Part shown: positions 1 through 62,303 of the stretch, piece after piece
How the letters are laid out: each line of letters begins with the position of its first letter
Position numbering within the stretch: the first letter of the stretch is position 1
Assembly: GCA_949398305.1 (NCBI GenBank)
Contig: CASLVD010000004.1
Location: 1 to 62,303 of the forward strand
From: an uncultured Candidatus Melainabacteria bacterium
GTDB lineage: Bacteria > Cyanobacteriota > Vampirovibrionia > Gastranaerophilales > Gastranaerophilaceae
DNA length: 62,303 nucleotides
Direction of reading: 5' to 3'
Position numbers and translations under genes: made by a program
Notes under the pieces: model-generated
The model's input: only the letters and a program-made list of their open reading frames with translations
What the model was told of the DNA's origin: nothing
The model's database searches: none

Positions 1-30
1 AAAACGAGCCTGTGATGCACTCATGCCCAT
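1..30 (-). CDS. 5' end of a divergent gene, product unknown (partial)
   Basis: Only the first ten codons lie in the window. They read MGMSASQARF on the minus strand and run off the left edge. A good ribosome binding site (AAAGGA, about 36-42) sits at normal spacing upstream of the ATG at 30, so I think this is a real start. An N-terminus of this MGM-x-ASQAR kind is one I associate from memory with uncharacterised proteins of Gastranaerophilales-like bacteria, but ten residues cannot prove it. It is transcribed away from nifU. Confidence 0.45.
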   Translation of the reverse strand, partial: MGMSASQARF

Positions 31-149
31 AATGTAATCCTTTCGTTCTGAGTTTCCTATAATACGTTTATCGGCAAGTAATATAATAATCTTTAGGATT
101 TTTAATAGATATGTTACATTTATTTACATATACAATCATTAAATAATAC

Positions 150-185
150 TTAACTTCAATAACAAAAGTTTATTTTTGAGTTAAA
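150..185. promoter_or_regulatory. Dyad upstream of nifU, possible operator
   Basis: TTAACTTCAA (150-159) and TTGAGTTAA (177-185) form an inverted repeat with one bulged base, just upstream of the nifU ribosome binding site. Fe-S operons are often controlled by a Fe-S-sensing repressor such as IscR or SufR, so this could be an operator. The motif does not let me name the regulator. Confidence 0.25.
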
Positions 186-210
186 ATGTAAGAATAAGAA
201 AGGGAATATT

Positions 211-1062
211 ATGTGGGATTATTCAGAAAAGGTTATGGACCACTACAGAAATCCGCGCAATGTCGGTTCAATTGACAATGCTGATGCTGTAGGGGTTGCA
301 GGCTCACTTACATGCGGAGACCAGTTAAAAATATATTTAAAAATAGAAAATAATATAGTTACAGATGCTAAATTTCAAACTTTCGGCTGCGGGTCAGCAG
401 TTGCAAGTTCAAGCATCCTAACAGAAATGATTATCGGTAAAACTCTTGACGAAGTTAAAAAAATTACCAATAAGGATATAGCAGATGAACTCGGAGGACT
501 TCCGCCGGAAAAAATGCACTGTTCTGTTATGGGTTACGAAGCTTTGGAAGATGCGTTAAAACACTACAGCGCGGACGGTTATGTTGATTTAGATGAAATT
601 CTGGACGAACATTACGGAACAAATAAAAAAGAAAAAATGGTTTGTACCTGTTTTGAAGTTACAGAAAATGCAATCTGGGATGCCATAAAGCTTAACGGAC
701 TTAAAACAGTTGAAGAAGTAACAAATTACACAAAAGCCGGTGGTGCTTGCGGAAAATGCAAATCTGCGATTCAAGATATCATTGATACATACTACAACAA
801 GCAAAAATCTGAAGTTGATAAACTTACTCCGACTCAGTGGATTTTAAAGGTTAACAATGTCATAGAAACCCAAATTTCACCGGAACTTCAAAAAGACGGC
901 GGTGATATTGAGCTTGTTGATATCAAAAACAAAAATATATATGTAAAACTTAAAGGCAGATGTTCCGGCTGTAAAAATTCTACAATGACATTGAAAAGCT
1001 TTGCAGAAAAGACTTTACAAGAATCTCTCGGAACTGATATTACCGTTATTGAGGTAAAATAA
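211..1062 (+). CDS. nifU: NifU-type Fe-S cluster assembly scaffold
   Basis: This is a scaffold on which [2Fe-2S] and [4Fe-4S] clusters are built in the cytoplasm before transfer to client proteins. At 283 residues it has the full three-domain NifU layout. The IscU-like N-terminal domain carries Cys35, Cys60 and Cys104. The central BFD-like [2Fe-2S] domain has CxC at 145/147 and CxxC at 180/183. The C-terminal NifU domain has CxxC at 251/254. The start has an AAAGGGA ribosome binding site. nifS follows after one base, so the two are probably translationally coupled. No nitrogenase gene is in the window, so general Fe-S assembly is more likely than nitrogen fixation. Confidence 0.95.
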   Translation: MWDYSEKVMDHYRNPRNVGSIDNADAVGVAGSLTCGDQLKIYLKIENNIVTDAKFQTFGCGSAVASSSILTEMIIGKTLDEVKKITNKDIADELGGLPPEKMHCSVMGYEALEDALKHYSADGYVDLDEILDEHYGTNKKEKMVCTCFEVTENAIWDAIKLNGLKTVEEVTNYTKAGGACGKCKSAIQDIIDTYYNKQKSEVDKLTPTQWILKVNNVIETQISPELQKDGGDIELVDIKNKNIYVKLKGRCSGCKNSTMTLKSFAEKTLQESLGTDITVIEVK

Positions 1063-1063
1063 T

Positions 1064-2263
1064 ATGACAAACAAATTAATATATTTAGATAATAACGCGA
1101 CAACAAAAGTTGATGAACGTGTACTTGAAGCAATGATGCCGTATTTCAAAGAAGAATACGCCAACCCTTCAAGTATGTATGACTTTTCACGAAAATCTTC
1201 AAACGCGATTAAAGAAGCTCGCGGAGTGATTAAAGACTTTGTCAACGCAAAAGATGAAAAAGAAATAATTTTCACCTCCTGCGGTTCAGAAAGTGCTAGT
1301 ACAGCTATTCGCGGTGTTCTAAATTACGACAGAAATAAAAAACATATAATTACAACAAAAGTTGAACATCCTTGTGTTTTAAACTTGTATCAAACTTTAG
1401 AAAAGCAAGGTTACAGCGTAGATTATATCGGAGTGGATTCAAACGGAGAACTAAACCTTGAAGAACTTGAAGCTGCAGTAAAAGATGATACAGCTTTGGT
1501 TTCTGTAATGTGGGCAAACAACGAAAACGGGGTCATTAACCCTATCGGAAGAATTTCAGAAATCATAAAATCAAAAAATAAAGATACTAAATTCTTTGTA
1601 GATGCAGTTCAAGCAGCAGGAAAAATTCCGATTGATGTTCAAGCTAACGGAATTGATTTACTTGGAATTTCAGGTCATAAATTCCACGCTCCAAAAGGAA
1701 TAGGCGCACTTTATATTAATTCTAAAACAATGATAACTCCTTTAATTGCAGGCGGTCATCAGGAACGCGGCAAACGTGCAGGAACCGAAAATACGCCTTA
1801 CATTGCAGGTATTGCAAAAGCCGCAGAGCTTGCTGTTGACGGGCTTCAATACGAAGCAACAGAAATTAAGCGTTTAAGAGACAAACTTGAATCGAATATT
1901 ATAAACAAAATTTATAACGCAAGACTTAATACAAGTGTCGCAAACAGAGTTCCAAACACCACAAATATCGGGTTTGAATATATTGAAGGTGAATTAATTC
2001 TTCTTCATTTATCTGATCTGGGAATTTGTGCATCTTCAGGTTCAGCCTGCACATCCGGTTCACTTGAGCCAAGCCACGTATTAAGAGCAATGAATGTTCC
2101 GTTTACTGCAATTCACGGCAGTATACGCTGGAGCTTGAGCAGGTTCACTACAGAAGATGAAATTGACTTTGTAATTGAAAAATTACCTGCTATTATTGAC
2201 AAAGTCACTGCAATCTCTCCTTATCAAAAAGAACTTCAAGCTTTAAAAGAACTTCGAAAATAA
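1064..2263 (+). CDS. nifS: NifS/IscS-type cysteine desulfurase
   Basis: This PLP enzyme takes sulfur from L-cysteine as an enzyme persulfide and passes it to the NifU scaffold encoded just upstream. It is 399 residues, normal for the family. The PLP lysine is Lys206 in the SGHKFHAPKG motif. The catalytic cysteine is Cys329 in a GSACTSGS loop, the longer loop of group I (NifS/IscS) desulfurases. The ribosome binding site (GAGGT, 1051-1055) lies inside the end of nifU. A hairpin terminator follows, so nifU-nifS looks like a complete two-gene operon. Confidence 0.95.
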   Translation: MTNKLIYLDNNATTKVDERVLEAMMPYFKEEYANPSSMYDFSRKSSNAIKEARGVIKDFVNAKDEKEIIFTSCGSESASTAIRGVLNYDRNKKHIITTKVEHPCVLNLYQTLEKQGYSVDYIGVDSNGELNLEELEAAVKDDTALVSVMWANNENGVINPIGRISEIIKSKNKDTKFFVDAVQAAGKIPIDVQANGIDLLGISGHKFHAPKGIGALYINSKTMITPLIAGGHQERGKRAGTENTPYIAGIAKAAELAVDGLQYEATEIKRLRDKLESNIINKIYNARLNTSVANRVPNTTNIGFEYIEGELILLHLSDLGICASSGSACTSGSLEPSHVLRAMNVPFTAIHGSIRWSLSRFTTEDEIDFVIEKLPAIIDKVTAISPYQKELQALKELRK

Positions 2264-2290
2264 ATTATAATTGAACAGTTTAACTACAAT

Positions 2291-2325
2291 AAAAGTGCTA
2301 CGTAATCAAAACATAGCACTTTTGT
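2291..2325 (+). terminator. Rho-independent terminator after nifS
   Basis: AAAAGTGCTA (2291-2300) pairs perfectly with TAGCACTTTT (2314-2323), giving a 10-bp stem that ends in a short T run. It closes the nifU-nifS operon. Confidence 0.75.
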
Positions 2326-2425
2326 CTTACGGAATTTGAAGCATTTTCCCGATTAAAAAAACTCCTGATTTGATGAATTGGTTTCGGTTTCAAAAAATTT
2401 TATCCTGAGCCTAAGGAGTTTAAAT

Positions 2426-3403
2426 ATGAAAAAACTTATAATTTTCTTATCACTAATTCTTTGCACTCAAGCCGCAATCGCAGGACCAAACAGCACTATT
2501 CTCGATAAAATCGAAAATTCAATTTTTGGATTTACATATTCAAATGAATCTGAAACCGCAAGATTAAACCGTATAGAAGAAAATGTTTACGGCAAAAGTT
2601 CTACAGGTCAAACACAAACCCGTGTTGCAAAACTAAAAAAAGACCTTGCAGCAGACTTGATGGGACAAGAAATTGAACCTAAAGAAGATACATTTAAACA
2701 AGAAGAGGATTCGTGGGTATTTGCAAAAGAGCCTGTAGAAAGTACTAAAATGGATTACCCTGCAATAAATGATTTGGAACAACAAGTATTTAAAAAAGAG
2801 TTTAAAGATCAAAATATAAAAACCCGTTTAACAAATTTAGAGAAAAAAACTTTTGGTAAAAGCTATGACAGTGAAGATTTATCAACCCGTGTAGACAGAC
2901 TAAAAGCTGAAATAAAACCTAAAAACTTTATGGCAAATAAAATTGCACAGCAGGAAAATAACTTCTATGACGGGGATATAGGAAGACTTGACCAGAATTA
3001 TCATCTAAATCAATACGGCAGTGATACTTTTGATTACGATTCAATAAACAGACAAAGCGGAATGAGCTATCCTGATTACGCTGAATACGATGACTATTAC
3101 GGCAATTCATCAAATGTATTTAAGCCGTCAAAGCCGTTAAATATTTCAACTATTGAAAAAACTTTATATAAAACAAAGTTTGAAAACGAGCCAATGCAGG
3201 CAAGACTTTCCCGAATTGAGTCAAGCGTATTTGGTACTGTATTTGCAAATGACAGCGAAAGCGAAAGGATTTCCAGAATTTCAAGCGCAATTAACGCTCA
3301 AAAATCAGCAAAACGATATGACAGCAACAAATTCGGTCAGAATATGGCAACCGCATTTCAAATTGGCACGCTTATTCTGATGGTACTGGCATGTATTTTA
3401 TAA
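2426..3403 (+). CDS. Secreted protein with repeated helical FG motif, function unknown
   Basis: The start at 2426 is chosen because it has an AAGGAG site and opens a clear signal peptide (MKKLIIFLSLILCTQAAIA). An upstream in-frame TTG at 2378 lacks both. The 325-residue product should be exported. It contains at least four degenerate units of about 50 residues with the pattern L-x-x-I/L-E-x-x-V/F-F/Y-G, then about 20 residues, then R-L/V-x-R/K-L/I. Examples are IENSIFGFTY, LEKKTFGKSY and IESSVFGTVF. A hydrophobic helix ends the protein (about 306-325), so it may be membrane anchored at the C-terminus. I know no function. It converges on the AsmA/TamB-like gene, which is consistent with an envelope role. 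Confidence 0.8.
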   Translation: MKKLIIFLSLILCTQAAIAGPNSTILDKIENSIFGFTYSNESETARLNRIEENVYGKSSTGQTQTRVAKLKKDLAADLMGQEIEPKEDTFKQEEDSWVFAKEPVESTKMDYPAINDLEQQVFKKEFKDQNIKTRLTNLEKKTFGKSYDSEDLSTRVDRLKAEIKPKNFMANKIAQQENNFYDGDIGRLDQNYHLNQYGSDTFDYDSINRQSGMSYPDYAEYDDYYGNSSNVFKPSKPLNISTIEKTLYKTKFENEPMQARLSRIESSVFGTVFANDSESERISRISSAINAQKSAKRYDSNKFGQNMATAFQIGTLILMVLACIL

Positions 3404-3413
3404 TGTTGAAACC

Positions 3414-6400
3414 TTATTCAGCCGGAGCGTCAACCGGTGGAACTTTCTGTCCTGCATTTTGAACAGCATTTTTAAACAGATTTTTCAAATTTTCTACATT
3501 CTGCTTAGAATTTTCTTTTGCATTTTGAATATCTGTTTTAACTTGTTCAATATCTTTTTTAGCAGTTTCGGCTTTATTTTTCTGTGTTTCTATTATTTTA
3601 TTCACGTTATTTTTAACATTTTCGGCATTATTTTTTGCATTTTCTACCCGATCAGTAATATTAGTTTTCACAGCATCTTTAGCATTTTGCAAATCTTTCT
3701 TAAGATTCATTTCCGAAGTATCACAAGTAGAAAGCCATTTGAAGCTTTTAACTGATGAAGAGCTTTCAACAGGGCCATTGAATACAACTTTAAAATCCTT
3801 ATATGATTTACTGCCGTTACTTAATTCTGGTATCAAAGCTGTGTTTTCATTTGCAGGATCAGATGTAAGTTGTTTTAAGATATTTGATGTCATAGCACCG
3901 AATTTTGGGATATAAGATAACAATTTTTCTGCAGTCAAATCACCTAAAGGTCCAAGAACTGATACAACTTTTGATTCTAAACGTCCTAAGATTATTAAAT
4001 TAGCAGAATTTGGTAAAATATTATAAGTTCCGTGCACGTGATATGCCATTAAAGACCCTGCAACTATAATTTTGGAAAGATTAGCACTGCCGTTAGATAG
4101 TGTCATATTACCTTTTATGTATTTGAACTTATCAGCTTCCTGAACAGTTGCAAATGTTGACATCGCAGAAAGTGCAGATTTTAACACTGAATTTGAGGAA
4201 ACATTTTGAGCAAGAACAAGATTTTCCAAACGTCCAATGCTTAAGAATTTTCCGTCATCAATATTAAAATCGACATTACCTTTCATTGATTGGATAATTT
4301 CTTTATCGGTAAGACCTTGCATAGTAAGTTTTGTACTGAATCCTAAAACACCAGTTAAAGCGTTTTTAATACCAACGGCACCTTCTACGGCTTTTGTAGA
4401 ATTCAAACCGTTACCGCTCAGTTCCAATCCGATTTTTGAAGTGTTTATATCATATGATAACTTACCTTTAACATCACCATCAAAAGCTTTACCTGACAAA
4501 TCTGTCAGATAAAATTTTGAATAATCTTTTAGTGAAAAAGTTCCGGACAAATCAGTTGCGACAATACCTGCGGATTTAAATTGTCGTGCTGTTGCAGTAC
4601 CATTAAGAATTTTACCTGATAAATCTGCAACTAAATCTTTAATCGCAAAATCAAAATCTTTCATTGAAATATCAACCAGATTAACGGTTCCGCGCATATT
4701 CGGATTCATAACATCACCAATAACAGATACAGATCCGTTTGCTGTTATATTGGAATTAGGTACACCCCATATCGGAAATGAAATTTCATTAGGTACAGCT
4801 ATATTAAGATTTAATCTTGGTGAAGAATACAATTTGGTAACTTCGCCGCTAAGTTTTGCCAGAGTTGTTTTATCATTTGAGATTCCTGTATTTGAAAAGC
4901 TTAAAGAATCACCGATGATTTCGATATTTGAATGAATTTTTGTATCTTGGCCTTTTAATGCGTCCGCATCAATTAAAGATACATAATTATTTTTATCAGC
5001 ATTAAGATTAATTTTAATATTCTGAGCTTTAGCGTTTCCTGTAATGTTTATATTTAACGGTAACTTACCCTGATAAGAAATTAAATTCCTAAAATCAGCA
5101 GGTAACATAGCTGCAATATCAGCACTGTTTAAATTACCGGTTGCGGCAATATCAATATTCATTTTATCGTTAATATAATTTTTCACTGCACCTTTTATAT
5201 CAACTCTTGAATTATTGAGCATTAGATATGAATTTTTTATATTAATATCTTTACTGTCAATCAGCACATTTGTTTTTGGAACAGAAACAACAGCTGAAGG
5301 GTTATTAATAACAAGCGAATTAATATCAACATTGCCTGATGCAGTTTTACCGTCATAAAGAATTTTTACAAGTGCATTATCAAGTACAACACCAGTTGCA
5401 GAAGGAATATTTTCCACATTAATATCTGAGATATCAGTGAAAATTTCCGGTTTTAATGCCATAAGTTTACCCTTAATTAAAGCATTTAAGCTTACAACAC
5501 CCGCTTTTACATCATTTTCTTTTAATAATGCACCTTGACCAAATGCCATCAACAGACCTTTCAAGGATAACTTATCAGCAGTCAGCTTCAAATCTGCAGT
5601 GGAATCCGCTAATATATGCCCTGATAAATTCAGCGGATGATTTAGGATTGAAAATCCTGCTTTTTTAATATCGATATTATTGTTCATCATATCAACATCA
5701 GCAGTAATATTATCGATTGCCACATTATACAATCCATATTTAAGACTTGATGGCATTACTTTCAAATAACCGGTTGATAGTACTTTTTTCATATCGGAAT
5801 TTATATTAAAATCAGCATCAATTCCACCTGTTGCAGTTAAAGTTTCAAAATCTTTCATTCCGAATGATTCTGCAACACTATCAACTAATCGAATTATATT
5901 ATTAAATTTAGCGTTTGAACGTAATGTTAAATCTATAGCAGGCTTTTTACCTGACTTTACTGTACCGATAAGCTGAGTTTTTTCATTAGTATCAATTGAT
6001 GAGAAAAATATTGAATCAATATCAGTTTTATTACCTTTGAATTTTAAATCAATATAACTTTCCGGAAGCTTTTTCCCGTCAACTGCCACAGATATCGCAT
6101 CAAGTTTGATATTTCCTTTCAGGTTAGGATTTTTAACTGTTCCTGTTGTTTTTATATCAGTAAAAACATCTGCTCTGAGTTGATTATTTTTAACTGCATT
6201 CAAACTTTCTATTATATTAAATTCACCTGATGTACATTTTACAGCAGGTTTTTCATCATCTACAACGACATCTTGAGGAATAACCATATCCTGTAACGAA
6301 ATATCCGGCATGATTTTGTTATAAACTTTTAAATCATAATTTGATATTATGTTATTATCAAAAACAATTTTACCATTTGTCTTAAATTTTACTTTTTTAT

Positions 6401-6977
6401 CAAGAATGAAATCTGAAACTTTTAAATCCGAACCTTCAATATAATATGATTTATCTGTTTGAATATCCAAAAGTGATAATTTATAGTTTTTCACATTAAC
6501 ATTTGGCAGGTGATTTGAGAGCTTTAAGCCCAACGGAAGTTCAAAGGGTTCTGAGGAAGCTTCGGTTTTAGGCAGATAATCCAAAGCTAAGAAATTTCCA
6601 TCCTGTTTAATTCCAAATTCACCATCAATATTTTTGGCAAAAACACTATCTATTTGAATTTTTCTTGCTAAAAACGGCAATAACGCAATTCTTGCACCTG
6701 CATTTTCTGCTTTAAAAAACGGAGTCTCAGCAGCTGGTATAGTAAGAGTAATATTTTTCGCTTTAACACCGGCAGATAAATTCCAACCGGTAGTAAAAGC
6801 AATATCATCTAAATCAACATCAAAACCTGTTGCACTCTTTAATGAATCTTCGATATTATCACTGTATGAATCAATAATTGGCGACACAACAAGCGGTGAT
6901 ATCAAAAACAACACATACAGCCCTGCAAGTACAGAGCTTACAATAATTCCTAATTTTTTCAATTTATTATTACTCAT
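3414..6977 (-). CDS. AsmA/TamB-like envelope protein (1187 residues)
   Basis: This is a large protein with one N-terminal membrane anchor (about residues 9-33) followed by a very long beta-rich, low-cysteine region built of repeated short hydrophobic strands. It then has an AsmA-like C-terminal domain (about 890-1060) and a Lys/Asn/Glu-rich coiled-coil tail (about 1075-1187). Proteins of this superfamily bridge inner and outer membranes and are thought to carry phospholipids to the outer membrane. The layout fits a periplasm-spanning groove protein. Which subfamily (AsmA, YhdP, TamB or a cyanobacterial relative) I cannot tell. The ribosome binding site (GAGG, about 6985-6990) supports the start. 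It implies a diderm cell. Confidence 0.75.
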   Translation of the reverse strand: MSNNKLKKLGIIVSSVLAGLYVLFLISPLVVSPIIDSYSDNIEDSLKSATGFDVDLDDIAFTTGWNLSAGVKAKNITLTIPAAETPFFKAENAGARIALLPFLARKIQIDSVFAKNIDGEFGIKQDGNFLALDYLPKTEASSEPFELPLGLKLSNHLPNVNVKNYKLSLLDIQTDKSYYIEGSDLKVSDFILDKKVKFKTNGKIVFDNNIISNYDLKVYNKIMPDISLQDMVIPQDVVVDDEKPAVKCTSGEFNIIESLNAVKNNQLRADVFTDIKTTGTVKNPNLKGNIKLDAISVAVDGKKLPESYIDLKFKGNKTDIDSIFFSSIDTNEKTQLIGTVKSGKKPAIDLTLRSNAKFNNIIRLVDSVAESFGMKDFETLTATGGIDADFNINSDMKKVLSTGYLKVMPSSLKYGLYNVAIDNITADVDMMNNNIDIKKAGFSILNHPLNLSGHILADSTADLKLTADKLSLKGLLMAFGQGALLKENDVKAGVVSLNALIKGKLMALKPEIFTDISDINVENIPSATGVVLDNALVKILYDGKTASGNVDINSLVINNPSAVVSVPKTNVLIDSKDINIKNSYLMLNNSRVDIKGAVKNYINDKMNIDIAATGNLNSADIAAMLPADFRNLISYQGKLPLNINITGNAKAQNIKINLNADKNNYVSLIDADALKGQDTKIHSNIEIIGDSLSFSNTGISNDKTTLAKLSGEVTKLYSSPRLNLNIAVPNEISFPIWGVPNSNITANGSVSVIGDVMNPNMRGTVNLVDISMKDFDFAIKDLVADLSGKILNGTATARQFKSAGIVATDLSGTFSLKDYSKFYLTDLSGKAFDGDVKGKLSYDINTSKIGLELSGNGLNSTKAVEGAVGIKNALTGVLGFSTKLTMQGLTDKEIIQSMKGNVDFNIDDGKFLSIGRLENLVLAQNVSSNSVLKSALSAMSTFATVQEADKFKYIKGNMTLSNGSANLSKIIVAGSLMAYHVHGTYNILPNSANLIILGRLESKVVSVLGPLGDLTAEKLLSYIPKFGAMTSNILKQLTSDPANENTALIPELSNGSKSYKDFKVVFNGPVESSSSVKSFKWLSTCDTSEMNLKKDLQNAKDAVKTNITDRVENAKNNAENVKNNVNKIIETQKNKAETAKKDIEQVKTDIQNAKENSKQNVENLKNLFKNAVQNAGQKVPPVDAPAE

Positions 6978-7036
6978 AACCCTACCTCAACATTTTACAA
7001 AATTATTTTATCATAAAATAAAAATGTAAAGTCAGC

Positions 7037-8446
7037 TTATAGAATAGTATTAATAAAATTAATAGCATCTTCTTTTGTTTCAACATCACCTGAAATTTGA
7101 GCTTCATTCAGAGCTTTAATAATTTCACCGAGTTTTGGCGATGGTTTTATATTAAAGATTTTCATAATTTCATTACCATCCAGCAGTTTTGGCAATGGTT
7201 TTAAGGTCTCACGCGAATTTAGATAGAATTCTAAAAGCTTGTTTAACCCTGTAATATTTTCTTCAACGATATCATCTGTAATTTCCGGTCCGCGCGCACT
7301 TAGTCTGTCAGCTTGAGCTATCAATATATTATCAATTGCATTATCTTCAGATTTTCGAACATAACGCAGCATTACTTTTTCACTAAGTTCAGGTGAAGAT
7401 ACAACAGCTGTTGGGTACATATGTTTTTTGATAATATATGAAATATATTCAATCTGTTTATTAGAAAAACATAAGCTCTTTAAAAGCGGAACACACATTT
7501 TAGCCCCGACATCTTCATGTTTTATAAACCTGTGACGCCCGGTATCTTCTTCGATTGTCCAGGTTGAGAACTTTCCTATATCATGCATAAATGATGCCAA
7601 TCTTAAATGAGCGATTCTTGAAAATCCTCCAAAATCAACTTTTTCCATATGTTCTTTCACATCATTTGAAGAATTTTTAAACAAAATTCCTACTTGCCGG
7701 ACAGTTTCAATACTATGATAAAATAAGTCCAAATGATGATGAAGATTAGGCGGTACTTGCTTAAGCTCCTTCACAAACGGGAAAAACATTTCTAAAATAC
7801 CGCACTCATCCATTTTTAATAATGCTAAATGTGCATATTCACCGTCAAAGAGTTTCATTAACTCATATTCAACACGTTCTTTTGCTGGGTTCTCAAGTAA
7901 TTTGGAATATTTTTTAGCATATTCTAAAAGTTCCGGTACGATTTCAAAACCTAAAATTGAATAAAATCTAAAAATTCGCAAAATTCTTAACGTATCATCA
8001 GTAAAATTTTCTTCCCGCACACCTTTAATAATTTTGTTATTCAAATCTTCTACATTTCCTGCACAGAAATCCGGAATTTCACCGGTTCTGATATCAACTG
8101 CAATTGCATTAATAGTTAAGTCCCTGCGCAAAATATCTTGTTCTAAACTGCCTTCTACAGGGTTTGTAATATCAAAATAATTTTTCTTATCTCCCAGTAC
8201 AACCCTATAAATTTTATTTTCGTCATCCAACGGAACAAAAACACCGTCAAAAAATTCAGCAACATTTAACGAGAATTCTCTTGCATCCATATCAGTTACA
8301 ATTAAATCTCTATCGTAGAAGTCTTTTCCCATCAACGCATCACGAACTGAACCGCCAACAAGATAGATTTTATTAGAAAAAAAACTTGCCAGATTGTTTA
8401 AAATATCATCATTTTTTATTCTATCTGTTAAAGTTTGAATATTCAT
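7037..8446 (-). CDS. cca: CCA tRNA nucleotidyltransferase / poly(A) polymerase family with HD domain
   Basis: This enzyme adds or repairs the 3' CCA end of tRNAs, or only part of it in lineages that split the job. The 469-residue protein has the class II nucleotidyltransferase head: GGSVRD at 31-36, the metal-binding DRD at 45-47 and RRDLTINAIA from 107. An HD phosphohydrolase domain follows (His288-Asp289 in SFMHDIGK). The extra HD domain is common in bacterial CCA enzymes and may add phosphatase or phosphodiesterase activity. The start overlaps the end of rsmE by 26 bases, with AGGAAA as ribosome binding site. From sequence alone, A-adding versus CCA-adding activity cannot be decided. Confidence 0.9.
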   Translation of the reverse strand: MNIQTLTDRIKNDDILNNLASFFSNKIYLVGGSVRDALMGKDFYDRDLIVTDMDAREFSLNVAEFFDGVFVPLDDENKIYRVVLGDKKNYFDITNPVEGSLEQDILRRDLTINAIAVDIRTGEIPDFCAGNVEDLNNKIIKGVREENFTDDTLRILRIFRFYSILGFEIVPELLEYAKKYSKLLENPAKERVEYELMKLFDGEYAHLALLKMDECGILEMFFPFVKELKQVPPNLHHHLDLFYHSIETVRQVGILFKNSSNDVKEHMEKVDFGGFSRIAHLRLASFMHDIGKFSTWTIEEDTGRHRFIKHEDVGAKMCVPLLKSLCFSNKQIEYISYIIKKHMYPTAVVSSPELSEKVMLRYVRKSEDNAIDNILIAQADRLSARGPEITDDIVEENITGLNKLLEFYLNSRETLKPLPKLLDGNEIMKIFNIKPSPKLGEIIKALNEAQISGDVETKEDAINFINTIL

Positions 8447-9164
8447 AAATCACATTTCCTAATCCCACAGTTACAGCAGTTTCTGCTCTCAAAATCAGCT
8501 CGCCAAGTGTAAGCATTTCAAGCCCGCGTTCCTTAAAAAATTCAAATTCTTTTTGTGAGAATCCGCCTTCAGGACCAATAATTACAAGAACCTTATCGTC
8601 TTTGTTTATAGGTTTACCCCTAAAAGAATCCCGAATTGTTTTATCCGCAATTCTTTCACAAAAAACAATCACTTTATCAAAGCTGTTTTTTTCTAAAAGT
8701 TCATTTATTGTACAAGGTTCAAAACACATCGGCACAACTGCCCTTTCACATTGTTTTGAGGATTCATACATAATTTTCTGCCACTTTTGCACTTTTTTTT
8801 CTACAATTTGGCGTGCCACAGCACAATTATCAGTTATAACAGGATAAACTCCGCTAACTCCGAGTTCTGTAGCTTTTTCAATAACAAAACTCTGCGCATC
8901 AGACCTTAACGGACTTTGAGCAAGATAAAGTTCAAAATCCAAAAACCTTTTTGAAGGATAAAAACTTTCAACCTTTGCAATAATTTTCGAACCGCTAATT
9001 TCAGTAATTATTGTTTCATACTGAATTTTATTTTCATCAAGAAGCAATAAAGATTCTCCGGCGCGCGAGCGCAGCGAGCGCGCTATATGGTTATAATTTT
9101 CCTTATCAGAAATCTCTACAATATCATCTTTTACTTGATCTGAATTTATAAAAAAATGCGGCAT
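8421..9164 (-). CDS. rsmE: 16S rRNA m3U1498 methyltransferase
   Basis: This is a SPOUT-family methyltransferase that methylates N3 of U1498 of 16S rRNA with SAM. The 247-residue length is typical. The knotted SAM-binding C-terminus is clear: IGPEGGFSQKE, then LGELILRAETAVTVGL near the end. The N-terminal PUA-like domain holds the expected HIARSLRSRAGES segment. That segment is encoded by an odd, almost pure G/C 23-base stretch (9061-9083) in an otherwise AT-rich gene. The start has an AAAGGG site. It is first in a two-gene operon with cca. Confidence 0.92.
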   Translation of the reverse strand: MPHFFINSDQVKDDIVEISDKENYNHIARSLRSRAGESLLLLDENKIQYETIITEISGSKIIAKVESFYPSKRFLDFELYLAQSPLRSDAQSFVIEKATELGVSGVYPVITDNCAVARQIVEKKVQKWQKIMYESSKQCERAVVPMCFEPCTINELLEKNSFDKVIVFCERIADKTIRDSFRGKPINKDDKVLVIIGPEGGFSQKEFEFFKERGLEMLTLGELILRAETAVTVGLGNVIYEYSNFNR

Positions 9165-9231
9165 AATTACCCTTTCTACAAAAGTATTATAACATAATAA
9201 TTATTATCAGTAATTACGAAGTAAATATCTT

Positions 9232-9656
9232 TCCTTCGCCACATTTCTTTGACCGCAAAGATACGTGGCACAAAGAAACTCTCACCCATCGCTTCGTTCA
9301 CTAATAAATTGTAATACTCAACCTAAAGCGAGTAAACTCACTAAGATGTCACCCTGAACTAGATTCAGGGTCTAAAAATTAACCGTTCAAACAATACTCG
9401 CTTTTGTTGATGTTTCGCATAACATTTATTGTTCACTACGTGGAGGGTGAACAATTTATTTGTTCTGTTGCACCCTTACGAAAGCGAGCAATTAGTATTA
9501 GCGAGATAATAACAAATCGGCATTTGTTTGAACGTAGTGAGTTCTGCCGATTCAAATCGAGCGTTATAACTAATTAGCGAGCGAAGTTCGGGTGCTGGCT
9601 TTTGTGGAACTTTTTCCATAAAAAGTTCCTCCGTCTGAAAGACCCGCCGGAGGCTT
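9232..9656. repeat. Structured intergenic repeat, copy A
   Basis: The 541-base gap between rsmE and the NFACT gene (9165-9705) has no credible gene and is filled by hairpin-rich repeat DNA. From left to right there is a stem formed by GCCAC/GTGGC and TCTTTG/CAAAGA (about 9238-9271). Module M1 (9317-9417) contains CCCTGAA/TTCAGGG. Module M2 (9513-9655) has AATCGGCA (9515-9522) pairing TGCCGATT (9545-9552), GGAACTTTTT (9606-9615) pairing AAAAAGTTCC (9620-9629), and CCTCCG (9628-9633) pairing CGGAGG (9648-9653). M1 and M2 both recur at 21.6-22.1 kb in the opposite order. Confidence 0.8.
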
Positions 9657-9705
9657 ATTGAAAATAAAAAATTGTATTTTTAAATATTCCCATAATAATT
9701 ATGTA

Positions 9706-11124
9706 TTATGTGATTATTTCTTTTTCATTTTTGTATGTAACATATCCTAATGCCGCACCGGGCGGTTTTCTTAAATATTTCCGCTTTGTATAAATCACTC
9801 CTGCCTTAGCAGAATCTTTCGCTCTGGAATACTCTTTTGCAAGTTTTACACAGCGCAAAATTAAATCATCAGTTGCGTTTTGAGATTTCAAAAGCACATG
9901 TGAACCCGCACAATTTTGAACATGAAACCATAAATCATCTTCTGATGCCAATTTCGAAACTATATAATCATTTTGTCTGTTATTTCTGCCAATATATATT
10001 CTATCACCGTTTTCAAGATCAATTTTCATAATCTCAAGCTGGTTTTTATTAGATTTTGAAACTGACTTATCTTCTATGATTTCTCCTGAAATTTCTTGTA
10101 ATTCCCTGATTGTTTCAGCTGATTCTACAGAATACAAAACCTGTTCTAAATATTCTTTTTTTGCATTAGATTCATTAACAAGCTCTGTTAATTTAGTCCT
10201 TGCTGTTTTCGCCTTGTTATAAAGTTTATAAAATTTATTAGCATTATCTTTTAAAGTTTTTGTTTCATCCAGAGAAATTTCAATATCTCTGTTATTTTCA
10301 TAATCATAAACTTTAACACATTTTGAAAAATCTTTTAACTGATAAAGATTTGCCATGATTAAATCACCGTAAAGCCTGTACTTATCCGAATCCGAGTCAG
10401 ATAATAATTTATATTCCATTTGTTTTAATGATTTATTAAGCTTTTTTAATTTCTGACAAATAATAGTTTTATAATTTGATGAAAGAGACTTAAACTTATC
10501 CTGCGATATAAAATAAGTATAATAATCGTCAATCATGTTATTTACAGAGTTTTTTATTTCGACAGAATCAAGCAAACTTGTCCAATTATTATTTACCCCT
10601 TGTCGCGGCGGATAAACATACGGAAGTCCGCCAAAAATCTCTCGTTCACGACTTTTGTCTGCCCCAACATTATGAGCACATCCAATAATTAAATTTGTAT
10701 CATAATTATATAAAATAACATTAGAATGTTTGCCCATAAACTCAAAAGCAAGACATAAAAATATTTTATCACCGACTTCATTATAAGTTTCTATATAAAA
10801 CTCCAAAATACGCTCATTTTCAGGCTGATTTATTTTTGCAATACGTGAATTCTCAAGATATTTTCTGAGAAGCATGCAAAACATAGGCGGTTTTTGCGGG
10901 ATTTCAATAACGCGTTTTTCGGCATTTGTTTTACTCATAAAACAACAATGATAAAATTGCGGATTGATATTTACGTAAAACTGTCTTGTTTCGCTGTTAT
11001 TTCGCAGGTTAAAAATAAACTCCCTGCGTGTAGGCTGCTGAATTTTATTTATTCTTGCCCCTGTAAAAAAATTTTCCTGCTCTTTTACAAAAGCACCTAA
11101 AGTTAAAACATCGAATGTAATCAT
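9706..11124 (-). CDS. NFACT-family protein, RqcH-like (ribosome quality control)
   Basis: NFACT proteins bind stalled 50S subunits. Bacterial RqcH recruits tRNA-Ala to add C-terminal alanine tails to stuck nascent chains. Older annotations call them fibronectin-binding proteins. The 472-residue protein has the NFACT-N domain at the start, including FEFMGKHSN, then a long coiled-coil region (about 215-330) and a C-terminal NFACT-R domain (about 365-472) with DDLWFHVQNCAGSHV. It is somewhat shorter than the Firmicutes RqcH. The Asp-Arg pair needed for alanine tailing in RqcH seems to be Glu104-Arg105 here, which may weaken or alter that activity. Confidence 0.85.
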   Translation of the reverse strand: MITFDVLTLGAFVKEQENFFTGARINKIQQPTRREFIFNLRNNSETRQFYVNINPQFYHCCFMSKTNAEKRVIEIPQKPPMFCMLLRKYLENSRIAKINQPENERILEFYIETYNEVGDKIFLCLAFEFMGKHSNVILYNYDTNLIIGCAHNVGADKSREREIFGGLPYVYPPRQGVNNNWTSLLDSVEIKNSVNNMIDDYYTYFISQDKFKSLSSNYKTIICQKLKKLNKSLKQMEYKLLSDSDSDKYRLYGDLIMANLYQLKDFSKCVKVYDYENNRDIEISLDETKTLKDNANKFYKLYNKAKTARTKLTELVNESNAKKEYLEQVLYSVESAETIRELQEISGEIIEDKSVSKSNKNQLEIMKIDLENGDRIYIGRNNRQNDYIVSKLASEDDLWFHVQNCAGSHVLLKSQNATDDLILRCVKLAKEYSRAKDSAKAGVIYTKRKYLRKPPGAALGYVTYKNEKEIIT

Positions 11125-11152
11125 ATAATGAGTTTACTAAAAACGACATATA

Positions 11153-11181
11153 TTGTCTATGTACAAAAAATATGCTATAAT
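11153..11181 (+). promoter_or_regulatory. Sigma-70-type promoter
   Basis: TTGTCT (11153-11158) and TATAAT (11176-11181) are separated by 17 bases and lie just upstream of the small gene starting at 11207. This rules out the earlier in-frame start at 11153, which would lie inside the -35 box. Confidence 0.65.
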
Positions 11182-11206
11182 TTCCTTGTTGAAAGAAGGT
11201 AAAAAT

Positions 11207-11500
11207 ATGAAAAAAGAAGAAAAAGCCTCATTAGAGCAAAGTAATGACTGTGTAAAAATACTAATCACAACAGAAGAATATTTAATTACCGGCAAACTAT
11301 ACTTACCAATTCCGTCTGTTGTAAAAAATCCGACAAATGAAAATTTATTATTCTACGCCCTAAACTGCGGCAATAAATTTATTCAATTATATGATTGTAT
11401 TATTTCAAACAGGGACAACGTTGAATATCAACCGGAAAACGTTAAATGCTACAATATAAATCTTGATATTGTTCACTCCTGTAGAATTATAAAAGATTAA
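11207..11500 (+). CDS. Small conserved-looking protein, function unknown (possible Sm-like fold)
   Basis: This is a 97-residue acidic protein with its own promoter and terminator, so it is a one-gene unit. The start at 11207 has an AAGGT site and begins MKKEEKASLEQS. The middle holds a short strand motif, ILITTEEYLITGKLYLP, which resembles VLILTNHLYITGLIHDY in the small protein at 51435-51734. The pattern of short beta strands around a T-x-x-Y-x-I-T-G turn could suit a small barrel, but that is only a guess. I do not recognise a named family. Confidence 0.6.
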   Translation: MKKEEKASLEQSNDCVKILITTEEYLITGKLYLPIPSVVKNPTNENLLFYALNCGNKFIQLYDCIISNRDNVEYQPENVKCYNINLDIVHSCRIIKD

Positions 11501-11510
11501 TTTTATTATA

Positions 11511-11549
11511 AAAAAGATTACAAATGTTACATATTGTAGTCTTTTTTTT
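11511..11549 (+). terminator. Rho-independent terminator before aspS
   Basis: AAAAGATTACAA pairs with TTGTAGTCTTTT around a short loop and is followed by a run of eight Ts. It ends the small gene at 11207-11500 and isolates aspS. Confidence 0.8.
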
Positions 11550-11605
11550 GTGTTTTTGTTAATATTATAGTTGCGATATAAATAGACTTAAGAAGGAAAT
11601 AAGAG

Positions 11606-13387
11606 ATGATTAAAACAAGGTTTAAAGACCACAATTGCGGTCAACTTAATTTGACAAATATTGATGAGCAAATTACTTTATCAGGCTGGGTTTCAACTAT
11701 CAGAGACTTAGGCGGTATTTTGTTTGTGGAATTACGTGACAGAAGCGGATTTTTCCAAATCGTTGCAAACCCTCAAATTAACCCGCAGGTTCATAAAGTT
11801 TTAGAACGAGTAAGATCAGAATATGTAATCAAAGTTACAGGTAAAGTTTCAAAAAGACCTGAAGAAACTTATAATGAAAAATACCCAACAGGACAAGTTG
11901 AAATGTATCCTGAATCAGTTGAAATTCTATCTGAATCAAAAGTTTTACCATTTGTATTAGATGACGAAAATGTCTCAGAAGATATCAGATTAAAATACAG
12001 ATACCTTGACTTAAGACGCGAACAAATGTTATCAAAAATGGTTATGCGCCACAATATAGTTAAGGCTATCCGTAATTACATGAACAATCTTGATTTCTTG
12101 GAAGTAGAAACTCCAATCCTTTGTAAAACAACACCGGAAGGCGCAAGAGATTATCTTGTACCGTCACGTGTTCAGGAAGGTAAATTCTACGCACTTCCTC
12201 AGTCTCCGCAAATTTTCAAACAATTATTGATGGTTGGCGGCATCGAAAAATATTATCAAATTGCTAAATGCTTCCGTGATGAAGATTTACGCGCTGACAG
12301 ACAGCCTGAATTCACTCAAGTTGATATTGAAATGTCTTTTGTTGAACAACCTGATGTCATTAAAGTTGTTGAAGGTTTGATTGTTGATGCATTTAAAGCG
12401 GCAGGAGTTGAAGTTAAACCTCCATTCATTCAAATGCCTTGGCAGGAAGCTATGGACAGATTCGGTTCTGACAAACCCGATACAAGATTTGGCTTGGAAT
12501 TATTTGATATCGGCGATATTATTCTTCAATCAGAATTCCAAATTGTTAAAAACACTCTTGAAAACGGCGGTATCGTCCGCGGTATCAGAATCCCGGGCGG
12601 AGCTAAATATTCAAGAAAAGAAATTGACGATATTACAAAACTTGCAGTTTCATTTGGAGCAAAAGCTCTTGCTAATATCATTTATAACGAAGACGGCACA
12701 GCAAAATCTCCTGTATTGAAATTCGTCACAGAAGAACAAGCTAAAGCTATCCAAGAAAGAGCAGGCGCACAAGCCGGCGATATTATCTTCTTTGTAGCTG
12801 ATAAACCGAAATTAGTTTACGACATTATGGGTAGATTAAGATTACACTTTGGTAAATCTCTAAACTTAATTGATGAATCAAAACATGCTCTTCTTTGGGT
12901 AGTTGACTTCCCAATGTTTGAATGGTCAGACGAAGAAGGCAGATTCAAAGCAATGCACCACCCATTCACATCTCCTTGCATTGAAGATTTAGATAAACTT
13001 AAATCAGGAGACTTAGGTAATGTTAAATCAATTGCATATGATATCGTATATAACGGAACAGAATTAGGCGGTGGTTCAGTAAGAATTCACTCATCCGAAG
13101 TTCAATCTGCGATATTCAAAGCATTAGGTTTAACTGAAGAAGAAGCTCAGGAAAAATTCGGGTTTATGGTTAATGCTCTACAATACGGTACACCACCTCA
13201 TGCTGGTCTTGCAATCGGTTTAGATAGACTTGTTGCACTTCTTGCCAGAACTGATTCAATCCGTGATGTTATAGCATTCCCTAAAAACGCAGGTGCTAAA
13301 TGTTTAATGAGTGATGCTCCGGGAATTGCGTCATTGCAACAATTGCGTGAGCTTCACATTAAAAGTACAGCAAATCTAGGAAAGTAA
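11606..13387 (+). CDS. aspS: Aspartyl-tRNA synthetase, bacterial type
   Basis: This class II synthetase charges tRNA-Asp, or both Asp and Asn tRNAs in the non-discriminating form. The 593-residue length matches the bacterial type with the GAD insertion domain. An OB-fold anticodon-binding domain comes first (GWVSTIRDLGGILFVELRDR). Motif 2 is FRDEDLRADRQPEFTQ, and motif 3 is GLAIGLDRLVALL near the C-terminus. The ribosome binding site is AAGGAA. No gatCAB gene is in view, so discriminating versus non-discriminating cannot be settled here. Confidence 0.97.
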   Translation: MIKTRFKDHNCGQLNLTNIDEQITLSGWVSTIRDLGGILFVELRDRSGFFQIVANPQINPQVHKVLERVRSEYVIKVTGKVSKRPEETYNEKYPTGQVEMYPESVEILSESKVLPFVLDDENVSEDIRLKYRYLDLRREQMLSKMVMRHNIVKAIRNYMNNLDFLEVETPILCKTTPEGARDYLVPSRVQEGKFYALPQSPQIFKQLLMVGGIEKYYQIAKCFRDEDLRADRQPEFTQVDIEMSFVEQPDVIKVVEGLIVDAFKAAGVEVKPPFIQMPWQEAMDRFGSDKPDTRFGLELFDIGDIILQSEFQIVKNTLENGGIVRGIRIPGGAKYSRKEIDDITKLAVSFGAKALANIIYNEDGTAKSPVLKFVTEEQAKAIQERAGAQAGDIIFFVADKPKLVYDIMGRLRLHFGKSLNLIDESKHALLWVVDFPMFEWSDEEGRFKAMHHPFTSPCIEDLDKLKSGDLGNVKSIAYDIVYNGTELGGGSVRIHSSEVQSAIFKALGLTEEEAQEKFGFMVNALQYGTPPHAGLAIGLDRLVALLARTDSIRDVIAFPKNAGAKCLMSDAPGIASLQQLRELHIKSTANLGK

Positions 13388-13421
13388 AAGTAAACTTTTA
13401 TTAAAACTAGCAAAAAAATTT

Positions 13422-13459
13422 ATTCTCCTTGTTTAATACCACAACAAGGAGAATTTTTA
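13422..13459 (+). terminator. aspS terminator whose 3' arm contains the next gene's ribosome binding site
   Basis: ATTCTCCTTGTT (13422-13433) pairs perfectly over 12 bp with AACAAGGAGAAT (13443-13454) and is followed by TTTTAT, a textbook terminator. The 3' arm holds AAGGAG (13446-13451), nine bases before the ATG at 13461. The structure therefore both ends aspS transcription and hides the ribosome binding site in any read-through RNA. Confidence 0.8.
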
Positions 13460-13460
13460 T

Positions 13461-13772
13461 ATGATAAAACCAATAAACCTAACATCAGAACCAATATTAT
13501 TTAACAATCTTACCCATAATAGTCCAAAAATATGTCAGGAAATTCAAAACATTAAAAATATTGGTTTATCACAAAAAAATATATTGATAAAAACCCTTGC
13601 TGAGAATATGGATACAAGTCGGCCGGAAGTGATGGAAGCATTCAAAACAGCATTAGAGCTTCTATCACAAGGTAAATTTCAAAAAGCAATTGAGGGCTTG
13701 AAAGAATTACTTCCAAATGAAGCCGCAATGAAAGAATTCCATAATAGTTTTGCAATCATGGCAAAAGGCTGA
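13461..13772 (+). CDS. N-terminal part of a gene interrupted by an in-frame TGA
   Basis: The first 103 codons begin MIKPINLTSEPILFNNLTHN and end at TGA 13770-13772. The reading frame then continues open without a shift through 14663, so this and the next entry are probably one original 400-codon gene with a nonsense change. The start has AAGGAG, but that site lies in the aspS terminator stem. The N-terminus resembles the N/F-containing leader seen in other unknown proteins of this window. Residues 55-100 look helical. No family is recognised. Alternatives are programmed readthrough or a separate short protein. Confidence 0.55.
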   Translation: MIKPINLTSEPILFNNLTHNSPKICQEIQNIKNIGLSQKNILIKTLAENMDTSRPEVMEAFKTALELLSQGKFQKAIEGLKELLPNEAAMKEFHNSFAIMAKG

Positions 13773-13814
13773 GAGAAACCAATATTATTCCCTAAAGTCA
13801 GTGGATTCAAGTGG

Positions 13815-14663
13815 TTGGGCTGGGCAGATAGACCGCAGGAATTGACAACAAAAGGTTTATGGGAAGCTGCCTATGGCGAACAGCCCGGAGTTGTTTTCGG
13901 TGCTGTTGGTAATTCAAACATAAAACCGGAACAGGTTCGCGGCGGCTGTGCACTATCAAAAAAAGAATTATCAGCACAATACGAAGCATCTATTAAAGAA
14001 TTCTTTGCTCCGATTTTTAAATACTTTAAAGAACTTGGAGTAAAATCAGAAGATATGGGCTTTGCATTTGCACACAGCGATTGCGGTGTTGATAAAGCAG
14101 CCAGAGAAATTGTTGAAGCTCATAACTTACGCGGTATTGCAACAACCCCGACAGAATATACACAATATCTTCGAACCTCAGAAGATATTATACCAAATAT
14201 ATTTTCTGATTTTCCAAATGGAGCAATAATTGCAGATTGTCCGTACCCTACAGTTTTAACAAGAAATGTCGGTCAAATTGAAGATTACGCAGATGTATAC
14301 AGTAGACTTGTCGGGAAAAACAATCCAATAGGTATTTTTGGCGGCGGAGAACACGCATTTGTACACGACACAAGAGAAGCTCTTATTGGAAGACAAGGAT
14401 CTCAATGGGTTCCGGTTGATATTATGCATGACAAGCACGGTATTACAATCCCTGCTACAAATGATGATGGAGTAGTAACAAATGCAGCAAGAAATATTTT
14501 AGAAAAAGTTAACGGCTCACCTTACGAAAAATACAGATATGCATTTGAAAATTATCTGCCATCAAGTGCTTTAAAAGAAGATATCGCCCAATACGATCCG
14601 CAAATGGCAATTACAACAATTGCTCACGCAAATCTAACCAAAAGCGGAAAAATTCCACAGTAA
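13815..14663 (+). CDS. C-terminal part of the TGA-interrupted gene, function unknown
   Basis: This continues in the same frame as the 13461-13772 segment. Its only possible start near the beginning is TTG at 13815 without a ribosome binding site, so independent translation is doubtful. The 282 codons encode a well-ordered, enzyme-like sequence with FAFAHSDCGVDKAARE and IGIFGGGEHAFVHDTR, and no obvious membrane segment or frameshift. Apart from the single TGA the gene is intact and ends in a strong terminator, so any inactivation is recent or conditional. I do not recognise the family. Confidence 0.55.
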   Translation: MGWADRPQELTTKGLWEAAYGEQPGVVFGAVGNSNIKPEQVRGGCALSKKELSAQYEASIKEFFAPIFKYFKELGVKSEDMGFAFAHSDCGVDKAAREIVEAHNLRGIATTPTEYTQYLRTSEDIIPNIFSDFPNGAIIADCPYPTVLTRNVGQIEDYADVYSRLVGKNNPIGIFGGGEHAFVHDTREALIGRQGSQWVPVDIMHDKHGITIPATNDDGVVTNAARNILEKVNGSPYEKYRYAFENYLPSSALKEDIAQYDPQMAITTIAHANLTKSGKIPQ

Positions 14664-14671
14664 AAAATAGG

Positions 14672-14702
14672 AGAAGCCCGCTTTAATAAGCGGGCTTTTT
14701 TA
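14672..14702 (+). terminator. Rho-independent terminator
   Basis: AAGCCCGCTT and AAGCGGGCTT form a 10-bp stem with a TAAT loop followed by a run of Ts. It closes the TGA-interrupted gene. The minus-strand gene at 14700-14987 ends right at it. Confidence 0.85.
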
Positions 14703-14987
14703 TAAATTTTCTTTAATAAATCTATGAGCTTCAATAACATCGTCAAAATCAATTGGCGGCGGGCCTTCAACAATTTCAAGCGGTAAATGTTTATCAGATT
14801 CACGGTTAAAGTTAAACACGATTTCGCCAAAATCTTTTCCGCATTTTTCGCATGATAAACTACAGAGCAAAATATCGCAATCCCTTTCTAAAATTTTTAT
14901 AGAATTTTTTGTAAATTCATTTTTACAACGAGAGCAGCAAAGCCCCGAAAATAGTGTTTTTATATCCTTTTGAGTAAAACTTTTCAT
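14700..14987 (-). CDS. Small zinc-ribbon-like protein, function unknown
   Basis: This 95-residue protein has two CxxC pairs: CCSRC near residue 18 and CEKC near residue 46. Together these probably form a structural zinc ribbon. The C-terminal half is acidic and proline-containing (VEGPPPIDFDD) with a final helix. There is no membrane segment. It stands alone between a convergent terminator and the microprotein gene. A nucleic-acid or protein-interaction role is plausible for a free zinc ribbon, but nothing here shows which. Confidence 0.65.
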   Translation of the reverse strand: MKSFTQKDIKTLFSGLCCSRCKNEFTKNSIKILERDCDILLCSLSCEKCGKDFGEIVFNFNRESDKHLPLEIVEGPPPIDFDDVIEAHRFIKENL

Positions 14988-15046
14988 ATCAATATTTTAT
15001 ATTAATTTTTGTAAACATTTCAACTATTTATACTATTTATTGTTAT

Positions 15047-15075
15047 TTTACTTCAAAAAATGGGATTAATATACA
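15047..15075 (+). promoter_or_regulatory. Promoter of the 30-residue microprotein
   Basis: TTTACT (15047-15052) and TATACA (15070-15075) with a 17-base spacer place transcription start near 15082, just ahead of the AAAGGAGG site at 15084-15090. Confidence 0.55.
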
Positions 15076-15095
15076 TGTAACCAAAGGAGGTTATC

Positions 15096-15188
15096 ATGGC
15101 TATTAATTTAATTCTATTCGGTTTCATTGTGTACACTGCGCTAATCGTTGTACCAAGCATCTGGGAAGAATTAACTACTGAATCATAG
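15096..15188 (+). CDS. 30-residue single-helix membrane microprotein
   Basis: The ATG at 15096 is preceded by a perfect AAAGGAGG site and a plausible promoter. The peptide starts MAINLILFGFIVYTALIVV and ends in a short acidic tail (WEELTTES). It would form one membrane helix with its acidic end on one side. Its strong translation signals argue against chance. Small membrane peptides often act as complex subunits, stress regulators or toxins, and nothing nearby fixes the role. The gap 14988-15335 holds no other gene. The stretch 15189-15335 shows nothing I can interpret. Confidence 0.6.
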   Translation: MAINLILFGFIVYTALIVVPSIWEELTTES

Positions 15189-15335
15189 TGCACACAGCAC
15201 AGGATCGTGAAATACAACTAAAATTCGCGTTCCGTAGGGTATTTAATTTCCGTTTTTGCCAATTAAGAGAGTTTGAGAAGTTTTTAGTGTTAAGTTTACG
15301 CTTATTAAATGAGCGGTTAATTTGTTGTGTTTAAA

Positions 15336-15620
15336 TTATTCTTCTGTTAATCTAAATCCTTCCGGTAATCTGGTATTTACTTCATCGATAAATTCCGGAA
15401 ATGTCATCCCTAAAGCATTAACAAGCTTCCATAATGTAGAGATTTGAACATCTCTTTTCCCTTTTTCAAGCTGTGCTATTGAACTGCTTGGAATATCATA
15501 TTCATAACTCAATAATAATATTCCTTTATTCAAAGCTTTTCTTTTTTCTTTTACAATTTGCCCGATAACATCAAGCAATAATGCTTTATCTTCCTGAACT
15601 TTTTTATCGTATTTTTTCAT
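15336..15620 (-). CDS. XRE-family transcriptional regulator, cassette 1
   Basis: This is a 94-residue helix-turn-helix protein. The HTH spans about residues 20-75, with DIPSSSIAQLEKGKRDVQIS as the recognition part, followed by LWKLVNALG. The start at 15620 (MKKYDKKVQED) is chosen because the longer reading would run into the divergent promoter and operator. It has no clear ribosome binding site. It faces the pilin-like gene at 15689 across a 36-bp dyad, so it most likely controls that gene and itself. No sensor domain is attached, so the signal is unknown. Confidence 0.85.
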   Translation of the reverse strand: MKKYDKKVQEDKALLLDVIGQIVKEKRKALNKGILLLSYEYDIPSSSIAQLEKGKRDVQISTLWKLVNALGMTFPEFIDEVNTRLPEGFRLTEE

Positions 15621-15630
15621 ATAGACAATT

Positions 15631-15666
15631 CTAATAAGATATGATAATATGGTCATGTCTTATTAG
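15631..15666. promoter_or_regulatory. Operator-like dyad between regulator and pilin gene, cassette 1
   Basis: CTAATAAGATATGA (15631-15644) and TCATGTCTTATTAG (15653-15666) match as inverted arms at 13 of 14 positions with an 8-base centre. A promoter for the pilin gene (TAGACA 15622-15627, 17 bases, TAATAT 15645-15650) lies within and beside it. Repressor binding here would therefore block transcription. It sits in the divergent region of an XRE regulator, where self-operators are usual. Confidence 0.6.
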
Positions 15667-15688
15667 TCATAGAGGTAAGGAGATCATT

Positions 15689-16411
15689 ATGAGGAATTAC
15701 GGGTTTACACTTGCAGAAGTACTAATTACTTTAGGTATTATTGGTGTCGTTGCTGCAATGACAATTCCAACACTTATTACAAATTATCAAAAACATTCTT
15801 ATTATACCCAGTTTATGAAGGCAAGAAGCGTAATCGAAAACGCATTAAGATTATATGCAAACGACCACGACTGCCAAACAAACGAACCATTGTGCAACCC
15901 GGAGAAAGATGTCGTTGAAGAATTTTCAAGATATTTCAAAGGTGCAACACTGATAACAGATGACAACGCTAAAAATATTTGTAAAGGATATGATAAATTA
16001 CCAGTTAAGGACTACAAAGCAAAAGACCGAGATAAAAATTACGGAGGTTCTCAAGAAGAATGCGGGATTAGTAATTATTTGTTTGGGAATAAATATAGTG
16101 GATTTATAACAATAGACGGATTATTACTTATACTAAACACAGATGTTGGAGCTGGCGCTTGCAGTACTGTTGATGTTAACGGACCGGATTCAGGTCCAAA
16201 TATTGAAGGAAGAGATGTTTTTTCAATCTGTCTTGTTGAGGGGCAGTATGAAGAATATTGCGGTAATATATGGGGATTTACCAAAGAATGTATAATAAAA
16301 AACTTCGGTATTGAAAGTGGTATCAGTAATTGTTTTGGAATAGGTACAGGCGGTGACTCTGGAGTTACCTGTGGAGCACGATTAATAAAAGAAGGCAAAA
16401 TGACATATTAA
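15689..16411 (+). CDS. Type IV pilin-like (pseudopilin) protein, cassette 1
   Basis: This 240-residue protein has a class III prepilin leader, MRNYG cut before FTLAEVLITLGIIG, then a long hydrophobic helix. It would be processed by prepilin peptidase and either assembled into a pilus-like fibre or anchored in the inner membrane. Start 15689 has an AAGGAGA site. An upstream in-frame start at 15641 lies in the operator and is rejected. The globular part has several cysteines and the motif DVNGPDSGPNIEGRDVF, shared with the other pilin-like genes here. It is divergent from its XRE partner. No assembly ATPase or secretin is nearby. Confidence 0.85.
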   Translation: MRNYGFTLAEVLITLGIIGVVAAMTIPTLITNYQKHSYYTQFMKARSVIENALRLYANDHDCQTNEPLCNPEKDVVEEFSRYFKGATLITDDNAKNICKGYDKLPVKDYKAKDRDKNYGGSQEECGISNYLFGNKYSGFITIDGLLLILNTDVGAGACSTVDVNGPDSGPNIEGRDVFSICLVEGQYEEYCGNIWGFTKECIIKNFGIESGISNCFGIGTGGDSGVTCGARLIKEGKMTY

Positions 16412-16437
16412 TCAATATGTAAAATATTTTTATAAAT

Positions 16438-16463
16438 AGATTCTGAATCAAGTTCAGAATGAC
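16438..16463. repeat. Short palindromic repeat upstream of mnmG
   Basis: The 26 bases contain TTCTGAA-N5-TTCAGAA flanked by AGA and TGAC. They match, in reverse orientation, the CCCTGAA-N5-TTCAGGG element inside module M1 at 9348-9373, with paired changes in the stem. Confidence 0.55.
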
Positions 16464-16472
16464 ACTTTTGCA

Positions 16473-16478
16473 CTATAA
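16473..16478 (+). promoter_or_regulatory. -10 box of mnmG, probably leaderless
   Basis: TATAAT ends six bases before the ATG at 16486, so transcription would start at or next to the start codon. No ribosome binding site is present. The -35 region is weak. Confidence 0.4.
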
Positions 16479-16485
16479 TATTAGT

Positions 16486-18360
16486 ATGAATTACTTACAA
16501 AACACATTTGATATAATTATAGTCGGCGCAGGACATGCCGGTTGTGAAGCGGCTATTGCGTGTGCAAGACTCGGGGTAAAAGTGTTATTATGCACGCTTA
16601 ATATTGAAAACATTGCACTCCAGCCTTGTAACCCCGCAGTAGGCGGCCCTGCAAAGTCAACACTTGTACGTGAAATTGACGCACTTGGCGGTGTTATGGG
16701 TGAAGTTACCGATGCTACTTATATTCAAATGAAAGTTTTAAATTCTTCAAAAGGACCTGCAGTAAGAGCACTTCGCGCGCAATCAGATAAAGCTGAATAC
16801 AGTCGTTATATGCGCAATATAATTGAAAGTAATGCAAATATCTACCTAAAACAATGCTGTATAACAGAACTTCTGATTAATGAAGATAGAATTGTCGGTG
16901 CAGTTGATGAATTTGGTATTGAATACAGGGCAGAAGCTGTTGTTTTAACAACCGGAACATCATTAGAAGGCAGAATTTTTGTAGGCTTACGTTCGTATAG
17001 CGCAGGAAGATTGGGTGAAAAGGCCGCAATAGGACTTTCAGACTCTCTGCACAAACTTGGAATCGAAACAAAAAAACTTAAGACAGGTACTCCTGCAAGA
17101 ATTGACAAAAGAACAATTGATTATTCAAAAATGACAATTCAACCCGGAGATGAGGAATTAAGTTTCTTTTCTTTCAAACCTAATCGTCCGATAAGAAAAA
17201 CTTATCCTTGTTATTTAACAAGAACAACAGAAGAAACCCACGAGATTATTCGCTCAAACCTCGATAAATCACCAATGTATCAGGGGCTGATTCACGGTGT
17301 CGGGCCTCGTTATTGTCCTTCAATTGAAGATAAAATCGTACGTTTTGCTTCAAATCCTTCTCACCACATATTTATTGAGCCGGAAGGACTTGGGACTTAT
17401 GAAATTTATATTCAGGGATTTTCAACAAGTCTTCCTGCTGATGTGCAAGTTCGAATGATAAGAAGCTTACCGGGGTTAGAAAAAGCGCACATAATAAAGC
17501 CTGCCTATGCTGTTGAATATGATTACGTTCCGGCTGTTCAAACGACCCATTCTTTGATGTCTAAAAAAATTAAAGGGTTATTCTTTGGCGGACAAATTAA
17601 CGGAACAAGCGGTTATGAAGAAGCTGCTGCACAAGGATTAATTGCCGGCATAAATGCATTTAATTATATTAATGGTTCTGAAATGCTTGAACTTTCCAGA
17701 AGTTCATCTTATACAGGTACTTTAATTGATGACCTTGTAACAAAAGATATCCAAGATCCATACAGAATGCTTACATCACGTTCAGAATACCGCTTACTTT
17801 TAAGACAGGACAATGCAGATGAACGCTTAACTCCAATCGGGCATAAAATCGGTTTAATCGATGATGCGCAATTTGCAAGATTTAATGAAAAACAAAGACT
17901 GATTAAAGAAGAAAAAGAACGTCTTGACGGGCTAAAAATTTCAGCATGCGAACAGGTAAATGAAATTTTAGCAAAATACAATGAACATATTGAACGTGGT
18001 ATGAGGGCTTCAGAACTTTTAAAACGTCCGAATATTACATATAAAGTCCTTCAAGAACTTGATCCGTCTTTAAATATGCCAAAGGAAGTTTATGAACAAG
18101 TCGAAGTTATTATAAAATATGACGGTTATATAAAACGGCAGGAAGAACAGGTTGATCAAGCAGGAAAACTGGAAAAATTTAAAATTCCTGAGAACATTGA
18201 TTACTCAGCAATTGACCATATTTCAACAGAAACAAAAGAAAAGCTATCAAAAATAAAACCAAAAACCTTAGCTCAAGCAGCAAGAATTGGCGGAGTTAAG
18301 CCGGCTGATATTTCCATTTTAATGGTAATGCTTGATCGCGGAAATATTGCTAAAAAGTAA
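16486..18360 (+). CDS. mnmG: tRNA uridine 5-carboxymethylaminomethyl modification enzyme MnmG (GidA)
   Basis: With MnmE, this FAD enzyme modifies U34 of tRNAs reading split codon boxes. The 624-residue protein shows the FAD motif VGAGHAGCEAA (13-23), the GidA-specific NPAVGGPAKS, and GLFFGGQINGTSGYEEAAAQG, followed by a helical C-terminal domain. The start at 16486 (MNYLQNTFDII) is preferred to an in-frame ATG at 16459 that lies inside a palindromic repeat. Its -10 box lies six bases upstream, suggesting a leaderless mRNA. Its 3' end overlaps the convergent formyltransferase by 11 bases. mnmE is not in the window. Confidence 0.95.
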   Translation: MNYLQNTFDIIIVGAGHAGCEAAIACARLGVKVLLCTLNIENIALQPCNPAVGGPAKSTLVREIDALGGVMGEVTDATYIQMKVLNSSKGPAVRALRAQSDKAEYSRYMRNIIESNANIYLKQCCITELLINEDRIVGAVDEFGIEYRAEAVVLTTGTSLEGRIFVGLRSYSAGRLGEKAAIGLSDSLHKLGIETKKLKTGTPARIDKRTIDYSKMTIQPGDEELSFFSFKPNRPIRKTYPCYLTRTTEETHEIIRSNLDKSPMYQGLIHGVGPRYCPSIEDKIVRFASNPSHHIFIEPEGLGTYEIYIQGFSTSLPADVQVRMIRSLPGLEKAHIIKPAYAVEYDYVPAVQTTHSLMSKKIKGLFFGGQINGTSGYEEAAAQGLIAGINAFNYINGSEMLELSRSSSYTGTLIDDLVTKDIQDPYRMLTSRSEYRLLLRQDNADERLTPIGHKIGLIDDAQFARFNEKQRLIKEEKERLDGLKISACEQVNEILAKYNEHIERGMRASELLKRPNITYKVLQELDPSLNMPKEVYEQVEVIIKYDGYIKRQEEQVDQAGKLEKFKIPENIDYSAIDHISTETKEKLSKIKPKTLAQAARIGGVKPADISILMVMLDRGNIAKK

Positions 18361-19300
18361 TTTCCACTTCTTTTTCAATAAAGCGTTTAGTTAAGAAAGC
18401 TTTTTTATAAAGTTTCAAGCCGTTAAATCTGATTGCTTTTCTATCTTTACAAACAATAGTAAGGGATGATTTTTCAGGGTTTTTGGCAATTATGTCCCCC
18501 GGTTTTGCATTTCCTGTATCTTCAAGCAAAGCTTGCATAGAATAAGGATTTACAACTAAAAATTTATCATTATGTGTTATATAACAAGGCAAAAACGGAT
18601 GCAGCGCCCTGACAGTTTTTGTAATTTCATCCGAAGTTTGGAATTTAAAATCCAACATCTTTTCATCGCCTGAAATATTCGGGAAATATGTTGCATTCTT
18701 TTCACTTTGTGCAATAGGTGTAATAATTTTATCATCCAAATCAGTTATAAATTCAGCAACAAGTTTTCTTGCCGCGCGAACAGATTTTTCCCTGAGCTCT
18801 TTTGAAGTATCCGTTTCTAAAATTTCTACTTTTTGCTGTGATAAAATAGCTCCGCCGTCATATTTTTCATCCATCAAATGCAAAGTCACTCCGGAGAACT
18901 TTTCACCATGTAAAATCGTTTGCATATAAGGATTCGGACCGCGGTATTTGGGTAACAGCGATGGGTGAACATTAACTGTTGCAATCTTCGGGATGCTGAA
19001 AGTTTCTTTTTTTATACGCTCTTTCCAAGTGCCAACCAGAATTAAATCCACATTTAAATTAATCATAAGCTTTCGAAAATTTTCACAATTTGCGCTTTTC
19101 ATTCTTATTTGATTAATTCCGAATTGTTTTAATAAAGTCGTTTCAGGTTCTGGGTTAAAAGTATCTTTGAAAAACATTTTAACAGGGTTTTCACATGTAT
19201 GTTCATATCTAAAAACACCAACAATCTCAGCTCCGGCATCGCGCGCACCCAGAACAAGATTTGCAAGCATTAAACCTTTTCCTAAAATAACAACCTTCAT
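18350..19300 (-). CDS. Formyltransferase-family protein, Fmt-like
   Basis: Members transfer a formyl group from 10-formyltetrahydrofolate. The 316-residue protein has the catalytic triad of the family: Asn110 and His112 in NVHPSLLPKYRGPNP, and Asp148 in MDEKYDGG. A smaller C-terminal domain follows, as in methionyl-tRNA formyltransferase. It is close to Fmt in length and layout, but the N-terminal part is divergent and no def gene is adjacent. A sugar or other formyltransferase therefore remains possible. Start 19300 (MKVVILGKG) lacks a ribosome binding site but has TATAAT six bases upstream, like mnmG. Confidence 0.75.
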   Translation of the reverse strand: MKVVILGKGLMLANLVLGARDAGAEIVGVFRYEHTCENPVKMFFKDTFNPEPETTLLKQFGINQIRMKSANCENFRKLMINLNVDLILVGTWKERIKKETFSIPKIATVNVHPSLLPKYRGPNPYMQTILHGEKFSGVTLHLMDEKYDGGAILSQQKVEILETDTSKELREKSVRAARKLVAEFITDLDDKIITPIAQSEKNATYFPNISGDEKMLDFKFQTSDEITKTVRALHPFLPCYITHNDKFLVVNPYSMQALLEDTGNAKPGDIIAKNPEKSSLTIVCKDRKAIRFNGLKLYKKAFLTKRFIEKEVEITF

Positions 19301-19306
19301 AGAATT

Positions 19307-19312
19307 ATTATA
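19307..19312 (-). promoter_or_regulatory. -10 box of the formyltransferase gene, probably leaderless
   Basis: TATAAT on the minus strand ends six bases before the ATG at 19300. There is no ribosome binding site and only a weak -35 region. Confidence 0.35.
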
Positions 19313-19382
19313 AAATAAAAAGTATATCAAGTTAGAATTTTGATATACTTTTTAAATTTATATTAAGTTAAATCATTAAAAA

Positions 19383-20183
19383 TTAAACTTCAGCATCATC
19401 TTCAACGGTTTCAGCTTCTTTAGCTAATTGTTCACGAACCATTGCTTGAGATTCTTTTAGTTGTCCGTAATTTTGACCAGTTTTAACAGCTAAAGCTCTT
19501 GAATGATTTAAAGAGTGAGATATACTTGTTAAAACAAGAAGCATTGGACTCCATTCTGCAATGCCTTGTGCAAATCCTTTGATAGCAGAAGGAACTTTAG
19601 CCAAATTTTCAGAAACTTTGTTAAGAACTTTTGAATTATTTAATGCATTGTTGAATTTATACATTGATTTATTTGCAAAGATTTTAGGAGCTTTTCCTGC
19701 AAGTTTTGTTAATCCTAAACCGGCTAATGCCAAAGCACCTAAACTTACACCAATTTTAGCAATAAATGATAAGGTAGGATGTTCTTTTGAAAATTCTTTG
19801 GTTTTCTTATTAGACATTTCTAATTTACGCGATGCTGCAAATGCAGTATCAATAATAGCAAACGTACCAGCCCAATTTAAAGCTGTTCCTGCAAATTTTC
19901 CTAAATTAGTTAATCTTGAAGTATTTGTTTTTAAGATTTTTGTTGCAGTTTTGGCAGGATTTTTAATAACAGCAGCTAAGCCTGCAGCAAGAGGAATTGA
20001 CCAGAAAATTGCTTTCCCGATTCTTCTGTGTTTTTTAGTATTAACATCAATTGTTGCTTGTTGATAAGCTGCAGTTCTTAAGGTTTTATCATCCATTTTG
20101 GCAAATTGTTCTGCCATTTCTCTGGTTACTTCTTGACGATGACCAAAAGATGCATTATTTACTGAAACTGAATTTACTTGCAT
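19383..20183 (-). CDS. Membrane-associated protein with N-terminal NNxSFG motif, function unknown
   Basis: Start 20183 has a GAGGT site. The upstream in-frame start lacks one. The 266-residue protein begins MQVNSVSVNNASFGHRQEV, then has a charged helix and three to five hydrophobic segments (about 60-80, 100-125, 145-170 and 215-235). It ends in an acidic helical tail. There is no classical signal peptide. The alanine/lysine-rich amphipathic make-up resembles the two membrane proteins at 31.7-35.2 kb. No family is recognised. Confidence 0.65.
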   Translation of the reverse strand: MQVNSVSVNNASFGHRQEVTREMAEQFAKMDDKTLRTAAYQQATIDVNTKKHRRIGKAIFWSIPLAAGLAAVIKNPAKTATKILKTNTSRLTNLGKFAGTALNWAGTFAIIDTAFAASRKLEMSNKKTKEFSKEHPTLSFIAKIGVSLGALALAGLGLTKLAGKAPKIFANKSMYKFNNALNNSKVLNKVSENLAKVPSAIKGFAQGIAEWSPMLLVLTSISHSLNHSRALAVKTGQNYGQLKESQAMVREQLAKEAETVEDDAEV

Positions 20184-20272
20184 AAATACCTCTACTTTCA
20201 CACTTTGATTATACACATGTTAAACCGGAATGTAAAATTTTTTGCTAAATTTTGAGATTTTTCCGATAAATA

Positions 20273-20301
20273 TTTACAATAATTCATATTTTTTATATTA
20301 T
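20273..20301 (+). promoter_or_regulatory. mtaB promoter, predicted leaderless
   Basis: TTTACA (20273-20278), 17 bases, then TATTAT (20296-20301). The predicted transcription start falls at the ATG at 20308, which has no ribosome binding site. Confidence 0.45.
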
Positions 20302-20307
20302 TATGAA

Positions 20308-21591
20308 ATGAAAAAGTATAACATCCACACAATGGGTTGTAAATCTAACCAGTTTGAAAGCGCAATCATTGAAGAAAATCTGCAAAAAAACGGATTACAA
20401 CCGACAAAAGATATAAAAGAAGCCGATTATTATATATTAAATTCCTGCTCAGTTACACACAAAAGCGATAATGAAGCAATGTATCTTTTACGTGCGGCAA
20501 AACATAAAAACCCGCAAATTATTACCATTTTAACCGGATGTTTTGCTCAAATTGAAAAAGAAAATTTACTGGAATACGATTTTATTGATTTTGTAATTGG
20601 TAACGATGAAAAACTTAAACTTTATGATTTTATCAATTCTGATATAAAATTCTGCGCTAAAGATATTATGAATTTGGCTGAATTTAACAAAATTGAGCTT
20701 ATAGATACATCTAAAACCCGTGCAAGTTTAAAGATTCAAGACGGCTGCGACAACAGATGCACATATTGTATTATCTGGAAAGCCCGCGGCAAAAGCCGAA
20801 GCGCTGATGCAGATTTTATAATTAAACAGATAAATAATTTTTCCCAAAACGGATTCAAAGAAGTTATGTTAACAGGAATCCACATCGGGCAATGGGGTAA
20901 AGATTTCGGACTTACTCTATTAGACCTGTTAAAAGAAATAGAAGAAAAAACAACAATTGAACGCTATCGTCTGGGTTCACTTAACCCAACAGAAATAACA
21001 GAAGAAATGCTTGAATTTTTAAGTCACTCTAAAAAATTCTGTCCGCATTTTCACCTATCATTACAATCAGCTAATGATAAAACTCTTCGTTCAATGAACA
21101 GATTCTATAAAACAGAAGATTATCTTACTCAAATTGAAAAAATTAATCAAACATTTAATTTACCATTTCTGGGAAGCGATATTATTGTAGGATTTGCTGG
21201 CGAAACAGAAGAAGATTTTGAAATCACGCGTCAAAACCTTGAAAAATCCGAACTTACACAAATTCATACCTTCCCGTACTCAAAACGTAAAGGTACAATT
21301 GGCGAATCTCTTCCTGATCAAAACTCAGATGAAGTTAAAAATAAAAGAGCATCAATCATAAAACAAATATCAAAACAAAAATATGAGGAATTTATCTCTA
21401 AAAATATCAATACCACAACAGATGTTATAATTGAAAAACACAGAGATAAACACTCCGGTAATTTAAAAGGTGTTACAAGAAATTACTTGACTGTACAAAT
21501 CAAATGTGACCGAGAAGATTTATTTAACACCCTTCAAAACATAAAAATAACAAAATATGAAAACAACATAATCTATGGAGAAATTATTTAA
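20308..21591 (+). CDS. mtaB: tRNA t6A37 methylthiotransferase, MtaB-like radical SAM enzyme
   Basis: This adds a methylthio group to t6A at position 37 of tRNAs that decode ANN codons. The 427-residue protein has the three-part layout. The UPF0004 domain carries Cys11, Cys47 and Cys78 for one [4Fe-4S] cluster. The radical SAM motif CxxxCxxC is at Cys147, Cys151 and Cys154. A C-terminal TRAM-like region follows. Start 20308 (MKKYNIHTMGCKSNQ) fits the family; the longer frame adds an unlikely AT-rich leader. MiaB and RimO are the alternatives, but the N-terminal NSCSVTHKSD pattern fits MtaB better. Confidence 0.88.
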   Translation: MKKYNIHTMGCKSNQFESAIIEENLQKNGLQPTKDIKEADYYILNSCSVTHKSDNEAMYLLRAAKHKNPQIITILTGCFAQIEKENLLEYDFIDFVIGNDEKLKLYDFINSDIKFCAKDIMNLAEFNKIELIDTSKTRASLKIQDGCDNRCTYCIIWKARGKSRSADADFIIKQINNFSQNGFKEVMLTGIHIGQWGKDFGLTLLDLLKEIEEKTTIERYRLGSLNPTEITEEMLEFLSHSKKFCPHFHLSLQSANDKTLRSMNRFYKTEDYLTQIEKINQTFNLPFLGSDIIVGFAGETEEDFEITRQNLEKSELTQIHTFPYSKRKGTIGESLPDQNSDEVKNKRASIIKQISKQKYEEFISKNINTTTDVIIEKHRDKHSGNLKGVTRNYLTVQIKCDREDLFNTLQNIKITKYENNIIYGEII

Positions 21592-21629
21592 TAAATAACA
21601 TATATTATGTAATTAACGTAAAATTTTTG

Positions 21630-22135
21630 TACACAATAACGTAGCGAGTAATCAATGTTTGCGAAACATTAGCAAACGGAGATTTGTTTGAGCAAAGCGA
21701 GTTATCTCCGTTTAAGTTGAGCAATAACAATTGATTAACGAGCGAAGTTCCTGTGTTGGCTTTTGCGGCGCTTTTACCACCAAAAGCGCCTCCGTCTGAA
21801 AGACCCGCCGGAGGCTAAATACTATTGGGACTTTTGCAGTCCCAAACCCAGCACCAAGAATTCTTTTTCTTATTTGCGAGGCAAGAAAAAGAATTCTGGA
21901 CAAGAAAAAGAAACACGCTTATTAAATACGGGAACTAAACTCAACCCATAGCGTGTAAACTCACTAAACTGTCACCCTGAACTGCGGATTTTGGTAAGAG
22001 TGCAGCGGCAGCGTAACTCGTCCTGGCGAGAGCTGCGTTGAGCCGGTCGAGCCGCCAATAATCCAAGACTGATTCAGAGTCTATTATAATTTGTCCGTTC
22101 AAACAATACACGCTTTTGTTATTGTTTCGTTAAGT
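21630..22135. repeat. Structured intergenic repeat, copy B, with a nested insertion
   Basis: The 586-base gap 21592-22177 holds no credible gene. Module M2 comes first (21673-21816). Its stems are AAACGGAGAT (21674-21683) with ATCTCCGTTT (21704-21713), GGCGCTTTT (21767-21775) with AAAAGCGCC (21782-21790), and CCTCCG (21789-21794) with CGGAGG (21809-21814). Two more hairpins follow: TTGGGACT/AGTCCCAA (21825-21845) and a perfect 15-bp stem at 21857-21871 with 21883-21897. Module M1 then runs 21940-22129 and is split by about 87 extra, GC-richer bases (about 21984-22070). Confidence 0.8.
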
Positions 22136-22177
22136 TCCCGTAAATATTTTTTGTTTTAATTACATAATATATGTTAT

Positions 22178-22399
22178 TTAACTTAACTCTTTTAAAAACT
22201 CATCGATACTTAATCCAAGTACTGACGCTATTTTTATGAAATTATACAAAGATAAAGACATTTCCCCGCGTTCAACAAAACCTATGTAAGAAAGACTGCA
22301 ATCAGCCATTTCTGCCAGTTTCTCCTGCGAAATTTTCTTACGCATTCTTTCAACTTTTATTTTAAAGCCGATTTCTTTTTTAAATGTTTCTTTATCCAT
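22178..22399 (-). CDS. XRE-family transcriptional regulator, cassette 2
   Basis: This 73-residue single-domain helix-turn-helix protein is of the short Cro/CI-like kind. The HTH includes KISQEKLAEMADCSLSYIGF and VERGEMSLSLYNFIKIASVL. It faces the pilin-like gene at 22499 across about 100 bases carrying repeated CTAT...ATAG dyads, which are probable binding sites. The start lacks a ribosome binding site and has TATAAT-like sequence close by, so the mRNA may be very short-leadered. There is no effector domain. Confidence 0.85.
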   Translation of the reverse strand: MDKETFKKEIGFKIKVERMRKKISQEKLAEMADCSLSYIGFVERGEMSLSLYNFIKIASVLGLSIDEFLKELS

Positions 22400-22428
22400 A
22401 CTTTATATAATATTATATTGACTTTTTG

Positions 22429-22468
22429 CTATCTATATATAATAATAGCTATATATTTATTATAATAG
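22429..22468. promoter_or_regulatory. Tandem operator-like dyads, cassette 2
   Basis: GCTAT-N11-ATAGC (22429-22449) is followed directly by CTAT-N12-ATAG (22449-22468), a 20-base period. TTGACT at 22419-22424 and AT-rich -10 candidates overlap them, so binding could block the pilin promoter. Confidence 0.4.
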
Positions 22469-22498
22469 TGATTTCATTACAAAAAGAGGGGATATGAT

Positions 22499-23224
22499 AT
22501 GAAAGAATTTGCGTTTACGCTGTCAGAAGTACTAATTACATTAGGAATTATTGGTGTTGTTGCAGCAATGACAATTCCTACCCTTATTGCAAATACTCAA
22601 AGTTCAAAATACCGAAACCAATACAAAAAGACACTATCAACACTTAACCAGGCTGTAAAAATGAACGAAGCAAATTATGATTTTAACTTCAATTCAGCAG
22701 GACAAGCCTGTAACCGAACAGATAATCCGGATTCTATATTATCTGTTTGTGCAATATTTAACGGTTCACTATCCGGTGTTACTATTTTTGATTATACCCA
22801 GCTAAAAACACCTAAAAAGACTCTTTATTATCAAGATTTATACAATAAAGGTACAACTTCGGATTCTGCAATAAAAAACTATGGTGTAAATTTATACTAC
22901 TATCAACTAAAAGACGGTTCATTTTTTGCATTTCATTCACCTACCACAAGCTGTACTCTGGGTAAGAAAACCATTGAAGAGCTTATGCAAGATGAAAATT
23001 TCCATAGATACTGCCTTGGATGGATAGATGTAAACGGTGTAAGTCTACCTAATAGAGAAGTTCGTTGTAAAGATGGTAAATCGCATACAAAAGATATCTC
23101 CGCTGACTGCATAGTGCCTAATAGTCCTAATTATATGGCTGATGTATTTCCTGTTATATTTTACGATGGAACTGTTGCTCCTGGCTCTGCTGCTGCCAGA
23201 TACGTTTTAAATACTGCAAAATAA
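22499..23224 (+). CDS. Type IV pilin-like (pseudopilin) protein, cassette 2
   Basis: This 241-residue protein has the prepilin signal MKEFA before FTLSEVLITLGIIG. The residue at the cleavage site is Ala instead of the usual Gly, which prepilin peptidases tolerate less well. The globular domain has about seven cysteines and a shortened form of the family motif (WIDVNGVSLPN). The ribosome binding site is GAGGGG. It is divergent from its XRE partner at 22178-22399, and its 3' end nearly touches the end of the next regulator. No pilus machinery genes are adjacent. Confidence 0.85.
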   Translation: MKEFAFTLSEVLITLGIIGVVAAMTIPTLIANTQSSKYRNQYKKTLSTLNQAVKMNEANYDFNFNSAGQACNRTDNPDSILSVCAIFNGSLSGVTIFDYTQLKTPKKTLYYQDLYNKGTTSDSAIKNYGVNLYYYQLKDGSFFAFHSPTTSCTLGKKTIEELMQDENFHRYCLGWIDVNGVSLPNREVRCKDGKSHTKDISADCIVPNSPNYMADVFPVIFYDGTVAPGSAAARYVLNTAK

Positions 23225-23231
23225 TATAATA

Positions 23232-23549
23232 CTAAAATTCATTTACGATATTATATATAAGTTTTAACTTAGATTCATCTAATACTTCAAGCCTACTATT
23301 GATTTTTTTAATTAATTCATCTTTTGAAACAAGAAGTTTAAAATTAAAAATTTCTTCATAAGAAACATCTAAACTATCCAAAATCTTTTCAAGTGTTTCT
23401 AAGGATGGGTAATTTCTGCCGTTTTCAATACGACTAAGATGTTTTGGATCAATACCTACCATCTCGGCAAGCTTATCTTGTGTAAGTTTTCTATTTTCGC
23501 GATACTCTTTTAGCCTTAAACCTAAAAGTTCCTTTTTATTTTTTTTCAT
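23232..23549 (-). CDS. XRE-family transcriptional regulator, cassette 3
   Basis: This is a 105-residue protein. An N-terminal HTH (about 8-65) contains KLTQDKLAEMVGIDPKHLSR and IENGRNYPSLETLEKILDSL. A short C-terminal helical tail (about 70-105) could be a dimerisation or protein-contact part. Start 23549 (MKKNKKELL) has a GGTGAAA site. The upstream in-frame start is rejected. It is divergent from the pilin-like gene at 23689, whose promoter carries two 13-base direct repeats. Confidence 0.85.
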   Translation of the reverse strand: MKKNKKELLGLRLKEYRENRKLTQDKLAEMVGIDPKHLSRIENGRNYPSLETLEKILDSLDVSYEEIFNFKLLVSKDELIKKINSRLEVLDESKLKLIYNIVNEF

Positions 23550-23617
23550 AACTTTCACCAATATAAATATACTAACCAAGCGACCAGCTATATATAACTA
23601 CATACATATAGAATATA

Positions 23618-23660
23618 TTGACAAAAGGTGATAAATAATACATAATAGTGATAAATAATA
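23618..23660 (+). promoter_or_regulatory. Promoter with two direct repeats, cassette 3
   Basis: TTGACA (23618-23623), 17 bases, then CATAAT (23641-23646). GTGATAAATAATA occurs at 23628-23640 in the spacer and again at 23648-23660 just downstream, spaced 20 bases. The position suits a repressor of the pilin-like gene. Confidence 0.6.
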
Positions 23661-23688
23661 TTTATATTTTTAAATAAAGGTGACATAA

Positions 23689-24381
23689 ATGAAGAACAAA
23701 AACGGGTTTACGCTTGCAGAAACACTGATTACATTAGGTATTATAGGAATAGTTGCTGCAATGACTATTCCAACTCTAATAAATGGTTACAAGGCTTCAC
23801 AACTTCGTTCTCAATTTCTTGAAGCATATTCTATTCTAAATCAATCAACAAGACAAATGATAGCTGATGAAATATCCATTGATTGCGCAAGTTATGGGCA
23901 AGGTATTGGAGGTTTATATAAAGTTTTTTCAAAATATATGGTTGGCGCAACAGATTGCGGAAGTATAAGATATGGAGATAAATGCAAAGCTATATTACAA
24001 GCGGCATCGTTTTATAAAACCCTTAACGGAAAATATTATTTAGGAGATGCATGGTCAGACGATGGAACACTTATACTGCAAAACGGAATGACAATAAATT
24101 TTGAAAATCCACCCAATCATCCGGACAATAAATGCTATATGTTTATAGATATTAATGGCGCAAAAGGAAAACCAAACAGACTTGGATATGACGTATTTAC
24201 ATTTCAATTATTAGATGGTAAAGAAGAGATTGTACCAATGGGAGAACCTCGTTCAGCATATCCGAATTTAACAAAAGAATGTAACTATAACAGTTATTCC
24301 ATGGTGAATGGAATAGCCTGTACTGTTAAAGCAAAAGACGATCCTGATTACTTTAAAAAATTACTTAAAAACATCAAATAA
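23689..24381 (+). CDS. Type IV pilin-like (pseudopilin) protein, cassette 3
   Basis: This 230-residue protein has leader MKNKNG and signal FTLAETLITLGIIGIVAAMT. The globular part has about eight cysteines and the motif FIDINGAKGKPNRLGYDVF, the clearest match to cassettes 1 and 4. The AAAGGTGA site precedes the ATG. The gene ends at a terminator shared with secY on the other strand. Its divergent partner is the regulator at 23232-23549. Whether it builds a fibre or acts as a minor pseudopilin cannot be told from sequence. Confidence 0.87.
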   Translation: MKNKNGFTLAETLITLGIIGIVAAMTIPTLINGYKASQLRSQFLEAYSILNQSTRQMIADEISIDCASYGQGIGGLYKVFSKYMVGATDCGSIRYGDKCKAILQAASFYKTLNGKYYLGDAWSDDGTLILQNGMTINFENPPNHPDNKCYMFIDINGAKGKPNRLGYDVFTFQLLDGKEEIVPMGEPRSAYPNLTKECNYNSYSMVNGIACTVKAKDDPDYFKKLLKNIK

Positions 24382-24392
24382 CATAAGTTAAT

Positions 24393-24424
24393 AAAAAAGC
24401 CCTCCAAAAAGGAGAGCTTTTTTA
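24393..24424. terminator. Bidirectional terminator between pilin gene and secY
   Basis: The stem between AAAAAGCCCTCC and GGAGAGCTTTTTT has one G-U pair, with A/T runs on both sides, so it can end transcription from either strand. Confidence 0.7.
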
Positions 24425-24439
24425 TATCTCGTTATTAAA

Positions 24440-25783
24440 TTACATATCTTTCAGGAAAGATTCGTAATTTCTTGCCAGTAAGTGAGTTTTAACCTGATTG
24501 ATTAAATCAAGTGCAACCCCAACCATAATGATTAACGATGTTGCCCCGATACCTTGCAAGGTTTCAATATGTGTAAGACCGCTTGCCATAGACGGAACAA
24601 GAGCAATAATACCTAAACCGATTGCACCGATAAATGTAGTTTTAGATAAGATTTTATCAAGAGCTTCGGCTGTCGGTTTACCCGGTTTAATACCAGGAAT
24701 TGATGAACCGTACTTTTTCAGGTTATCTGCAATATCTTTTGGCTGCATATTCGGCATAATTGAAGCGTAGAAGAATGTTAACGCAATAATTAAACCTACA
24801 TACAAAAGATAATACACAACACCATCCGGACTTAACCAATGATTCAATGACATAACAAAGTTTTTAACAGCCATTGATTTAAAATTAGCTTGTCCGACAA
24901 GTGCCAAAATTGTTGACGGGAACAATAAAATAGCTATCGCAAAGATAATCGGCATAACCCCGCCCGGATTAAGCTTGAACGGAATAAATGAATTCATACC
25001 GCCATAAACTTTATTACCAATTTGTCTTTTTGGATTTACAATAACTACTTTTCTGACAGCTTCCTGCATAATTACGATTAGAATCATAGCAGCAAAGAAT
25101 ATAGTTAATAAAACCAATAATCCCATTTGCATTTGAGAGCTTGCTTTTACTAACTGCATTGTTCTTGACGCATAAATCGGAATACCAGATAAGATACCGC
25201 AGAAGATTACAAGCGAACCTCCGTTACCGATACCGTTTTCTGTAATCAATTCTGAAATCCACATTACAAGAACAGCACCTGCTGTCAAAACACATATTGA
25301 ACTTACATAGAACGCAATCGGATTAACCGTAGAAATTATAGCGCCCGGTAAATGATGCAAGTACAACATGAAAATAAATGATTGGAAAATTGCAAGTACA
25401 ACAGTAAATACTCTTGTATACTGAGACAATTTTCTTCTGCCTGCTTCTCCTTCTTCTTTTTGCAGTTTTTCCAAAGCCGGAATAACTACAGAAACAAGCT
25501 GAACAATAATTGAAGATGTGATAAACGGTCCAATTCCTAAAGCAAGGATAGAAACCTTACCTAAAGCACCGCCTGAAAACAAGTCCAAAAATCCGACAAT
25601 ATTATTACCTTGAGCAATATTTGCAAACACCTGGTTATTAATACCAAATAAAGGCATTTGCACACCGAATCTCCAAACTGCAATCATTAAGAATGTGAAA
25701 ATAATCTTCTGTTTAAGTCCGGAAGCATTCCACATTGACATCAAATCTTCAGTTGTAGGCATTTTTACACCTTGTTGTGCCAT
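24440..25783 (-). CDS. secY: Preprotein translocase subunit SecY
   Basis: This is the channel subunit of the Sec translocon in the inner membrane. The 447-residue length and ten hydrophobic segments fit. The early ITSSIIVQLVSVVIPALEKL stretch and the cytoplasmic loop near PKRQIGNKVYGG are typical. Its ATG overlaps the rplO stop by one base (TAATG), so it is co-translated in the rpsE-rpmD-rplO-secY operon. In most bacteria adk, map or infA follow secY, but here the operon stops at a terminator facing a pilin-like gene. Confidence 0.97.
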   Translation of the reverse strand: MAQQGVKMPTTEDLMSMWNASGLKQKIIFTFLMIAVWRFGVQMPLFGINNQVFANIAQGNNIVGFLDLFSGGALGKVSILALGIGPFITSSIIVQLVSVVIPALEKLQKEEGEAGRRKLSQYTRVFTVVLAIFQSFIFMLYLHHLPGAIISTVNPIAFYVSSICVLTAGAVLVMWISELITENGIGNGGSLVIFCGILSGIPIYASRTMQLVKASSQMQMGLLVLLTIFFAAMILIVIMQEAVRKVVIVNPKRQIGNKVYGGMNSFIPFKLNPGGVMPIIFAIAILLFPSTILALVGQANFKSMAVKNFVMSLNHWLSPDGVVYYLLYVGLIIALTFFYASIMPNMQPKDIADNLKKYGSSIPGIKPGKPTAEALDKILSKTTFIGAIGLGIIALVPSMASGLTHIETLQGIGATSLIIMVGVALDLINQVKTHLLARNYESFLKDM

Positions 25784-26232
25784 TATACTAACTCAACCTT
25801 TCCGCCGGCAGCTTCAATTTTTTCTTTTGCTGATGGAGTTACATAAGCAGCTTTAACAGTAACAGCAGATTTAATTTCGCCGTTTCCTAAAACTCTTAAA
25901 CCAACGCAAGTAGGGTGGATTGTTAATTTTTCTCTTAATGATTCTAATGAAATTTCTTTCATACCTAAATCATCAAGTCTGCCAACATTGATTTGAGCAT
26001 AGTTAAGTTTAGAATAAACTTGGAAGCCTTTCAATTTTGGCAATCTTCTATAAGCCGGCATTTGACCGCCCTCAAAACCTCTTTTACTAGAGTTACCTGA
26101 TCTTTGACCTTCACCGTTATGACCGCGGCAAGAAGTTTTACCGTGTCCTGATGAACGTCCGCGTCCTACTCTTTTTGATTTAGATGTAGAACCTGCAGCA
26201 GGTCTTAAATCTTCTAATGTTATATTTGACAT
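25783..26232 (-). CDS. rplO: 50S ribosomal protein uL15
   Basis: This is a primary 50S protein with a long basic N-terminal extension. The 149-residue sequence shows the hallmark GRGRSSGHGKTSCRGHNGEG and GGQMPAYRRLPKLKGF. It is preceded by a good ribosome binding site and sits in the usual order rpsE-rpmD-rplO-secY. Confidence 0.97.
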   Translation of the reverse strand: MSNITLEDLRPAAGSTSKSKRVGRGRSSGHGKTSCRGHNGEGQRSGNSSKRGFEGGQMPAYRRLPKLKGFQVYSKLNYAQINVGRLDDLGMKEISLESLREKLTIHPTCVGLRVLGNGEIKSAVTVKAAYVTPSAKEKIEAAGGKVELV

Positions 26233-26289
26233 ATTATTTTCCTTCTTTCTTTGTACTTTATAATATATTTTTATACACTATACGGGCAA

Positions 26290-26481
26290 CTATTTAACAA
26301 TTTCTACAAGGTGAGAAACTTTGTTAACCATACCCATAATTGTAGCTGATTCTGAATGTTCTACGATTTGATCTTTTTTAGATAAGCCCAAACCTGCAAC
26401 AACTTTACGTTGTTTATCAGAAGAGCCGATTAAACTTCTAACAAGTTTAATTTTAATTGTATTAGTTTTTTTATCTGCCAT
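26290..26481 (-). CDS. rpmD: 50S ribosomal protein uL30
   Basis: This 63-residue protein has the uL30 signature KLVRSLIGSSDKQRKVVAGL followed by MGMVNKVSHLVEIV. Length and place between rpsE and rplO are standard. Many Cyanobacteria lack rpmD, so its presence is a small point against a true cyanobacterium. Confidence 0.93.
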   Translation of the reverse strand: MADKKTNTIKIKLVRSLIGSSDKQRKVVAGLGLSKKDQIVEHSESATIMGMVNKVSHLVEIVK

Positions 26482-26518
26482 GATTTAATTTCCTTATAAT
26501 TTTAAATTCTTACTCATA

Positions 26519-27160
26519 CTAGTTTAAAAGTTCAGCCATTGTTAAGCCGCGTTTTTTAGCAACTTCATTGAACGGAGTCAATGATTTTAAAGCTTCGATA
26601 GTAGCATTAGCTGCGTTTAGCGGAGATTTAGAACCTAAAGATTTTGAAAGAATATTTTCAATACCGGCAAGTTCTAATACTGAACGAACAGCACCACCTG
26701 CGATAATACCTGTACCGGCTGAAGCAGGTCTTAACATAACAGCACCTGCACCTGATCTTCCTGTGATTGGGTGAGGAATAGTTGTTTTGAAAATAGGTAC
26801 TGTAATAACATTTTTTCTACCATCAGCAATAGCTTTTTGGATAGCAATAATAACTTCAGATGCTTTAGCACAACCGATACCAACTTGACCTTTTTGGTTA
26901 CCAACGATTACGATTGCACGGAAGCTTAATTTTTTACCACCTTTAACAACTTTTGTTACACGGCTGATTTGAACAACTCTTTCAGTCCATTCTGATTGAG
27001 GTTTTTCTTCTGTAGTTTCGATTTTTTGTTTTCTACCGCGGCCTTTTCTAGCTCTGGATGGTTTTTCTTCTGCAGCAGTTTCAACAGTTTCTTCAGCTTT
27101 AACTTCTTCAGATACTGTTTCTACAGCTTCAGTTACATTTAATTCTTCATTGTTTTCCAT
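26519..27160 (-). CDS. rpsE: 30S ribosomal protein uS5 with acidic N-terminal extension
   Basis: The uS5 core (about 58-213) has [20 protein letters not shown] and the conserved second-domain segment [20 protein letters not shown]. About 50 residues rich in Glu, Thr and Val, then a basic [11 protein letters not shown] stretch, precede the core. Such tails occur in several lineages and are probably disordered. This gene is first in its operon: no rplR or rplF lies upstream. It has its own promoter near 27311-27339 and a leader of about 140 bases. Confidence 0.95.
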
Positions 27161-27310
27161 TGATTTTACCTTTCTTGTAATTTTACTTCTTAAGTTTAGT
27201 AATTAATTATTTTCAGGTTTTGGGTTACCCGACATGTAAAAATACGCCAAACAACAAGCCATTACAGCCATTTGGAATTCGTATTTAATTTTTAACTTCT
27301 GACAAGGGTA

Positions 27311-27339
27311 AATGTAACATGAATAAAGCACAGTGTCAA
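27311..27339 (-). promoter_or_regulatory. Promoter of the rpsE operon with long 5' leader
   Basis: On the minus strand TTGACA (27339-27334), 17 bases, then TACATT with an extended TG one base upstream (27316-27311). Transcription would start near 27304, leaving roughly 144 untranslated bases before rpsE at 27160. That is room for feedback control. Confidence 0.55.
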
Positions 27340-27357
27340 GTACTATGTAAAGATGTT

Positions 27358-27573
27358 CTACGACTTTTCCATCAACAAATAATCCAGAGTTTTACCATAA
27401 AAAGATGCAAATGTATATGCATTCGTTAATGAAATTTTATGCTTCCCGCTTTCAACATTAGAAATATATACAGAACTAAAATCCAGTTTTTCTGCGACTT
27501 CTTCCTGAGTAAGCCCTAGTCGAATTCTTTCAAGCTTTATATTTAACCCGAATGTCTTTAATAATTTATCCAT
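27358..27573 (-). CDS. XRE-family transcriptional regulator, cassette 4
   Basis: This 71-residue single-domain HTH protein has RLGLTQEEVAEKLDFSSVYI and SNVESGKHKISLTNAYTFAS. It matches the cassette 2 regulator in size and layout. It faces the pilin-like gene at 27660. TAGTTTAA occurs both at its start (27573-27580) and before the pilin gene (27637-27644), flanking the promoters. There is no clear ribosome binding site. Confidence 0.85.
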   Translation of the reverse strand: MDKLLKTFGLNIKLERIRLGLTQEEVAEKLDFSSVYISNVESGKHKISLTNAYTFASFYGKTLDYLLMEKS

Positions 27574-27590
27574 AGTTTAATTTTATAATC

Positions 27591-27619
27591 TTGACTTTAA
27601 ATTTCCTATAATCTATAAT
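27591..27619 (+). promoter_or_regulatory. Consensus promoter of pilin-like gene, cassette 4
   Basis: TTGACT (27591-27596), a 17-base spacer, then TATAAT (27614-27619), followed by GAGGAGA and the ATG at 27660. Confidence 0.65.
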
Positions 27620-27659
27620 TTAATCGACATAAACTGTAGTTTAAATTAGAGGAGAAATT

Positions 27660-28550
27660 ATGATAAAAAATATTACTTTATCAGGTGCTGAGCACGTAGT
27701 TAAATTAACTAATGAGCACTGCAGGTCGTGCACAGATGTAATAAGTGCTAAAATATGTAGCATATTGCCCACTCCGGCCGAGGATGGTTTTACTTTAGCA
27801 GAGGTCCTCGCCGGACGGGGTAATATGCTACCAGTATTTTCTAAAGCTGGTTTTACTTTAGCAGAGGTTCTTATAACATTAGGCATAATAGGTGTTGTCG
27901 CAGCAATGACAATTCCGACATTAATTTCAAAAATTCAGAAGCAACAAATAGAAGCTCAATTAAAAGAAAATTATTCGGTCATCGCGCAAGCTATGAAATT
28001 ATCCGAAGAAGAAGGAGCGATTTCTCCACAATTGGTAGTAAATCAGCAAAAAGTTCAAGCCTGGTTTGAAGAATTTATGTCCAAAAGCCTAAAAACAGAA
28101 GTTGTTTGTTATCATAAACCCGGATGCTGGCATAAAAGCGGAGTCGTAAAAACCTTAAATAATACAACCCCGAATTACGAAACAAATGTAGGAAACGGAG
28201 AATCTGTTATCGGAGCAATTTCCGTTACTTTTAGAACAGCAAAAGGTGCATATTTTGATTTAGACATAAGCGGAAGCGCAGCTTCGCAAGGATTATTTGG
28301 TATTGACACAAGCCAGAACACGTTACAATTTTATGTTGATGTAAACGGTGATAGAAAGCCAAATATCATTGGGAAAGATATATTCATTATGGTTTATGAA
28401 TATGATAAAGGCCTCGTTCCGGCCGGAAATGACAGAACACCTAATGAAATCAAACAAAATTGTGAGCAGGGTAACGGCTATTGGTGTATGAAATATATAA
28501 AAGACAACGGCTGGGTAATTCCGGATTCTGTTTGGAAACGTAAAATATAA
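27660..28550 (+). CDS. Pilin-like protein with duplicated prepilin signal, cassette 4
   Basis: The 296-residue reading frame starts at 27660 after a strong GAGGAGA site. It carries GFTLAEVL twice, at residues 43-50 and 64-71. Only the second copy continues into the hydrophobic helix ITLGIIGVVAAMT. The extra 21 codons are a 63-base in-frame unit lying in an inverted repeat. A second plausible start is the ATG at 27826, preceded by GGACGGGG, which would give the normal short leader MLPVFSKAG. The globular part has the family motif DVNGDRKPNIIGKDIF. From the first start, the residues ahead of the functional signal would be unusually long. Confidence 0.8.
   Translation: MIKNITLSGAEHVVKLTNEHCRSCTDVISAKICSILPTPAEDGFTLAEVLAGRGNMLPVFSKAGFTLAEVLITLGIIGVVAAMTIPTLISKIQKQQIEAQLKENYSVIAQAMKLSEEEGAISPQLVVNQQKVQAWFEEFMSKSLKTEVVCYHKPGCWHKSGVVKTLNNTTPNYETNVGNGESVIGAISVTFRTAKGAYFDLDISGSAASQGLFGIDTSQNTLQFYVDVNGDRKPNIIGKDIFIMVYEYDKGLVPAGNDRTPNEIKQNCEQGNGYWCMKYIKDNGWVIPDSVWKRKI
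27757..27831. repeat. Inverted repeat inside the pilin-like gene
   Basis: The arms at 27757-27784 and 27805-27831 match at about 24 of 27 positions with one bulge. Both carry TCCGG and CGAGGA blocks and end in GTAGCATATT or its complement. The 20-base loop lies within the first copy of GGTTTTACTTTAGCAGAGGT (27786-27805), which recurs at 27849-27868. The right arm is related to the repeat at 62129-62303. Confidence 0.75.
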
Positions 28551-28602
28551 ATTTTATTTTCTCTCTTTGTGATAAAATAAAAATAAAAAGAGGGACATGA
28601 GT

Positions 28603-29844
28603 ATGGGACAAACTTTAGTAGAAAAAATTATATCAAACCACGCAGGAAAATCAGTTAAAGCCGGAGAACTTGTAATTGCAAACGTTGATGTTTGCGCAGT
28701 TCAAGATGGTACAGGGCCTTTGACGGTTCAAGAATTCAAAAAACTTGGAAAAGAAAAACTAAATAACCCTGAACGTACGATTTTGTTTATTGACCATGCG
28801 TCTCCGAGTCCTAAAAAAGAATTATCCAATATGCACACGACTTTACGTGATTTTTCACGCGAATACGGCGCTGTTTTATCAGAGGTAGGTTCAGGGGTTT
28901 GCCATCAGCGTTTGGTTGAAACCTTTGTTAACCCAGCAGAAATTCTGGTCGGTGCGGATTCTCACACCTGCACATCAGGAGCTTTAGGGGCTTTTGCAAC
29001 AGGAATGGGTTCAACCGATGTTGCGGTTGCAATGGCGTTAGGCAAAACCTGGTTAAAAGTTCCTCAAACTTTCAAAATCGTTGTTAACGGCAAATTCAGA
29101 GAAGGGATTTGTTCAAAAGATTTAATGCTTCACCTTATCGGAATGATAGGCGCAGACGGCGCGACATATAAAGCTCTGGAATTTACAGGTGACACAATTG
29201 ATAATATGTGTATGGCTGAACGATTTACTTTAGCTAATATGGCAGTAGAAGCCGGTGCTAAATGCGGACTTTTTGTACCGGATGCTAAAACTAAAGAATA
29301 TTTAGAATCTCGCGGCAGAGGAGATAAATACGTAGAAATTTATCCTGATTCTGATGCTGTTTATGAAAGAGTTATTGAAATCGATGCTTCAACAATTGAA
29401 CATACTGTTTCTTGCCCGCATACAGTCGATAACACCAAACTTGCAAAAGACTTAAATGATATTAAAGTCCAGCAGGTTTATGTAGGAACTTGTACAAACG
29501 GCAGAATTGAAGATATGCGAACAGTTGCAAATATCTTAAAAGGTAAAAAAGTCCACCCTGATGTTAGAATGTTAATTTGTCCAGCATCACGTGATGTATA
29601 TAAACAAGCACTTCAAGAAGGTTTGTTGGAAACCTTTATTGATTCAAACGCAACAATATTACCGCCGGGCTGCGGACCTTGTGTTGGCATTCATGCAGGT
29701 ATATTGGCTGATGATGAAGTTTGTTTAACTACACAAAACAGAAACTTCCAAGGCAGACTTGGCAACACAAAAGGATACATCTATCTTGCATCACCATATG
29801 TTGCCGCATACACTGCACTAAACGGTTACATAAGCTGTAAATAA
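28603..29844 (+). CDS. leuC: 3-isopropylmalate dehydratase large subunit (LeuC/homoaconitase family)
   Basis: This aconitase-family Fe-S enzyme isomerises isopropylmalate in leucine biosynthesis, or homoaconitate in related pathways. The 413-residue protein has GADSHTCTSGALGAFATG, the cluster cysteine in GTCTNGR, and two more in PPGCGPCVG. The length is that of the shorter, archaeal-like LeuC2 group, which works with a separate small subunit. leuD is not adjacent. I place the start at 28603 (MGQTLVEKI), which has better spacing from AGAGGG than the ATG at 28597. Confidence 0.88.
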   Translation: MGQTLVEKIISNHAGKSVKAGELVIANVDVCAVQDGTGPLTVQEFKKLGKEKLNNPERTILFIDHASPSPKKELSNMHTTLRDFSREYGAVLSEVGSGVCHQRLVETFVNPAEILVGADSHTCTSGALGAFATGMGSTDVAVAMALGKTWLKVPQTFKIVVNGKFREGICSKDLMLHLIGMIGADGATYKALEFTGDTIDNMCMAERFTLANMAVEAGAKCGLFVPDAKTKEYLESRGRGDKYVEIYPDSDAVYERVIEIDASTIEHTVSCPHTVDNTKLAKDLNDIKVQQVYVGTCTNGRIEDMRTVANILKGKKVHPDVRMLICPASRDVYKQALQEGLLETFIDSNATILPPGCGPCVGIHAGILADDEVCLTTQNRNFQGRLGNTKGYIYLASPYVAAYTALNGYISCK

Positions 29845-29938
29845 AGTTCACCCCATCCGGTAAAAGTAAATTTTCACAGGATAATTTGAAGGAATTTTCC
29901 AGTTATTTTTCCGGGTAAGTTTTTGTCAATATTTACCA

Positions 29939-31657
29939 CTAGTGCTGTTTATATACCTTTTTAGTATAAGTTTCAATATATGGAGTATCGATTTCAAAAA
30001 CATGAATTCTGCCCGGACCTAAATCCACTGCCAATTGCCCCTGTGATACCTGAAATTTACTTTCTTCACCGTATGACGGAAGCAAGTTTTCGAGTTTTTG
30101 GTTTTCTTTCAGGGTCGGGACATCAATCTTACATGCCAGACGCCTGTTTACGTTTTTATTAGCAACAACTAATAAAGTTTTACCTTTTCTGTGACGGGCG
30201 AATGCTATTACCTGATCCTGTTTATCAAAATGTTTATCAAGTACAATATAAGAACCACGTTTTAATACATTTTCATATTTATCACGAAATTCCAACGATG
30301 CCTTCATAAAATCACCAATTTCAGGCTGTTTTCCACCAGGTTTTCTTGACAGGTTAAAGATATCAAGCTTGCCCCAATGAGCTTCCATATCATTACAATC
30401 AGTCAGCGTTTCTGTTGAATACTTATCTCGGTAGCTGTAATCATATGTATCTCCTGATTGAAAACCGTCAACAAAATACGGATTCATCATAGGTAAAGTT
30501 GCCTGAAGTCCTGATGTCAGGTTACAGTAGACTTCGCCGCCATGAAACATTGGCGAGATATCATCGTGAGTTGCAAAAGACCCGATTAAAGATTTTCCGC
30601 GTTCTACTCTGTATGACATATTAAGATTATCAATCACATAGTCGTGAAGTTCTTTTGCAGTATTCCACTCGTGGAAAATGTGATATTGTCCGTAATAAGC
30701 ATCAAACCCTGCACGCAAAGAGTCCTCCGGCCTATCGTAAGGCATATTTGCCTGAGGGGAAGCATCTTCATAAGTATAAGTTTCGGCAAGCCACGCAAAC
30801 TCAGGATCTCGTTTCCTTGAATATGGTATGATAATATCCCAGAATTCTACCGGTTTTGCCCTTGCAACGTCAGCTCTAATACCATCAACACCTGCATCAA
30901 TTAGCATATCGACAAATTTTCTGTGGTATTCTAAAAGTTCAGGATTAAGTGTTCTTTTTCCTTCATCTTCCCAAGGCTGGAACATTCTGATATCCTGCCA
31001 TCCTTGAGGAGTTTTTGCAATACCGTTTCTTTCATGTGCCATAAGTTCCGGTTTTGCTTCATACAAATCAAAAGAAGCACAGCTTGGCATATCAATCATA
31101 ACCCTGATTCCGCGCTGGTGACAAGCATCAACAAAAGCCTTAAACTGTTCCATATCAGAACGCGGATCGTTTTTATCAATCAGCATAGGATCTATTTTAA
31201 GTAAATCATCCGGTGCGTACACTGAACCTGCTGTTCCTTTTGCATTGTTATATCCCGGAGGATTAATCGGCAATACGTGCAAAGTATTAAATCCGTGATT
31301 TTTTACTTCATCAAGACGTTCAATCGCATTTAAAAATGTTCCGTTCTTTTCTGAACCGTCAATATATTCATTTCCGTTTGTATCCTGAGCGTTAAATGTT
31401 CTTGGTACAATCGCTAAAATTTTCGCACTATTTGTCAAAAACAATGTTTTTAAATCATTTTTATACGGAACAATCGGCTGAGCAGGTTTTACGACAGCAA
31501 CAGAATTTATCATTGCCGCATTATTCAAGTACTGTGCAATTAAATTTGAAGCTGACTGCGGTTTTATTTCAGACGGTTGAACAGTTTGAGATTTTACCGG
31601 CACAGTATTTGTCATATTAACTTTTTGAGCTATTAAGTTTGTAGAAACATTTATCAT
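29939..31657 (-). CDS. GH13-family alpha-glucan-active enzyme
   Basis: This 572-residue protein has a GH13 (alpha-amylase family) barrel. The predicted nucleophile is Asp263 in GVDGIRADVA, the acid/base is Glu292 in WLAETY, and the third acid is Asp365 in FATHDD, so it should be active. There is a long low-complexity N-terminal region (about 1-65) and a C-terminal beta domain (about 480-560). No signal peptide is seen, so action on cytoplasmic glucan, such as glycogen, is likely unless the N-terminus directs export. It is last in an operon with two membrane proteins; its ATG lies one base after the previous stop. The exact substrate cannot be called. Confidence 0.85.
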   Translation of the reverse strand: MINVSTNLIAQKVNMTNTVPVKSQTVQPSEIKPQSASNLIAQYLNNAAMINSVAVVKPAQPIVPYKNDLKTLFLTNSAKILAIVPRTFNAQDTNGNEYIDGSEKNGTFLNAIERLDEVKNHGFNTLHVLPINPPGYNNAKGTAGSVYAPDDLLKIDPMLIDKNDPRSDMEQFKAFVDACHQRGIRVMIDMPSCASFDLYEAKPELMAHERNGIAKTPQGWQDIRMFQPWEDEGKRTLNPELLEYHRKFVDMLIDAGVDGIRADVARAKPVEFWDIIIPYSRKRDPEFAWLAETYTYEDASPQANMPYDRPEDSLRAGFDAYYGQYHIFHEWNTAKELHDYVIDNLNMSYRVERGKSLIGSFATHDDISPMFHGGEVYCNLTSGLQATLPMMNPYFVDGFQSGDTYDYSYRDKYSTETLTDCNDMEAHWGKLDIFNLSRKPGGKQPEIGDFMKASLEFRDKYENVLKRGSYIVLDKHFDKQDQVIAFARHRKGKTLLVVANKNVNRRLACKIDVPTLKENQKLENLLPSYGEESKFQVSQGQLAVDLGPGRIHVFEIDTPYIETYTKKVYKQH

Positions 31658-31658
31658 A

Positions 31659-34199
31659 CTATTTAGTCTCCTTTGCCGGTTTTGGAGTTTTCATTCTGCC
31701 GAAGAACAGTTGAGCAAGAAGAGTAACACCTACAAGTCCTGCTCCGAGTTTACCAAACAAACTAAACCATTTACCGCTGTTAAATTTCTGGTTAGCCATT
31801 TTTAAAATTATTTCATCAGGTGCAGCCCCCATTAGAAGGAATCTAAACTGAGAAGTTGAATCTACGCGCTTGCCGTTAACAAGACAATTTGGACGTGTAA
31901 AGCAATAATCTCCGCCAAGAATTTTTAGCGCCTGTTCTCTGTAATTCATAAAATCTTTAAAGAAAATCGCATCTTTGAGTTTAGAATGAGTAACCGGATG
32001 TACATCTCCGCCAAACATAAGTTTCATAACGCCGTCAAAATATTCTCTGTCATGAACAAGTTCAGCCAGTTCGGTTGTTTCACGTTTTCCAAAGTATTTA
32101 TTTACGACTTTACCCATTGCAGTTTCGATTTGGGAAGTGTCAGACCTATCAGGTGCCGGATTACGTTTTTGCCAGAATTTCACAGAGAAATCAGATGTAT
32201 GACCTTCCAAAAGCATTTGTTTTGCAAGTTCAACCATTTCTTCTTTAACTTCACGAGGAACTCCGCCGTGTAATACATGATCAAGCCCTGAAACATTTGC
32301 AACCTTATAATACACATCCGCTAAATCTATAAATCTGTAAATAGAACTTGTTACCCCTTTAACTCTGTTTGTCAAGAAGTTAAAATACAATTCTTTAGTT
32401 GACGTATGAGCAGTTTGCGGGAAACCGACAAGAGCTTCTGATGTGCTCTTAAGTCCGAATTTTCTCAAGTTTGCTGCACTATCATCAAATGTTGTAATAA
32501 CTGCGGCTTTATATTTATTTTTACTTGCATCCTGAGTCATATCAAGCGGTTCAATTCTGCTCTGAAGTGATGAAAGAACTTTTTCAACATCTTCTAGGAA
32601 CTTACCGTAAGTTTCCTGATTAAGTGTGATTGCTTCTAATTTATTTCTAAGTACTGTACCTGCAAATTCTCTGTCTAATCTTGCTTTCTGAATTTCTTCC
32701 GGAGAGAAATTTAATGATTTCATTATAGTTTCTGTTATTTCTCCCCAGGAATCTGCAAGGCTTGTTTCAGGCGCCTGTGCAGCCTTCATGAAAGCAAACT
32801 TATGAAGAACAACAGTTTTTGCTTTCAAGTCATTTAACTCTGCTGAAACATCCTTCAATAAACGAATAGTATCATCAGTTAATACTGAAGATGATGTTGA
32901 TTTAAATGCGCCTGCAAGCACCGAATCAGCACCGTATTCTGTAGAGTGAACAAGTTTTTTCATCAGGAAGTTTAATTTTTTAACTTCTGGAGCTGTCGGA
33001 TTTTCCGCAATAAACTGCTGAATATTACCTGCTAAAATATTCTGAACAACTTTTGAATGTTCTGAAAATTCTTTAAAGTTACCATTTAACAAACCTTTTT
33101 GTTCTAATGCTTTTGAAATCGTATCAGCATCCGGAATCAATTTTGTAAGCTGTTCTTCTGATAAACCTGATGGAGCAAGAGTTTTCTTTAACGTTTCCTG
33201 AACTCCTTCTATATTTGAACTTGAGAAATTAAAACGTTCTCCGACAGAAAACATCCTGTGTAAATCTTTTTCGATACCTACAGAAACCATATGATCCAAA
33301 CCATCTGTAATATTAGCACGTATTGCATCTAATATTTCAGGCGTCATAGGTTTTCCGGCATTATCTGCTAAGATTTTTTCAAGCTCTCTGGTATTTTTAG
33401 AAAAATCATATTTTTTAATTTCCTGTGCAAAATTAGTCATCAACGCATCAGCTTTTTTATCTGTTCTATAAGCAAGAAATTTTTTCACAGGGCCTTCCAA
33501 ACCGTTACAAATCAACGCACTCATAACAGGTGTTGCAAAACCGGCTGTTAACATCCATAAAGTATTATTTTGAAGTGCGATTTTGCGCATTTTTTCCTGA
33601 ATGAATTCTCGCCTGTTTGGAATATTTTTCGGGACATTCAATCTGTCACCAATTTTATCAATTTCTTTATCAGAATACAAATCCCAAGGAATAAACTGGT
33701 GATCCTGATAGAACATTTTCTTTCTGCCGTAATTGTCTTCGTATTGCTGTCTTACATCAACTCCGTGAACGAGTTTTGCAGGAAGCTGTATAAATAACTT
33801 CGGCCACAAATCCATTGCCGCAAAAAATGATGCCAAACCGATAAATTCAAAAGCTTTTGTCATTGGAGTTGCTTTTTTAGTTGCAAGATAAGCAGCAATA
33901 GCAAGTCCGCCTACTTTCATACCTACATCGTTTAGTCTTCCCAATTCGTGATCATTTGCTTCGCCTTTTGCAGCATGTGCAAGAGCCTTCATATCATATT
34001 TTATATCTTTACGAAACTCTGACATAACTTCAAACGGTCCGACTTTCACAAGTTTTCCGTTACTTGGCAAAGGTTTTATAAATGTGCGATTTGATAATTC
34101 TTTTTTTACGTCAAAATCTTTAACAGCCTTATCAGAGTTATACTGTCTTGTTGCAGGTGAATTATTTACATATGATTGAATTAAATTTGTTGTTCTCAT
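31659..34199 (-). CDS. Large membrane-associated protein in GH13 operon, function unknown
   Basis: This 846-residue protein has hydrophobic segments near residues 90-130 and 200-220 and a final one near 815-835. A long helical middle lies between them. The region about 100-240 resembles the neighbouring 341-residue protein: both have a P-x-K-x-x-x-G-x-D segment, then W-D-L, then a hydrophobic stretch. The two are therefore partly paralogous. The ATG directly abuts the upstream stop, and the stop lies one base before the GH13 gene, so the three are surely co-translated. I recognise no family and no catalytic motif. Confidence 0.75.
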   Translation of the reverse strand: MRTTNLIQSYVNNSPATRQYNSDKAVKDFDVKKELSNRTFIKPLPSNGKLVKVGPFEVMSEFRKDIKYDMKALAHAAKGEANDHELGRLNDVGMKVGGLAIAAYLATKKATPMTKAFEFIGLASFFAAMDLWPKLFIQLPAKLVHGVDVRQQYEDNYGRKKMFYQDHQFIPWDLYSDKEIDKIGDRLNVPKNIPNRREFIQEKMRKIALQNNTLWMLTAGFATPVMSALICNGLEGPVKKFLAYRTDKKADALMTNFAQEIKKYDFSKNTRELEKILADNAGKPMTPEILDAIRANITDGLDHMVSVGIEKDLHRMFSVGERFNFSSSNIEGVQETLKKTLAPSGLSEEQLTKLIPDADTISKALEQKGLLNGNFKEFSEHSKVVQNILAGNIQQFIAENPTAPEVKKLNFLMKKLVHSTEYGADSVLAGAFKSTSSSVLTDDTIRLLKDVSAELNDLKAKTVVLHKFAFMKAAQAPETSLADSWGEITETIMKSLNFSPEEIQKARLDREFAGTVLRNKLEAITLNQETYGKFLEDVEKVLSSLQSRIEPLDMTQDASKNKYKAAVITTFDDSAANLRKFGLKSTSEALVGFPQTAHTSTKELYFNFLTNRVKGVTSSIYRFIDLADVYYKVANVSGLDHVLHGGVPREVKEEMVELAKQMLLEGHTSDFSVKFWQKRNPAPDRSDTSQIETAMGKVVNKYFGKRETTELAELVHDREYFDGVMKLMFGGDVHPVTHSKLKDAIFFKDFMNYREQALKILGGDYCFTRPNCLVNGKRVDSTSQFRFLLMGAAPDEIILKMANQKFNSGKWFSLFGKLGAGLVGVTLLAQLFFGRMKTPKPAKETK

Positions 34200-35225
34200 C
34201 TAACCCACCACACTTTCTTTTGATTTATCAAAAACATTATCTGCTGTAGCTTTTGCAGGTTTTTTAGTCAGGTGAACAGTATTTAATACTCCTATCACAG
34301 TTGAAGCCAAGGCTGCACCTATCATTAATTTACCGGAATGTCTTTCAAATACAGAAAATGATCCGGGAGTTCCGCGATATAATTCTTTTGCACTATCAAC
34401 AAAACTTTGACCGAACACTTTTAATGAATGCGTAAATTCTTTACCTTTCCAGAACTTCAATGTTGCAACACGGAAATAATTTTCCCAAGGTTTCTGGAAT
34501 GCTAAAGCAACACCTGTGGCTGCCCATAAATATGATGAAATACTTTTTGCGAGTTTTGATTTTACAAGAACTTCCTTGTAAATAGGTTTAACATCCTGAT
34601 CCGAATCGTTCAAATTGCTTCCAAGTCCGTTTTTCTTTGCGATTTTGTCATATCGTTCATTCAGGATTTCACCTTTTCCGGTTTTATACAGCAAATCCCA
34701 GCGGGTAAAGTCGACACTTTCTCCGACTTTATGATATTCTGTACTTGTTAAATCTTTATCATCCTCGCTTTCCGGCAGTAAGTAATTAACTTTTGCATAC
34801 GGAAGTTCTGTATCAATACCGGTTGCCATTTTTACAGGTACATTAACAAAAGATTTTGATATACTTTTCATCAATGCGTAAAAAATTACACCCAGTGCCA
34901 TTTTATTGCCGAGTTTTAGTGATTTTGTTTTGTCAAAAGCTGCAAAATGTTTTGCCGCAGAGTTAAAAATAGACATTAATGTTATACTGCCAATTACATA
35001 CGGCACAGTACCCATTGTCAAAAATTCGTAAAAATTGGAGTTTTTACTTCCCTTCAAACCTCTTGCCGGATACACAGTAAAGGCTTTTGTAAATTGTTCA
35101 AGGCCTATTCGTGTTCTTGTTGCAAAGTTATTTTTTAATAACGTATCATGTTCATAAGGATCGTTATTTTTCTCCTCTTTATTAGACCTAAATGTTAGAT
35201 TATAATTACTTATTGGTAATATCAT
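34200..35225 (-). CDS. Membrane protein, first gene of GH13 operon, function unknown
   Basis: Start 35225 (MILPISNYNLTFRSN) has a GGAG site. The longer frame runs into the upstream region and is rejected. The 341-residue protein has three or four hydrophobic segments (about 75-100, 110-130, 235-255 and 300-320). It shares a domain with the next protein (VPVKMATGID, then TRWDLLYK). The N-terminal N-x-x-F pattern resembles other unknown proteins in the window. Its stop codon touches the ATG of the next gene. Confidence 0.7.
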   Translation of the reverse strand: MILPISNYNLTFRSNKEEKNNDPYEHDTLLKNNFATRTRIGLEQFTKAFTVYPARGLKGSKNSNFYEFLTMGTVPYVIGSITLMSIFNSAAKHFAAFDKTKSLKLGNKMALGVIFYALMKSISKSFVNVPVKMATGIDTELPYAKVNYLLPESEDDKDLTSTEYHKVGESVDFTRWDLLYKTGKGEILNERYDKIAKKNGLGSNLNDSDQDVKPIYKEVLVKSKLAKSISSYLWAATGVALAFQKPWENYFRVATLKFWKGKEFTHSLKVFGQSFVDSAKELYRGTPGSFSVFERHSGKLMIGAALASTVIGVLNTVHLTKKPAKATADNVFDKSKESVVG

Positions 35226-35316
35226 GATAACTCCGCAATTTACAATATTAGAATACATGTCAAGATTATTTTTTGTTATCCTGTATTATTTATATTTACA
35301 AATATTAACAAAATTT

Positions 35317-36159
35317 TTATTTATAAATATTGAAAAATATCAGGGTGAAAACTCCCATCACAATACAATACCAGCCGAAAATATTTAACGAAAATTTTGA
35401 TATAAATTTCATAAAATATTTTATGCATAAGTACCCTACAATTCCTGAGACTATTGTTCCTAAAATAATTGAATACCAGTTATATGTAACAGCTTCATGA
35501 ACATCAATTTTCACAAGTGGATAAACCATAGAAGCGCCCAGAATAATTGGTATACTTAATAAAAACGAATATCTGGCAGCTGTTTGTCTGTCAAGTCCGG
35601 TGAATAAACCTGTCGCAATAGTCCAGCCTGAGCGTGAAAAACCCGGTAATACAGCAAGTCCTTGCGCCAAGCCAATCAATAATGCTTGTTTTAAACCTAC
35701 TTCATTTGTAGTCGGTTTCTTTTTAGAAAGATATTCACTTAAAAATAATACTCCGCCAGTTATTATTAACAAACCGCCCACAAGAGCAGGATGAAAGACA
35801 AGATGGTTAGCTGCTTCATTAAACGGTAAGGCTAAGATTATTGTCACAACTGTACCTGCTATAATGTACAACCCGAGTTTTGCAAGATGTGATGAAAAAT
35901 TCCATTTCTTTATAGCTTCAAAAAGAGCTTTTGTAATTTCAATTACATCTTTTCTAAAAAATATTAAAACAGCAATCAATGTTCCTAAGTGAAGCATAAT
36001 ATCAAAAAATACTTCTTCTGTAGACTGTTCTGCTATCGGTATATTTTTAAACACTTTATAAAAATTTGATGTAAAAACAAGATGAGCAGAACTTGATACA
36101 GGTAAAAATTCACTCAAACCCTGGACTATCCCCATCAACACTGATTGTATTAAATTCAT
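35317..36159 (-). CDS. uppP: Undecaprenyl-diphosphatase (BacA/UppP)
   Basis: This inner-membrane enzyme recycles undecaprenyl diphosphate to the lipid carrier for peptidoglycan and O-antigen precursors. It can also raise bacitracin tolerance. The 280-residue length is typical. The two signature blocks are GLSEFLPVSSSAHL (14-27) and PGFSRSGWT (172-180), the latter holding the catalytic Arg/Ser region. About eight membrane segments are visible. A GAGAG site precedes the ATG. Confidence 0.96.
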   Translation of the reverse strand: MNLIQSVLMGIVQGLSEFLPVSSSAHLVFTSNFYKVFKNIPIAEQSTEEVFFDIMLHLGTLIAVLIFFRKDVIEITKALFEAIKKWNFSSHLAKLGLYIIAGTVVTIILALPFNEAANHLVFHPALVGGLLIITGGVLFLSEYLSKKKPTTNEVGLKQALLIGLAQGLAVLPGFSRSGWTIATGLFTGLDRQTAARYSFLLSIPIILGASMVYPLVKIDVHEAVTYNWYSIILGTIVSGIVGYLCIKYFMKFISKFSLNIFGWYCIVMGVFTLIFFNIYK

Positions 36160-36188
36160 TAAAAATCTCTCTTTCCCAAATATACTAT

Positions 36189-36551
36189 TTATTCAGCCTC
36201 AAAATATGAACAGCATGAGGTCTGAGTTTCCCAAACCGTAACCTTGCTCAACTGTACAATTCTTTCTTTTAGTTTTGAATATATATATGCTGAAATCATT
36301 TCACTTGAAGGACTTTCACCTTTGAATTCCGGAAGTTCATTCAAATCCTTATGATCTAAAGTTTCTAATACTGCATTTAGCTCTCTTTTTAATACTTTAT
36401 AATCAATCAGGATATTGCTTTTATTCAGACTTTCTCCTTGTACAAAAGCTTCAACCATCCAGTTATGACCGTGTTGATTTTCGCATTCTCCATCGTAGTT
36501 TAATAAATGATGTGCAGCTGCAAAAAATGCCTGCGTTTTAATTTCATACAT
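36189..36551 (-). CDS. queD: 6-carboxy-5,6,7,8-tetrahydropterin synthase (QueD)
   Basis: This converts 7,8-dihydroneopterin triphosphate to carboxytetrahydropterin in queuosine and other deazapurine biosynthesis. The 120-residue protein has zinc ligands His15 (or His14), His27 and His29, and the catalytic cysteine Cys23 in CENQHGHN. The conserved ESPSSEMIS follows, and a C-terminal glutamate lies in WETQTS. A GGGG site precedes the ATG. queC and queE are not in view. The eukaryote-like pyruvoyl-tetrahydropterin synthase activity is the alternative. Confidence 0.9.
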   Translation of the reverse strand: MYEIKTQAFFAAAHHLLNYDGECENQHGHNWMVEAFVQGESLNKSNILIDYKVLKRELNAVLETLDHKDLNELPEFKGESPSSEMISAYIYSKLKERIVQLSKVTVWETQTSCCSYFEAE

Positions 36552-36562
36552 ATTATATCCCC

Positions 36563-37057
36563 TTATATCTTCTGATTATCAAAAACGAAATCGCAAAGTT
36601 CGCGAACCGCACCTCTTCCGCCATCTCGTCTTGCAATAAAATTACAAACATCCTGAACCTTTGATACTGCATCAGATGGACAAGCCGCAATTGCAACTTT
36701 TTCCAATATGCAAATATCAGGTTCATCATCTCCCATATATGCAACTTGAGAAAAATCAAGTTCATATTTTTGCATAATAGCTTCTAAAATCGGAAGCTTA
36801 TTTTTAACTCCCTGATAGACTTCGGTTACACGTAAATCACAAGCCCTTCTGTCAACAGTTCCGTTATTTCTGCCTGTAATAATCGCTGTAATAAACCCGT
36901 TTTTTGCCATTTTGGCAAGCCCGTGACCGTCTTTAGCATTAAATGTTTTATATTCAACGCCGTTTTCATCGTAAGTTATACTGCCGTCAGTCATAACCCC
37001 GTCAACATCAAAAGCCAATAATTTTATTTTACTTGCTTTTTCTTTCATTAAATCCAT
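36563..37057 (-). CDS. kdsC: 3-deoxy-D-manno-octulosonate-8-phosphate phosphatase (KdsC)
   Basis: This HAD-family C0 phosphatase dephosphorylates Kdo-8-phosphate in the lipopolysaccharide inner-core pathway. The 164-residue length is typical. The nucleophile motif is DVDG with Asp17 and Asp19, followed by TDG, ITGRNN and GDDEPDI. The ATG overlaps the kdsD stop (TAATG), so the two are co-translated. Together they show that the cell makes Kdo and hence probably has an outer membrane with lipopolysaccharide. Confidence 0.94.
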   Translation of the reverse strand: MDLMKEKASKIKLLAFDVDGVMTDGSITYDENGVEYKTFNAKDGHGLAKMAKNGFITAIITGRNNGTVDRRACDLRVTEVYQGVKNKLPILEAIMQKYELDFSQVAYMGDDEPDICILEKVAIAACPSDAVSKVQDVCNFIARRDGGRGAVRELCDFVFDNQKI

Positions 37058-38037
37058 TATGCAACACCTGCTCTTAAAAGATCGTGAACATGGATTACCC
37101 CGACAGGAACATTATTTTCATCTACAACTGCTAAAGCTGTGATTGAGAATTTTTCCATAAGATTTAATGCAGAAGCCGCATACGCATCAACTGTAATACG
37201 TTTTGGATTAACAGTCATAACGTCTTTCACCTGAAGGTTAGATGAATCGGTGAACTTAATAATTGTTCTTCTTATATCACCATCAGTTAAGACTCCGCTT
37301 AACTTACCGGAATTATCAACAATCATTGCCATACCAAGTTTATACTCAGAAATTGTGTTAATTACTGATGTAAACGATTCAGAATCAGATACAACCGGCA
37401 TACGTTCTCCTGTAATCATCAAATCACTAACCTTGTAGGTCAAACCTTTACCGAGTTTTCCTGACGGATGGAACATTAAAAAGTCTTCCTTTGTAAAACC
37501 TTTTTTCTCCATTAAACAAACAGCCAGAGTATCACCCATTGCTAAAGTTGCTGTAGTACTCGCTGTTGGAGCTTTTCCTAAAGGACAGGCTTCACGTTCA
37601 ACAGAGATATCCAAAACAACTTCGCTTGTTTTAGCTAAAGTAGAGTTTAAATTTCCGGTCATACCTATCATCGGACAACCAAAACGTTTAATAAGCGGTA
37701 ACAGGTTCATCAATTCTTGAGTTTCGCCGCTGTTTGAAATAGCAATAATTACATCATCTCTTGTAATTACACCGGAATCCCCGTGAGTACTTTCTGCCGG
37801 ATGAAGAAAATATGAAGGAGTGCCGGTAGACGACATTGTTGCCGCAATTTTTTTACCTATCAAACCTGATTTACCCATACCGGTAACAATTACACGACCT
37901 TTGCAATTGTATAAAATATCAATTGCCTTATCAAAAGCCTCTCCGATATTTGATTTTAATCTCAAAATCGAATTTGCTTCAATTTCTAACACTTCTTTTG
38001 CCAATTCATTAATTCTGCTTAAAGTCATAGCTACCAT
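37057..38037 (-). CDS. kdsD: Arabinose-5-phosphate isomerase (KdsD/KpsF)
   Basis: This interconverts ribulose-5-phosphate and arabinose-5-phosphate, the first step to Kdo. The 326-residue protein has an N-terminal SIS domain (about 30-165, with GMGKSGLIGKKIAATMSSTG and HGDSGVI) and two C-terminal CBS domains (about 195-326). Start 38037 (MVAMTLSRI) has a GAGGTGG site and TATAAT further upstream. The longer frame would cross that promoter. It is the first gene of a kdsD-kdsC unit. Confidence 0.94.
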   Translation of the reverse strand: MVAMTLSRINELAKEVLEIEANSILRLKSNIGEAFDKAIDILYNCKGRVIVTGMGKSGLIGKKIAATMSSTGTPSYFLHPAESTHGDSGVITRDDVIIAISNSGETQELMNLLPLIKRFGCPMIGMTGNLNSTLAKTSEVVLDISVEREACPLGKAPTASTTATLAMGDTLAVCLMEKKGFTKEDFLMFHPSGKLGKGLTYKVSDLMITGERMPVVSDSESFTSVINTISEYKLGMAMIVDNSGKLSGVLTDGDIRRTIIKFTDSSNLQVKDVMTVNPKRITVDAYAASALNLMEKFSITALAVVDENNVPVGVIHVHDLLRAGVA

Positions 38038-38143
38038 ATCCACCTCACTTAACTCAAAATAATTATACAACAAATATCATACAAATACAGTATCTTTACA
38101 AATTCTTATCATTATTTTTAAAAATTTTACCGATTTTATAAAT

Positions 38144-38356
38144 ATGACTAAAGATTTTAAACATAAATTTTATAATTCAGCAAATGAAATCATTGATTTA
38201 AGAAATTTAAATCTGTTTGAAACAACAAAAGCGATTATAATGATTTCCTCAAACAGTAAACTGCGAAATAAAAAGTTAAAATTTAAAGTTTCAACACCTA
38301 ACATAGAAAACATTTTAAAAGATATTCCATTACATAAACAAATAGAATTAGTATAA
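38144..38356 (+). CDS. Small protein of unknown function
   Basis: This 70-residue basic protein has no cysteines and no membrane segment. The pattern NEIIDLRNLNLFETTKAIIM suggests alternating strands and helices. It stands alone, divergent from kdsD and ending at a strong terminator, which supports a real transcription unit. No ribosome binding site is obvious at the ATG. I recognise no family. Confidence 0.5.
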   Translation: MTKDFKHKFYNSANEIIDLRNLNLFETTKAIIMISSNSKLRNKKLKFKVSTPNIENILKDIPLHKQIELV

Positions 38357-38358
38357 TA

Positions 38359-38392
38359 AAAAGCCTCTCAAATAAATGAGAGGCTTTTATTA
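38359..38392. terminator. Bidirectional terminator
   Basis: AAGCCTCTCA and TGAGAGGCTT form a 10-bp stem with T runs on both strands. It serves the small gene at 38144-38356 and the convergent ribonucleotide reductase. Confidence 0.85.
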
Positions 38393-38405
38393 ATTCATAC
38401 AAAGC

Positions 38406-40475
38406 TTATGAACAGCCTGAATATCCGCAATTCAAGCAGATAAAGCATCCTTCTGCCATCTGAATTTCAGTACCGCATTCAGGACATTTAACAGTCTTAA
38501 CTTCACCTGTCGGATTGTACTCTTCTACGTTCTCTTTCTTTTCTTCAACGGACGGCTTTGAATCAACTGCCTTCATTTCAATTGTTTTTTCTTTCTTTTT
38601 GTCATCCAGATTCATCGGTTGGAATTGACGTGAATTGTTCCGATAAACTGTTATACCTTTTAAATTATTTTTATAAGCCAGAATATAGGCTTCTTTGATG
38701 TCTTCACGGGTTGCTGATTCTACAAAGTTAACTGTTTTTGATACAGCATTATCTGTGTGAAGCTGGAATGCAGCCTGCATTTTAACATGCCAGTATGGTG
38801 AAACATCGTGAGCTGTTGCAAAAATCTGTTTTACTTCATCCGAAACGCCTTCGACATGAGCAATAGTACCATCTGTTGCAATCTGTGACATAATCTCTTG
38901 AGAATACAAGCCGTGAGACACCATATAATCCTTAAAAATAGGGTTAACTTCAAGCATTTCAGTGCCGTCCATAATCAGCCTAGAAAAAACAAGTCCAAAC
39001 AACGGTTCAACACCACCTGAAGCAGAAGCTATCATTGAAATTGTACCGGTTGGAGCAATACATGTTGTTGTAGCATTACGCAAACCGTATTTTTTTATAT
39101 CAGCATCAATTTGCGCCCATTTTTCATCAGAAATTTTACCTGCTGATTTTCCTTTATATTTGTTAAACAAATAATTTTCAGAATCGTAAATACTACCTTT
39201 AAAGTTATTAAAGCTTCCGCGTTCTTTGGCTAGCTCAATTGATTCTGTTTTTGATACATAATCAATGAATTCCATAACCTGACCGGCAAGTTTTGTACCC
39301 TCTTCTGAATTATAAGATAAGCCCATTTTCATTAACATATCAGCCCAGCCCATTACACCAAGTCCGATTTTTCTGTTATTTTGAACCATTTCAGATATCT
39401 GCGGCAACGGATAATTATTTACAGCAATAACGTTATCCAAAAATCTCATTGCAGTTCTTGTTGTTTGCTCAAGTAAATCCCAGTCAACAACCCAATTTTC
39501 AGATTCTTTTTTAAGCATTAAACCAAGATTGATTGAGCCAAGGTTACAAGCTTCATAAGGAAGCAGAGGGACTTCTCCGCAAGGGTTTGTTGATTCAATA
39601 GCACCAACCAATGGTGTAGGGTTATCAGAATTCATCTTGTCAATAAATACAATTCCCGGCTCTCCGTTTCTCCATGCACCATCAACAATAAGATCAAAAA
39701 CTTCTTTAGCATTCATTCTGCCGACAACTTCATTATTTTGCGGACTTACCAGATCATAATCTTCACCTGCTAAATACGCATCCATAAATTTATCGGTAAT
39801 TGCTACAGATATATTAAAGTTATTTAATTTATTATTATCAGATTTACAGTTAATAAAATCAATAATATCAGGGTGATCAACTCTTAAGATACCCATATTC
39901 GCACCACGTCTTGTGCCGCCCTGTTTAACGGCTTCTGTTGCGGCGTTAAAGACTTCCATAAAAGATACAGGGCCTGAAGAAACACCCATAGTAGAGCGAA
40001 CTACACTGTTTTTAGGTCTTAATCTTGAAAAAGAAAAACCTGTTCCTCCGCCTGATTTATGAATAAGAGCTGTATTTTTAACTGTTTCAAAAATACCTTC
40101 CAAACTATCTTCAACCGGCAATACAAAACAAGCAGCCAATTGTCCAAGTTCACGGCCTGCATTCATCAAAGTAGGAGAGTTTGGCATAAAATAACGGCTT
40201 GTAATCGCTTTATAAAATCTGTCAGACAAAGTCTTAACATCTGATTCTGATTTTCCAAACTGCAAATCACCTGCTGCGATTGTATCAGCAACCCTTCTGA
40301 ACATATCGGCAGGTTTTTCAACACAATTACCGTCTTTATCTCTTTTTAAATATCTTTTTTCCAAAACCTTAACGGCATTTTCCGAAAGGTTCAAAGACTC
40401 CTCAACACATACACTTCCGTCTGACACATTAACCTCCGTAATCTGATTATAAACTTTTCCTAAAGCATGCCCCAT
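38406..40475 (-). CDS. nrdJ: Adenosylcobalamin-dependent (class II) ribonucleotide reductase
   Basis: This makes deoxyribonucleotides using a B12-derived radical, with no need for oxygen or an NrdB subunit. The 689-residue protein has SGGGTGFSFSRLRP, the thiyl-radical region NPCGE with Cys299, and NLGSINL. It ends in the zinc-ribbon tail (CPECG...CLNCGYSGC) typical of NrdJ. Start 40475 (MGHALGKVYNQ) is chosen since its AAAAGG site and promoter lie inside the longer reading frame. No ATP-cone is seen at the N-terminus. A class I enzyme is unlikely because no small subunit is adjacent and the tail is NrdJ-like. Confidence 0.93.
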   Translation of the reverse strand: MGHALGKVYNQITEVNVSDGSVCVEESLNLSENAVKVLEKRYLKRDKDGNCVEKPADMFRRVADTIAAGDLQFGKSESDVKTLSDRFYKAITSRYFMPNSPTLMNAGRELGQLAACFVLPVEDSLEGIFETVKNTALIHKSGGGTGFSFSRLRPKNSVVRSTMGVSSGPVSFMEVFNAATEAVKQGGTRRGANMGILRVDHPDIIDFINCKSDNNKLNNFNISVAITDKFMDAYLAGEDYDLVSPQNNEVVGRMNAKEVFDLIVDGAWRNGEPGIVFIDKMNSDNPTPLVGAIESTNPCGEVPLLPYEACNLGSINLGLMLKKESENWVVDWDLLEQTTRTAMRFLDNVIAVNNYPLPQISEMVQNNRKIGLGVMGWADMLMKMGLSYNSEEGTKLAGQVMEFIDYVSKTESIELAKERGSFNNFKGSIYDSENYLFNKYKGKSAGKISDEKWAQIDADIKKYGLRNATTTCIAPTGTISMIASASGGVEPLFGLVFSRLIMDGTEMLEVNPIFKDYMVSHGLYSQEIMSQIATDGTIAHVEGVSDEVKQIFATAHDVSPYWHVKMQAAFQLHTDNAVSKTVNFVESATREDIKEAYILAYKNNLKGITVYRNNSRQFQPMNLDDKKKEKTIEMKAVDSKPSVEEKKENVEEYNPTGEVKTVKCPECGTEIQMAEGCFICLNCGYSGCS

Positions 40476-40490
40476 ACATGCCTTTTGATA

Positions 40491-40520
40491 ATTATACAAC
40501 CGTGAATAAACCAATTGCAA
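40491..40520 (-). promoter_or_regulatory. Promoter of the class II ribonucleotide reductase gene
   Basis: On the minus strand TTGCAA (40520-40515), 18 bases, then TATAAT (40496-40491), close upstream of the AAAAGG site. It fixes the start at 40475. No B12 riboswitch-like structure fits in the short leader. Confidence 0.55.
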
Positions 40521-40592
40521 TAAAAAGATTAAGATAATTAACATTAACCACAAAGAGAATACATTTAACTCTTTTTATGTTATCTTAAAGAC

Positions 40593-42434
40593 ATGATTAG
40601 GAGAGTTTTTAGGGTATTATTAGTTATTTTACTTATCGGTGTGCTTTGCAAAGCGTGCCTTGTAAAAGATTCTGATATTATAACAGAAACCCGTACCTCT
40701 TCAGGTAGCAGTTCGGCTGAATTAACCTCTTACCCTGCGCCTGAAAATGTAACTATTGACGGTATTGATTACCTTGAGTCTCAAGCTCCTGTGGGAAATT
40801 TCGGCGGAGAACTTATAGCATCAACCATAGGTGAAGGTCCGAAAACTTTTAATCCGTTTAACAGTAAAGATAATACGTCTTCAACTATGGCAGGGGTAAT
40901 GTTTGACGGGCTTTTGACTACAAACCCCGTAACAGGACAACCTTCCCCGAAACTTGCTAAATCATACGAGATTTCTCCGGACGGCAAAACTTATACAATA
41001 CATTTGCGCCGCGGAATCAAATGGTCTGACGGAAAACCGATTACAGCTGATGATGTTGTTTTCACCTGGCGCGATATAATTTTTGCAGGACTTGGCGATA
41101 CTTCAACAAGAGATTCTCTTGTAATTGATGACAAGCTTCCGACAGTTCGTAAAATAGATGATTACACGGTCGAATTCACGACCCCGAAACCGTATGCGCC
41201 TTTTATCAGAATGCTTTCAGCTTCAATTGCGCCAAAACATTATTTTCTTTCTGCTGTAAAAGGCGGAGCAGAAACATTTGACAGATTTTTAGGAACAACA
41301 ACACCGCCAAAAGATATTGTAGTTTCAGGTGCTTTTAAACTTAAAGAATACGTACCCGCACAGCGAGTTGTATTTGAACGAAACCCGAATTACTACGAAA
41401 TAAATAAAGAAAAACAAAAACTTCCATATTTAGATAGATTTATATATTTAATTGTAGGTGATTTAAACAACGAAGTTCTGAAATTTGAGGCTAAAGAACT
41501 TGATGTAATCTCACTTCAAGGTTCAAAAGTTGCAAGGTATAAATCCTTGGAAGCTCATTCTGATTTCAAGTTATACAATTTAGGCCCTGCAACAGGTACA
41601 ATGTATCTTTCTATGAATCTCAATAACCGTAAAGGAAAAAACGGTAAGTTTTACGTAAACCCTACAAAACAAAAATGGTTTCAGGATTTAAACTTCCGTC
41701 AAGCTGTAGATTATGCAATTGACAGGAAAAACATGGTATTTAACATTGCAAACGGAATAGGAGAACCGCTTTTCACTCCGGAAAGCCTAAACTCGATTTA
41801 CCTGAATAAAAATATAAAGCCATACAGCAGAAATCTTGAAAAATCCCGTGAATTACTGAAAAAATCAGGATTTTATACAAAAAAAGGTAAACTTTACGAT
41901 AAAGACGGTAACCGCGTAGAATTTGATCTGTATACAAATGCAGGTAACACTGAGCGCGAAGCAATCGGAGTTATGGTAAAACAAGACCTTGAAGACTTAG
42001 GAATGAAAGTAAACTTTAAACCGATTGAGTTTAATTCACTTGTCAATAAACTTGTCAGCACATTTGACTGGGATATGGTTATAATGGGGCTTACCGGTTC
42101 TCCGCTAGAACCTAACGGAGGAAAAAATGTCTGGTTATCTGACGGACGTTTACATATGTTCAATATGCGTTTACCAGATGAAGGTAAAGATAAAATTTTG
42201 CCTTGGGAAAAAGAACTTGATGAATGCTTTACTAAAGGTGCTTTAGCAACAAAATTTGAAGACAGAAAAAAATATTATGACAAATATCAGGAAATTGTAT
42301 ACTTGCAAAAACCTTTTATATACATTTATTCACCGGTAATAATTGTCGCAATCAGGGATAAATTCAAAAACATATATCCTTCCGGCTTAAACGGAATTAT
42401 ATATAATATCGAAGAAATTTATAGGGGTAAATAG
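40593..42434 (+). CDS. Peptide/oligopeptide ABC transporter substrate-binding protein
   Basis: This is an extracytoplasmic solute-binding protein of family 5 (OppA/DppA-like). The 613-residue protein starts with a hydrophobic export signal (VFRVLLVILLIGVLCKAC). The cysteine could be a lipid anchor, although the -3 to -1 residues are not a classic lipobox. The family core is clear: LAKSYEISPDGKTYTIHLRR followed by GIKWSDGKPITADDVVFTW. Its TAG overlaps the GTG of the first permease gene. The ligand is probably a peptide, but nickel, heme or glutathione binders share the fold. Confidence 0.9.
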   Translation: MIRRVFRVLLVILLIGVLCKACLVKDSDIITETRTSSGSSSAELTSYPAPENVTIDGIDYLESQAPVGNFGGELIASTIGEGPKTFNPFNSKDNTSSTMAGVMFDGLLTTNPVTGQPSPKLAKSYEISPDGKTYTIHLRRGIKWSDGKPITADDVVFTWRDIIFAGLGDTSTRDSLVIDDKLPTVRKIDDYTVEFTTPKPYAPFIRMLSASIAPKHYFLSAVKGGAETFDRFLGTTTPPKDIVVSGAFKLKEYVPAQRVVFERNPNYYEINKEKQKLPYLDRFIYLIVGDLNNEVLKFEAKELDVISLQGSKVARYKSLEAHSDFKLYNLGPATGTMYLSMNLNNRKGKNGKFYVNPTKQKWFQDLNFRQAVDYAIDRKNMVFNIANGIGEPLFTPESLNSIYLNKNIKPYSRNLEKSRELLKKSGFYTKKGKLYDKDGNRVEFDLYTNAGNTEREAIGVMVKQDLEDLGMKVNFKPIEFNSLVNKLVSTFDWDMVIMGLTGSPLEPNGGKNVWLSDGRLHMFNMRLPDEGKDKILPWEKELDECFTKGALATKFEDRKKYYDKYQEIVYLQKPFIYIYSPVIIVAIRDKFKNIYPSGLNGIIYNIEEIYRGK

Positions 42435-43408
42435 TGGAAACAATAAAATACATATTTAAAAGAATACTTCAAACAATACCATTACTAATAATGGTATCTT
42501 TGATAAGCTTTTTTATCATACGGCTGTCTCCGGTAGACCCTCTTGCCGAGCTAAAACTAAACCCGTCTATTTCACCTGTTACAGTTGAAAAAGAACGACA
42601 AAGACTCGGACTTGATAAACCTATTATTGTACAATACGGCAAATGGGCATTATCTTTTGTAAAAGGTGATTTAGGGGTAACTTCAAACGGTGAAAAAGTA
42701 AGCCAAAAATTAAAAGAAAGAATACCAAATACACTGCTTTTAACAACAATTGTAATCTTTTTAACCTGGCTTGTTGGAGTTCCGTTAGGGATTATCGCGG
42801 CAGTACACTGGAAAACAAATTTTGACAGGATTTTAACGGTTTTAACAAGTATAGGGATGGCAATACCGTCATTCTTCTTTGCTGTATTACTTTTAATGTT
42901 TGCGGTTAAGACAGGATGGTTTCCGATTGGCGGCTTAACCAGCCCGAATTTTGCGGATATGAGTTTTGGCAATAAAGTCTTAGACATTGCGTATCATTTA
43001 ATTTTACCTGTTTTTGTATTGTTTACAATTTCTCTTGCAGGTTTGCAGCGCCAAATGAGAGCAAATATGCTTGATGTTTTAGACAGCGATTATGTAAAAT
43101 TTGCACGGGCAAAAGGTTTACCAGAATGGATGGTAATATATAAACACGCTCTTCGTAATGCGGTAAATCCGATGATTACACTTTTAGGGTTTGAATTTGC
43201 AGGACTTTTATCCGGCGCGGCTTTGACTGAATACGTTTTTCAATACCCGGGACTTGGCAGACTTATTTTAGAAGCAGTATTAAAATCAGACATAAATCTT
43301 GTTATGGCATCTTTGATGATGGGTGCGATAATGCTTGTTTTAGGTAATTTAATTGCGGATATTCTCCTTATCATCACTGATCCGAGAATAAGGGTGAAAT
43401 CATCATGA
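42434..43408 (+). CDS. ABC transporter permease, OppB/DppB-like
   Basis: This is the first of two permease subunits for the binding protein upstream. The 324-residue protein has six membrane segments and the ATPase-docking EAA loop (FARAKGLPEWMVIYKHALRN). It starts with GTG overlapping the previous stop by one base. It ends in TGA overlapping the next ATG (ATGA), showing tight coupling and that TGA is a normal stop here. Confidence 0.93.
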   Translation: METIKYIFKRILQTIPLLIMVSLISFFIIRLSPVDPLAELKLNPSISPVTVEKERQRLGLDKPIIVQYGKWALSFVKGDLGVTSNGEKVSQKLKERIPNTLLLTTIVIFLTWLVGVPLGIIAAVHWKTNFDRILTVLTSIGMAIPSFFFAVLLLMFAVKTGWFPIGGLTSPNFADMSFGNKVLDIAYHLILPVFVLFTISLAGLQRQMRANMLDVLDSDYVKFARAKGLPEWMVIYKHALRNAVNPMITLLGFEFAGLLSGAALTEYVFQYPGLGRLILEAVLKSDINLVMASLMMGAIMLVLGNLIADILLIITDPRIRVKSS

Positions 43409-44472
43409 TAAAAGAAGTTTTTCAACAATTATGGAAAGATAAATTTGCAAGAATTTCACTTATCGTTCTTGCGGTAATCTACGCGGTATTGTTTTTTGCA
43501 GATTTTATCGCGCCTTATACAAAGGATTTTTCAGACAGAACAATGGCATACGTTCCGCCATCAAAGATTTTCACAATTGATAAAGACGGAAAACTTTCAA
43601 AGCCTTATACATATAATTATGTCAGAGAATTTGATAACGACAACTTAGAAATAAAATACACACTTGATCGTTCTAAAAAACATTATATAAAATTCTTCTC
43701 TCAAGGTCAGCCATACAAATTTTTAGGCTTAATCCCGATGAAACGTCATTTATTTACAACAGATAAAGACGGCAGAATATTTCTTCTTGGGACGGACATA
43801 AACGGACGTGATGTATTTTCTCGTTTACTTTTTGGCGGAAGAATTTCAATGACAATAGGATTTCTTGCCCTTCTCGTCTTGTTTCCTATCGGACTTTTAT
43901 ACGGCGGAATCTCAGGTTATTTCGGCGGGAAAGTTGATTCAATTATGATGAGGTTTGCCGAAGCCATTATGTCAATTCCAAGTTTTTATCTTTTAATTAT
44001 TCTGGCATCAATTCTACCATCTGGAATGACAAGTACACAAAGATTTTTGCTTATTGTAATAATCCTTGCACTAATTGGCTGGGCAGGGTTTGCAAGGGTT
44101 GTACGCGGAATGGTTTTATCAATAAAAAATCAGGAATATGTACAGGCCGCACGTTCAATCGGGGCTTCAAGAATGCGTATAATCACAAAACATATACTGC
44201 CGCAAACCACAAGTTTTGTAATAGTAGCAATGACACTTTCCGTACCATCTTACATATTATCAGAATCCGGCTTAAGCTTTTTAGGTTTAGGAATTCAGCA
44301 GCCTGATGCAAGTTGGGGAAATATGCTCAAAGAAGCACAGGAGTTTACAAATATTTTATACCGACCATGGCTTCTTACTCCGGGATTTTTAATTTTTGTA
44401 TCAGTTTTGGCATTTAATGTAATAGGTGATACTATAAGAGATATCTTAGATCCGCAATCAAAAACAAGATAG
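43405..44472 (+). CDS. ABC transporter permease, OppC/DppC-like
   Basis: This is the second permease subunit, 355 residues. An N-terminal membrane helix is followed by an insertion of about 100 residues facing the periplasm (about 30-125). Then comes the permease domain with LLGTDINGRDVFSRLLFGGR and the EAA loop AARSIGASRMRIITKHILPQ. No ATPase genes (OppD/OppF) follow, so the transporter must borrow ATPases encoded elsewhere. Confidence 0.93.
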   Translation: MIKEVFQQLWKDKFARISLIVLAVIYAVLFFADFIAPYTKDFSDRTMAYVPPSKIFTIDKDGKLSKPYTYNYVREFDNDNLEIKYTLDRSKKHYIKFFSQGQPYKFLGLIPMKRHLFTTDKDGRIFLLGTDINGRDVFSRLLFGGRISMTIGFLALLVLFPIGLLYGGISGYFGGKVDSIMMRFAEAIMSIPSFYLLIILASILPSGMTSTQRFLLIVIILALIGWAGFARVVRGMVLSIKNQEYVQAARSIGASRMRIITKHILPQTTSFVIVAMTLSVPSYILSESGLSFLGLGIQQPDASWGNMLKEAQEFTNILYRPWLLTPGFLIFVSVLAFNVIGDTIRDILDPQSKTR

Positions 44473-44482
44473 GGAGAAATGT

Positions 44483-45169
44483 ATGAAAAAAGATTCTAAA
44501 ATTGCGATTGTAATATCTTCAATAATGATATTATGTGCAGTTTTATTATTTGTCTGGGTATTACCGTTTATATTTGTCTGGATAGCATACGGAGATGAAG
44601 AAAATTGTCAAACTGATTACCTGAAAAAAGCTGTTAAATATTCGATATTCCCTGTTCAAAAAGCTTACACAATTGAATCAATTATGCCATCATTAATTTT
44701 AAGCGGAAATTTTGAAGATGCCATAAAATATTATGAAGAATATAAAAAAACAAATACTGACAGTATTATAAAAAATGCAATAACCCGTCTTGCAGGATAC
44801 GCTTATCTGCACACAGAAAGATATGCAGATGCTCTTGAAATTGCAAAAGAATTAAACGACAAAACTTTTTTAGCGCAAATCTATATAAAAATCGGAGATA
44901 TTGATACCGCAAAAGTTTTGGTAAATGAACTTTTAAAGGAAAATCCTGAAAAAACAATGAATTACAGATATCTTGCAGAAGTTCAAATGGGCGAAAATAA
45001 ATGGAAAGAAGCTGAAATTTCAATTAATAAGGTGTTGAGATTTGCTCCGAACAATCTTGATGTATTAAAAGATAAAGTTGAAATTTCAAAACAACTCGGC
45101 AAGACGGCTGAATATAAAAAATATTCAAAAAGAGTAAAAGAAATAGAATACAAAAGAAATTACAGATAA
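44483..45169 (+). CDS. Membrane-anchored TPR protein
   Basis: This 228-residue protein has one N-terminal membrane helix (about 9-32) and then tetratricopeptide-like helical pairs (about 65-215; for example DAIKYYEEYK and RYLAEVQMGENKWKEAEISI). TPR arrays bind other proteins. Its place directly after the permeases, ten bases away, suggests co-expression with the transporter, but a functional link is only inferred. The ribosome binding site is GGGAGA. Confidence 0.8.
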   Translation: MKKDSKIAIVISSIMILCAVLLFVWVLPFIFVWIAYGDEENCQTDYLKKAVKYSIFPVQKAYTIESIMPSLILSGNFEDAIKYYEEYKKTNTDSIIKNAITRLAGYAYLHTERYADALEIAKELNDKTFLAQIYIKIGDIDTAKVLVNELLKENPEKTMNYRYLAEVQMGENKWKEAEISINKVLRFAPNNLDVLKDKVEISKQLGKTAEYKKYSKRVKEIEYKRNYR

Positions 45170-45178
45170 GAGGAAAAT

Positions 45179-45919
45179 ATGGAAACAACAATTGAGCATT
45201 TACAAAATATTATAAATCTGGATTATTTTATCAGAATAGCGGTAGCCGTAATTTTCGGTTTCAGCATCGGTTTAGAGCGAGAACTTACTAACAAATATGC
45301 AGGATTAAGAACACATATTCTTGTGTGTTTGGGTGCTTGCGTATTTACTCTTATTTCTATATACGGCTTTCCGACATTTGCACCGGGAGATAATGTTCTA
45401 ATAGATCAGGCTACAGGTATAAGAGATACTTCACGTGTTGCCGCTCAAATCGTAACCGGTATCGGTTTTATCGGTGCAGGTACGGTTCTTAGAAACGGTC
45501 CTATAGTTCTTGGCTTAACTACAGCTGCGACCCTGTGGATAGCTGCAAGTATAGGTATGGCATGCGGTGCGGGAATGTTTGATATTGCATTTGCAGGAAC
45601 ACTGCTTTCTATATTAACACTTGTTTCTATAAGAGTATTTGAAAGGAAAGTTCTTCCAAGCAGCACAAAAAGGACTACGCGTGTAAAAATTGCCGTTGTA
45701 TGTCTTAATGAATTTGCAGATAAAATTCAGGATTACATAATTGACACTTATAAAAACATTTCCCAGCTTTCAAGAAAATCAATAACCGCAGATAATTCAA
45801 GTACCAAAATCACCTGTATAATTGATGTAATTTCAAGAAAACCAATTAAAGATTTATACAAATCATTCCAAAGTTTAGATGGAGTTGATTCAATTTCAAT
45901 ACAGGAAACTTTGGAGTAA
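45179..45919 (+). CDS. MgtC/SapB family inner-membrane protein
   Basis: This 246-residue protein has four to five membrane segments with the family core: RIAVAVIFGFSIGLERE, GLRTHILVCLGACVFTL, AAQIVTGIGFIGAGTVLRNG and GLTTAATLWIAASIGMACG. The C-terminal soluble domain (about 160-246) looks ACT-like. MgtC proteins are linked to magnesium stress, F-ATPase control and survival in hosts. The exact role here is unknown. An AGAGGA site precedes the ATG. Confidence 0.9.
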   Translation: METTIEHLQNIINLDYFIRIAVAVIFGFSIGLERELTNKYAGLRTHILVCLGACVFTLISIYGFPTFAPGDNVLIDQATGIRDTSRVAAQIVTGIGFIGAGTVLRNGPIVLGLTTAATLWIAASIGMACGAGMFDIAFAGTLLSILTLVSIRVFERKVLPSSTKRTTRVKIAVVCLNEFADKIQDYIIDTYKNISQLSRKSITADNSSTKITCIIDVISRKPIKDLYKSFQSLDGVDSISIQETLE

Positions 45920-45981
45920 AGCTTTACTTTAAACTATCTTTACGCTAGGATTATAAGCAAAGAATAAGGGAGATAACAATT

Positions 45982-46692
45982 TTGAAATATAACAGAATTT
46001 TATTAAAGATTAGCGGAGAAGCTCTTTTAGGCGAACAGCAATTCGGGATTGACCAAAATCCTGTAAAAATGATTGCTAACGAAATTAAAAAAGTAACTGA
46101 AGCAGGTGCCCAAGTTGCAGTTGTAGTAGGCGGCGGAAACATTTTCCGCGGAATGAAAAACAGTGCAAAACTTGGTATGGATCAAGCTTCAGGCGATTAT
46201 GTCGGAATGCTTGCAACAGTAATGAATGCAATAGCTCTTCAAAGCGCTTTAACACAAATTGACGTTCAATGCAGAGTTCAATCTGCAATCGCAATGAATC
46301 AAATCGCTGAACCATATATCCGCCACCGCGCAATCAGACACCTTGAAAAAGGAAGAGTTGTAATATTTGCAGCCGGTACAGGAAATCCGTTCTTTACAAC
46401 AGACACAGCAGCAGCTCTAAGAGCATCCGAAATAAATGCAGAAGCTATGCTTATGGCTAAAAACGGTGTAGACGGAGTTTACACAGACGATCCGAACACA
46501 AACCCTGAAGCTAAAAAACTTGATAATATTACTTATGACGATATTATTAAAGACGGCTTGAAAGTTATGGATACTTCAGCCTGCGCTTTATGTAAACAAA
46601 ATAAAATACCGATTGTAGTCTTTGATTTCAAAAAAGAAAACGGTATTAAAGATATCTTAAATGGTCAAAAAATAGGAACATATATTAGTTAA
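45982..46692 (+). CDS. pyrH: UMP kinase, TTG start
   Basis: This phosphorylates UMP to UDP for pyrimidine nucleotide supply. The 236-residue protein has the amino-acid-kinase core: [42 protein letters not shown] and [12 protein letters not shown]. The only start that keeps the full N-terminus is TTG at 45982, with AAGGGAGAT well placed upstream. It heads the conserved pyrH-frr-cdsA order. Confidence 0.96.
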
Positions 46693-46716
46693 TAATTTAT
46701 ACGAAAGAGGTAAAAA

Positions 46717-47283
46717 ATGACAGAATCGTTAGAAGAATTATTTTTATTCGGCGAAGAAAAAATGGAAAAAGCTATCGCACAGCTTCAAAAAGAATTCGGT
46801 TCTATCCGTACAGGACGTGCTAATCCGGGTATATTAGATAAAGTTATCGTAGAATATTACGGAGCTTTAACTCCATTAAGACAAATGTCACAGGTTTCTG
46901 TTCAAGACGGTACAACCCTTGTTATTACACCGTATGATAAAACAATTATGAAAGAAATCGAAAAAGCTATTATTAAAGCTGAAATCGGAATTACACCAAA
47001 CAGCGATGGTACTTGTATCAGATTAACTTTTCCGCCTCTAACTGAAGACAGAAGACGCGAAATTGCTAAAGAAGTTAAAAAATTAGGTGAAGATGCTAAA
47101 GTTGCAGTAAGAAATATCCGCCGCGATATGACTGATAACCTTAAAAAACTTGAAAAAAGCGAAAATCTTCCTGAAGATATGGTAAAAGACAACCAAGATA
47201 AAATCCAAAAATTAACAGATAAATATACTGCAAACATTGACAGTGCAGTTTCTGTAAAAGAAAAAGAGGTTATGACAGTATAA
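46717..47283 (+). CDS. frr: Ribosome recycling factor
   Basis: This splits post-termination ribosomes together with EF-G. The 188-residue length is standard. It shows FGSIRTGRANPGILDKV, then ITPYDKTIMKEIEKAI, and the C-terminal helix RRDMTDNLKKLEKS. GAGGT precedes the ATG. The stop overlaps the cdsA ATG (TAATG). Confidence 0.97.
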   Translation: MTESLEELFLFGEEKMEKAIAQLQKEFGSIRTGRANPGILDKVIVEYYGALTPLRQMSQVSVQDGTTLVITPYDKTIMKEIEKAIIKAEIGITPNSDGTCIRLTFPPLTEDRRREIAKEVKKLGEDAKVAVRNIRRDMTDNLKKLEKSENLPEDMVKDNQDKIQKLTDKYTANIDSAVSVKEKEVMTV

Positions 47284-48152
47284 TGATTGATTTAGGCTTG
47301 AATAAAAATGCAACAAGAATGTTAACCGGGTTTATTATGGGTACAGTTGTTCTGTCCTGTATTATGGCAGGAGGTTTATGGCTGCTTGCTCTATTAATAT
47401 TTATGTTGATTGTAGGCTCTCGAGAATATGTAAAAATTCTTAACCATAAAGGTTTTTATCCAAGCCTTAAAGTCATTTATTTAACAGAAGCAATTCTTAC
47501 AACTGTTGTATATTTTAAACGGTTTGATTTAGTTGCAATAACATTAACAATTTGTGCTATGGCTTCATTTATGTGGGTTTTATTCCGCGGCAGACAGCCA
47601 TATATTGCAAACGTTGCAACAACTTTACTGGGTATGGTTTACTGCGGATGGTTTCCTCTACACTTACTATTTTTAAGAGATTTATCATGCGATAAATATG
47701 ACAGCGGTTTGGGTTTTGTCGTTTTAATGTTTACTGCAATTCTGTTAACTGATATCGGATGTTATTATGTAGGCTCAAAATTCGGCAAACATAAGCTTGC
47801 ACCTGTTATAAGCCCTAACAAAACTATTGAAGGCTCTATTGGCGGAATGTTTTTTGCAATTTTAGGCGCTGTCGGAATTGGTTTATATTTAGATGTTCAA
47901 TGGTATATTGCACTTTTTGCAGGTATTATGTGTACAGTATTTGCGCAAATCGGCGACCTTTGCGAATCATTAATTAAACGTGATGCAGGTGTTAAAGATT
48001 CCGGTACAAGTCTGCCGGGTCATGGCGGATTTTTAGACAGAACCGACAGTTTTATACTCACAATACCTATGATGTATTATTTCTGTAAGTGTTTTATCTT
48101 CCACACAGAATGGATTTCAACTTTAACAGGATATGTGAAAGGATTGTTTTAA
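47283..48152 (+). CDS. cdsA: Phosphatidate cytidylyltransferase
   Basis: This makes CDP-diacylglycerol, the precursor of bacterial phospholipids, in the inner membrane. The 289-residue protein has about eight membrane segments, SPNKTIEGSIGG, and the signature region IKRDAGVKDSGTSLPGHGGF followed by LDRTDS. It overlaps both neighbours by one base. uppS, often between frr and cdsA, is missing here. Confidence 0.95.
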   Translation: MIDLGLNKNATRMLTGFIMGTVVLSCIMAGGLWLLALLIFMLIVGSREYVKILNHKGFYPSLKVIYLTEAILTTVVYFKRFDLVAITLTICAMASFMWVLFRGRQPYIANVATTLLGMVYCGWFPLHLLFLRDLSCDKYDSGLGFVVLMFTAILLTDIGCYYVGSKFGKHKLAPVISPNKTIEGSIGGMFFAILGAVGIGLYLDVQWYIALFAGIMCTVFAQIGDLCESLIKRDAGVKDSGTSLPGHGGFLDRTDSFILTIPMMYYFCKCFIFHTEWISTLTGYVKGLF

Positions 48153-48835
48153 TGAAATCTGTAGCTGAAATTTTTGGAATTGAAACTGTCACAGATGATT
48201 ACTACAAATACGCTCTTACACATTCTTCATATACAAAAGAACATAATCTTCCTGAAACTCAATGCTACGAAAGATTAGAATTTTTAGGAGATGCGGTTTT
48301 AAAACTTACAATTTCAGATGTATTATTTAAAAAATATCCAAATTCCAGAGAAGGAGAATTGTCAAAAATTCGCAGTATTATTGTTTCTGATAACACCCTG
48401 GCAGAAATTGCGAAGAAAAACGGATTATCAGAACTTATTATAATGAGCAAGCACGAGGAAAAACTTGGCTGCCGCAGTTTAAATTCTATTTGTGCCTGCG
48501 CATTTGAAGCAATACTCGGTGCTTATTATCTTGATGGAAAGTTCAATGAAATAATCCAATATATTGAAAAAACTTTTAACCCGTATATTGAAGAAGTTTC
48601 TCAACATTTTGAAAGATTTAACGCAAAAGCAATCTTGCAGGAGTACACCCAAGGGCAAACTAAAACAACTCCTGTTTATACTATTATCAGTGAAACCGGC
48701 CCTGCTCATAAAAAGATTTTTGAAGTAGAAGTACGCTATAATAATGAAATTTTAGCGATAGAAAAAGGCACAAGTAAAAAAGAAGCCGAACAAAAATGCG
48801 CTTATGCAGCTTGTGAAAAGTTAGGAATAATTTAA
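48152..48835 (+). CDS. rnc: Ribonuclease III
   Basis: This double-strand-specific RNase acts in rRNA processing and RNA decay. The 227-residue protein has the catalytic signature ERLEFLGDAVL (40-50), the second acidic site in AFEAILGAYYLDG, and a C-terminal double-stranded RNA-binding domain (about 155-225, ending GTSKKEAEQKCAYAACEKL). Start 48152 overlaps the cdsA stop (TAATG). The earlier in-frame ATG at 48089 lies deep in cdsA and is rejected. Confidence 0.96.
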   Translation: MKSVAEIFGIETVTDDYYKYALTHSSYTKEHNLPETQCYERLEFLGDAVLKLTISDVLFKKYPNSREGELSKIRSIIVSDNTLAEIAKKNGLSELIIMSKHEEKLGCRSLNSICACAFEAILGAYYLDGKFNEIIQYIEKTFNPYIEEVSQHFERFNAKAILQEYTQGQTKTTPVYTIISETGPAHKKIFEVEVRYNNEILAIEKGTSKKEAEQKCAYAACEKLGII

Positions 48836-48836
48836 T

Positions 48837-49484
48837 ATGTCAAAGATTATTGTTTCACCGTCAATTTTATCAGCAGATTTTGCCAATCTTGAAAGAGACA
48901 TTAAAAAAGTAGAAAACGCAGGAGCTGATTGGATTCATGTTGATGTTATGGACGGGCATTTTGTACCAAATATTACAATTGGCGCACCGGTTGTAAAATC
49001 TTTACGTCCTGTGACAGACTTAATTCTTGATGTGCATTTAATGATTGAAAATCCTGAAAAATATATTGATGATTTTATAAAAGCAGGAGCCGATATTATA
49101 ACTTTCCACTACGAAGCAATAACACCCGATAATATTTCAGATTTAATATACAAAATAAAAGAAAAAGATGTTAAAGCCGGATTATCAATTAAGCCAAAAA
49201 CATCTCCCGAAGATATCTTAAAATATTTACCTGAACTTGATATGCTTCTTGTAATGACAGTTGAACCGGGTTTCGGCGGCCAGAAATTTATGCAGGACTG
49301 TGCTGAAAAGATTAAAACAATAAAAAAACACGCACCTGAGAATTTAATTATTCAGGTTGACGGCGGAATAAATAATGAAACCGCAAAAATTTGCACCCAA
49401 TACGGCGCAACATCACTTGTTGCCGGAAATTATATTTATAAATCTGACGATATTAAACAGGCAATTCTGTCACTAAAAAACTAG
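48837..49484 (+). CDS. rpe: Ribulose-phosphate 3-epimerase
   Basis: This interconverts ribulose-5-phosphate and xylulose-5-phosphate in the pentose phosphate pathway. The 215-residue TIM barrel shows SPSILSADFANLERDI, the metal-site HVDVMDGHFVPN, MTVEPGFGGQKF and VDGGINNETA. It follows rnc by one base and overlaps the end of the convergent gene by four bases. Ribulose-5-phosphate is also the substrate of KdsD at 37-38 kb. Confidence 0.96.
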   Translation: MSKIIVSPSILSADFANLERDIKKVENAGADWIHVDVMDGHFVPNITIGAPVVKSLRPVTDLILDVHLMIENPEKYIDDFIKAGADIITFHYEAITPDNISDLIYKIKEKDVKAGLSIKPKTSPEDILKYLPELDMLLVMTVEPGFGGQKFMQDCAEKIKTIKKHAPENLIIQVDGGINNETAKICTQYGATSLVAGNYIYKSDDIKQAILSLKN

Positions 49485-50596
49485 GCTTCAAGCCCTTCGC
49501 CTTTTTTAATTTTAGCTTGTAATATCTGATCTAAGTTTGCGCTTGCGGCTTTATCAGTTTCAGCTGCTTTATTTGACGGATCAGACGGATTTTCTTCTCC
49601 GCCTTTAGCACCTTCATTATCACCTTGTTTTGGCTGAGTGATTGCAGCAACACCTGTCTTATCCTGAACATCATTTTTGAGACCTGCAACAGCCGATGCA
49701 TTTTCTGAATTTACAGAAAGTGCTTCTGTTTGGATTTGAGCAGTCATTTCTGAAAAATCAACAGCTCTTTCACCTGATCTTACAGCGCGTTTTCCAATTA
49801 TATAATCAAACAGGAAGAACCAATGCCCCCTTGATTGTAGAAGTTCTTGACCTATACCGATTGTTTCTGTACCAAAATCCTGAGCGTTAAATATAACATC
49901 AGTTTGACCATTTATAATTGAATCATACATATTAAAATCAGCTTCCGAACCGGCAAGGCTTGCCTGTCCTTCGTTGCCAAGTTTTTCTAACTGTTTTTGA
50001 AGTTTATTTATTTTACCAAAAGTTGAAGCATCATTTTTACCATCATTTATCTTCGCGACTTCTGATTTTAATTCATTTTGAGTACCTTCAGCTTTTGACA
50101 ATAATTGATTCATATAGTTATCAAGTGCCTGAATCTCATTATTTGACATATCTTCGGTGTTTGAAATTATTGCAGCTGACAGCAAAGCTGATTTTGAGGC
50201 TTCATTACTGTCTTTTGTAAATATTTTAGCCTGCTTACGCAGGCTTACACCTGAATCCTGTAAATCCTGCCGTTTTTGCTGTGCGGCAGTTTTTTCTTCA
50301 ACCGGTTCTTCTTCTGTGGTTTCTTCTGTTGAATTTTCATCCCCGGATTCGGTTTCAGGCGCTTGAGCAGTTTCTGCCGCCGGCTGTTTTGTATTATTTA
50401 CATTTTTTGAAGCCATTTCATAAGTTGTTTCATCTTTATCATTCGCGGTTAAATCTGCACGAAACTCTTTTGCCCACTGCAAATATTCAGGAGGCACATT
50501 GACTCCCTGATTATCATATTTAATTATTTCTTTTGCTGTTAATTTCCGCCAATCAATCTGCTTTGGAGAAATTGCTTCGATTCTTGATACGTCCAT
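49481..50596 (-). CDS. Low-complexity helical protein, function unknown
   Basis: This 371-residue acidic protein has no signal peptide or membrane helix. The first 60 residues look ordered (ISPKQIDWRKLTAKEIIKYD). Residues 65-110 are Glu/Thr/Ala-rich and probably disordered. A helical, coiled-coil middle follows (about 120-230), then a short ordered part with GHWFFLFDYIIGKRAVRSGE, and a second disordered tail. It stands alone on its strand. I recognise no family. Confidence 0.65.
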   Translation of the reverse strand: MDVSRIEAISPKQIDWRKLTAKEIIKYDNQGVNVPPEYLQWAKEFRADLTANDKDETTYEMASKNVNNTKQPAAETAQAPETESGDENSTEETTEEEPVEEKTAAQQKRQDLQDSGVSLRKQAKIFTKDSNEASKSALLSAAIISNTEDMSNNEIQALDNYMNQLLSKAEGTQNELKSEVAKINDGKNDASTFGKINKLQKQLEKLGNEGQASLAGSEADFNMYDSIINGQTDVIFNAQDFGTETIGIGQELLQSRGHWFFLFDYIIGKRAVRSGERAVDFSEMTAQIQTEALSVNSENASAVAGLKNDVQDKTGVAAITQPKQGDNEGAKGGEENPSDPSNKAAETDKAASANLDQILQAKIKKGEGLEA

Positions 50597-50738
50597 AGTA
50601 CGCCCTTATTTTATAAATATATTTACGGAACACAATCACAAAAACTTTAAAAATATTAATAAATATTAAAATCCTCATCTGATTAAGGGATACAATTTTA
50701 GAAATTATGTATATAATAGTAAGAACAAGAGGTAAACT

Positions 50739-51125
50739 ATGACTTATGAAGAATTAATGCAAAAGGCTATTGAAGCATCCCAAAATGCTTATGCTCCGTA
50801 TTCAAATTTCCCTGTCGGGGCTTGTATTTTAGCAGAAAGCGGAAATCACTACTGCGGATGCAATTTTGAAAACGGCAGCTTAGGAATGACAATTTGCGCA
50901 GAACGGAATGCCGTTGGAACAGCCATTTTAAACGGCGAACGAAAAATTAAAGCTATTGCAATTTATTCTCCAAAGCAAGATAATTGTACTCCGTGCGGTG
51001 CTTGCAGACAGGTTTTACACGAATTTTGCGATTCAGATACTGAACTTGATGTAATCGTAAAAATTGGTGATGAATTAAAAGTTTACACCCTTGCTCATCT
51101 GTTACCTGAAAGTTTTACATTATAA
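50739..51125 (+). CDS. cdd: Cytidine deaminase
   Basis: This deaminates cytidine and deoxycytidine for pyrimidine salvage. The 128-residue length matches the tetrameric type. The zinc ligand Cys53 and catalytic Glu55 lie in CAERNAVG. The other two ligands are Cys86 and Cys89 in PCGACRQ. A GAGGT site and TATAAT lie upstream. A small zinc-ribbon gene follows after one base. Confidence 0.95.
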   Translation: MTYEELMQKAIEASQNAYAPYSNFPVGACILAESGNHYCGCNFENGSLGMTICAERNAVGTAILNGERKIKAIAIYSPKQDNCTPCGACRQVLHEFCDSDTELDVIVKIGDELKVYTLAHLLPESFTL

Positions 51126-51126
51126 A

Positions 51127-51357
51127 ATGTACATTTTTGAACTTGTAGCACAATTATTTAAAAAGAAAAAATATTTACCACAAAATTCATTTGACCCGCT
51201 GACTCAAGAGCCGGAAGAATTTGATGAAAGCGAAAATTGCAATCACATGTTTTTACCGCTTGATAGTTCAAATACTTTGTTCGCCTGCAAATACTGCGGT
51301 CTTATTATGCCCAGAGAAAAACTCAAGGATAGAAATATTTTTAGAAATAATAATTAA
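51127..51357 (+). CDS. Small zinc-ribbon-like protein downstream of cdd
   Basis: This 76-residue protein starts one base after the cdd stop; the longer frame overlapping cdd is less likely. The N-terminal half is hydrophobic then basic (MYIFELVAQLFKKKK). The C-terminal half has C-x-H (CNH) and CKYC, which could bind one zinc. Function unknown. Coupling to cdd is suggested only by spacing. Confidence 0.6.
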   Translation: MYIFELVAQLFKKKKYLPQNSFDPLTQEPEEFDESENCNHMFLPLDSSNTLFACKYCGLIMPREKLKDRNIFRNNN

Positions 51358-51434
51358 ACACCTATCCTGCCTGTTGCAGAATAGAAAAATTTATGCATCT
51401 TATTTAAACTACTCCTGTAGATAAGGAGGCTATT

Positions 51435-51734
51435 ATGAGTAAAAATTTAGGCGAAATAATCAACAATATTATGGAAGAAAACGCAACAAGACGAGTTTTA
51501 ATCCTGACAAACCACTTATACATAACTGGTTTAATCCACGATTACCACGATAAATGCAAAAACTGCCACGATTGTCTTGTTGCACTAAAAGATGTTCAAA
51601 TTGCAAGATTAAAAGACCTTTGCACCTGCAAAACCGATGGGTGCGAATGCAATCTTGAAGCTTTTGTTTCCTATGACTGGTTTAATATCAGCACAAATTC
51701 AATTGTAGGTTTCAGCATTATATCTGAAGTTTAA
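51435..51734 (+). CDS. Small cysteine-rich protein, function unknown
   Basis: This 99-residue protein has a strong AAGGAGG site. Seven cysteines cluster in CKNCHDC and CTCKTDGCEC, suggesting metal binding or, less likely, disulfides. The N-terminal segment VLILTNHLYITGLIHDY resembles the strand motif of the protein at 11207-11500, so the two may be distant relatives. The ribosome binding site can pair with CTCCT (51412-51416). A terminator shared with rpsU follows. Confidence 0.6.
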   Translation: MSKNLGEIINNIMEENATRRVLILTNHLYITGLIHDYHDKCKNCHDCLVALKDVQIARLKDLCTCKTDGCECNLEAFVSYDWFNISTNSIVGFSIISEV

Positions 51735-51740
51735 ACAACA

Positions 51741-51775
51741 AAAAAGAGAAGGTCATTTGACACTTCTCTTTTTTT
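51741..51775. terminator. Bidirectional terminator
   Basis: AAGAGAAG and CTTCTCTT form the stem, with A and T runs on either side. It ends the small cysteine-rich gene and the convergent rpsU. Confidence 0.8.
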
Positions 51776-51791
51776 AATTTATTACAAAATC

Positions 51792-51965
51792 TTAAACTTT
51801 TCTTTTGCGAGCAGCTTCAGATTTATGTTTTCTTTTTACGCTTGGCTTTTCATATCTTTCACGTTTTTTAACTTCAGAAAGAATACCTGCTTTTTGGATT
51901 TTCTTTTTGAAACGCCTTAAAGCGCTTTCGATACTTTCGTTTTCGCCAACTTTAACTTCTGCCAT
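51792..51965 (-). CDS. rpsU: 30S ribosomal protein bS21
   Basis: This is a 57-residue, very basic protein: [20 protein letters not shown], then a Lys/Arg-rich run ending [10 protein letters not shown]. bS21 sits near the anti-Shine-Dalgarno end of 16S rRNA and helps initiation. AAGGTGGTG precedes the ATG. The gene is easily missed because of its length. Length and sequence are standard. Confidence 0.95.
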
Positions 51966-52071
51966 TTATATTTTCACCACCTTTATAGCTTGTTTAATAA
52001 TAGGTTACACCTAATTATAAAACAAAACATATAAAAAAACAAGTAGGATAAAGGTTTTTCAATACAAAAGA

Positions 52072-52305
52072 CTATCTACCGCGGAAATAATCACAAATAA
52101 GCTTTTCCTGACGCGGAAGTAAATGCTTAATACGACTTACAAGAGACCTGTTTTGTAAATCTTCCAACTGTTTAGTTAAAATAGCTTTTTCAATTAAAAC
52201 TTTATTGTATAAATCTGAGCAGACATCACTTTTATCAATATGTTCTCTTAATTTCGACAGCTGTAATTCTTTCTGTTTTATTGAAGAAATTAGTTCTCGT
52301 TTCAC
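52072..52305 (-). CDS. Short coiled-coil protein, GTG start
   Basis: This 77-residue protein is almost wholly helical (KQKELQLSKLREHI and ILTKQLEDLQNRS), with a basic C-terminus. The start is GTG at 52305 with AGAGGT nine bases upstream. It lies between rpsU and the ferredoxin oxidoreductase operon without overlap. Function unknown. Confidence 0.5.
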   Translation of the reverse strand: MKRELISSIKQKELQLSKLREHIDKSDVCSDLYNKVLIEKAILTKQLEDLQNRSLVSRIKHLLPRQEKLICDYFRGR

Positions 52306-52387
52306 CTTAAATAAACCTCTTATATATCACATACTAAGAATAAACTGTTCTTTAAGATTTAAAATCAACTTTTTAGGTGATTTTAAA

Positions 52388-52936
52388 CTAAACCTTCAAT
52401 AAATCATACTCATAACCGAGTTTTAAAGCTTCGACATTTTTCGGTATTAAATTCTTTCTATGTGCCGGGATTACGTTATTCAGGGCATTTTCAAGAGTTG
52501 ATAAATTAATAACTCCGCTAATTTTTGCTAAAATACCTAATGCAAGAATATTAGACATCTTAATATTTCCCAGTTTATCATGCGCCATCTGGGTGATAGG
52601 AGCAAAAACATAATTGATATCTTCACGTTTTCTGGAAATTGCTGCTAATGACGAATTTACAATAATCGCTCCGCCTTTTCTAACCCAGAATTCGTATTTA
52701 TCAAATGATGCCTGATTTAGAACAATTATATAATCAGCCTGAGATTTTTGAACAGCACTAACTTCATCTTCAGACATAACAACAGTACAATTAACTGTGC
52801 CGCCGCGCATTTCAGCACCGTAGCTCGGATACCAGGTAACTTTTTTATCATCAAGCATAAACCCATTAGCAAGAACTTCACCTGCTAACAAAACGCCCTG
52901 ACCGCCAAATCCTGCAATTATAAAATCTTTTTCCAT
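52388..52936 (-). CDS. 2-oxoacid:ferredoxin oxidoreductase, gamma subunit
   Basis: This is the CoA-handling gamma subunit of an enzyme that decarboxylates a 2-oxoacid to acyl-CoA and reduces ferredoxin. The 182-residue protein shows GFGGQGVLLAGEVLANGF at the start, SYGAEMRGGTVNCTVVMS and MSNILALG. It is last in a four-gene operon in the order delta, alpha, beta, gamma. The substrate could be 2-oxoglutarate or branched-chain 2-oxoacids. Confidence 0.92.
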   Translation of the reverse strand: MEKDFIIAGFGGQGVLLAGEVLANGFMLDDKKVTWYPSYGAEMRGGTVNCTVVMSEDEVSAVQKSQADYIIVLNQASFDKYEFWVRKGGAIIVNSSLAAISRKREDINYVFAPITQMAHDKLGNIKMSNILALGILAKISGVINLSTLENALNNVIPAHRKNLIPKNVEALKLGYEYDLLKV

Positions 52937-52946
52937 AATATAATCC

Positions 52947-53696
52947 TTAATTCTCTGTTATATCTTTATAAATTCCCGGTTTAAATACTTCCATCATCTC
53001 ATTGCGAACTCTGTCGTGAGCCTGTTCCGGTGTCATTCTCCAGTTTGTCGGACAGCTTGAAAGAATTTCAACAAACCCGAATCCTAAACCCTTCATTTGA
53101 ACTTCAAAAGCTTTTTTAATTGCTTGTTTTGCTTTCCTGATATTAGCAACAGTATCAAGAGAAACTCTTGCACTAAACGCAGTACCGTCACAAAGTGCAA
53201 TATGTTCGGCAATTTTAATAGGGTAACCGTAATATTCAAGATTTCTGCCTGTCGGAGAAGTTGTTGTAACCTGACCTACAAGAGTTGTTGGTCCTAATTG
53301 ACCTCCTGTCATACCGTATGTTGTATTATTAATACAAATTGCTGACAATTTTTCTCCGCGCAATGCGGCGTGCATACTTTCAGCTAAACCAATAGAAGCA
53401 AAATCCCCGTCCCCTTGATATGTAAATACAAATTTATCCGGCCTTGCCCTTTTTATCCCTGTAGCTTCAGCCATTGCTCTGCCGTGCGGGGATTCTAAAG
53501 CATCTATATTTAAAAAATCGTAAATGGTAACGGAACATCCAATAGCTGCCGCAACAATTGCATTATCACGCAATCCTAATTCGTCCAAAACCTCTGCCAC
53601 AAGTCTTATTGCAACACCATGGTCACATCCCGGACAAAACGTATATTTTGCATCTTTTCTAAATGTATCCGCAATTTTAAAAACTTGTGTTGCCAT
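52947..53696 (-). CDS. 2-oxoacid:ferredoxin oxidoreductase, beta subunit (TPP-binding)
   Basis: This 249-residue subunit binds thiamine diphosphate through the YQGDGDFASIG motif and the INNTTYGMTGGQ segment. CPGCDHG near the start and a later CPTNW contribute cluster or structural cysteines. The ATG overlaps the alpha stop (TAATG). It catalyses the decarboxylation step together with the alpha subunit. Confidence 0.93.
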   Translation of the reverse strand: MATQVFKIADTFRKDAKYTFCPGCDHGVAIRLVAEVLDELGLRDNAIVAAAIGCSVTIYDFLNIDALESPHGRAMAEATGIKRARPDKFVFTYQGDGDFASIGLAESMHAALRGEKLSAICINNTTYGMTGGQLGPTTLVGQVTTTSPTGRNLEYYGYPIKIAEHIALCDGTAFSARVSLDTVANIRKAKQAIKKAFEVQMKGLGFGFVEILSSCPTNWRMTPEQAHDRVRNEMMEVFKPGIYKDITEN

Positions 53697-54763
53697 TATA
53701 TTAACTCCTCAATCTGCGACATAATATCTTCCGGTGAAGGCGGAGCTCCGACTCCTTTATGAATAAGTTCAACAGGAGCTTTACCGTTAACAGCTAGTTT
53801 TACATCGTTAACCATTTGTCCCATATTAACTTCTACCGTAATAAATTTCTTCACTCTGTCAGCTAATTCATTTAACCTTTTATTCGGGAACGGGAATAAA
53901 GTAATTGGTCTGAAAACTCCGACTTTTAAACCTTTTTGTCGGCATAATTTAGCCGCTGTTTTAACATTTCTTGAAGTCGAACCGAAACTTACAAGAACAA
54001 TATCAGCATCTTCCGTTCCGATTTCTTCCCATTCTGTTTCATTTTCTTCAATTTTTCTGTATTTTTCGTACAATTTTTCTAAAAATTCACATTGATTATC
54101 CGCCAGCGGAGCATAAGAACGTATTATTCTGCCATCTCTGCCTTTTGCACCGGTTAAAGCCCAGGAAGAATTATCAATTTCAGGATACGGATAAGGTTTA
54201 AATTCAACCGGTTCCATCATCTGACCTAATAAACCGTCAGCTAAAAGAACTGTCGGATTTTTGTATTTTTGAGCAAGATAAAAAGCCTTATAAGTTAAAT
54301 CCGCACATTCCTGAACAGTTGAAGGTGCGAGAACAATCAGCTTATAATCACCGTTTCCGCCGCCTTTTGTAGATTGGAAATAATCACCCTGAGAAGGATA
54401 AATATTACCAAGCCCCGGACCGCCGCGCATTACACTAACTAAAACAACCGGTAATTCATCTGCTGTAGCATATGATAAAGCTTCCTGCATAAGCGCAACC
54501 GCACAAGAAGATGATGATGACATTGCTTTAACACCTGTTGAGCATGCCCCAAGAACCATATTTATTGCAGCTAATTCACTTTCTGCAGATACATATGCTC
54601 TGCCTAATTCCTGCATTTTTCCGCTCATAAACTCTCCGATTTCACTCTGCGGAGTAATCGGATACCCGAAATAGCATTCACAGCCTGCGTTTATTGCCGC
54701 TTGAGCTATTGCAAAATTACCTTTGATTAAAACTTTTTTATTTTCAACACACTCTGCAACCAT
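53696..54763 (-). CDS. 2-oxoacid:ferredoxin oxidoreductase, alpha subunit (VorB/KorA-like)
   Basis: This 355-residue subunit has the pyrimidine-binding domain (GNFAIAQAAINAGCECYFGY followed by PITPQSEI) and the C-terminal transketolase-like part with FRPITLFPFP. It resembles the VorB type named for 3-methyl-2-oxobutanoate, but KorA 2-oxoglutarate subunits look alike. The enzyme is oxygen-sensitive and reversible, fitting an anaerobic or fermentative cell. The previous gene ends three bases upstream. Confidence 0.92.
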   Translation of the reverse strand: MVAECVENKKVLIKGNFAIAQAAINAGCECYFGYPITPQSEIGEFMSGKMQELGRAYVSAESELAAINMVLGACSTGVKAMSSSSSCAVALMQEALSYATADELPVVLVSVMRGGPGLGNIYPSQGDYFQSTKGGGNGDYKLIVLAPSTVQECADLTYKAFYLAQKYKNPTVLLADGLLGQMMEPVEFKPYPYPEIDNSSWALTGAKGRDGRIIRSYAPLADNQCEFLEKLYEKYRKIEENETEWEEIGTEDADIVLVSFGSTSRNVKTAAKLCRQKGLKVGVFRPITLFPFPNKRLNELADRVKKFITVEVNMGQMVNDVKLAVNGKAPVELIHKGVGAPPSPEDIMSQIEELI

Positions 54764-54765
54764 AA

Positions 54766-54978
54766 TTAACCTCTGTAAACTTCTGTAATTGCTAAATCAG
54801 GACAACGAGTTGCACACATTGCACACCCGATACATTTATGTTCAGGGTCACAAAATTCTACTATATTTGCCCCTAAATTATTAGTTTTATCACTAACTTT
54901 TATTAAGTTTTTCGGACACTCTTTTATACATAAATAACAAGCCTTGCACCTGTTTTCATCAATAACAATATGACTCAT
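54766..54978 (-). CDS. 2-oxoacid:ferredoxin oxidoreductase, delta subunit (2[4Fe-4S] ferredoxin)
   Basis: This is a 70-residue ferredoxin-type subunit with two CxxCxxCxxxC clusters: CKACYLCIKECP and CIGCAMCATRCP. It passes electrons from the TPP site to free ferredoxin. It is the first gene of the operon. Confidence 0.94.
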   Translation of the reverse strand: MSHIVIDENRCKACYLCIKECPKNLIKVSDKTNNLGANIVEFCDPEHKCIGCAMCATRCPDLAITEVYRG

Positions 54979-55140
54979 TACATCCCTCTTTCAAAACTAT
55001 CCTGCTTGTATCATAACACCAATAATATTTTTTAAACACTAATTCTTAACATTTGTAATAAATATCCGAAATTAAATTTACTAATATTTTTATGCCTGCT
55101 AAAATTAAAATGTAGGGATATATTTTTTAAGGATAGAAGA

Positions 55141-58100
55141 ATGGCTCACGAATTAGAAGTAATTGTTGATATGTTAAGGGAGATGAGAGAAGCAAACAGA
55201 GCTAACTCGCAAGGTTTTGACAAACTGCTTGCAAGCATTGAAGTCAGTATGAAAACGACTGATAAAACCACTTCCGCTTCAGACTTATTAAAAGTCTATA
55301 TAGAAGAACTGGCAAAAGCTATTGATGAAAAATTCTCAACAACAGCAAATAAATTTGCTGAAATAGATACTGCCGTTAAAACAATTAAAAAGCATGTCAA
55401 AGATAAAGAAACAAAAGCTCTAATTGATGTTTTCTCAAAAAACATGAAAAATTTATCACCTGCAAAAAAACAGAACAATATCCTTACAACAGTAAAAGAA
55501 GCCAAAAATTCTGCTGACGCTGTAAATATTCTAAAAAATAACCTTGAAAATCTTAACAACAATTATCAAAACACTATAGATACCTTAAGTTCTGATATAA
55601 AAAATATCCTGACAGCTATATATAAAACAGAAATCAATGAAAAAACTCAAGCACAGCTTTATGTCATAAACGATACAATTGAAACTATCGTAAATAATTT
55701 GAATTCATACAAAAAACGTGACACTAACCTTGAAAAACTTTTATCCGAAATCACAACCGGTGAAAGTCTTAAACTTACACAAGGTGTGATTGACTCAATC
55801 ATTGAAAAAAATAACGAGATTTCTGAAAAATTTTCATCACTTGCAAGCAAAGCTGATATTAATGAGTTCAAAAACGAAGCTGACTCTGCTCAGGTTAAGC
55901 TTTTTACAGAAATTTCAAACAAAACCGAATCTATTGAAAATTTAACAGAAGATATCAAGAAAACTCTTGCAAAAGTCACTCAGAATATGGAAAATCTGCC
56001 TGACACAAACCTTCTCAAAAATTCAATGCAAGAACTTTTTGCAAACCTTAACGAATTATCAATTGATATTAACAATGCGAAAACAAGTGAGAAATTTTCT
56101 GATGTTGAGAATAAAATTTCAGCTCTCAGCAGTGAAATGTCAACAATAAAAAATATAATAAATGACCTTAATGAAGTTATTACCTCAAAAATCTATGGCA
56201 TTATTAACGATATTTCTTTTGAAAAAGAAAGTTTTGATATTAAAAGCCATGTATCAAAAATGCTTGCAGAACTTCCACACAAGCAAGATATCGATAAACT
56301 TTTAGAAGCTTTTGAGCTAAACAGAGCATCTCTTAATAAACTTGAAGAAAGAACCGGCAGGATTACTGACCAGCTTCAATTTGTTGCTGACAGCAATTCA
56401 ATCGAAAAATTATCTTCCAAAACAGACGATATTGAAAAAATGATTGATACTCTGAATTTTGATGATGAATTTGATAATTTATATAACAAAACAACTGAAA
56501 TTAACGATTGGCTTACAGAATCGCAAGTAAAAGAAAACACTACAGAAATATTAGCCAAAATCGGTTCAAAAGCAGAACAAAAAGATACTCTTGCTATTCT
56601 TGAAACAGTTGAAAAAATTGTCACAGAAATAGAAGAACTTTCTAAAAATATGGATGTTAAAAAGGTTAACCGAACAGTTGCTGAAGTTTATCAGATTATT
56701 GAAGAACTCAAAAATGACTTCATAAACACAACTGACACTCATAACAACACTATTATTGAAAAACTTTCAGAACTTCAAAAAGCAGTTTCAAGAGTTGTGG
56801 AAAAAGAAGATTTTGAAGATTTTGCAAGTGATTTAAAAACATTTGTAGAACAAACTGTAAGCAACGCCTCAGAAGCTGACAGCAGGTTTGAAGATATAAG
56901 AAATTATCAGGACATCATAATTGATAAGCTTAATAACATTGAAATTCATTCTGTTAAAGAATATATAACAGAACAAATTTCTCCTGTAGAAGAAAAACTT
57001 GTTACAATATCAGAGTACTTAAGCGCCCTTGGAGAAAAGGATTCTGAGGATGTCAAAAAAGCAATCGGAGAAATTAAAGAGATTTTGGAAAACAAAAAAT
57101 CTAACTTCTGCGAAATTGAACAGGCAAATACAGAAATTGCAGAATCCATTGAAAATTATTTAAAAGAAATCAAAATTATTCTTGATACTTCTGATAAAAA
57201 TTTAAATTCTGATTTAACAGCTAAATTTTCACAAATAGAACAGCTTCTGTACGGATATCAATCTTCAAATGAAAACGCTTTAACTGAAATTATTACAAAA
57301 CTTGATAATTATCATAATAATATAACATCTCAGAAAGCTGTTCCTGCAAAAGAAATTGAAGCTTCATTTGCAGAAATCTCCGACATCAAAAATAAAATCA
57401 CAGAACTTGGAGAATCTTTTAAAGCTCTAAACTATGAAAAAGATTCTACAGAAAGTAATATTTCAGTTTTTGTTTCAGGAATACTGCAAGAGCTTGGAAT
57501 GAATCTTGAACAGTTAACCGAAGAATTTGATTCAAAACTTCAACACGGTTTTGCATATAATGCAGAACTTATTGAAGAAAAAACTCTTGTTTTGCTTGAT
57601 TTTATTAAAGAATTAAGACATGCAAACTCAGATAATATTGAGCTTTATGAACGTTTGACAGTCACAGACAATAAGCTGATGGATTTTAAACAGGAATTAG
57701 AACTTATTAATACTGATGTTATTAATAATGTAAATTCCAAAACAGATGTTCTCTTGCAAGAACTTGAACCAATAAAAGAAATGTTATCCGAACTTTCCGG
57801 ACATCAGAACAATCAACAAAATGAAAATGTAAAAAATCATCTTGAAGCCTTACATGATTCTGTTCAAGACGATTTGGCCGAATGTACAAAATATTCAAAA
57901 AGCACATACGATAAGCTTGAAGATACCTATGAACAGATTTCAAAAAATCTGTCAACTACAGAAAATAATCTAAGAGATTTCATCCTCGGAGACATTGATT
58001 CTGTAATTATAAAAATTGACAATTTGAGAAGCGATTTAGAAGAAAGTCTTACAAGAATTGCTCCGCCGGAAGCTGAGCATATGAAAGAGTTTAAAACTTT

Positions 58101-60753
58101 TGTTAATCAAATAAACTCATTTAAATCAGAACAGCTTGAAATGATTGAAAAAACTGCCAATGAAATTAAAGATTCAATCAATGAAAACATAAACGCAAAA
58201 CACGAAGAATTAAAATCAATGATTACGGTTTCTTTAAACAACGAAGAAATCATCAGTGCAATTGATTCACTAAAAGCATGCCTGAAATCTAAAATAAAAG
58301 ATTTTAATATTTCATCTGATGAAAATTCCGAAATTCTTGGCACAAATGAATTTGAAGAAGCTTTTGAATCAGACAAAAATGCAGAAATTATTGAAGACAT
58401 CAAAAATGATTTCGATAAATTCGCAGCTCTGATTAGTGAACTTTCAGATAAAAACCCTGAAATTGATGAGGTTTTAAATGTTATAAAAAGCAAAATGGAA
58501 ACAATTTCAGTTGCCAAACCTCTAACAGATGATTTTCCTGAAATTGTTGAAGAAGACACCGATTTAGAACCTTCTGAAGATGATAACGAAGATGCTCAAA
58601 ACGAAGAGACTGAAGAAACTCTTATCGGAAGCGGAAATTTTGACTTTATTAAAGCTCTTGATTTGTTGAAACAAGACATCAGTAATCTTCACAAAGATGT
58701 AGAAAAAATAATATCAAAAGAAGAACAAAAACAAGCCGCCTCAACTTTAACAACAATTCCTACTCTCGGAAATGATAAATTATTATTGTCTTTAAATAAT
58801 AAAATTGAACTTCTTGCAAACTCTGTGAATCAAAAAGACTGGCTTGAAGAAATCAAAACTTATATTGCAGGTGATCAAATTCAATCTATGCTTGAAGAAA
58901 TCAGCGGCAAAATAGACATATTAACACTTTCTGATAATACGGAATGGGTAGATGAAATCAAGCAGGCACTTGAACAAATCAACAATAATTCTTCTGAACC
59001 AACAGGCACAGCAGACCCGCAAATTCAATCTATGCTTGCTTTAATCAATGAAAAAATTGATATTCTTGCTGCGGCTGACGATTATGACTTGATTGAAGAA
59101 GTAAGAGAAACAATTGACAGAATTGATGCAAATACCGCCGGTCCTAATAAAAATCCGGAATCTGATAAACTGCTTAAAGTTATTAATGAAAAAGTTGACA
59201 TTCTGGCTTCCGGTGACAATACAGAAGACTTTGAAGACATAAAAGATTCATTATATGCAATTGAAGAAAAACTTAACTCAAAAGATTCTTCTAACGATTT
59301 TAATAACATCAAAGATGCCTTAACTGCTATTGAGAACAAACTTGATACAGATACTTTTGCTGAAACGTTAGACAATCTTGATGAGATTAAAGCAACTTTA
59401 TCTTCAATTGAAGAAAATCTTAACAAAGATACAACATCTGAAGCTTTGAGCAGTCTGGATGATATCAAATATACATTGTTAAATGTTGATGAAAAAGTTG
59501 ATTCAGTTAAAAAACTTTCTGAATCTGATGCAAAAATCACTTCGATGCTGGAAGCTCTAAATCATAAAATTGATACCATTGCAGAAGACGGAAACTCAAG
59601 CATTCAAGAAATCAGCGATGTAAAAGATTTAATCATGGCTCAAACCGATTATATCGAAAGTCTTGAAAGAAACGACAAAACTGATGCATTGAAAAAATGT
59701 CTGAAAGAATTAACTCTTGAAGTTAACAATCTAGTGACAAGCGACAGCACAAAACAGATCAAAAAAACAATCCGCGATATGAAAGAATCTATTCTGGCGG
59801 CTGTTGTAACCATTTTTGAACAGGTATCTTTTGTCGAAGAATCAGAAGATATTAAAGATTTTGTTGAAGAAAAAACAGACGAAATCAACCAGAATCTTGT
59901 GACTGTAACTAATCAGTTAAAACAAATTACAAATGCAAACGAAGACCCTGATTATATCTATTCAATGCAAGATATTGAATCCGATCTTGCAAAACTTCGC
60001 CTTGCATTAAACGAACTTCAAACAAGTGAACAAGAAATTCAAACAGAACGTCTGTCTTCAATTCTTGAAAATATTAATAATATAGGTTCAACAGTTGAAG
60101 ATTTACAAAATTCGCTCACCAAAGAAGAATTCTTTGATATAAAAGTTAAATTTGACAAAGTTAATACAGATATAAAAAGCTTAAATGCTCTAACACATCA
60201 GTTAATCGCAGCATCTGATAAATCTTACGCTGAATTAAACAGTAATTTTGAAGACTTCGGCAAAGTAATTACTACCCAGCTGTCATCAAAAGTTGATAAA
60301 GTTACCAAATTACTGGAAACTTCACACGCATCAGATAAAGTTATGCGTCAGGCTTTGATTTATATGGGTGAATGGATTGATTCCGCAAGCGAAAGTATGA
60401 ATAAAATTTCATCAAATTCAGAAGAAATCATCGATATTAAGTCTGCTATAGAAGGTTTGAAACATTCCGTACCGGAGCAAACTGATATTCTAAACTCAAT
60501 TGAAGAAAAATTTGATGAACAGCAAGAACGTCTTGCATATTTTGAAAAACAAATTTCAAAACTGGGCGGACTTGAGGACAAATTTGAAGCTCAGCAAGAA
60601 AGAATCGACAGACTTGAAATGTCATTAGAAAAAATTCTTTCAGCAGTTGAAGATATTGATGATTCTAAAGTAACAAGAAAAATTGATAAAATCGACAAAC
60701 AACTTGCAAAATTAAGTACAAATATTGAAAAACTAACATCATATGTTGACTAA
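55141..60753 (+). CDS. Giant 1870-residue coiled-coil protein, function unknown
   Basis: This very long acidic protein is nearly all heptad-like helix, with almost no Cys, Trp or Pro. It has no signal peptide and no membrane helix, so it is probably cytoplasmic. It starts MAHELEVIVDMLREMREANR. A strongly acidic break (about 1130-1165) is followed by an ordered patch. Then come repeats of about 48 residues with the pattern L-x-x-I-N-x-K-I/V-D-I-L (near 1214, 1246, 1294 and 1341). The C-terminal 100 residues are again coiled coil. It might be a scaffold or cytoskeleton-like filament. The stop overlaps the start of the flavoprotein gene by 11 bases. No homologue is recognised. Confidence 0.8.
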   Translation: MAHELEVIVDMLREMREANRANSQGFDKLLASIEVSMKTTDKTTSASDLLKVYIEELAKAIDEKFSTTANKFAEIDTAVKTIKKHVKDKETKALIDVFSKNMKNLSPAKKQNNILTTVKEAKNSADAVNILKNNLENLNNNYQNTIDTLSSDIKNILTAIYKTEINEKTQAQLYVINDTIETIVNNLNSYKKRDTNLEKLLSEITTGESLKLTQGVIDSIIEKNNEISEKFSSLASKADINEFKNEADSAQVKLFTEISNKTESIENLTEDIKKTLAKVTQNMENLPDTNLLKNSMQELFANLNELSIDINNAKTSEKFSDVENKISALSSEMSTIKNIINDLNEVITSKIYGIINDISFEKESFDIKSHVSKMLAELPHKQDIDKLLEAFELNRASLNKLEERTGRITDQLQFVADSNSIEKLSSKTDDIEKMIDTLNFDDEFDNLYNKTTEINDWLTESQVKENTTEILAKIGSKAEQKDTLAILETVEKIVTEIEELSKNMDVKKVNRTVAEVYQIIEELKNDFINTTDTHNNTIIEKLSELQKAVSRVVEKEDFEDFASDLKTFVEQTVSNASEADSRFEDIRNYQDIIIDKLNNIEIHSVKEYITEQISPVEEKLVTISEYLSALGEKDSEDVKKAIGEIKEILENKKSNFCEIEQANTEIAESIENYLKEIKIILDTSDKNLNSDLTAKFSQIEQLLYGYQSSNENALTEIITKLDNYHNNITSQKAVPAKEIEASFAEISDIKNKITELGESFKALNYEKDSTESNISVFVSGILQELGMNLEQLTEEFDSKLQHGFAYNAELIEEKTLVLLDFIKELRHANSDNIELYERLTVTDNKLMDFKQELELINTDVINNVNSKTDVLLQELEPIKEMLSELSGHQNNQQNENVKNHLEALHDSVQDDLAECTKYSKSTYDKLEDTYEQISKNLSTTENNLRDFILGDIDSVIIKIDNLRSDLEESLTRIAPPEAEHMKEFKTFVNQINSFKSEQLEMIEKTANEIKDSINENINAKHEELKSMITVSLNNEEIISAIDSLKACLKSKIKDFNISSDENSEILGTNEFEEAFESDKNAEIIEDIKNDFDKFAALISELSDKNPEIDEVLNVIKSKMETISVAKPLTDDFPEIVEEDTDLEPSEDDNEDAQNEETEETLIGSGNFDFIKALDLLKQDISNLHKDVEKIISKEEQKQAASTLTTIPTLGNDKLLLSLNNKIELLANSVNQKDWLEEIKTYIAGDQIQSMLEEISGKIDILTLSDNTEWVDEIKQALEQINNNSSEPTGTADPQIQSMLALINEKIDILAAADDYDLIEEVRETIDRIDANTAGPNKNPESDKLLKVINEKVDILASGDNTEDFEDIKDSLYAIEEKLNSKDSSNDFNNIKDALTAIENKLDTDTFAETLDNLDEIKATLSSIEENLNKDTTSEALSSLDDIKYTLLNVDEKVDSVKKLSESDAKITSMLEALNHKIDTIAEDGNSSIQEISDVKDLIMAQTDYIESLERNDKTDALKKCLKELTLEVNNLVTSDSTKQIKKTIRDMKESILAAVVTIFEQVSFVEESEDIKDFVEEKTDEINQNLVTVTNQLKQITNANEDPDYIYSMQDIESDLAKLRLALNELQTSEQEIQTERLSSILENINNIGSTVEDLQNSLTKEEFFDIKVKFDKVNTDIKSLNALTHQLIAASDKSYAELNSNFEDFGKVITTQLSSKVDKVTKLLETSHASDKVMRQALIYMGEWIDSASESMNKISSNSEEIIDIKSAIEGLKHSVPEQTDILNSIEEKFDEQQERLAYFEKQISKLGGLEDKFEAQQERIDRLEMSLEKILSAVEDIDDSKVTRKIDKIDKQLAKLSTNIEKLTSYVD

Positions 60754-62128
60754 AAATCTTATAAAAGAACTGAATACTACCCTAAAAAAAGAAAACGTAC
60801 TAACCGAAACAGAAGAAAGGTACGTGTATTCAGTTGATGCTTCAAATGACCCGTATACCAAACACACATTACCGGATGCTGTCGTTTTTGTGGAAAGCAT
60901 AGAACAGGTTCAGCAGGTTGTAAAAATAGCAAACAAACATATGACACCAATTATTTGCCGCGGCGCTGGAACAAATACTGTTGGAGCTTGTATTCCAACC
61001 GCTGGTGGAATTGTGCTGAATTTTTCTAAAATGAATAAAATTTTAGAAATCAATTCTGAAAACATGACAGCACGGGTTCAACCGGGTGTAATTGTCGGAG
61101 ATTTACAAGACGAAGTTGAAAAACTGGGATTATTTTACCCTCCTGATCCTTCAAATCTTAGAATTTCAACAATTAGCGGAAGTATCGCCCAGAATTCAGC
61201 AGGCGCAAGATGTTTCAAATACGGAGCAACAAAAGATTACGTTATAGATATGCTGGTTGTAACCGCTGACGGTAAATTGATAAGAACCGGTTCTAATACG
61301 ATTAAAAATGCCGCCGGATACAACTTAGGAAGCCTATTTATAGGTTCAGAAGGTACATTGGGGATAGTTGTTGAAGCAACCGTAAAACTTATCGTTAAAC
61401 CGGAAGCTTCACAAGTAATTATGGCATATTTTGATGATGTTGAATCTTCAATTTCTGCCGTCAATCAAATAATAAAACAACACATCTGCCCTTCAACCAT
61501 AGATTTTATGGACAAAAATGCACTTCAAACAGTTGAAATGTTCTATCCGACAGGGTTGCAAACAGAAAAAGAAGCTGCACTAATTATTGAAATTGACGGT
61601 TTTAAATCTACTTTAGATGAACAAAGAACAACCATTTGCAGAGTTCTTGAAGCAAACAGAGCTTCAAATATCCATTATTCAAAAAATCAAGCAGAAGCAA
61701 ACCGAATTTGGGCTGCACGTCGTTCATCAATGGCAGCATGCACAAAGCTTCGTCCAAATGTCACAACAGATGATGTCATTGTCCCGCGTGAAAATCTTTC
61801 CAAATTAGTTTCAGGAATTCAAGAAATCTGTTCCCGTCATAATTTAAATATTTGTATGGTTGGTCACGTAGGTGATGGAAGTATCCACCCGCAGATTCCT
61901 ATTGATTATAATGACAAAGAAGAATATAAGCATTATAAAATTGCTAAATCTGAAATTTATCAACTTACCGTAAAACTTGGCGGAACGATTTCAGGCGAGC
62001 ACGGAATCGGTTTAGAAAAGAAAGCTTATTTATCTAAAGTTGTTGAAGGCGGAGCGCTTGATTATATGCGACAGATGAAAAAAATCTTTGACCCGAAAAA
62101 TATTTTAAACCCATACAAAATCTTCTAG
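60743..62128 (+). CDS. FAD-linked oxidase, GlcD/D-lactate dehydrogenase family
   Basis: This 461-residue flavoprotein oxidises a 2-hydroxyacid such as glycolate or D-lactate. The FAD-binding PCMH domain has CRGAGTNTVGACIP, SGSIAQNSAG and GATKDYVIDM. The C-terminal domain has HVGDGSIHPQIP and SGEHGIGLEKK. GlcE and GlcF subunits are not adjacent in the window. The ATG overlaps the giant gene and has no clear ribosome binding site, so translation probably depends on ribosomes finishing that gene. Confidence 0.9.
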   Translation: MLTKNLIKELNTTLKKENVLTETEERYVYSVDASNDPYTKHTLPDAVVFVESIEQVQQVVKIANKHMTPIICRGAGTNTVGACIPTAGGIVLNFSKMNKILEINSENMTARVQPGVIVGDLQDEVEKLGLFYPPDPSNLRISTISGSIAQNSAGARCFKYGATKDYVIDMLVVTADGKLIRTGSNTIKNAAGYNLGSLFIGSEGTLGIVVEATVKLIVKPEASQVIMAYFDDVESSISAVNQIIKQHICPSTIDFMDKNALQTVEMFYPTGLQTEKEAALIIEIDGFKSTLDEQRTTICRVLEANRASNIHYSKNQAEANRIWAARRSSMAACTKLRPNVTTDDVIVPRENLSKLVSGIQEICSRHNLNICMVGHVGDGSIHPQIPIDYNDKEEYKHYKIAKSEIYQLTVKLGGTISGEHGIGLEKKAYLSKVVEGGALDYMRQMKKIFDPKNILNPYKIF

Positions 62129-62303
62129 TCCTCGGCCGGACGGGGCACCATTGCCACCAATTATAACCTAAAGTAAGCAATATTATTCAGCTCCGCAGGG
62201 GTAAATGTTGTTACCAACTATTTCCAAGTCATCTCGATAGTTCAGAGTCGGACGGGGCACCATTGCCACCAATTATAACCTAAAGTAAGCAATATTATTC
62301 AGC
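62129..62303. repeat. Tandem repeat at the right edge, related to the 27.8 kb element
   Basis: A 55-base unit starting CGGACGGGGCACCATTGCC is identical at 62137-62191 and 62249-62303. A more divergent copy of its first part lies between them (about 62196-62222, GCAGGGGTAAATGTTGTTAC). TCCTCGGCCGGACGGGG at the left end matches the inverted repeat in the 27.7 kb pilin gene. The array may go on past the window edge. Confidence 0.75.

Follow-up and report, generated by a model that had tools for sequence, protein, structure and literature searches.

In-frame accretion of REP-like palindromic units as the probable source of a duplicated cleavage signal in a type IV pilin-like gene of Gastranaerophilales

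The window considered here, a stretch of 62,303 nucleotides from an uncultured Candidatus Melainabacteria bacterium of the order Gastranaerophilales, contains a type IV pilin-like gene with two copies of a prepilin cleavage signal, raising the questions of how the duplication arose and which copy is used. The 20-mer GGTTTTACTTTAGCAGAGGT occurs in two exact copies (27786-27805 and 27849-27868) lying 63 nt apart in the same frame, as a sequence-only reading of this locus had reported; the chance expectation for such a repeat, obtained from shuffles, is 0. The pair can be extended to 24 nt at 96% identity, and a search for a third copy with up to three mismatches retrieved none. The 296-aa product reads ...EDG43-FTLAEVL-AGRGNMLPVFSKA-G64-FTLAEVLITLGIIG..., and the earlier reading was also correct in that the 13-residue linker after the first GFTLAEVL is no membrane helix, the hydrophobic stretch being found only behind the second copy. 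The gene and its immediate surroundings are organized as follows:

27358..27573, minus strand: divergent XRE/Cro-type HTH gene (an ORF in alignment A1, where 39 of 57 such ORFs match HTH_3)
27591..27619, plus strand: promoter-like site TTGACT-17-TATAAT (a consensus match only, at 11 of 12 positions)
27660..28550, plus strand: 296-codon gene for a type IV pilin-like protein, the mature part of which would start at F65 (27852) (ORF, PF07963 and TIGR02532 above cut-off, modelled long N-terminal helix)
27660..27851, plus strand: 64-codon leader, ending at the predicted cleavage G64^F65 (last FTLAE before the hydrophobic stretch)
27786..27805, plus strand: first 20-mer (GFTLAEV), with no hydrophobic helix after it
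27849..27868, plus strand: second 20-mer, the predicted working prepilin cleavage motif G^FTLAEV (repeat search and Pfam match)

The sole Pfam domain of the protein, N_methyl, aligns on residues 62-84, that is, on the second copy, with a PF07963 score of 30.4 bits (cut-off, 21.2); the NCBIfam model TIGR02532 scores 28.9 (cut-off, 16.3). The protein has the class III signal motif G/A^FTLxE with a hydrophobic helix behind it, and the sequence-profile matches are mostly to pilin N termini. The structural model of the mature protein (pLDDT 87.9) begins with a 51-residue helix (residues 3-53) followed by strands and is pilin-like. Foldseek searches of the PDB recovered no solved head fold at an E value of 0.001 or less, the FimA pilin 3sok being a weak match (E value of 0.37, probability of 0.38), and we accordingly dropped the assignment of a PDB fold. 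Since the first FTLAEV has no hydrophobic stretch behind it, cutting there is not expected. Like known class III signal peptides (PMC4471445), the protein combines a hydrophilic leader, a (G/A)^FTLAE motif, and a hydrophobic helix, and the same genome encodes a candidate prepilin peptidase (L361, 1132-2232; A24_N_bact, 1.2e-35) with a GEGD motif and a catalytic domain scoring under the Pfam cut-off (19 versus 26.5 bits). It differs from them in that the earlier motif copy is apparently unused, in the frequency of Ala at position -1 of the cleavage site in this family, and in leader length: known type IV pilin leaders have 6 to 26 residues (PMC4471445), and the 64-residue leader lies outside this range, so that the predicted cutting at G64^F65 needs experimental proof. 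The ATG at 27660 is a strong start, preceded by a GAGGAG ribosome site; it had been overlooked in the sequence-only reading, as had the 22-nt inverted repeat and the decayed unit described below. A short palindrome, AAACTGTAGTTTA, lies between the promoter match and this ATG, and the divergent XRE-type gene is likely to encode the regulator of the pilin.

Dissection of the leader revealed that the sequence around the first 20-mer consists of recognizable repeat-derived units:

27672..27699, plus strand: decayed oldest unit, with ITLS for FTLAE and then GGTGCTGAGCACGTAG for the core GGTGCTACGCACGTAG (alignment with the leaders of pilins C6, C90, and C19)
27684..27785, plus strand: leader unit C, running from GAEHVVKLTNEHCRSCTDVISAKICSILPTPAEDG to the first 20-mer and closed by a REP-like copy in reverse orientation (alignment; DNA matches of 77-86% in the leaders of other pilins)
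27757..27784, minus strand: REP-like repeat in reverse orientation, one hairpin arm (inverted repeat I1, fold)
27804..27848, plus strand: leader unit A, a forward REP-like repeat plus VFSKA, holding ATG 27825-27827 (matches in pilins C84, C21, C74, and C38 and in non-pilin places)

The decayed unit encodes the peptide ITLSGAEHV. The 22-nt inverted repeat (arms 27757-27778 and 27810-27831) carries the first copy of the 20-mer in its loop and folds into a hairpin of -48.5 kcal/mol (z = -6.1); each arm is a copy of a dispersed REP-like repeat, GTCCTCGCCGGACGGGGTAATATGCTACCA, the two lying in opposite orientation. This repeat also occurs in about 20 non-pilin places in the same genome; copies outside pilins are mostly intergenic, several directly behind a TAG stop. 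Across loci of several genomes we collected 29 distinct copies that are not preceded by LAE codons. The sequence GTAGCATA is found on one strand, the palindrome not lying directly behind it, and nine of the 29 copies have a TAG near the other end. One copy is read in frame within a UvrD-like helicase ORF (L034, ~1500). In the congener G007 (L089, L103, L108, L111, and L266) the repeat is read in another frame, as GPRRTGYSATN...SAG^FTLAEV, so that its 3' end (CTCCGCGGGG) provides the SAG ahead of the cleavage site.

These features recall the Rickettsia palindromic elements (RPE) and the GTAG/CGTC-tagged REPs, which occur within ORFs in frame, often adjoin or supply TAG stops, can lie near protein N termini, and form opposed pairs (PMC3733652, PMC10969869). 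Like them, the repeats described here are short, dispersed, mostly intergenic, palindromic, in frame, and opposed, with one copy in the helicase ORF. They differ in recurring at a single codon within one gene family, in the prepilin leader, where they are flanked by duplicated FTLAE, and in that we could link no transposase to them; we assign the repeat to neither the GTAG nor the CGTC family. A stop interrupts the sole Y1_Tnp of the genome, around which we saw no copies of the repeat. We therefore rejected RAYT-driven spread in this genome and did not file the repeat as a RAYT-type REP.

The arrangement is far from unique to this gene. In the 1.92-Mb genome (99% complete), a strict pattern for pilin 5' ends retrieved 99 matches, and the reversed control retrieved 0, which points to about 99 type IV pilin-like genes; congeners G006, G007, and G008 have 82, 81, and 37, and most others have 11 or fewer. 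Among the 87 of these 99 that we examined, taken from stretches around pilin genes, the arrangement FTLAE-insert-FTLAE is present in 12 and a poly-G tract in 20; in 49 others with an assignable start, most leaders have 4 to 14 residues. Of the order's 192 genomes, 28, spread over 7 of 45 genera, contain the pattern FTLAE-N40-70-FTLAEVLITLG (reversed-pattern control, 0), which was also found in 81 GTDB genome stretches, a good number of them carrying the labels Gastranaerophilales or Melainabacteria. None of the 114 distinct inserts breaks the frame or contains a stop. Insert tails are 77% identical within a genome versus 46% between genomes, and the 16-nt core is about 90% or more conserved per position across genera, third codon positions included, unlike the FTLAE codons, which vary freely. 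Homogenized tails and a constant core would fit copying among the paralogs of each genome together with constraint on the core. In the genome under study the core has seven copies, all in pilin leaders. In G125 it has 79 copies (up to one mismatch), some outside pilin frames; the two of these that were checked (L312 and L323) start a different dispersed repeat.

Insert-free relatives bear on the direction of change. An ortholog in the congener G212, 64% identical, has a matching divergent XRE promoter and the plain leader MKRG^FTLAEVLITLG, which argues that the 64-residue leader is derived; a second ortholog, in G006 (69% identical), also has a short leader, and of two paralogs in the same genome whose mature proteins share 92% identity (L194 and L210), only one carries an insert. 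From these short-leader orthologs and this pair, the insert is most simply read as the derived state. The comparison covered congeners and paralogs, with one consensus genome per species, and congeners differ; the sequence is accordingly not the single, fixed, ancient one that would have spoken against the sequence-only reading.

On the basis of these observations we consider it probable (roughly 0.72) that the leader has grown by stepwise in-frame addition of REP-derived units, with the last FTLAE being the working site; the cleavage signal would be duplicated because small palindromic repeats were added in frame to the leader. Each unit would follow an FTLAE and bring at its own end a fresh (A/G)-FTLAE, placed directly against the VLITLGIIG helix, itself left unchanged; of all FTLAE copies, the newest and furthest downstream would become the prepilin-peptidase site as older ones drift. 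Three such generations may be recognized in the window, namely, the decayed ITLS (27672), FTLAEV (27786), and FTLAEV (27849); this order is suggested by the oldest copy being decayed and the newest repeat being identical at 20 of 20 positions, and a tandem double leader unit in L243 agrees with it. Translation from ATG 27660 would yield one preprotein with a 64-residue leader, which would be lost when the prepilin peptidase cuts before F65. As everything before the last (G/A)^F would be removed by this enzyme, added in-frame residues should be tolerated, and in-frame insertions could be near-neutral and spread among pilin genes by recombination between similar 5' ends. The prepilin leader is thus best read as a tolerant landing zone for leader units. 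Several observations count against accretion besides the unusual leader length and the failure to find a transposase linked to the repeat: a purely neutral leader does not explain the conservation of the core at synonymous sites, the model does not account for the FTLAE on both sides of every insert, and a true target-site duplication is only weakly supported. Identical flanking FTLAE codons within genomes were seen 7 times versus 3.35 expected (p = 0.012), the corresponding test on mean identity giving p = 0.12. As a general origin we rejected recent target-site duplication, since the synonymous codons of two FTLAE copies resemble each other hardly more within one gene than across genes. A minority of pairs, that of the window among them, may have been duplicated recently.

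The conserved core is also the starting point for a more active mechanism, in which the palindromic core would be a recombination or transposition site at which a dedicated enzyme copies units into pilins. Its constancy at third codon positions next to freely varying FTLAE codons, the homogenized tails, the double unit of L243, and the abundant copies in G125, some outside pilin frames, would all suit such a system. Nevertheless, we regard it as unlikely, as no candidate enzyme was found, the core in the genome under study is restricted to pilin leaders, with seven copies, the signal of target-site duplication is weak, and ordinary gene conversion between pilin paralogs could give the same result. 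The sequence-only reading had ventured a related idea, a cassette that shuffles pilin N termini, which survives in part: like inserts do sit at the same codon in many pilins, both in this genome and across seven or more genera, their tails are homogenized within genomes, and insert-free orthologs or paralogs exist. It falls short in what is varied, the variable part being the leader due for removal; with the variation confined to this part, the mature pilin is not shuffled.

An explanation at the level of the mRNA, whereby structure formed early in the coding region by the core and hairpins would set pilin translation or mRNA stability, appears improbable. The strength of the hairpin and a conservation of core nucleotides beyond the needs of the protein are in its favor, yet the stem pairs, although 86-93% paired, show almost no compensatory changes among 57 distinct sequences, no Rfam family matched, and the structure is missing from many pilins. 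We discarded an assignment as an RNA element on the same grounds of Rfam matches and compensatory change. Least probable of the three is the use of alternative starts, by which an ATG preceded by GGACGGGG (27825-27827, residue 56, in frame and one nucleotide before the position 27826 given in the sequence-only reading) would yield, besides the long preprotein, one with the leader MLPVFSKAG and an identical mature pilin: this leader has a normal length of nine residues and the ATG is kept in most copies of units A and B in this genome, but both the ATG and GGACGGGG belong to a dispersed repeat also found outside pilins, the ATG lies within the stem of the strong hairpin, just 17 of the 82 inserts in the 45-nt class have Met at this position, C38 of the same genome has CTG, and no plus-strand promoter-like site lies between 27660 and 27825.

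Returning to the pilin family in which accretion is proposed, we found two arrangements that may relate to its control. A run of 9-12 G is present in the leader of the 20 poly-G genes mentioned above, and in 17 of these a recognizable ATG with a ribosome site stands a short way ahead of the run. Where the run has 9 G, this ATG is not in the pilin frame; in both 10-G genes it is. From tract to cleavage site the pilin frame has no stop in 804 codons, the other two frames having 94 in 803 and 60 in 784. In other species, poly-G of 8 or more precedes 32 of 150 pilins, 28 of these inside an open frame, and poly-C precedes 12 more. Tracts of 9-12 G or C after an ATG are seen, for instance, in L173, L182, L144, L153, L167, L171, and L217 of the genome under study, among others, and in L227, L234, L256, and L290 of other species; in tract-bearing pilins the frame stays open through long repeat-filled leaders. 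The tract-bearing paralogs combine an early tract of at least nine G or C with an open downstream frame, and the window gene itself has no homopolymer tract. These patterns suggest that the tracts probably switch pilin genes on and off by phase variation, which, the assemblies being consensus sequences, is a prediction.

The second arrangement is a divergent HTH_3 regulator, found beside at least 39 of 67 pilins without poly-G and beside none of the 17 poly-G pilins with upstream sequence (Fisher p = 4.5e-6). Such private XRE/Cro-type genes occur in the window at 15336-15656, 22178-22399, 23232-23579, and 27358-27573 (minus strand) and at 35 or more other loci; they are divergent to most pilins lacking poly-G, some pairs having a palindrome in between. 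Among known systems, Neisseria combines poly-G phase variation of pilC with recombination between pilE and pilS (PMC5953494). The likeness lies in a homopolymer tract of at least nine in a pilus gene (pilC) and in recombination among repeated pilin loci; here, in contrast, many of the pilin genes themselves have a tract in the leader, and the leader rather than the mature pilin is homogenized. One could go further and conceive of a leader-cassette system of Gastranaerophilales, in which a putative enzyme copies units at the 16-nt core into dozens of pilins and, through this copying combined with the poly-G/C tracts and a separate XRE regulator for every pilin, each cell expresses a different subset of up to about 100 genes; we hold this extended scheme to be doubtful.

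Searches of the literature on Gastranaerophilales pilins, type IV pili, and phase variation found little, one paper mentioning only a pilA gene, and we found no description of repeat-filled pilin leaders or of two such control schemes in the literature searched. If the accretion reading holds, it suggests a simple rule for the in-frame entry of selfish palindromic repeats into protein genes, namely, that a leader destined for removal admits them. The poly-G/C tracts may be a weightier discovery than the duplicated leader signal. Some non-photosynthetic relatives of cyanobacteria living in the gut have tens to about 100 pilin-like genes, for which there are two control schemes, one based on homopolymer tracts and the other on a private XRE regulator. 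Should tract length differ within populations, a large set of phase-variable pilin genes would be present in these uncultured bacteria.
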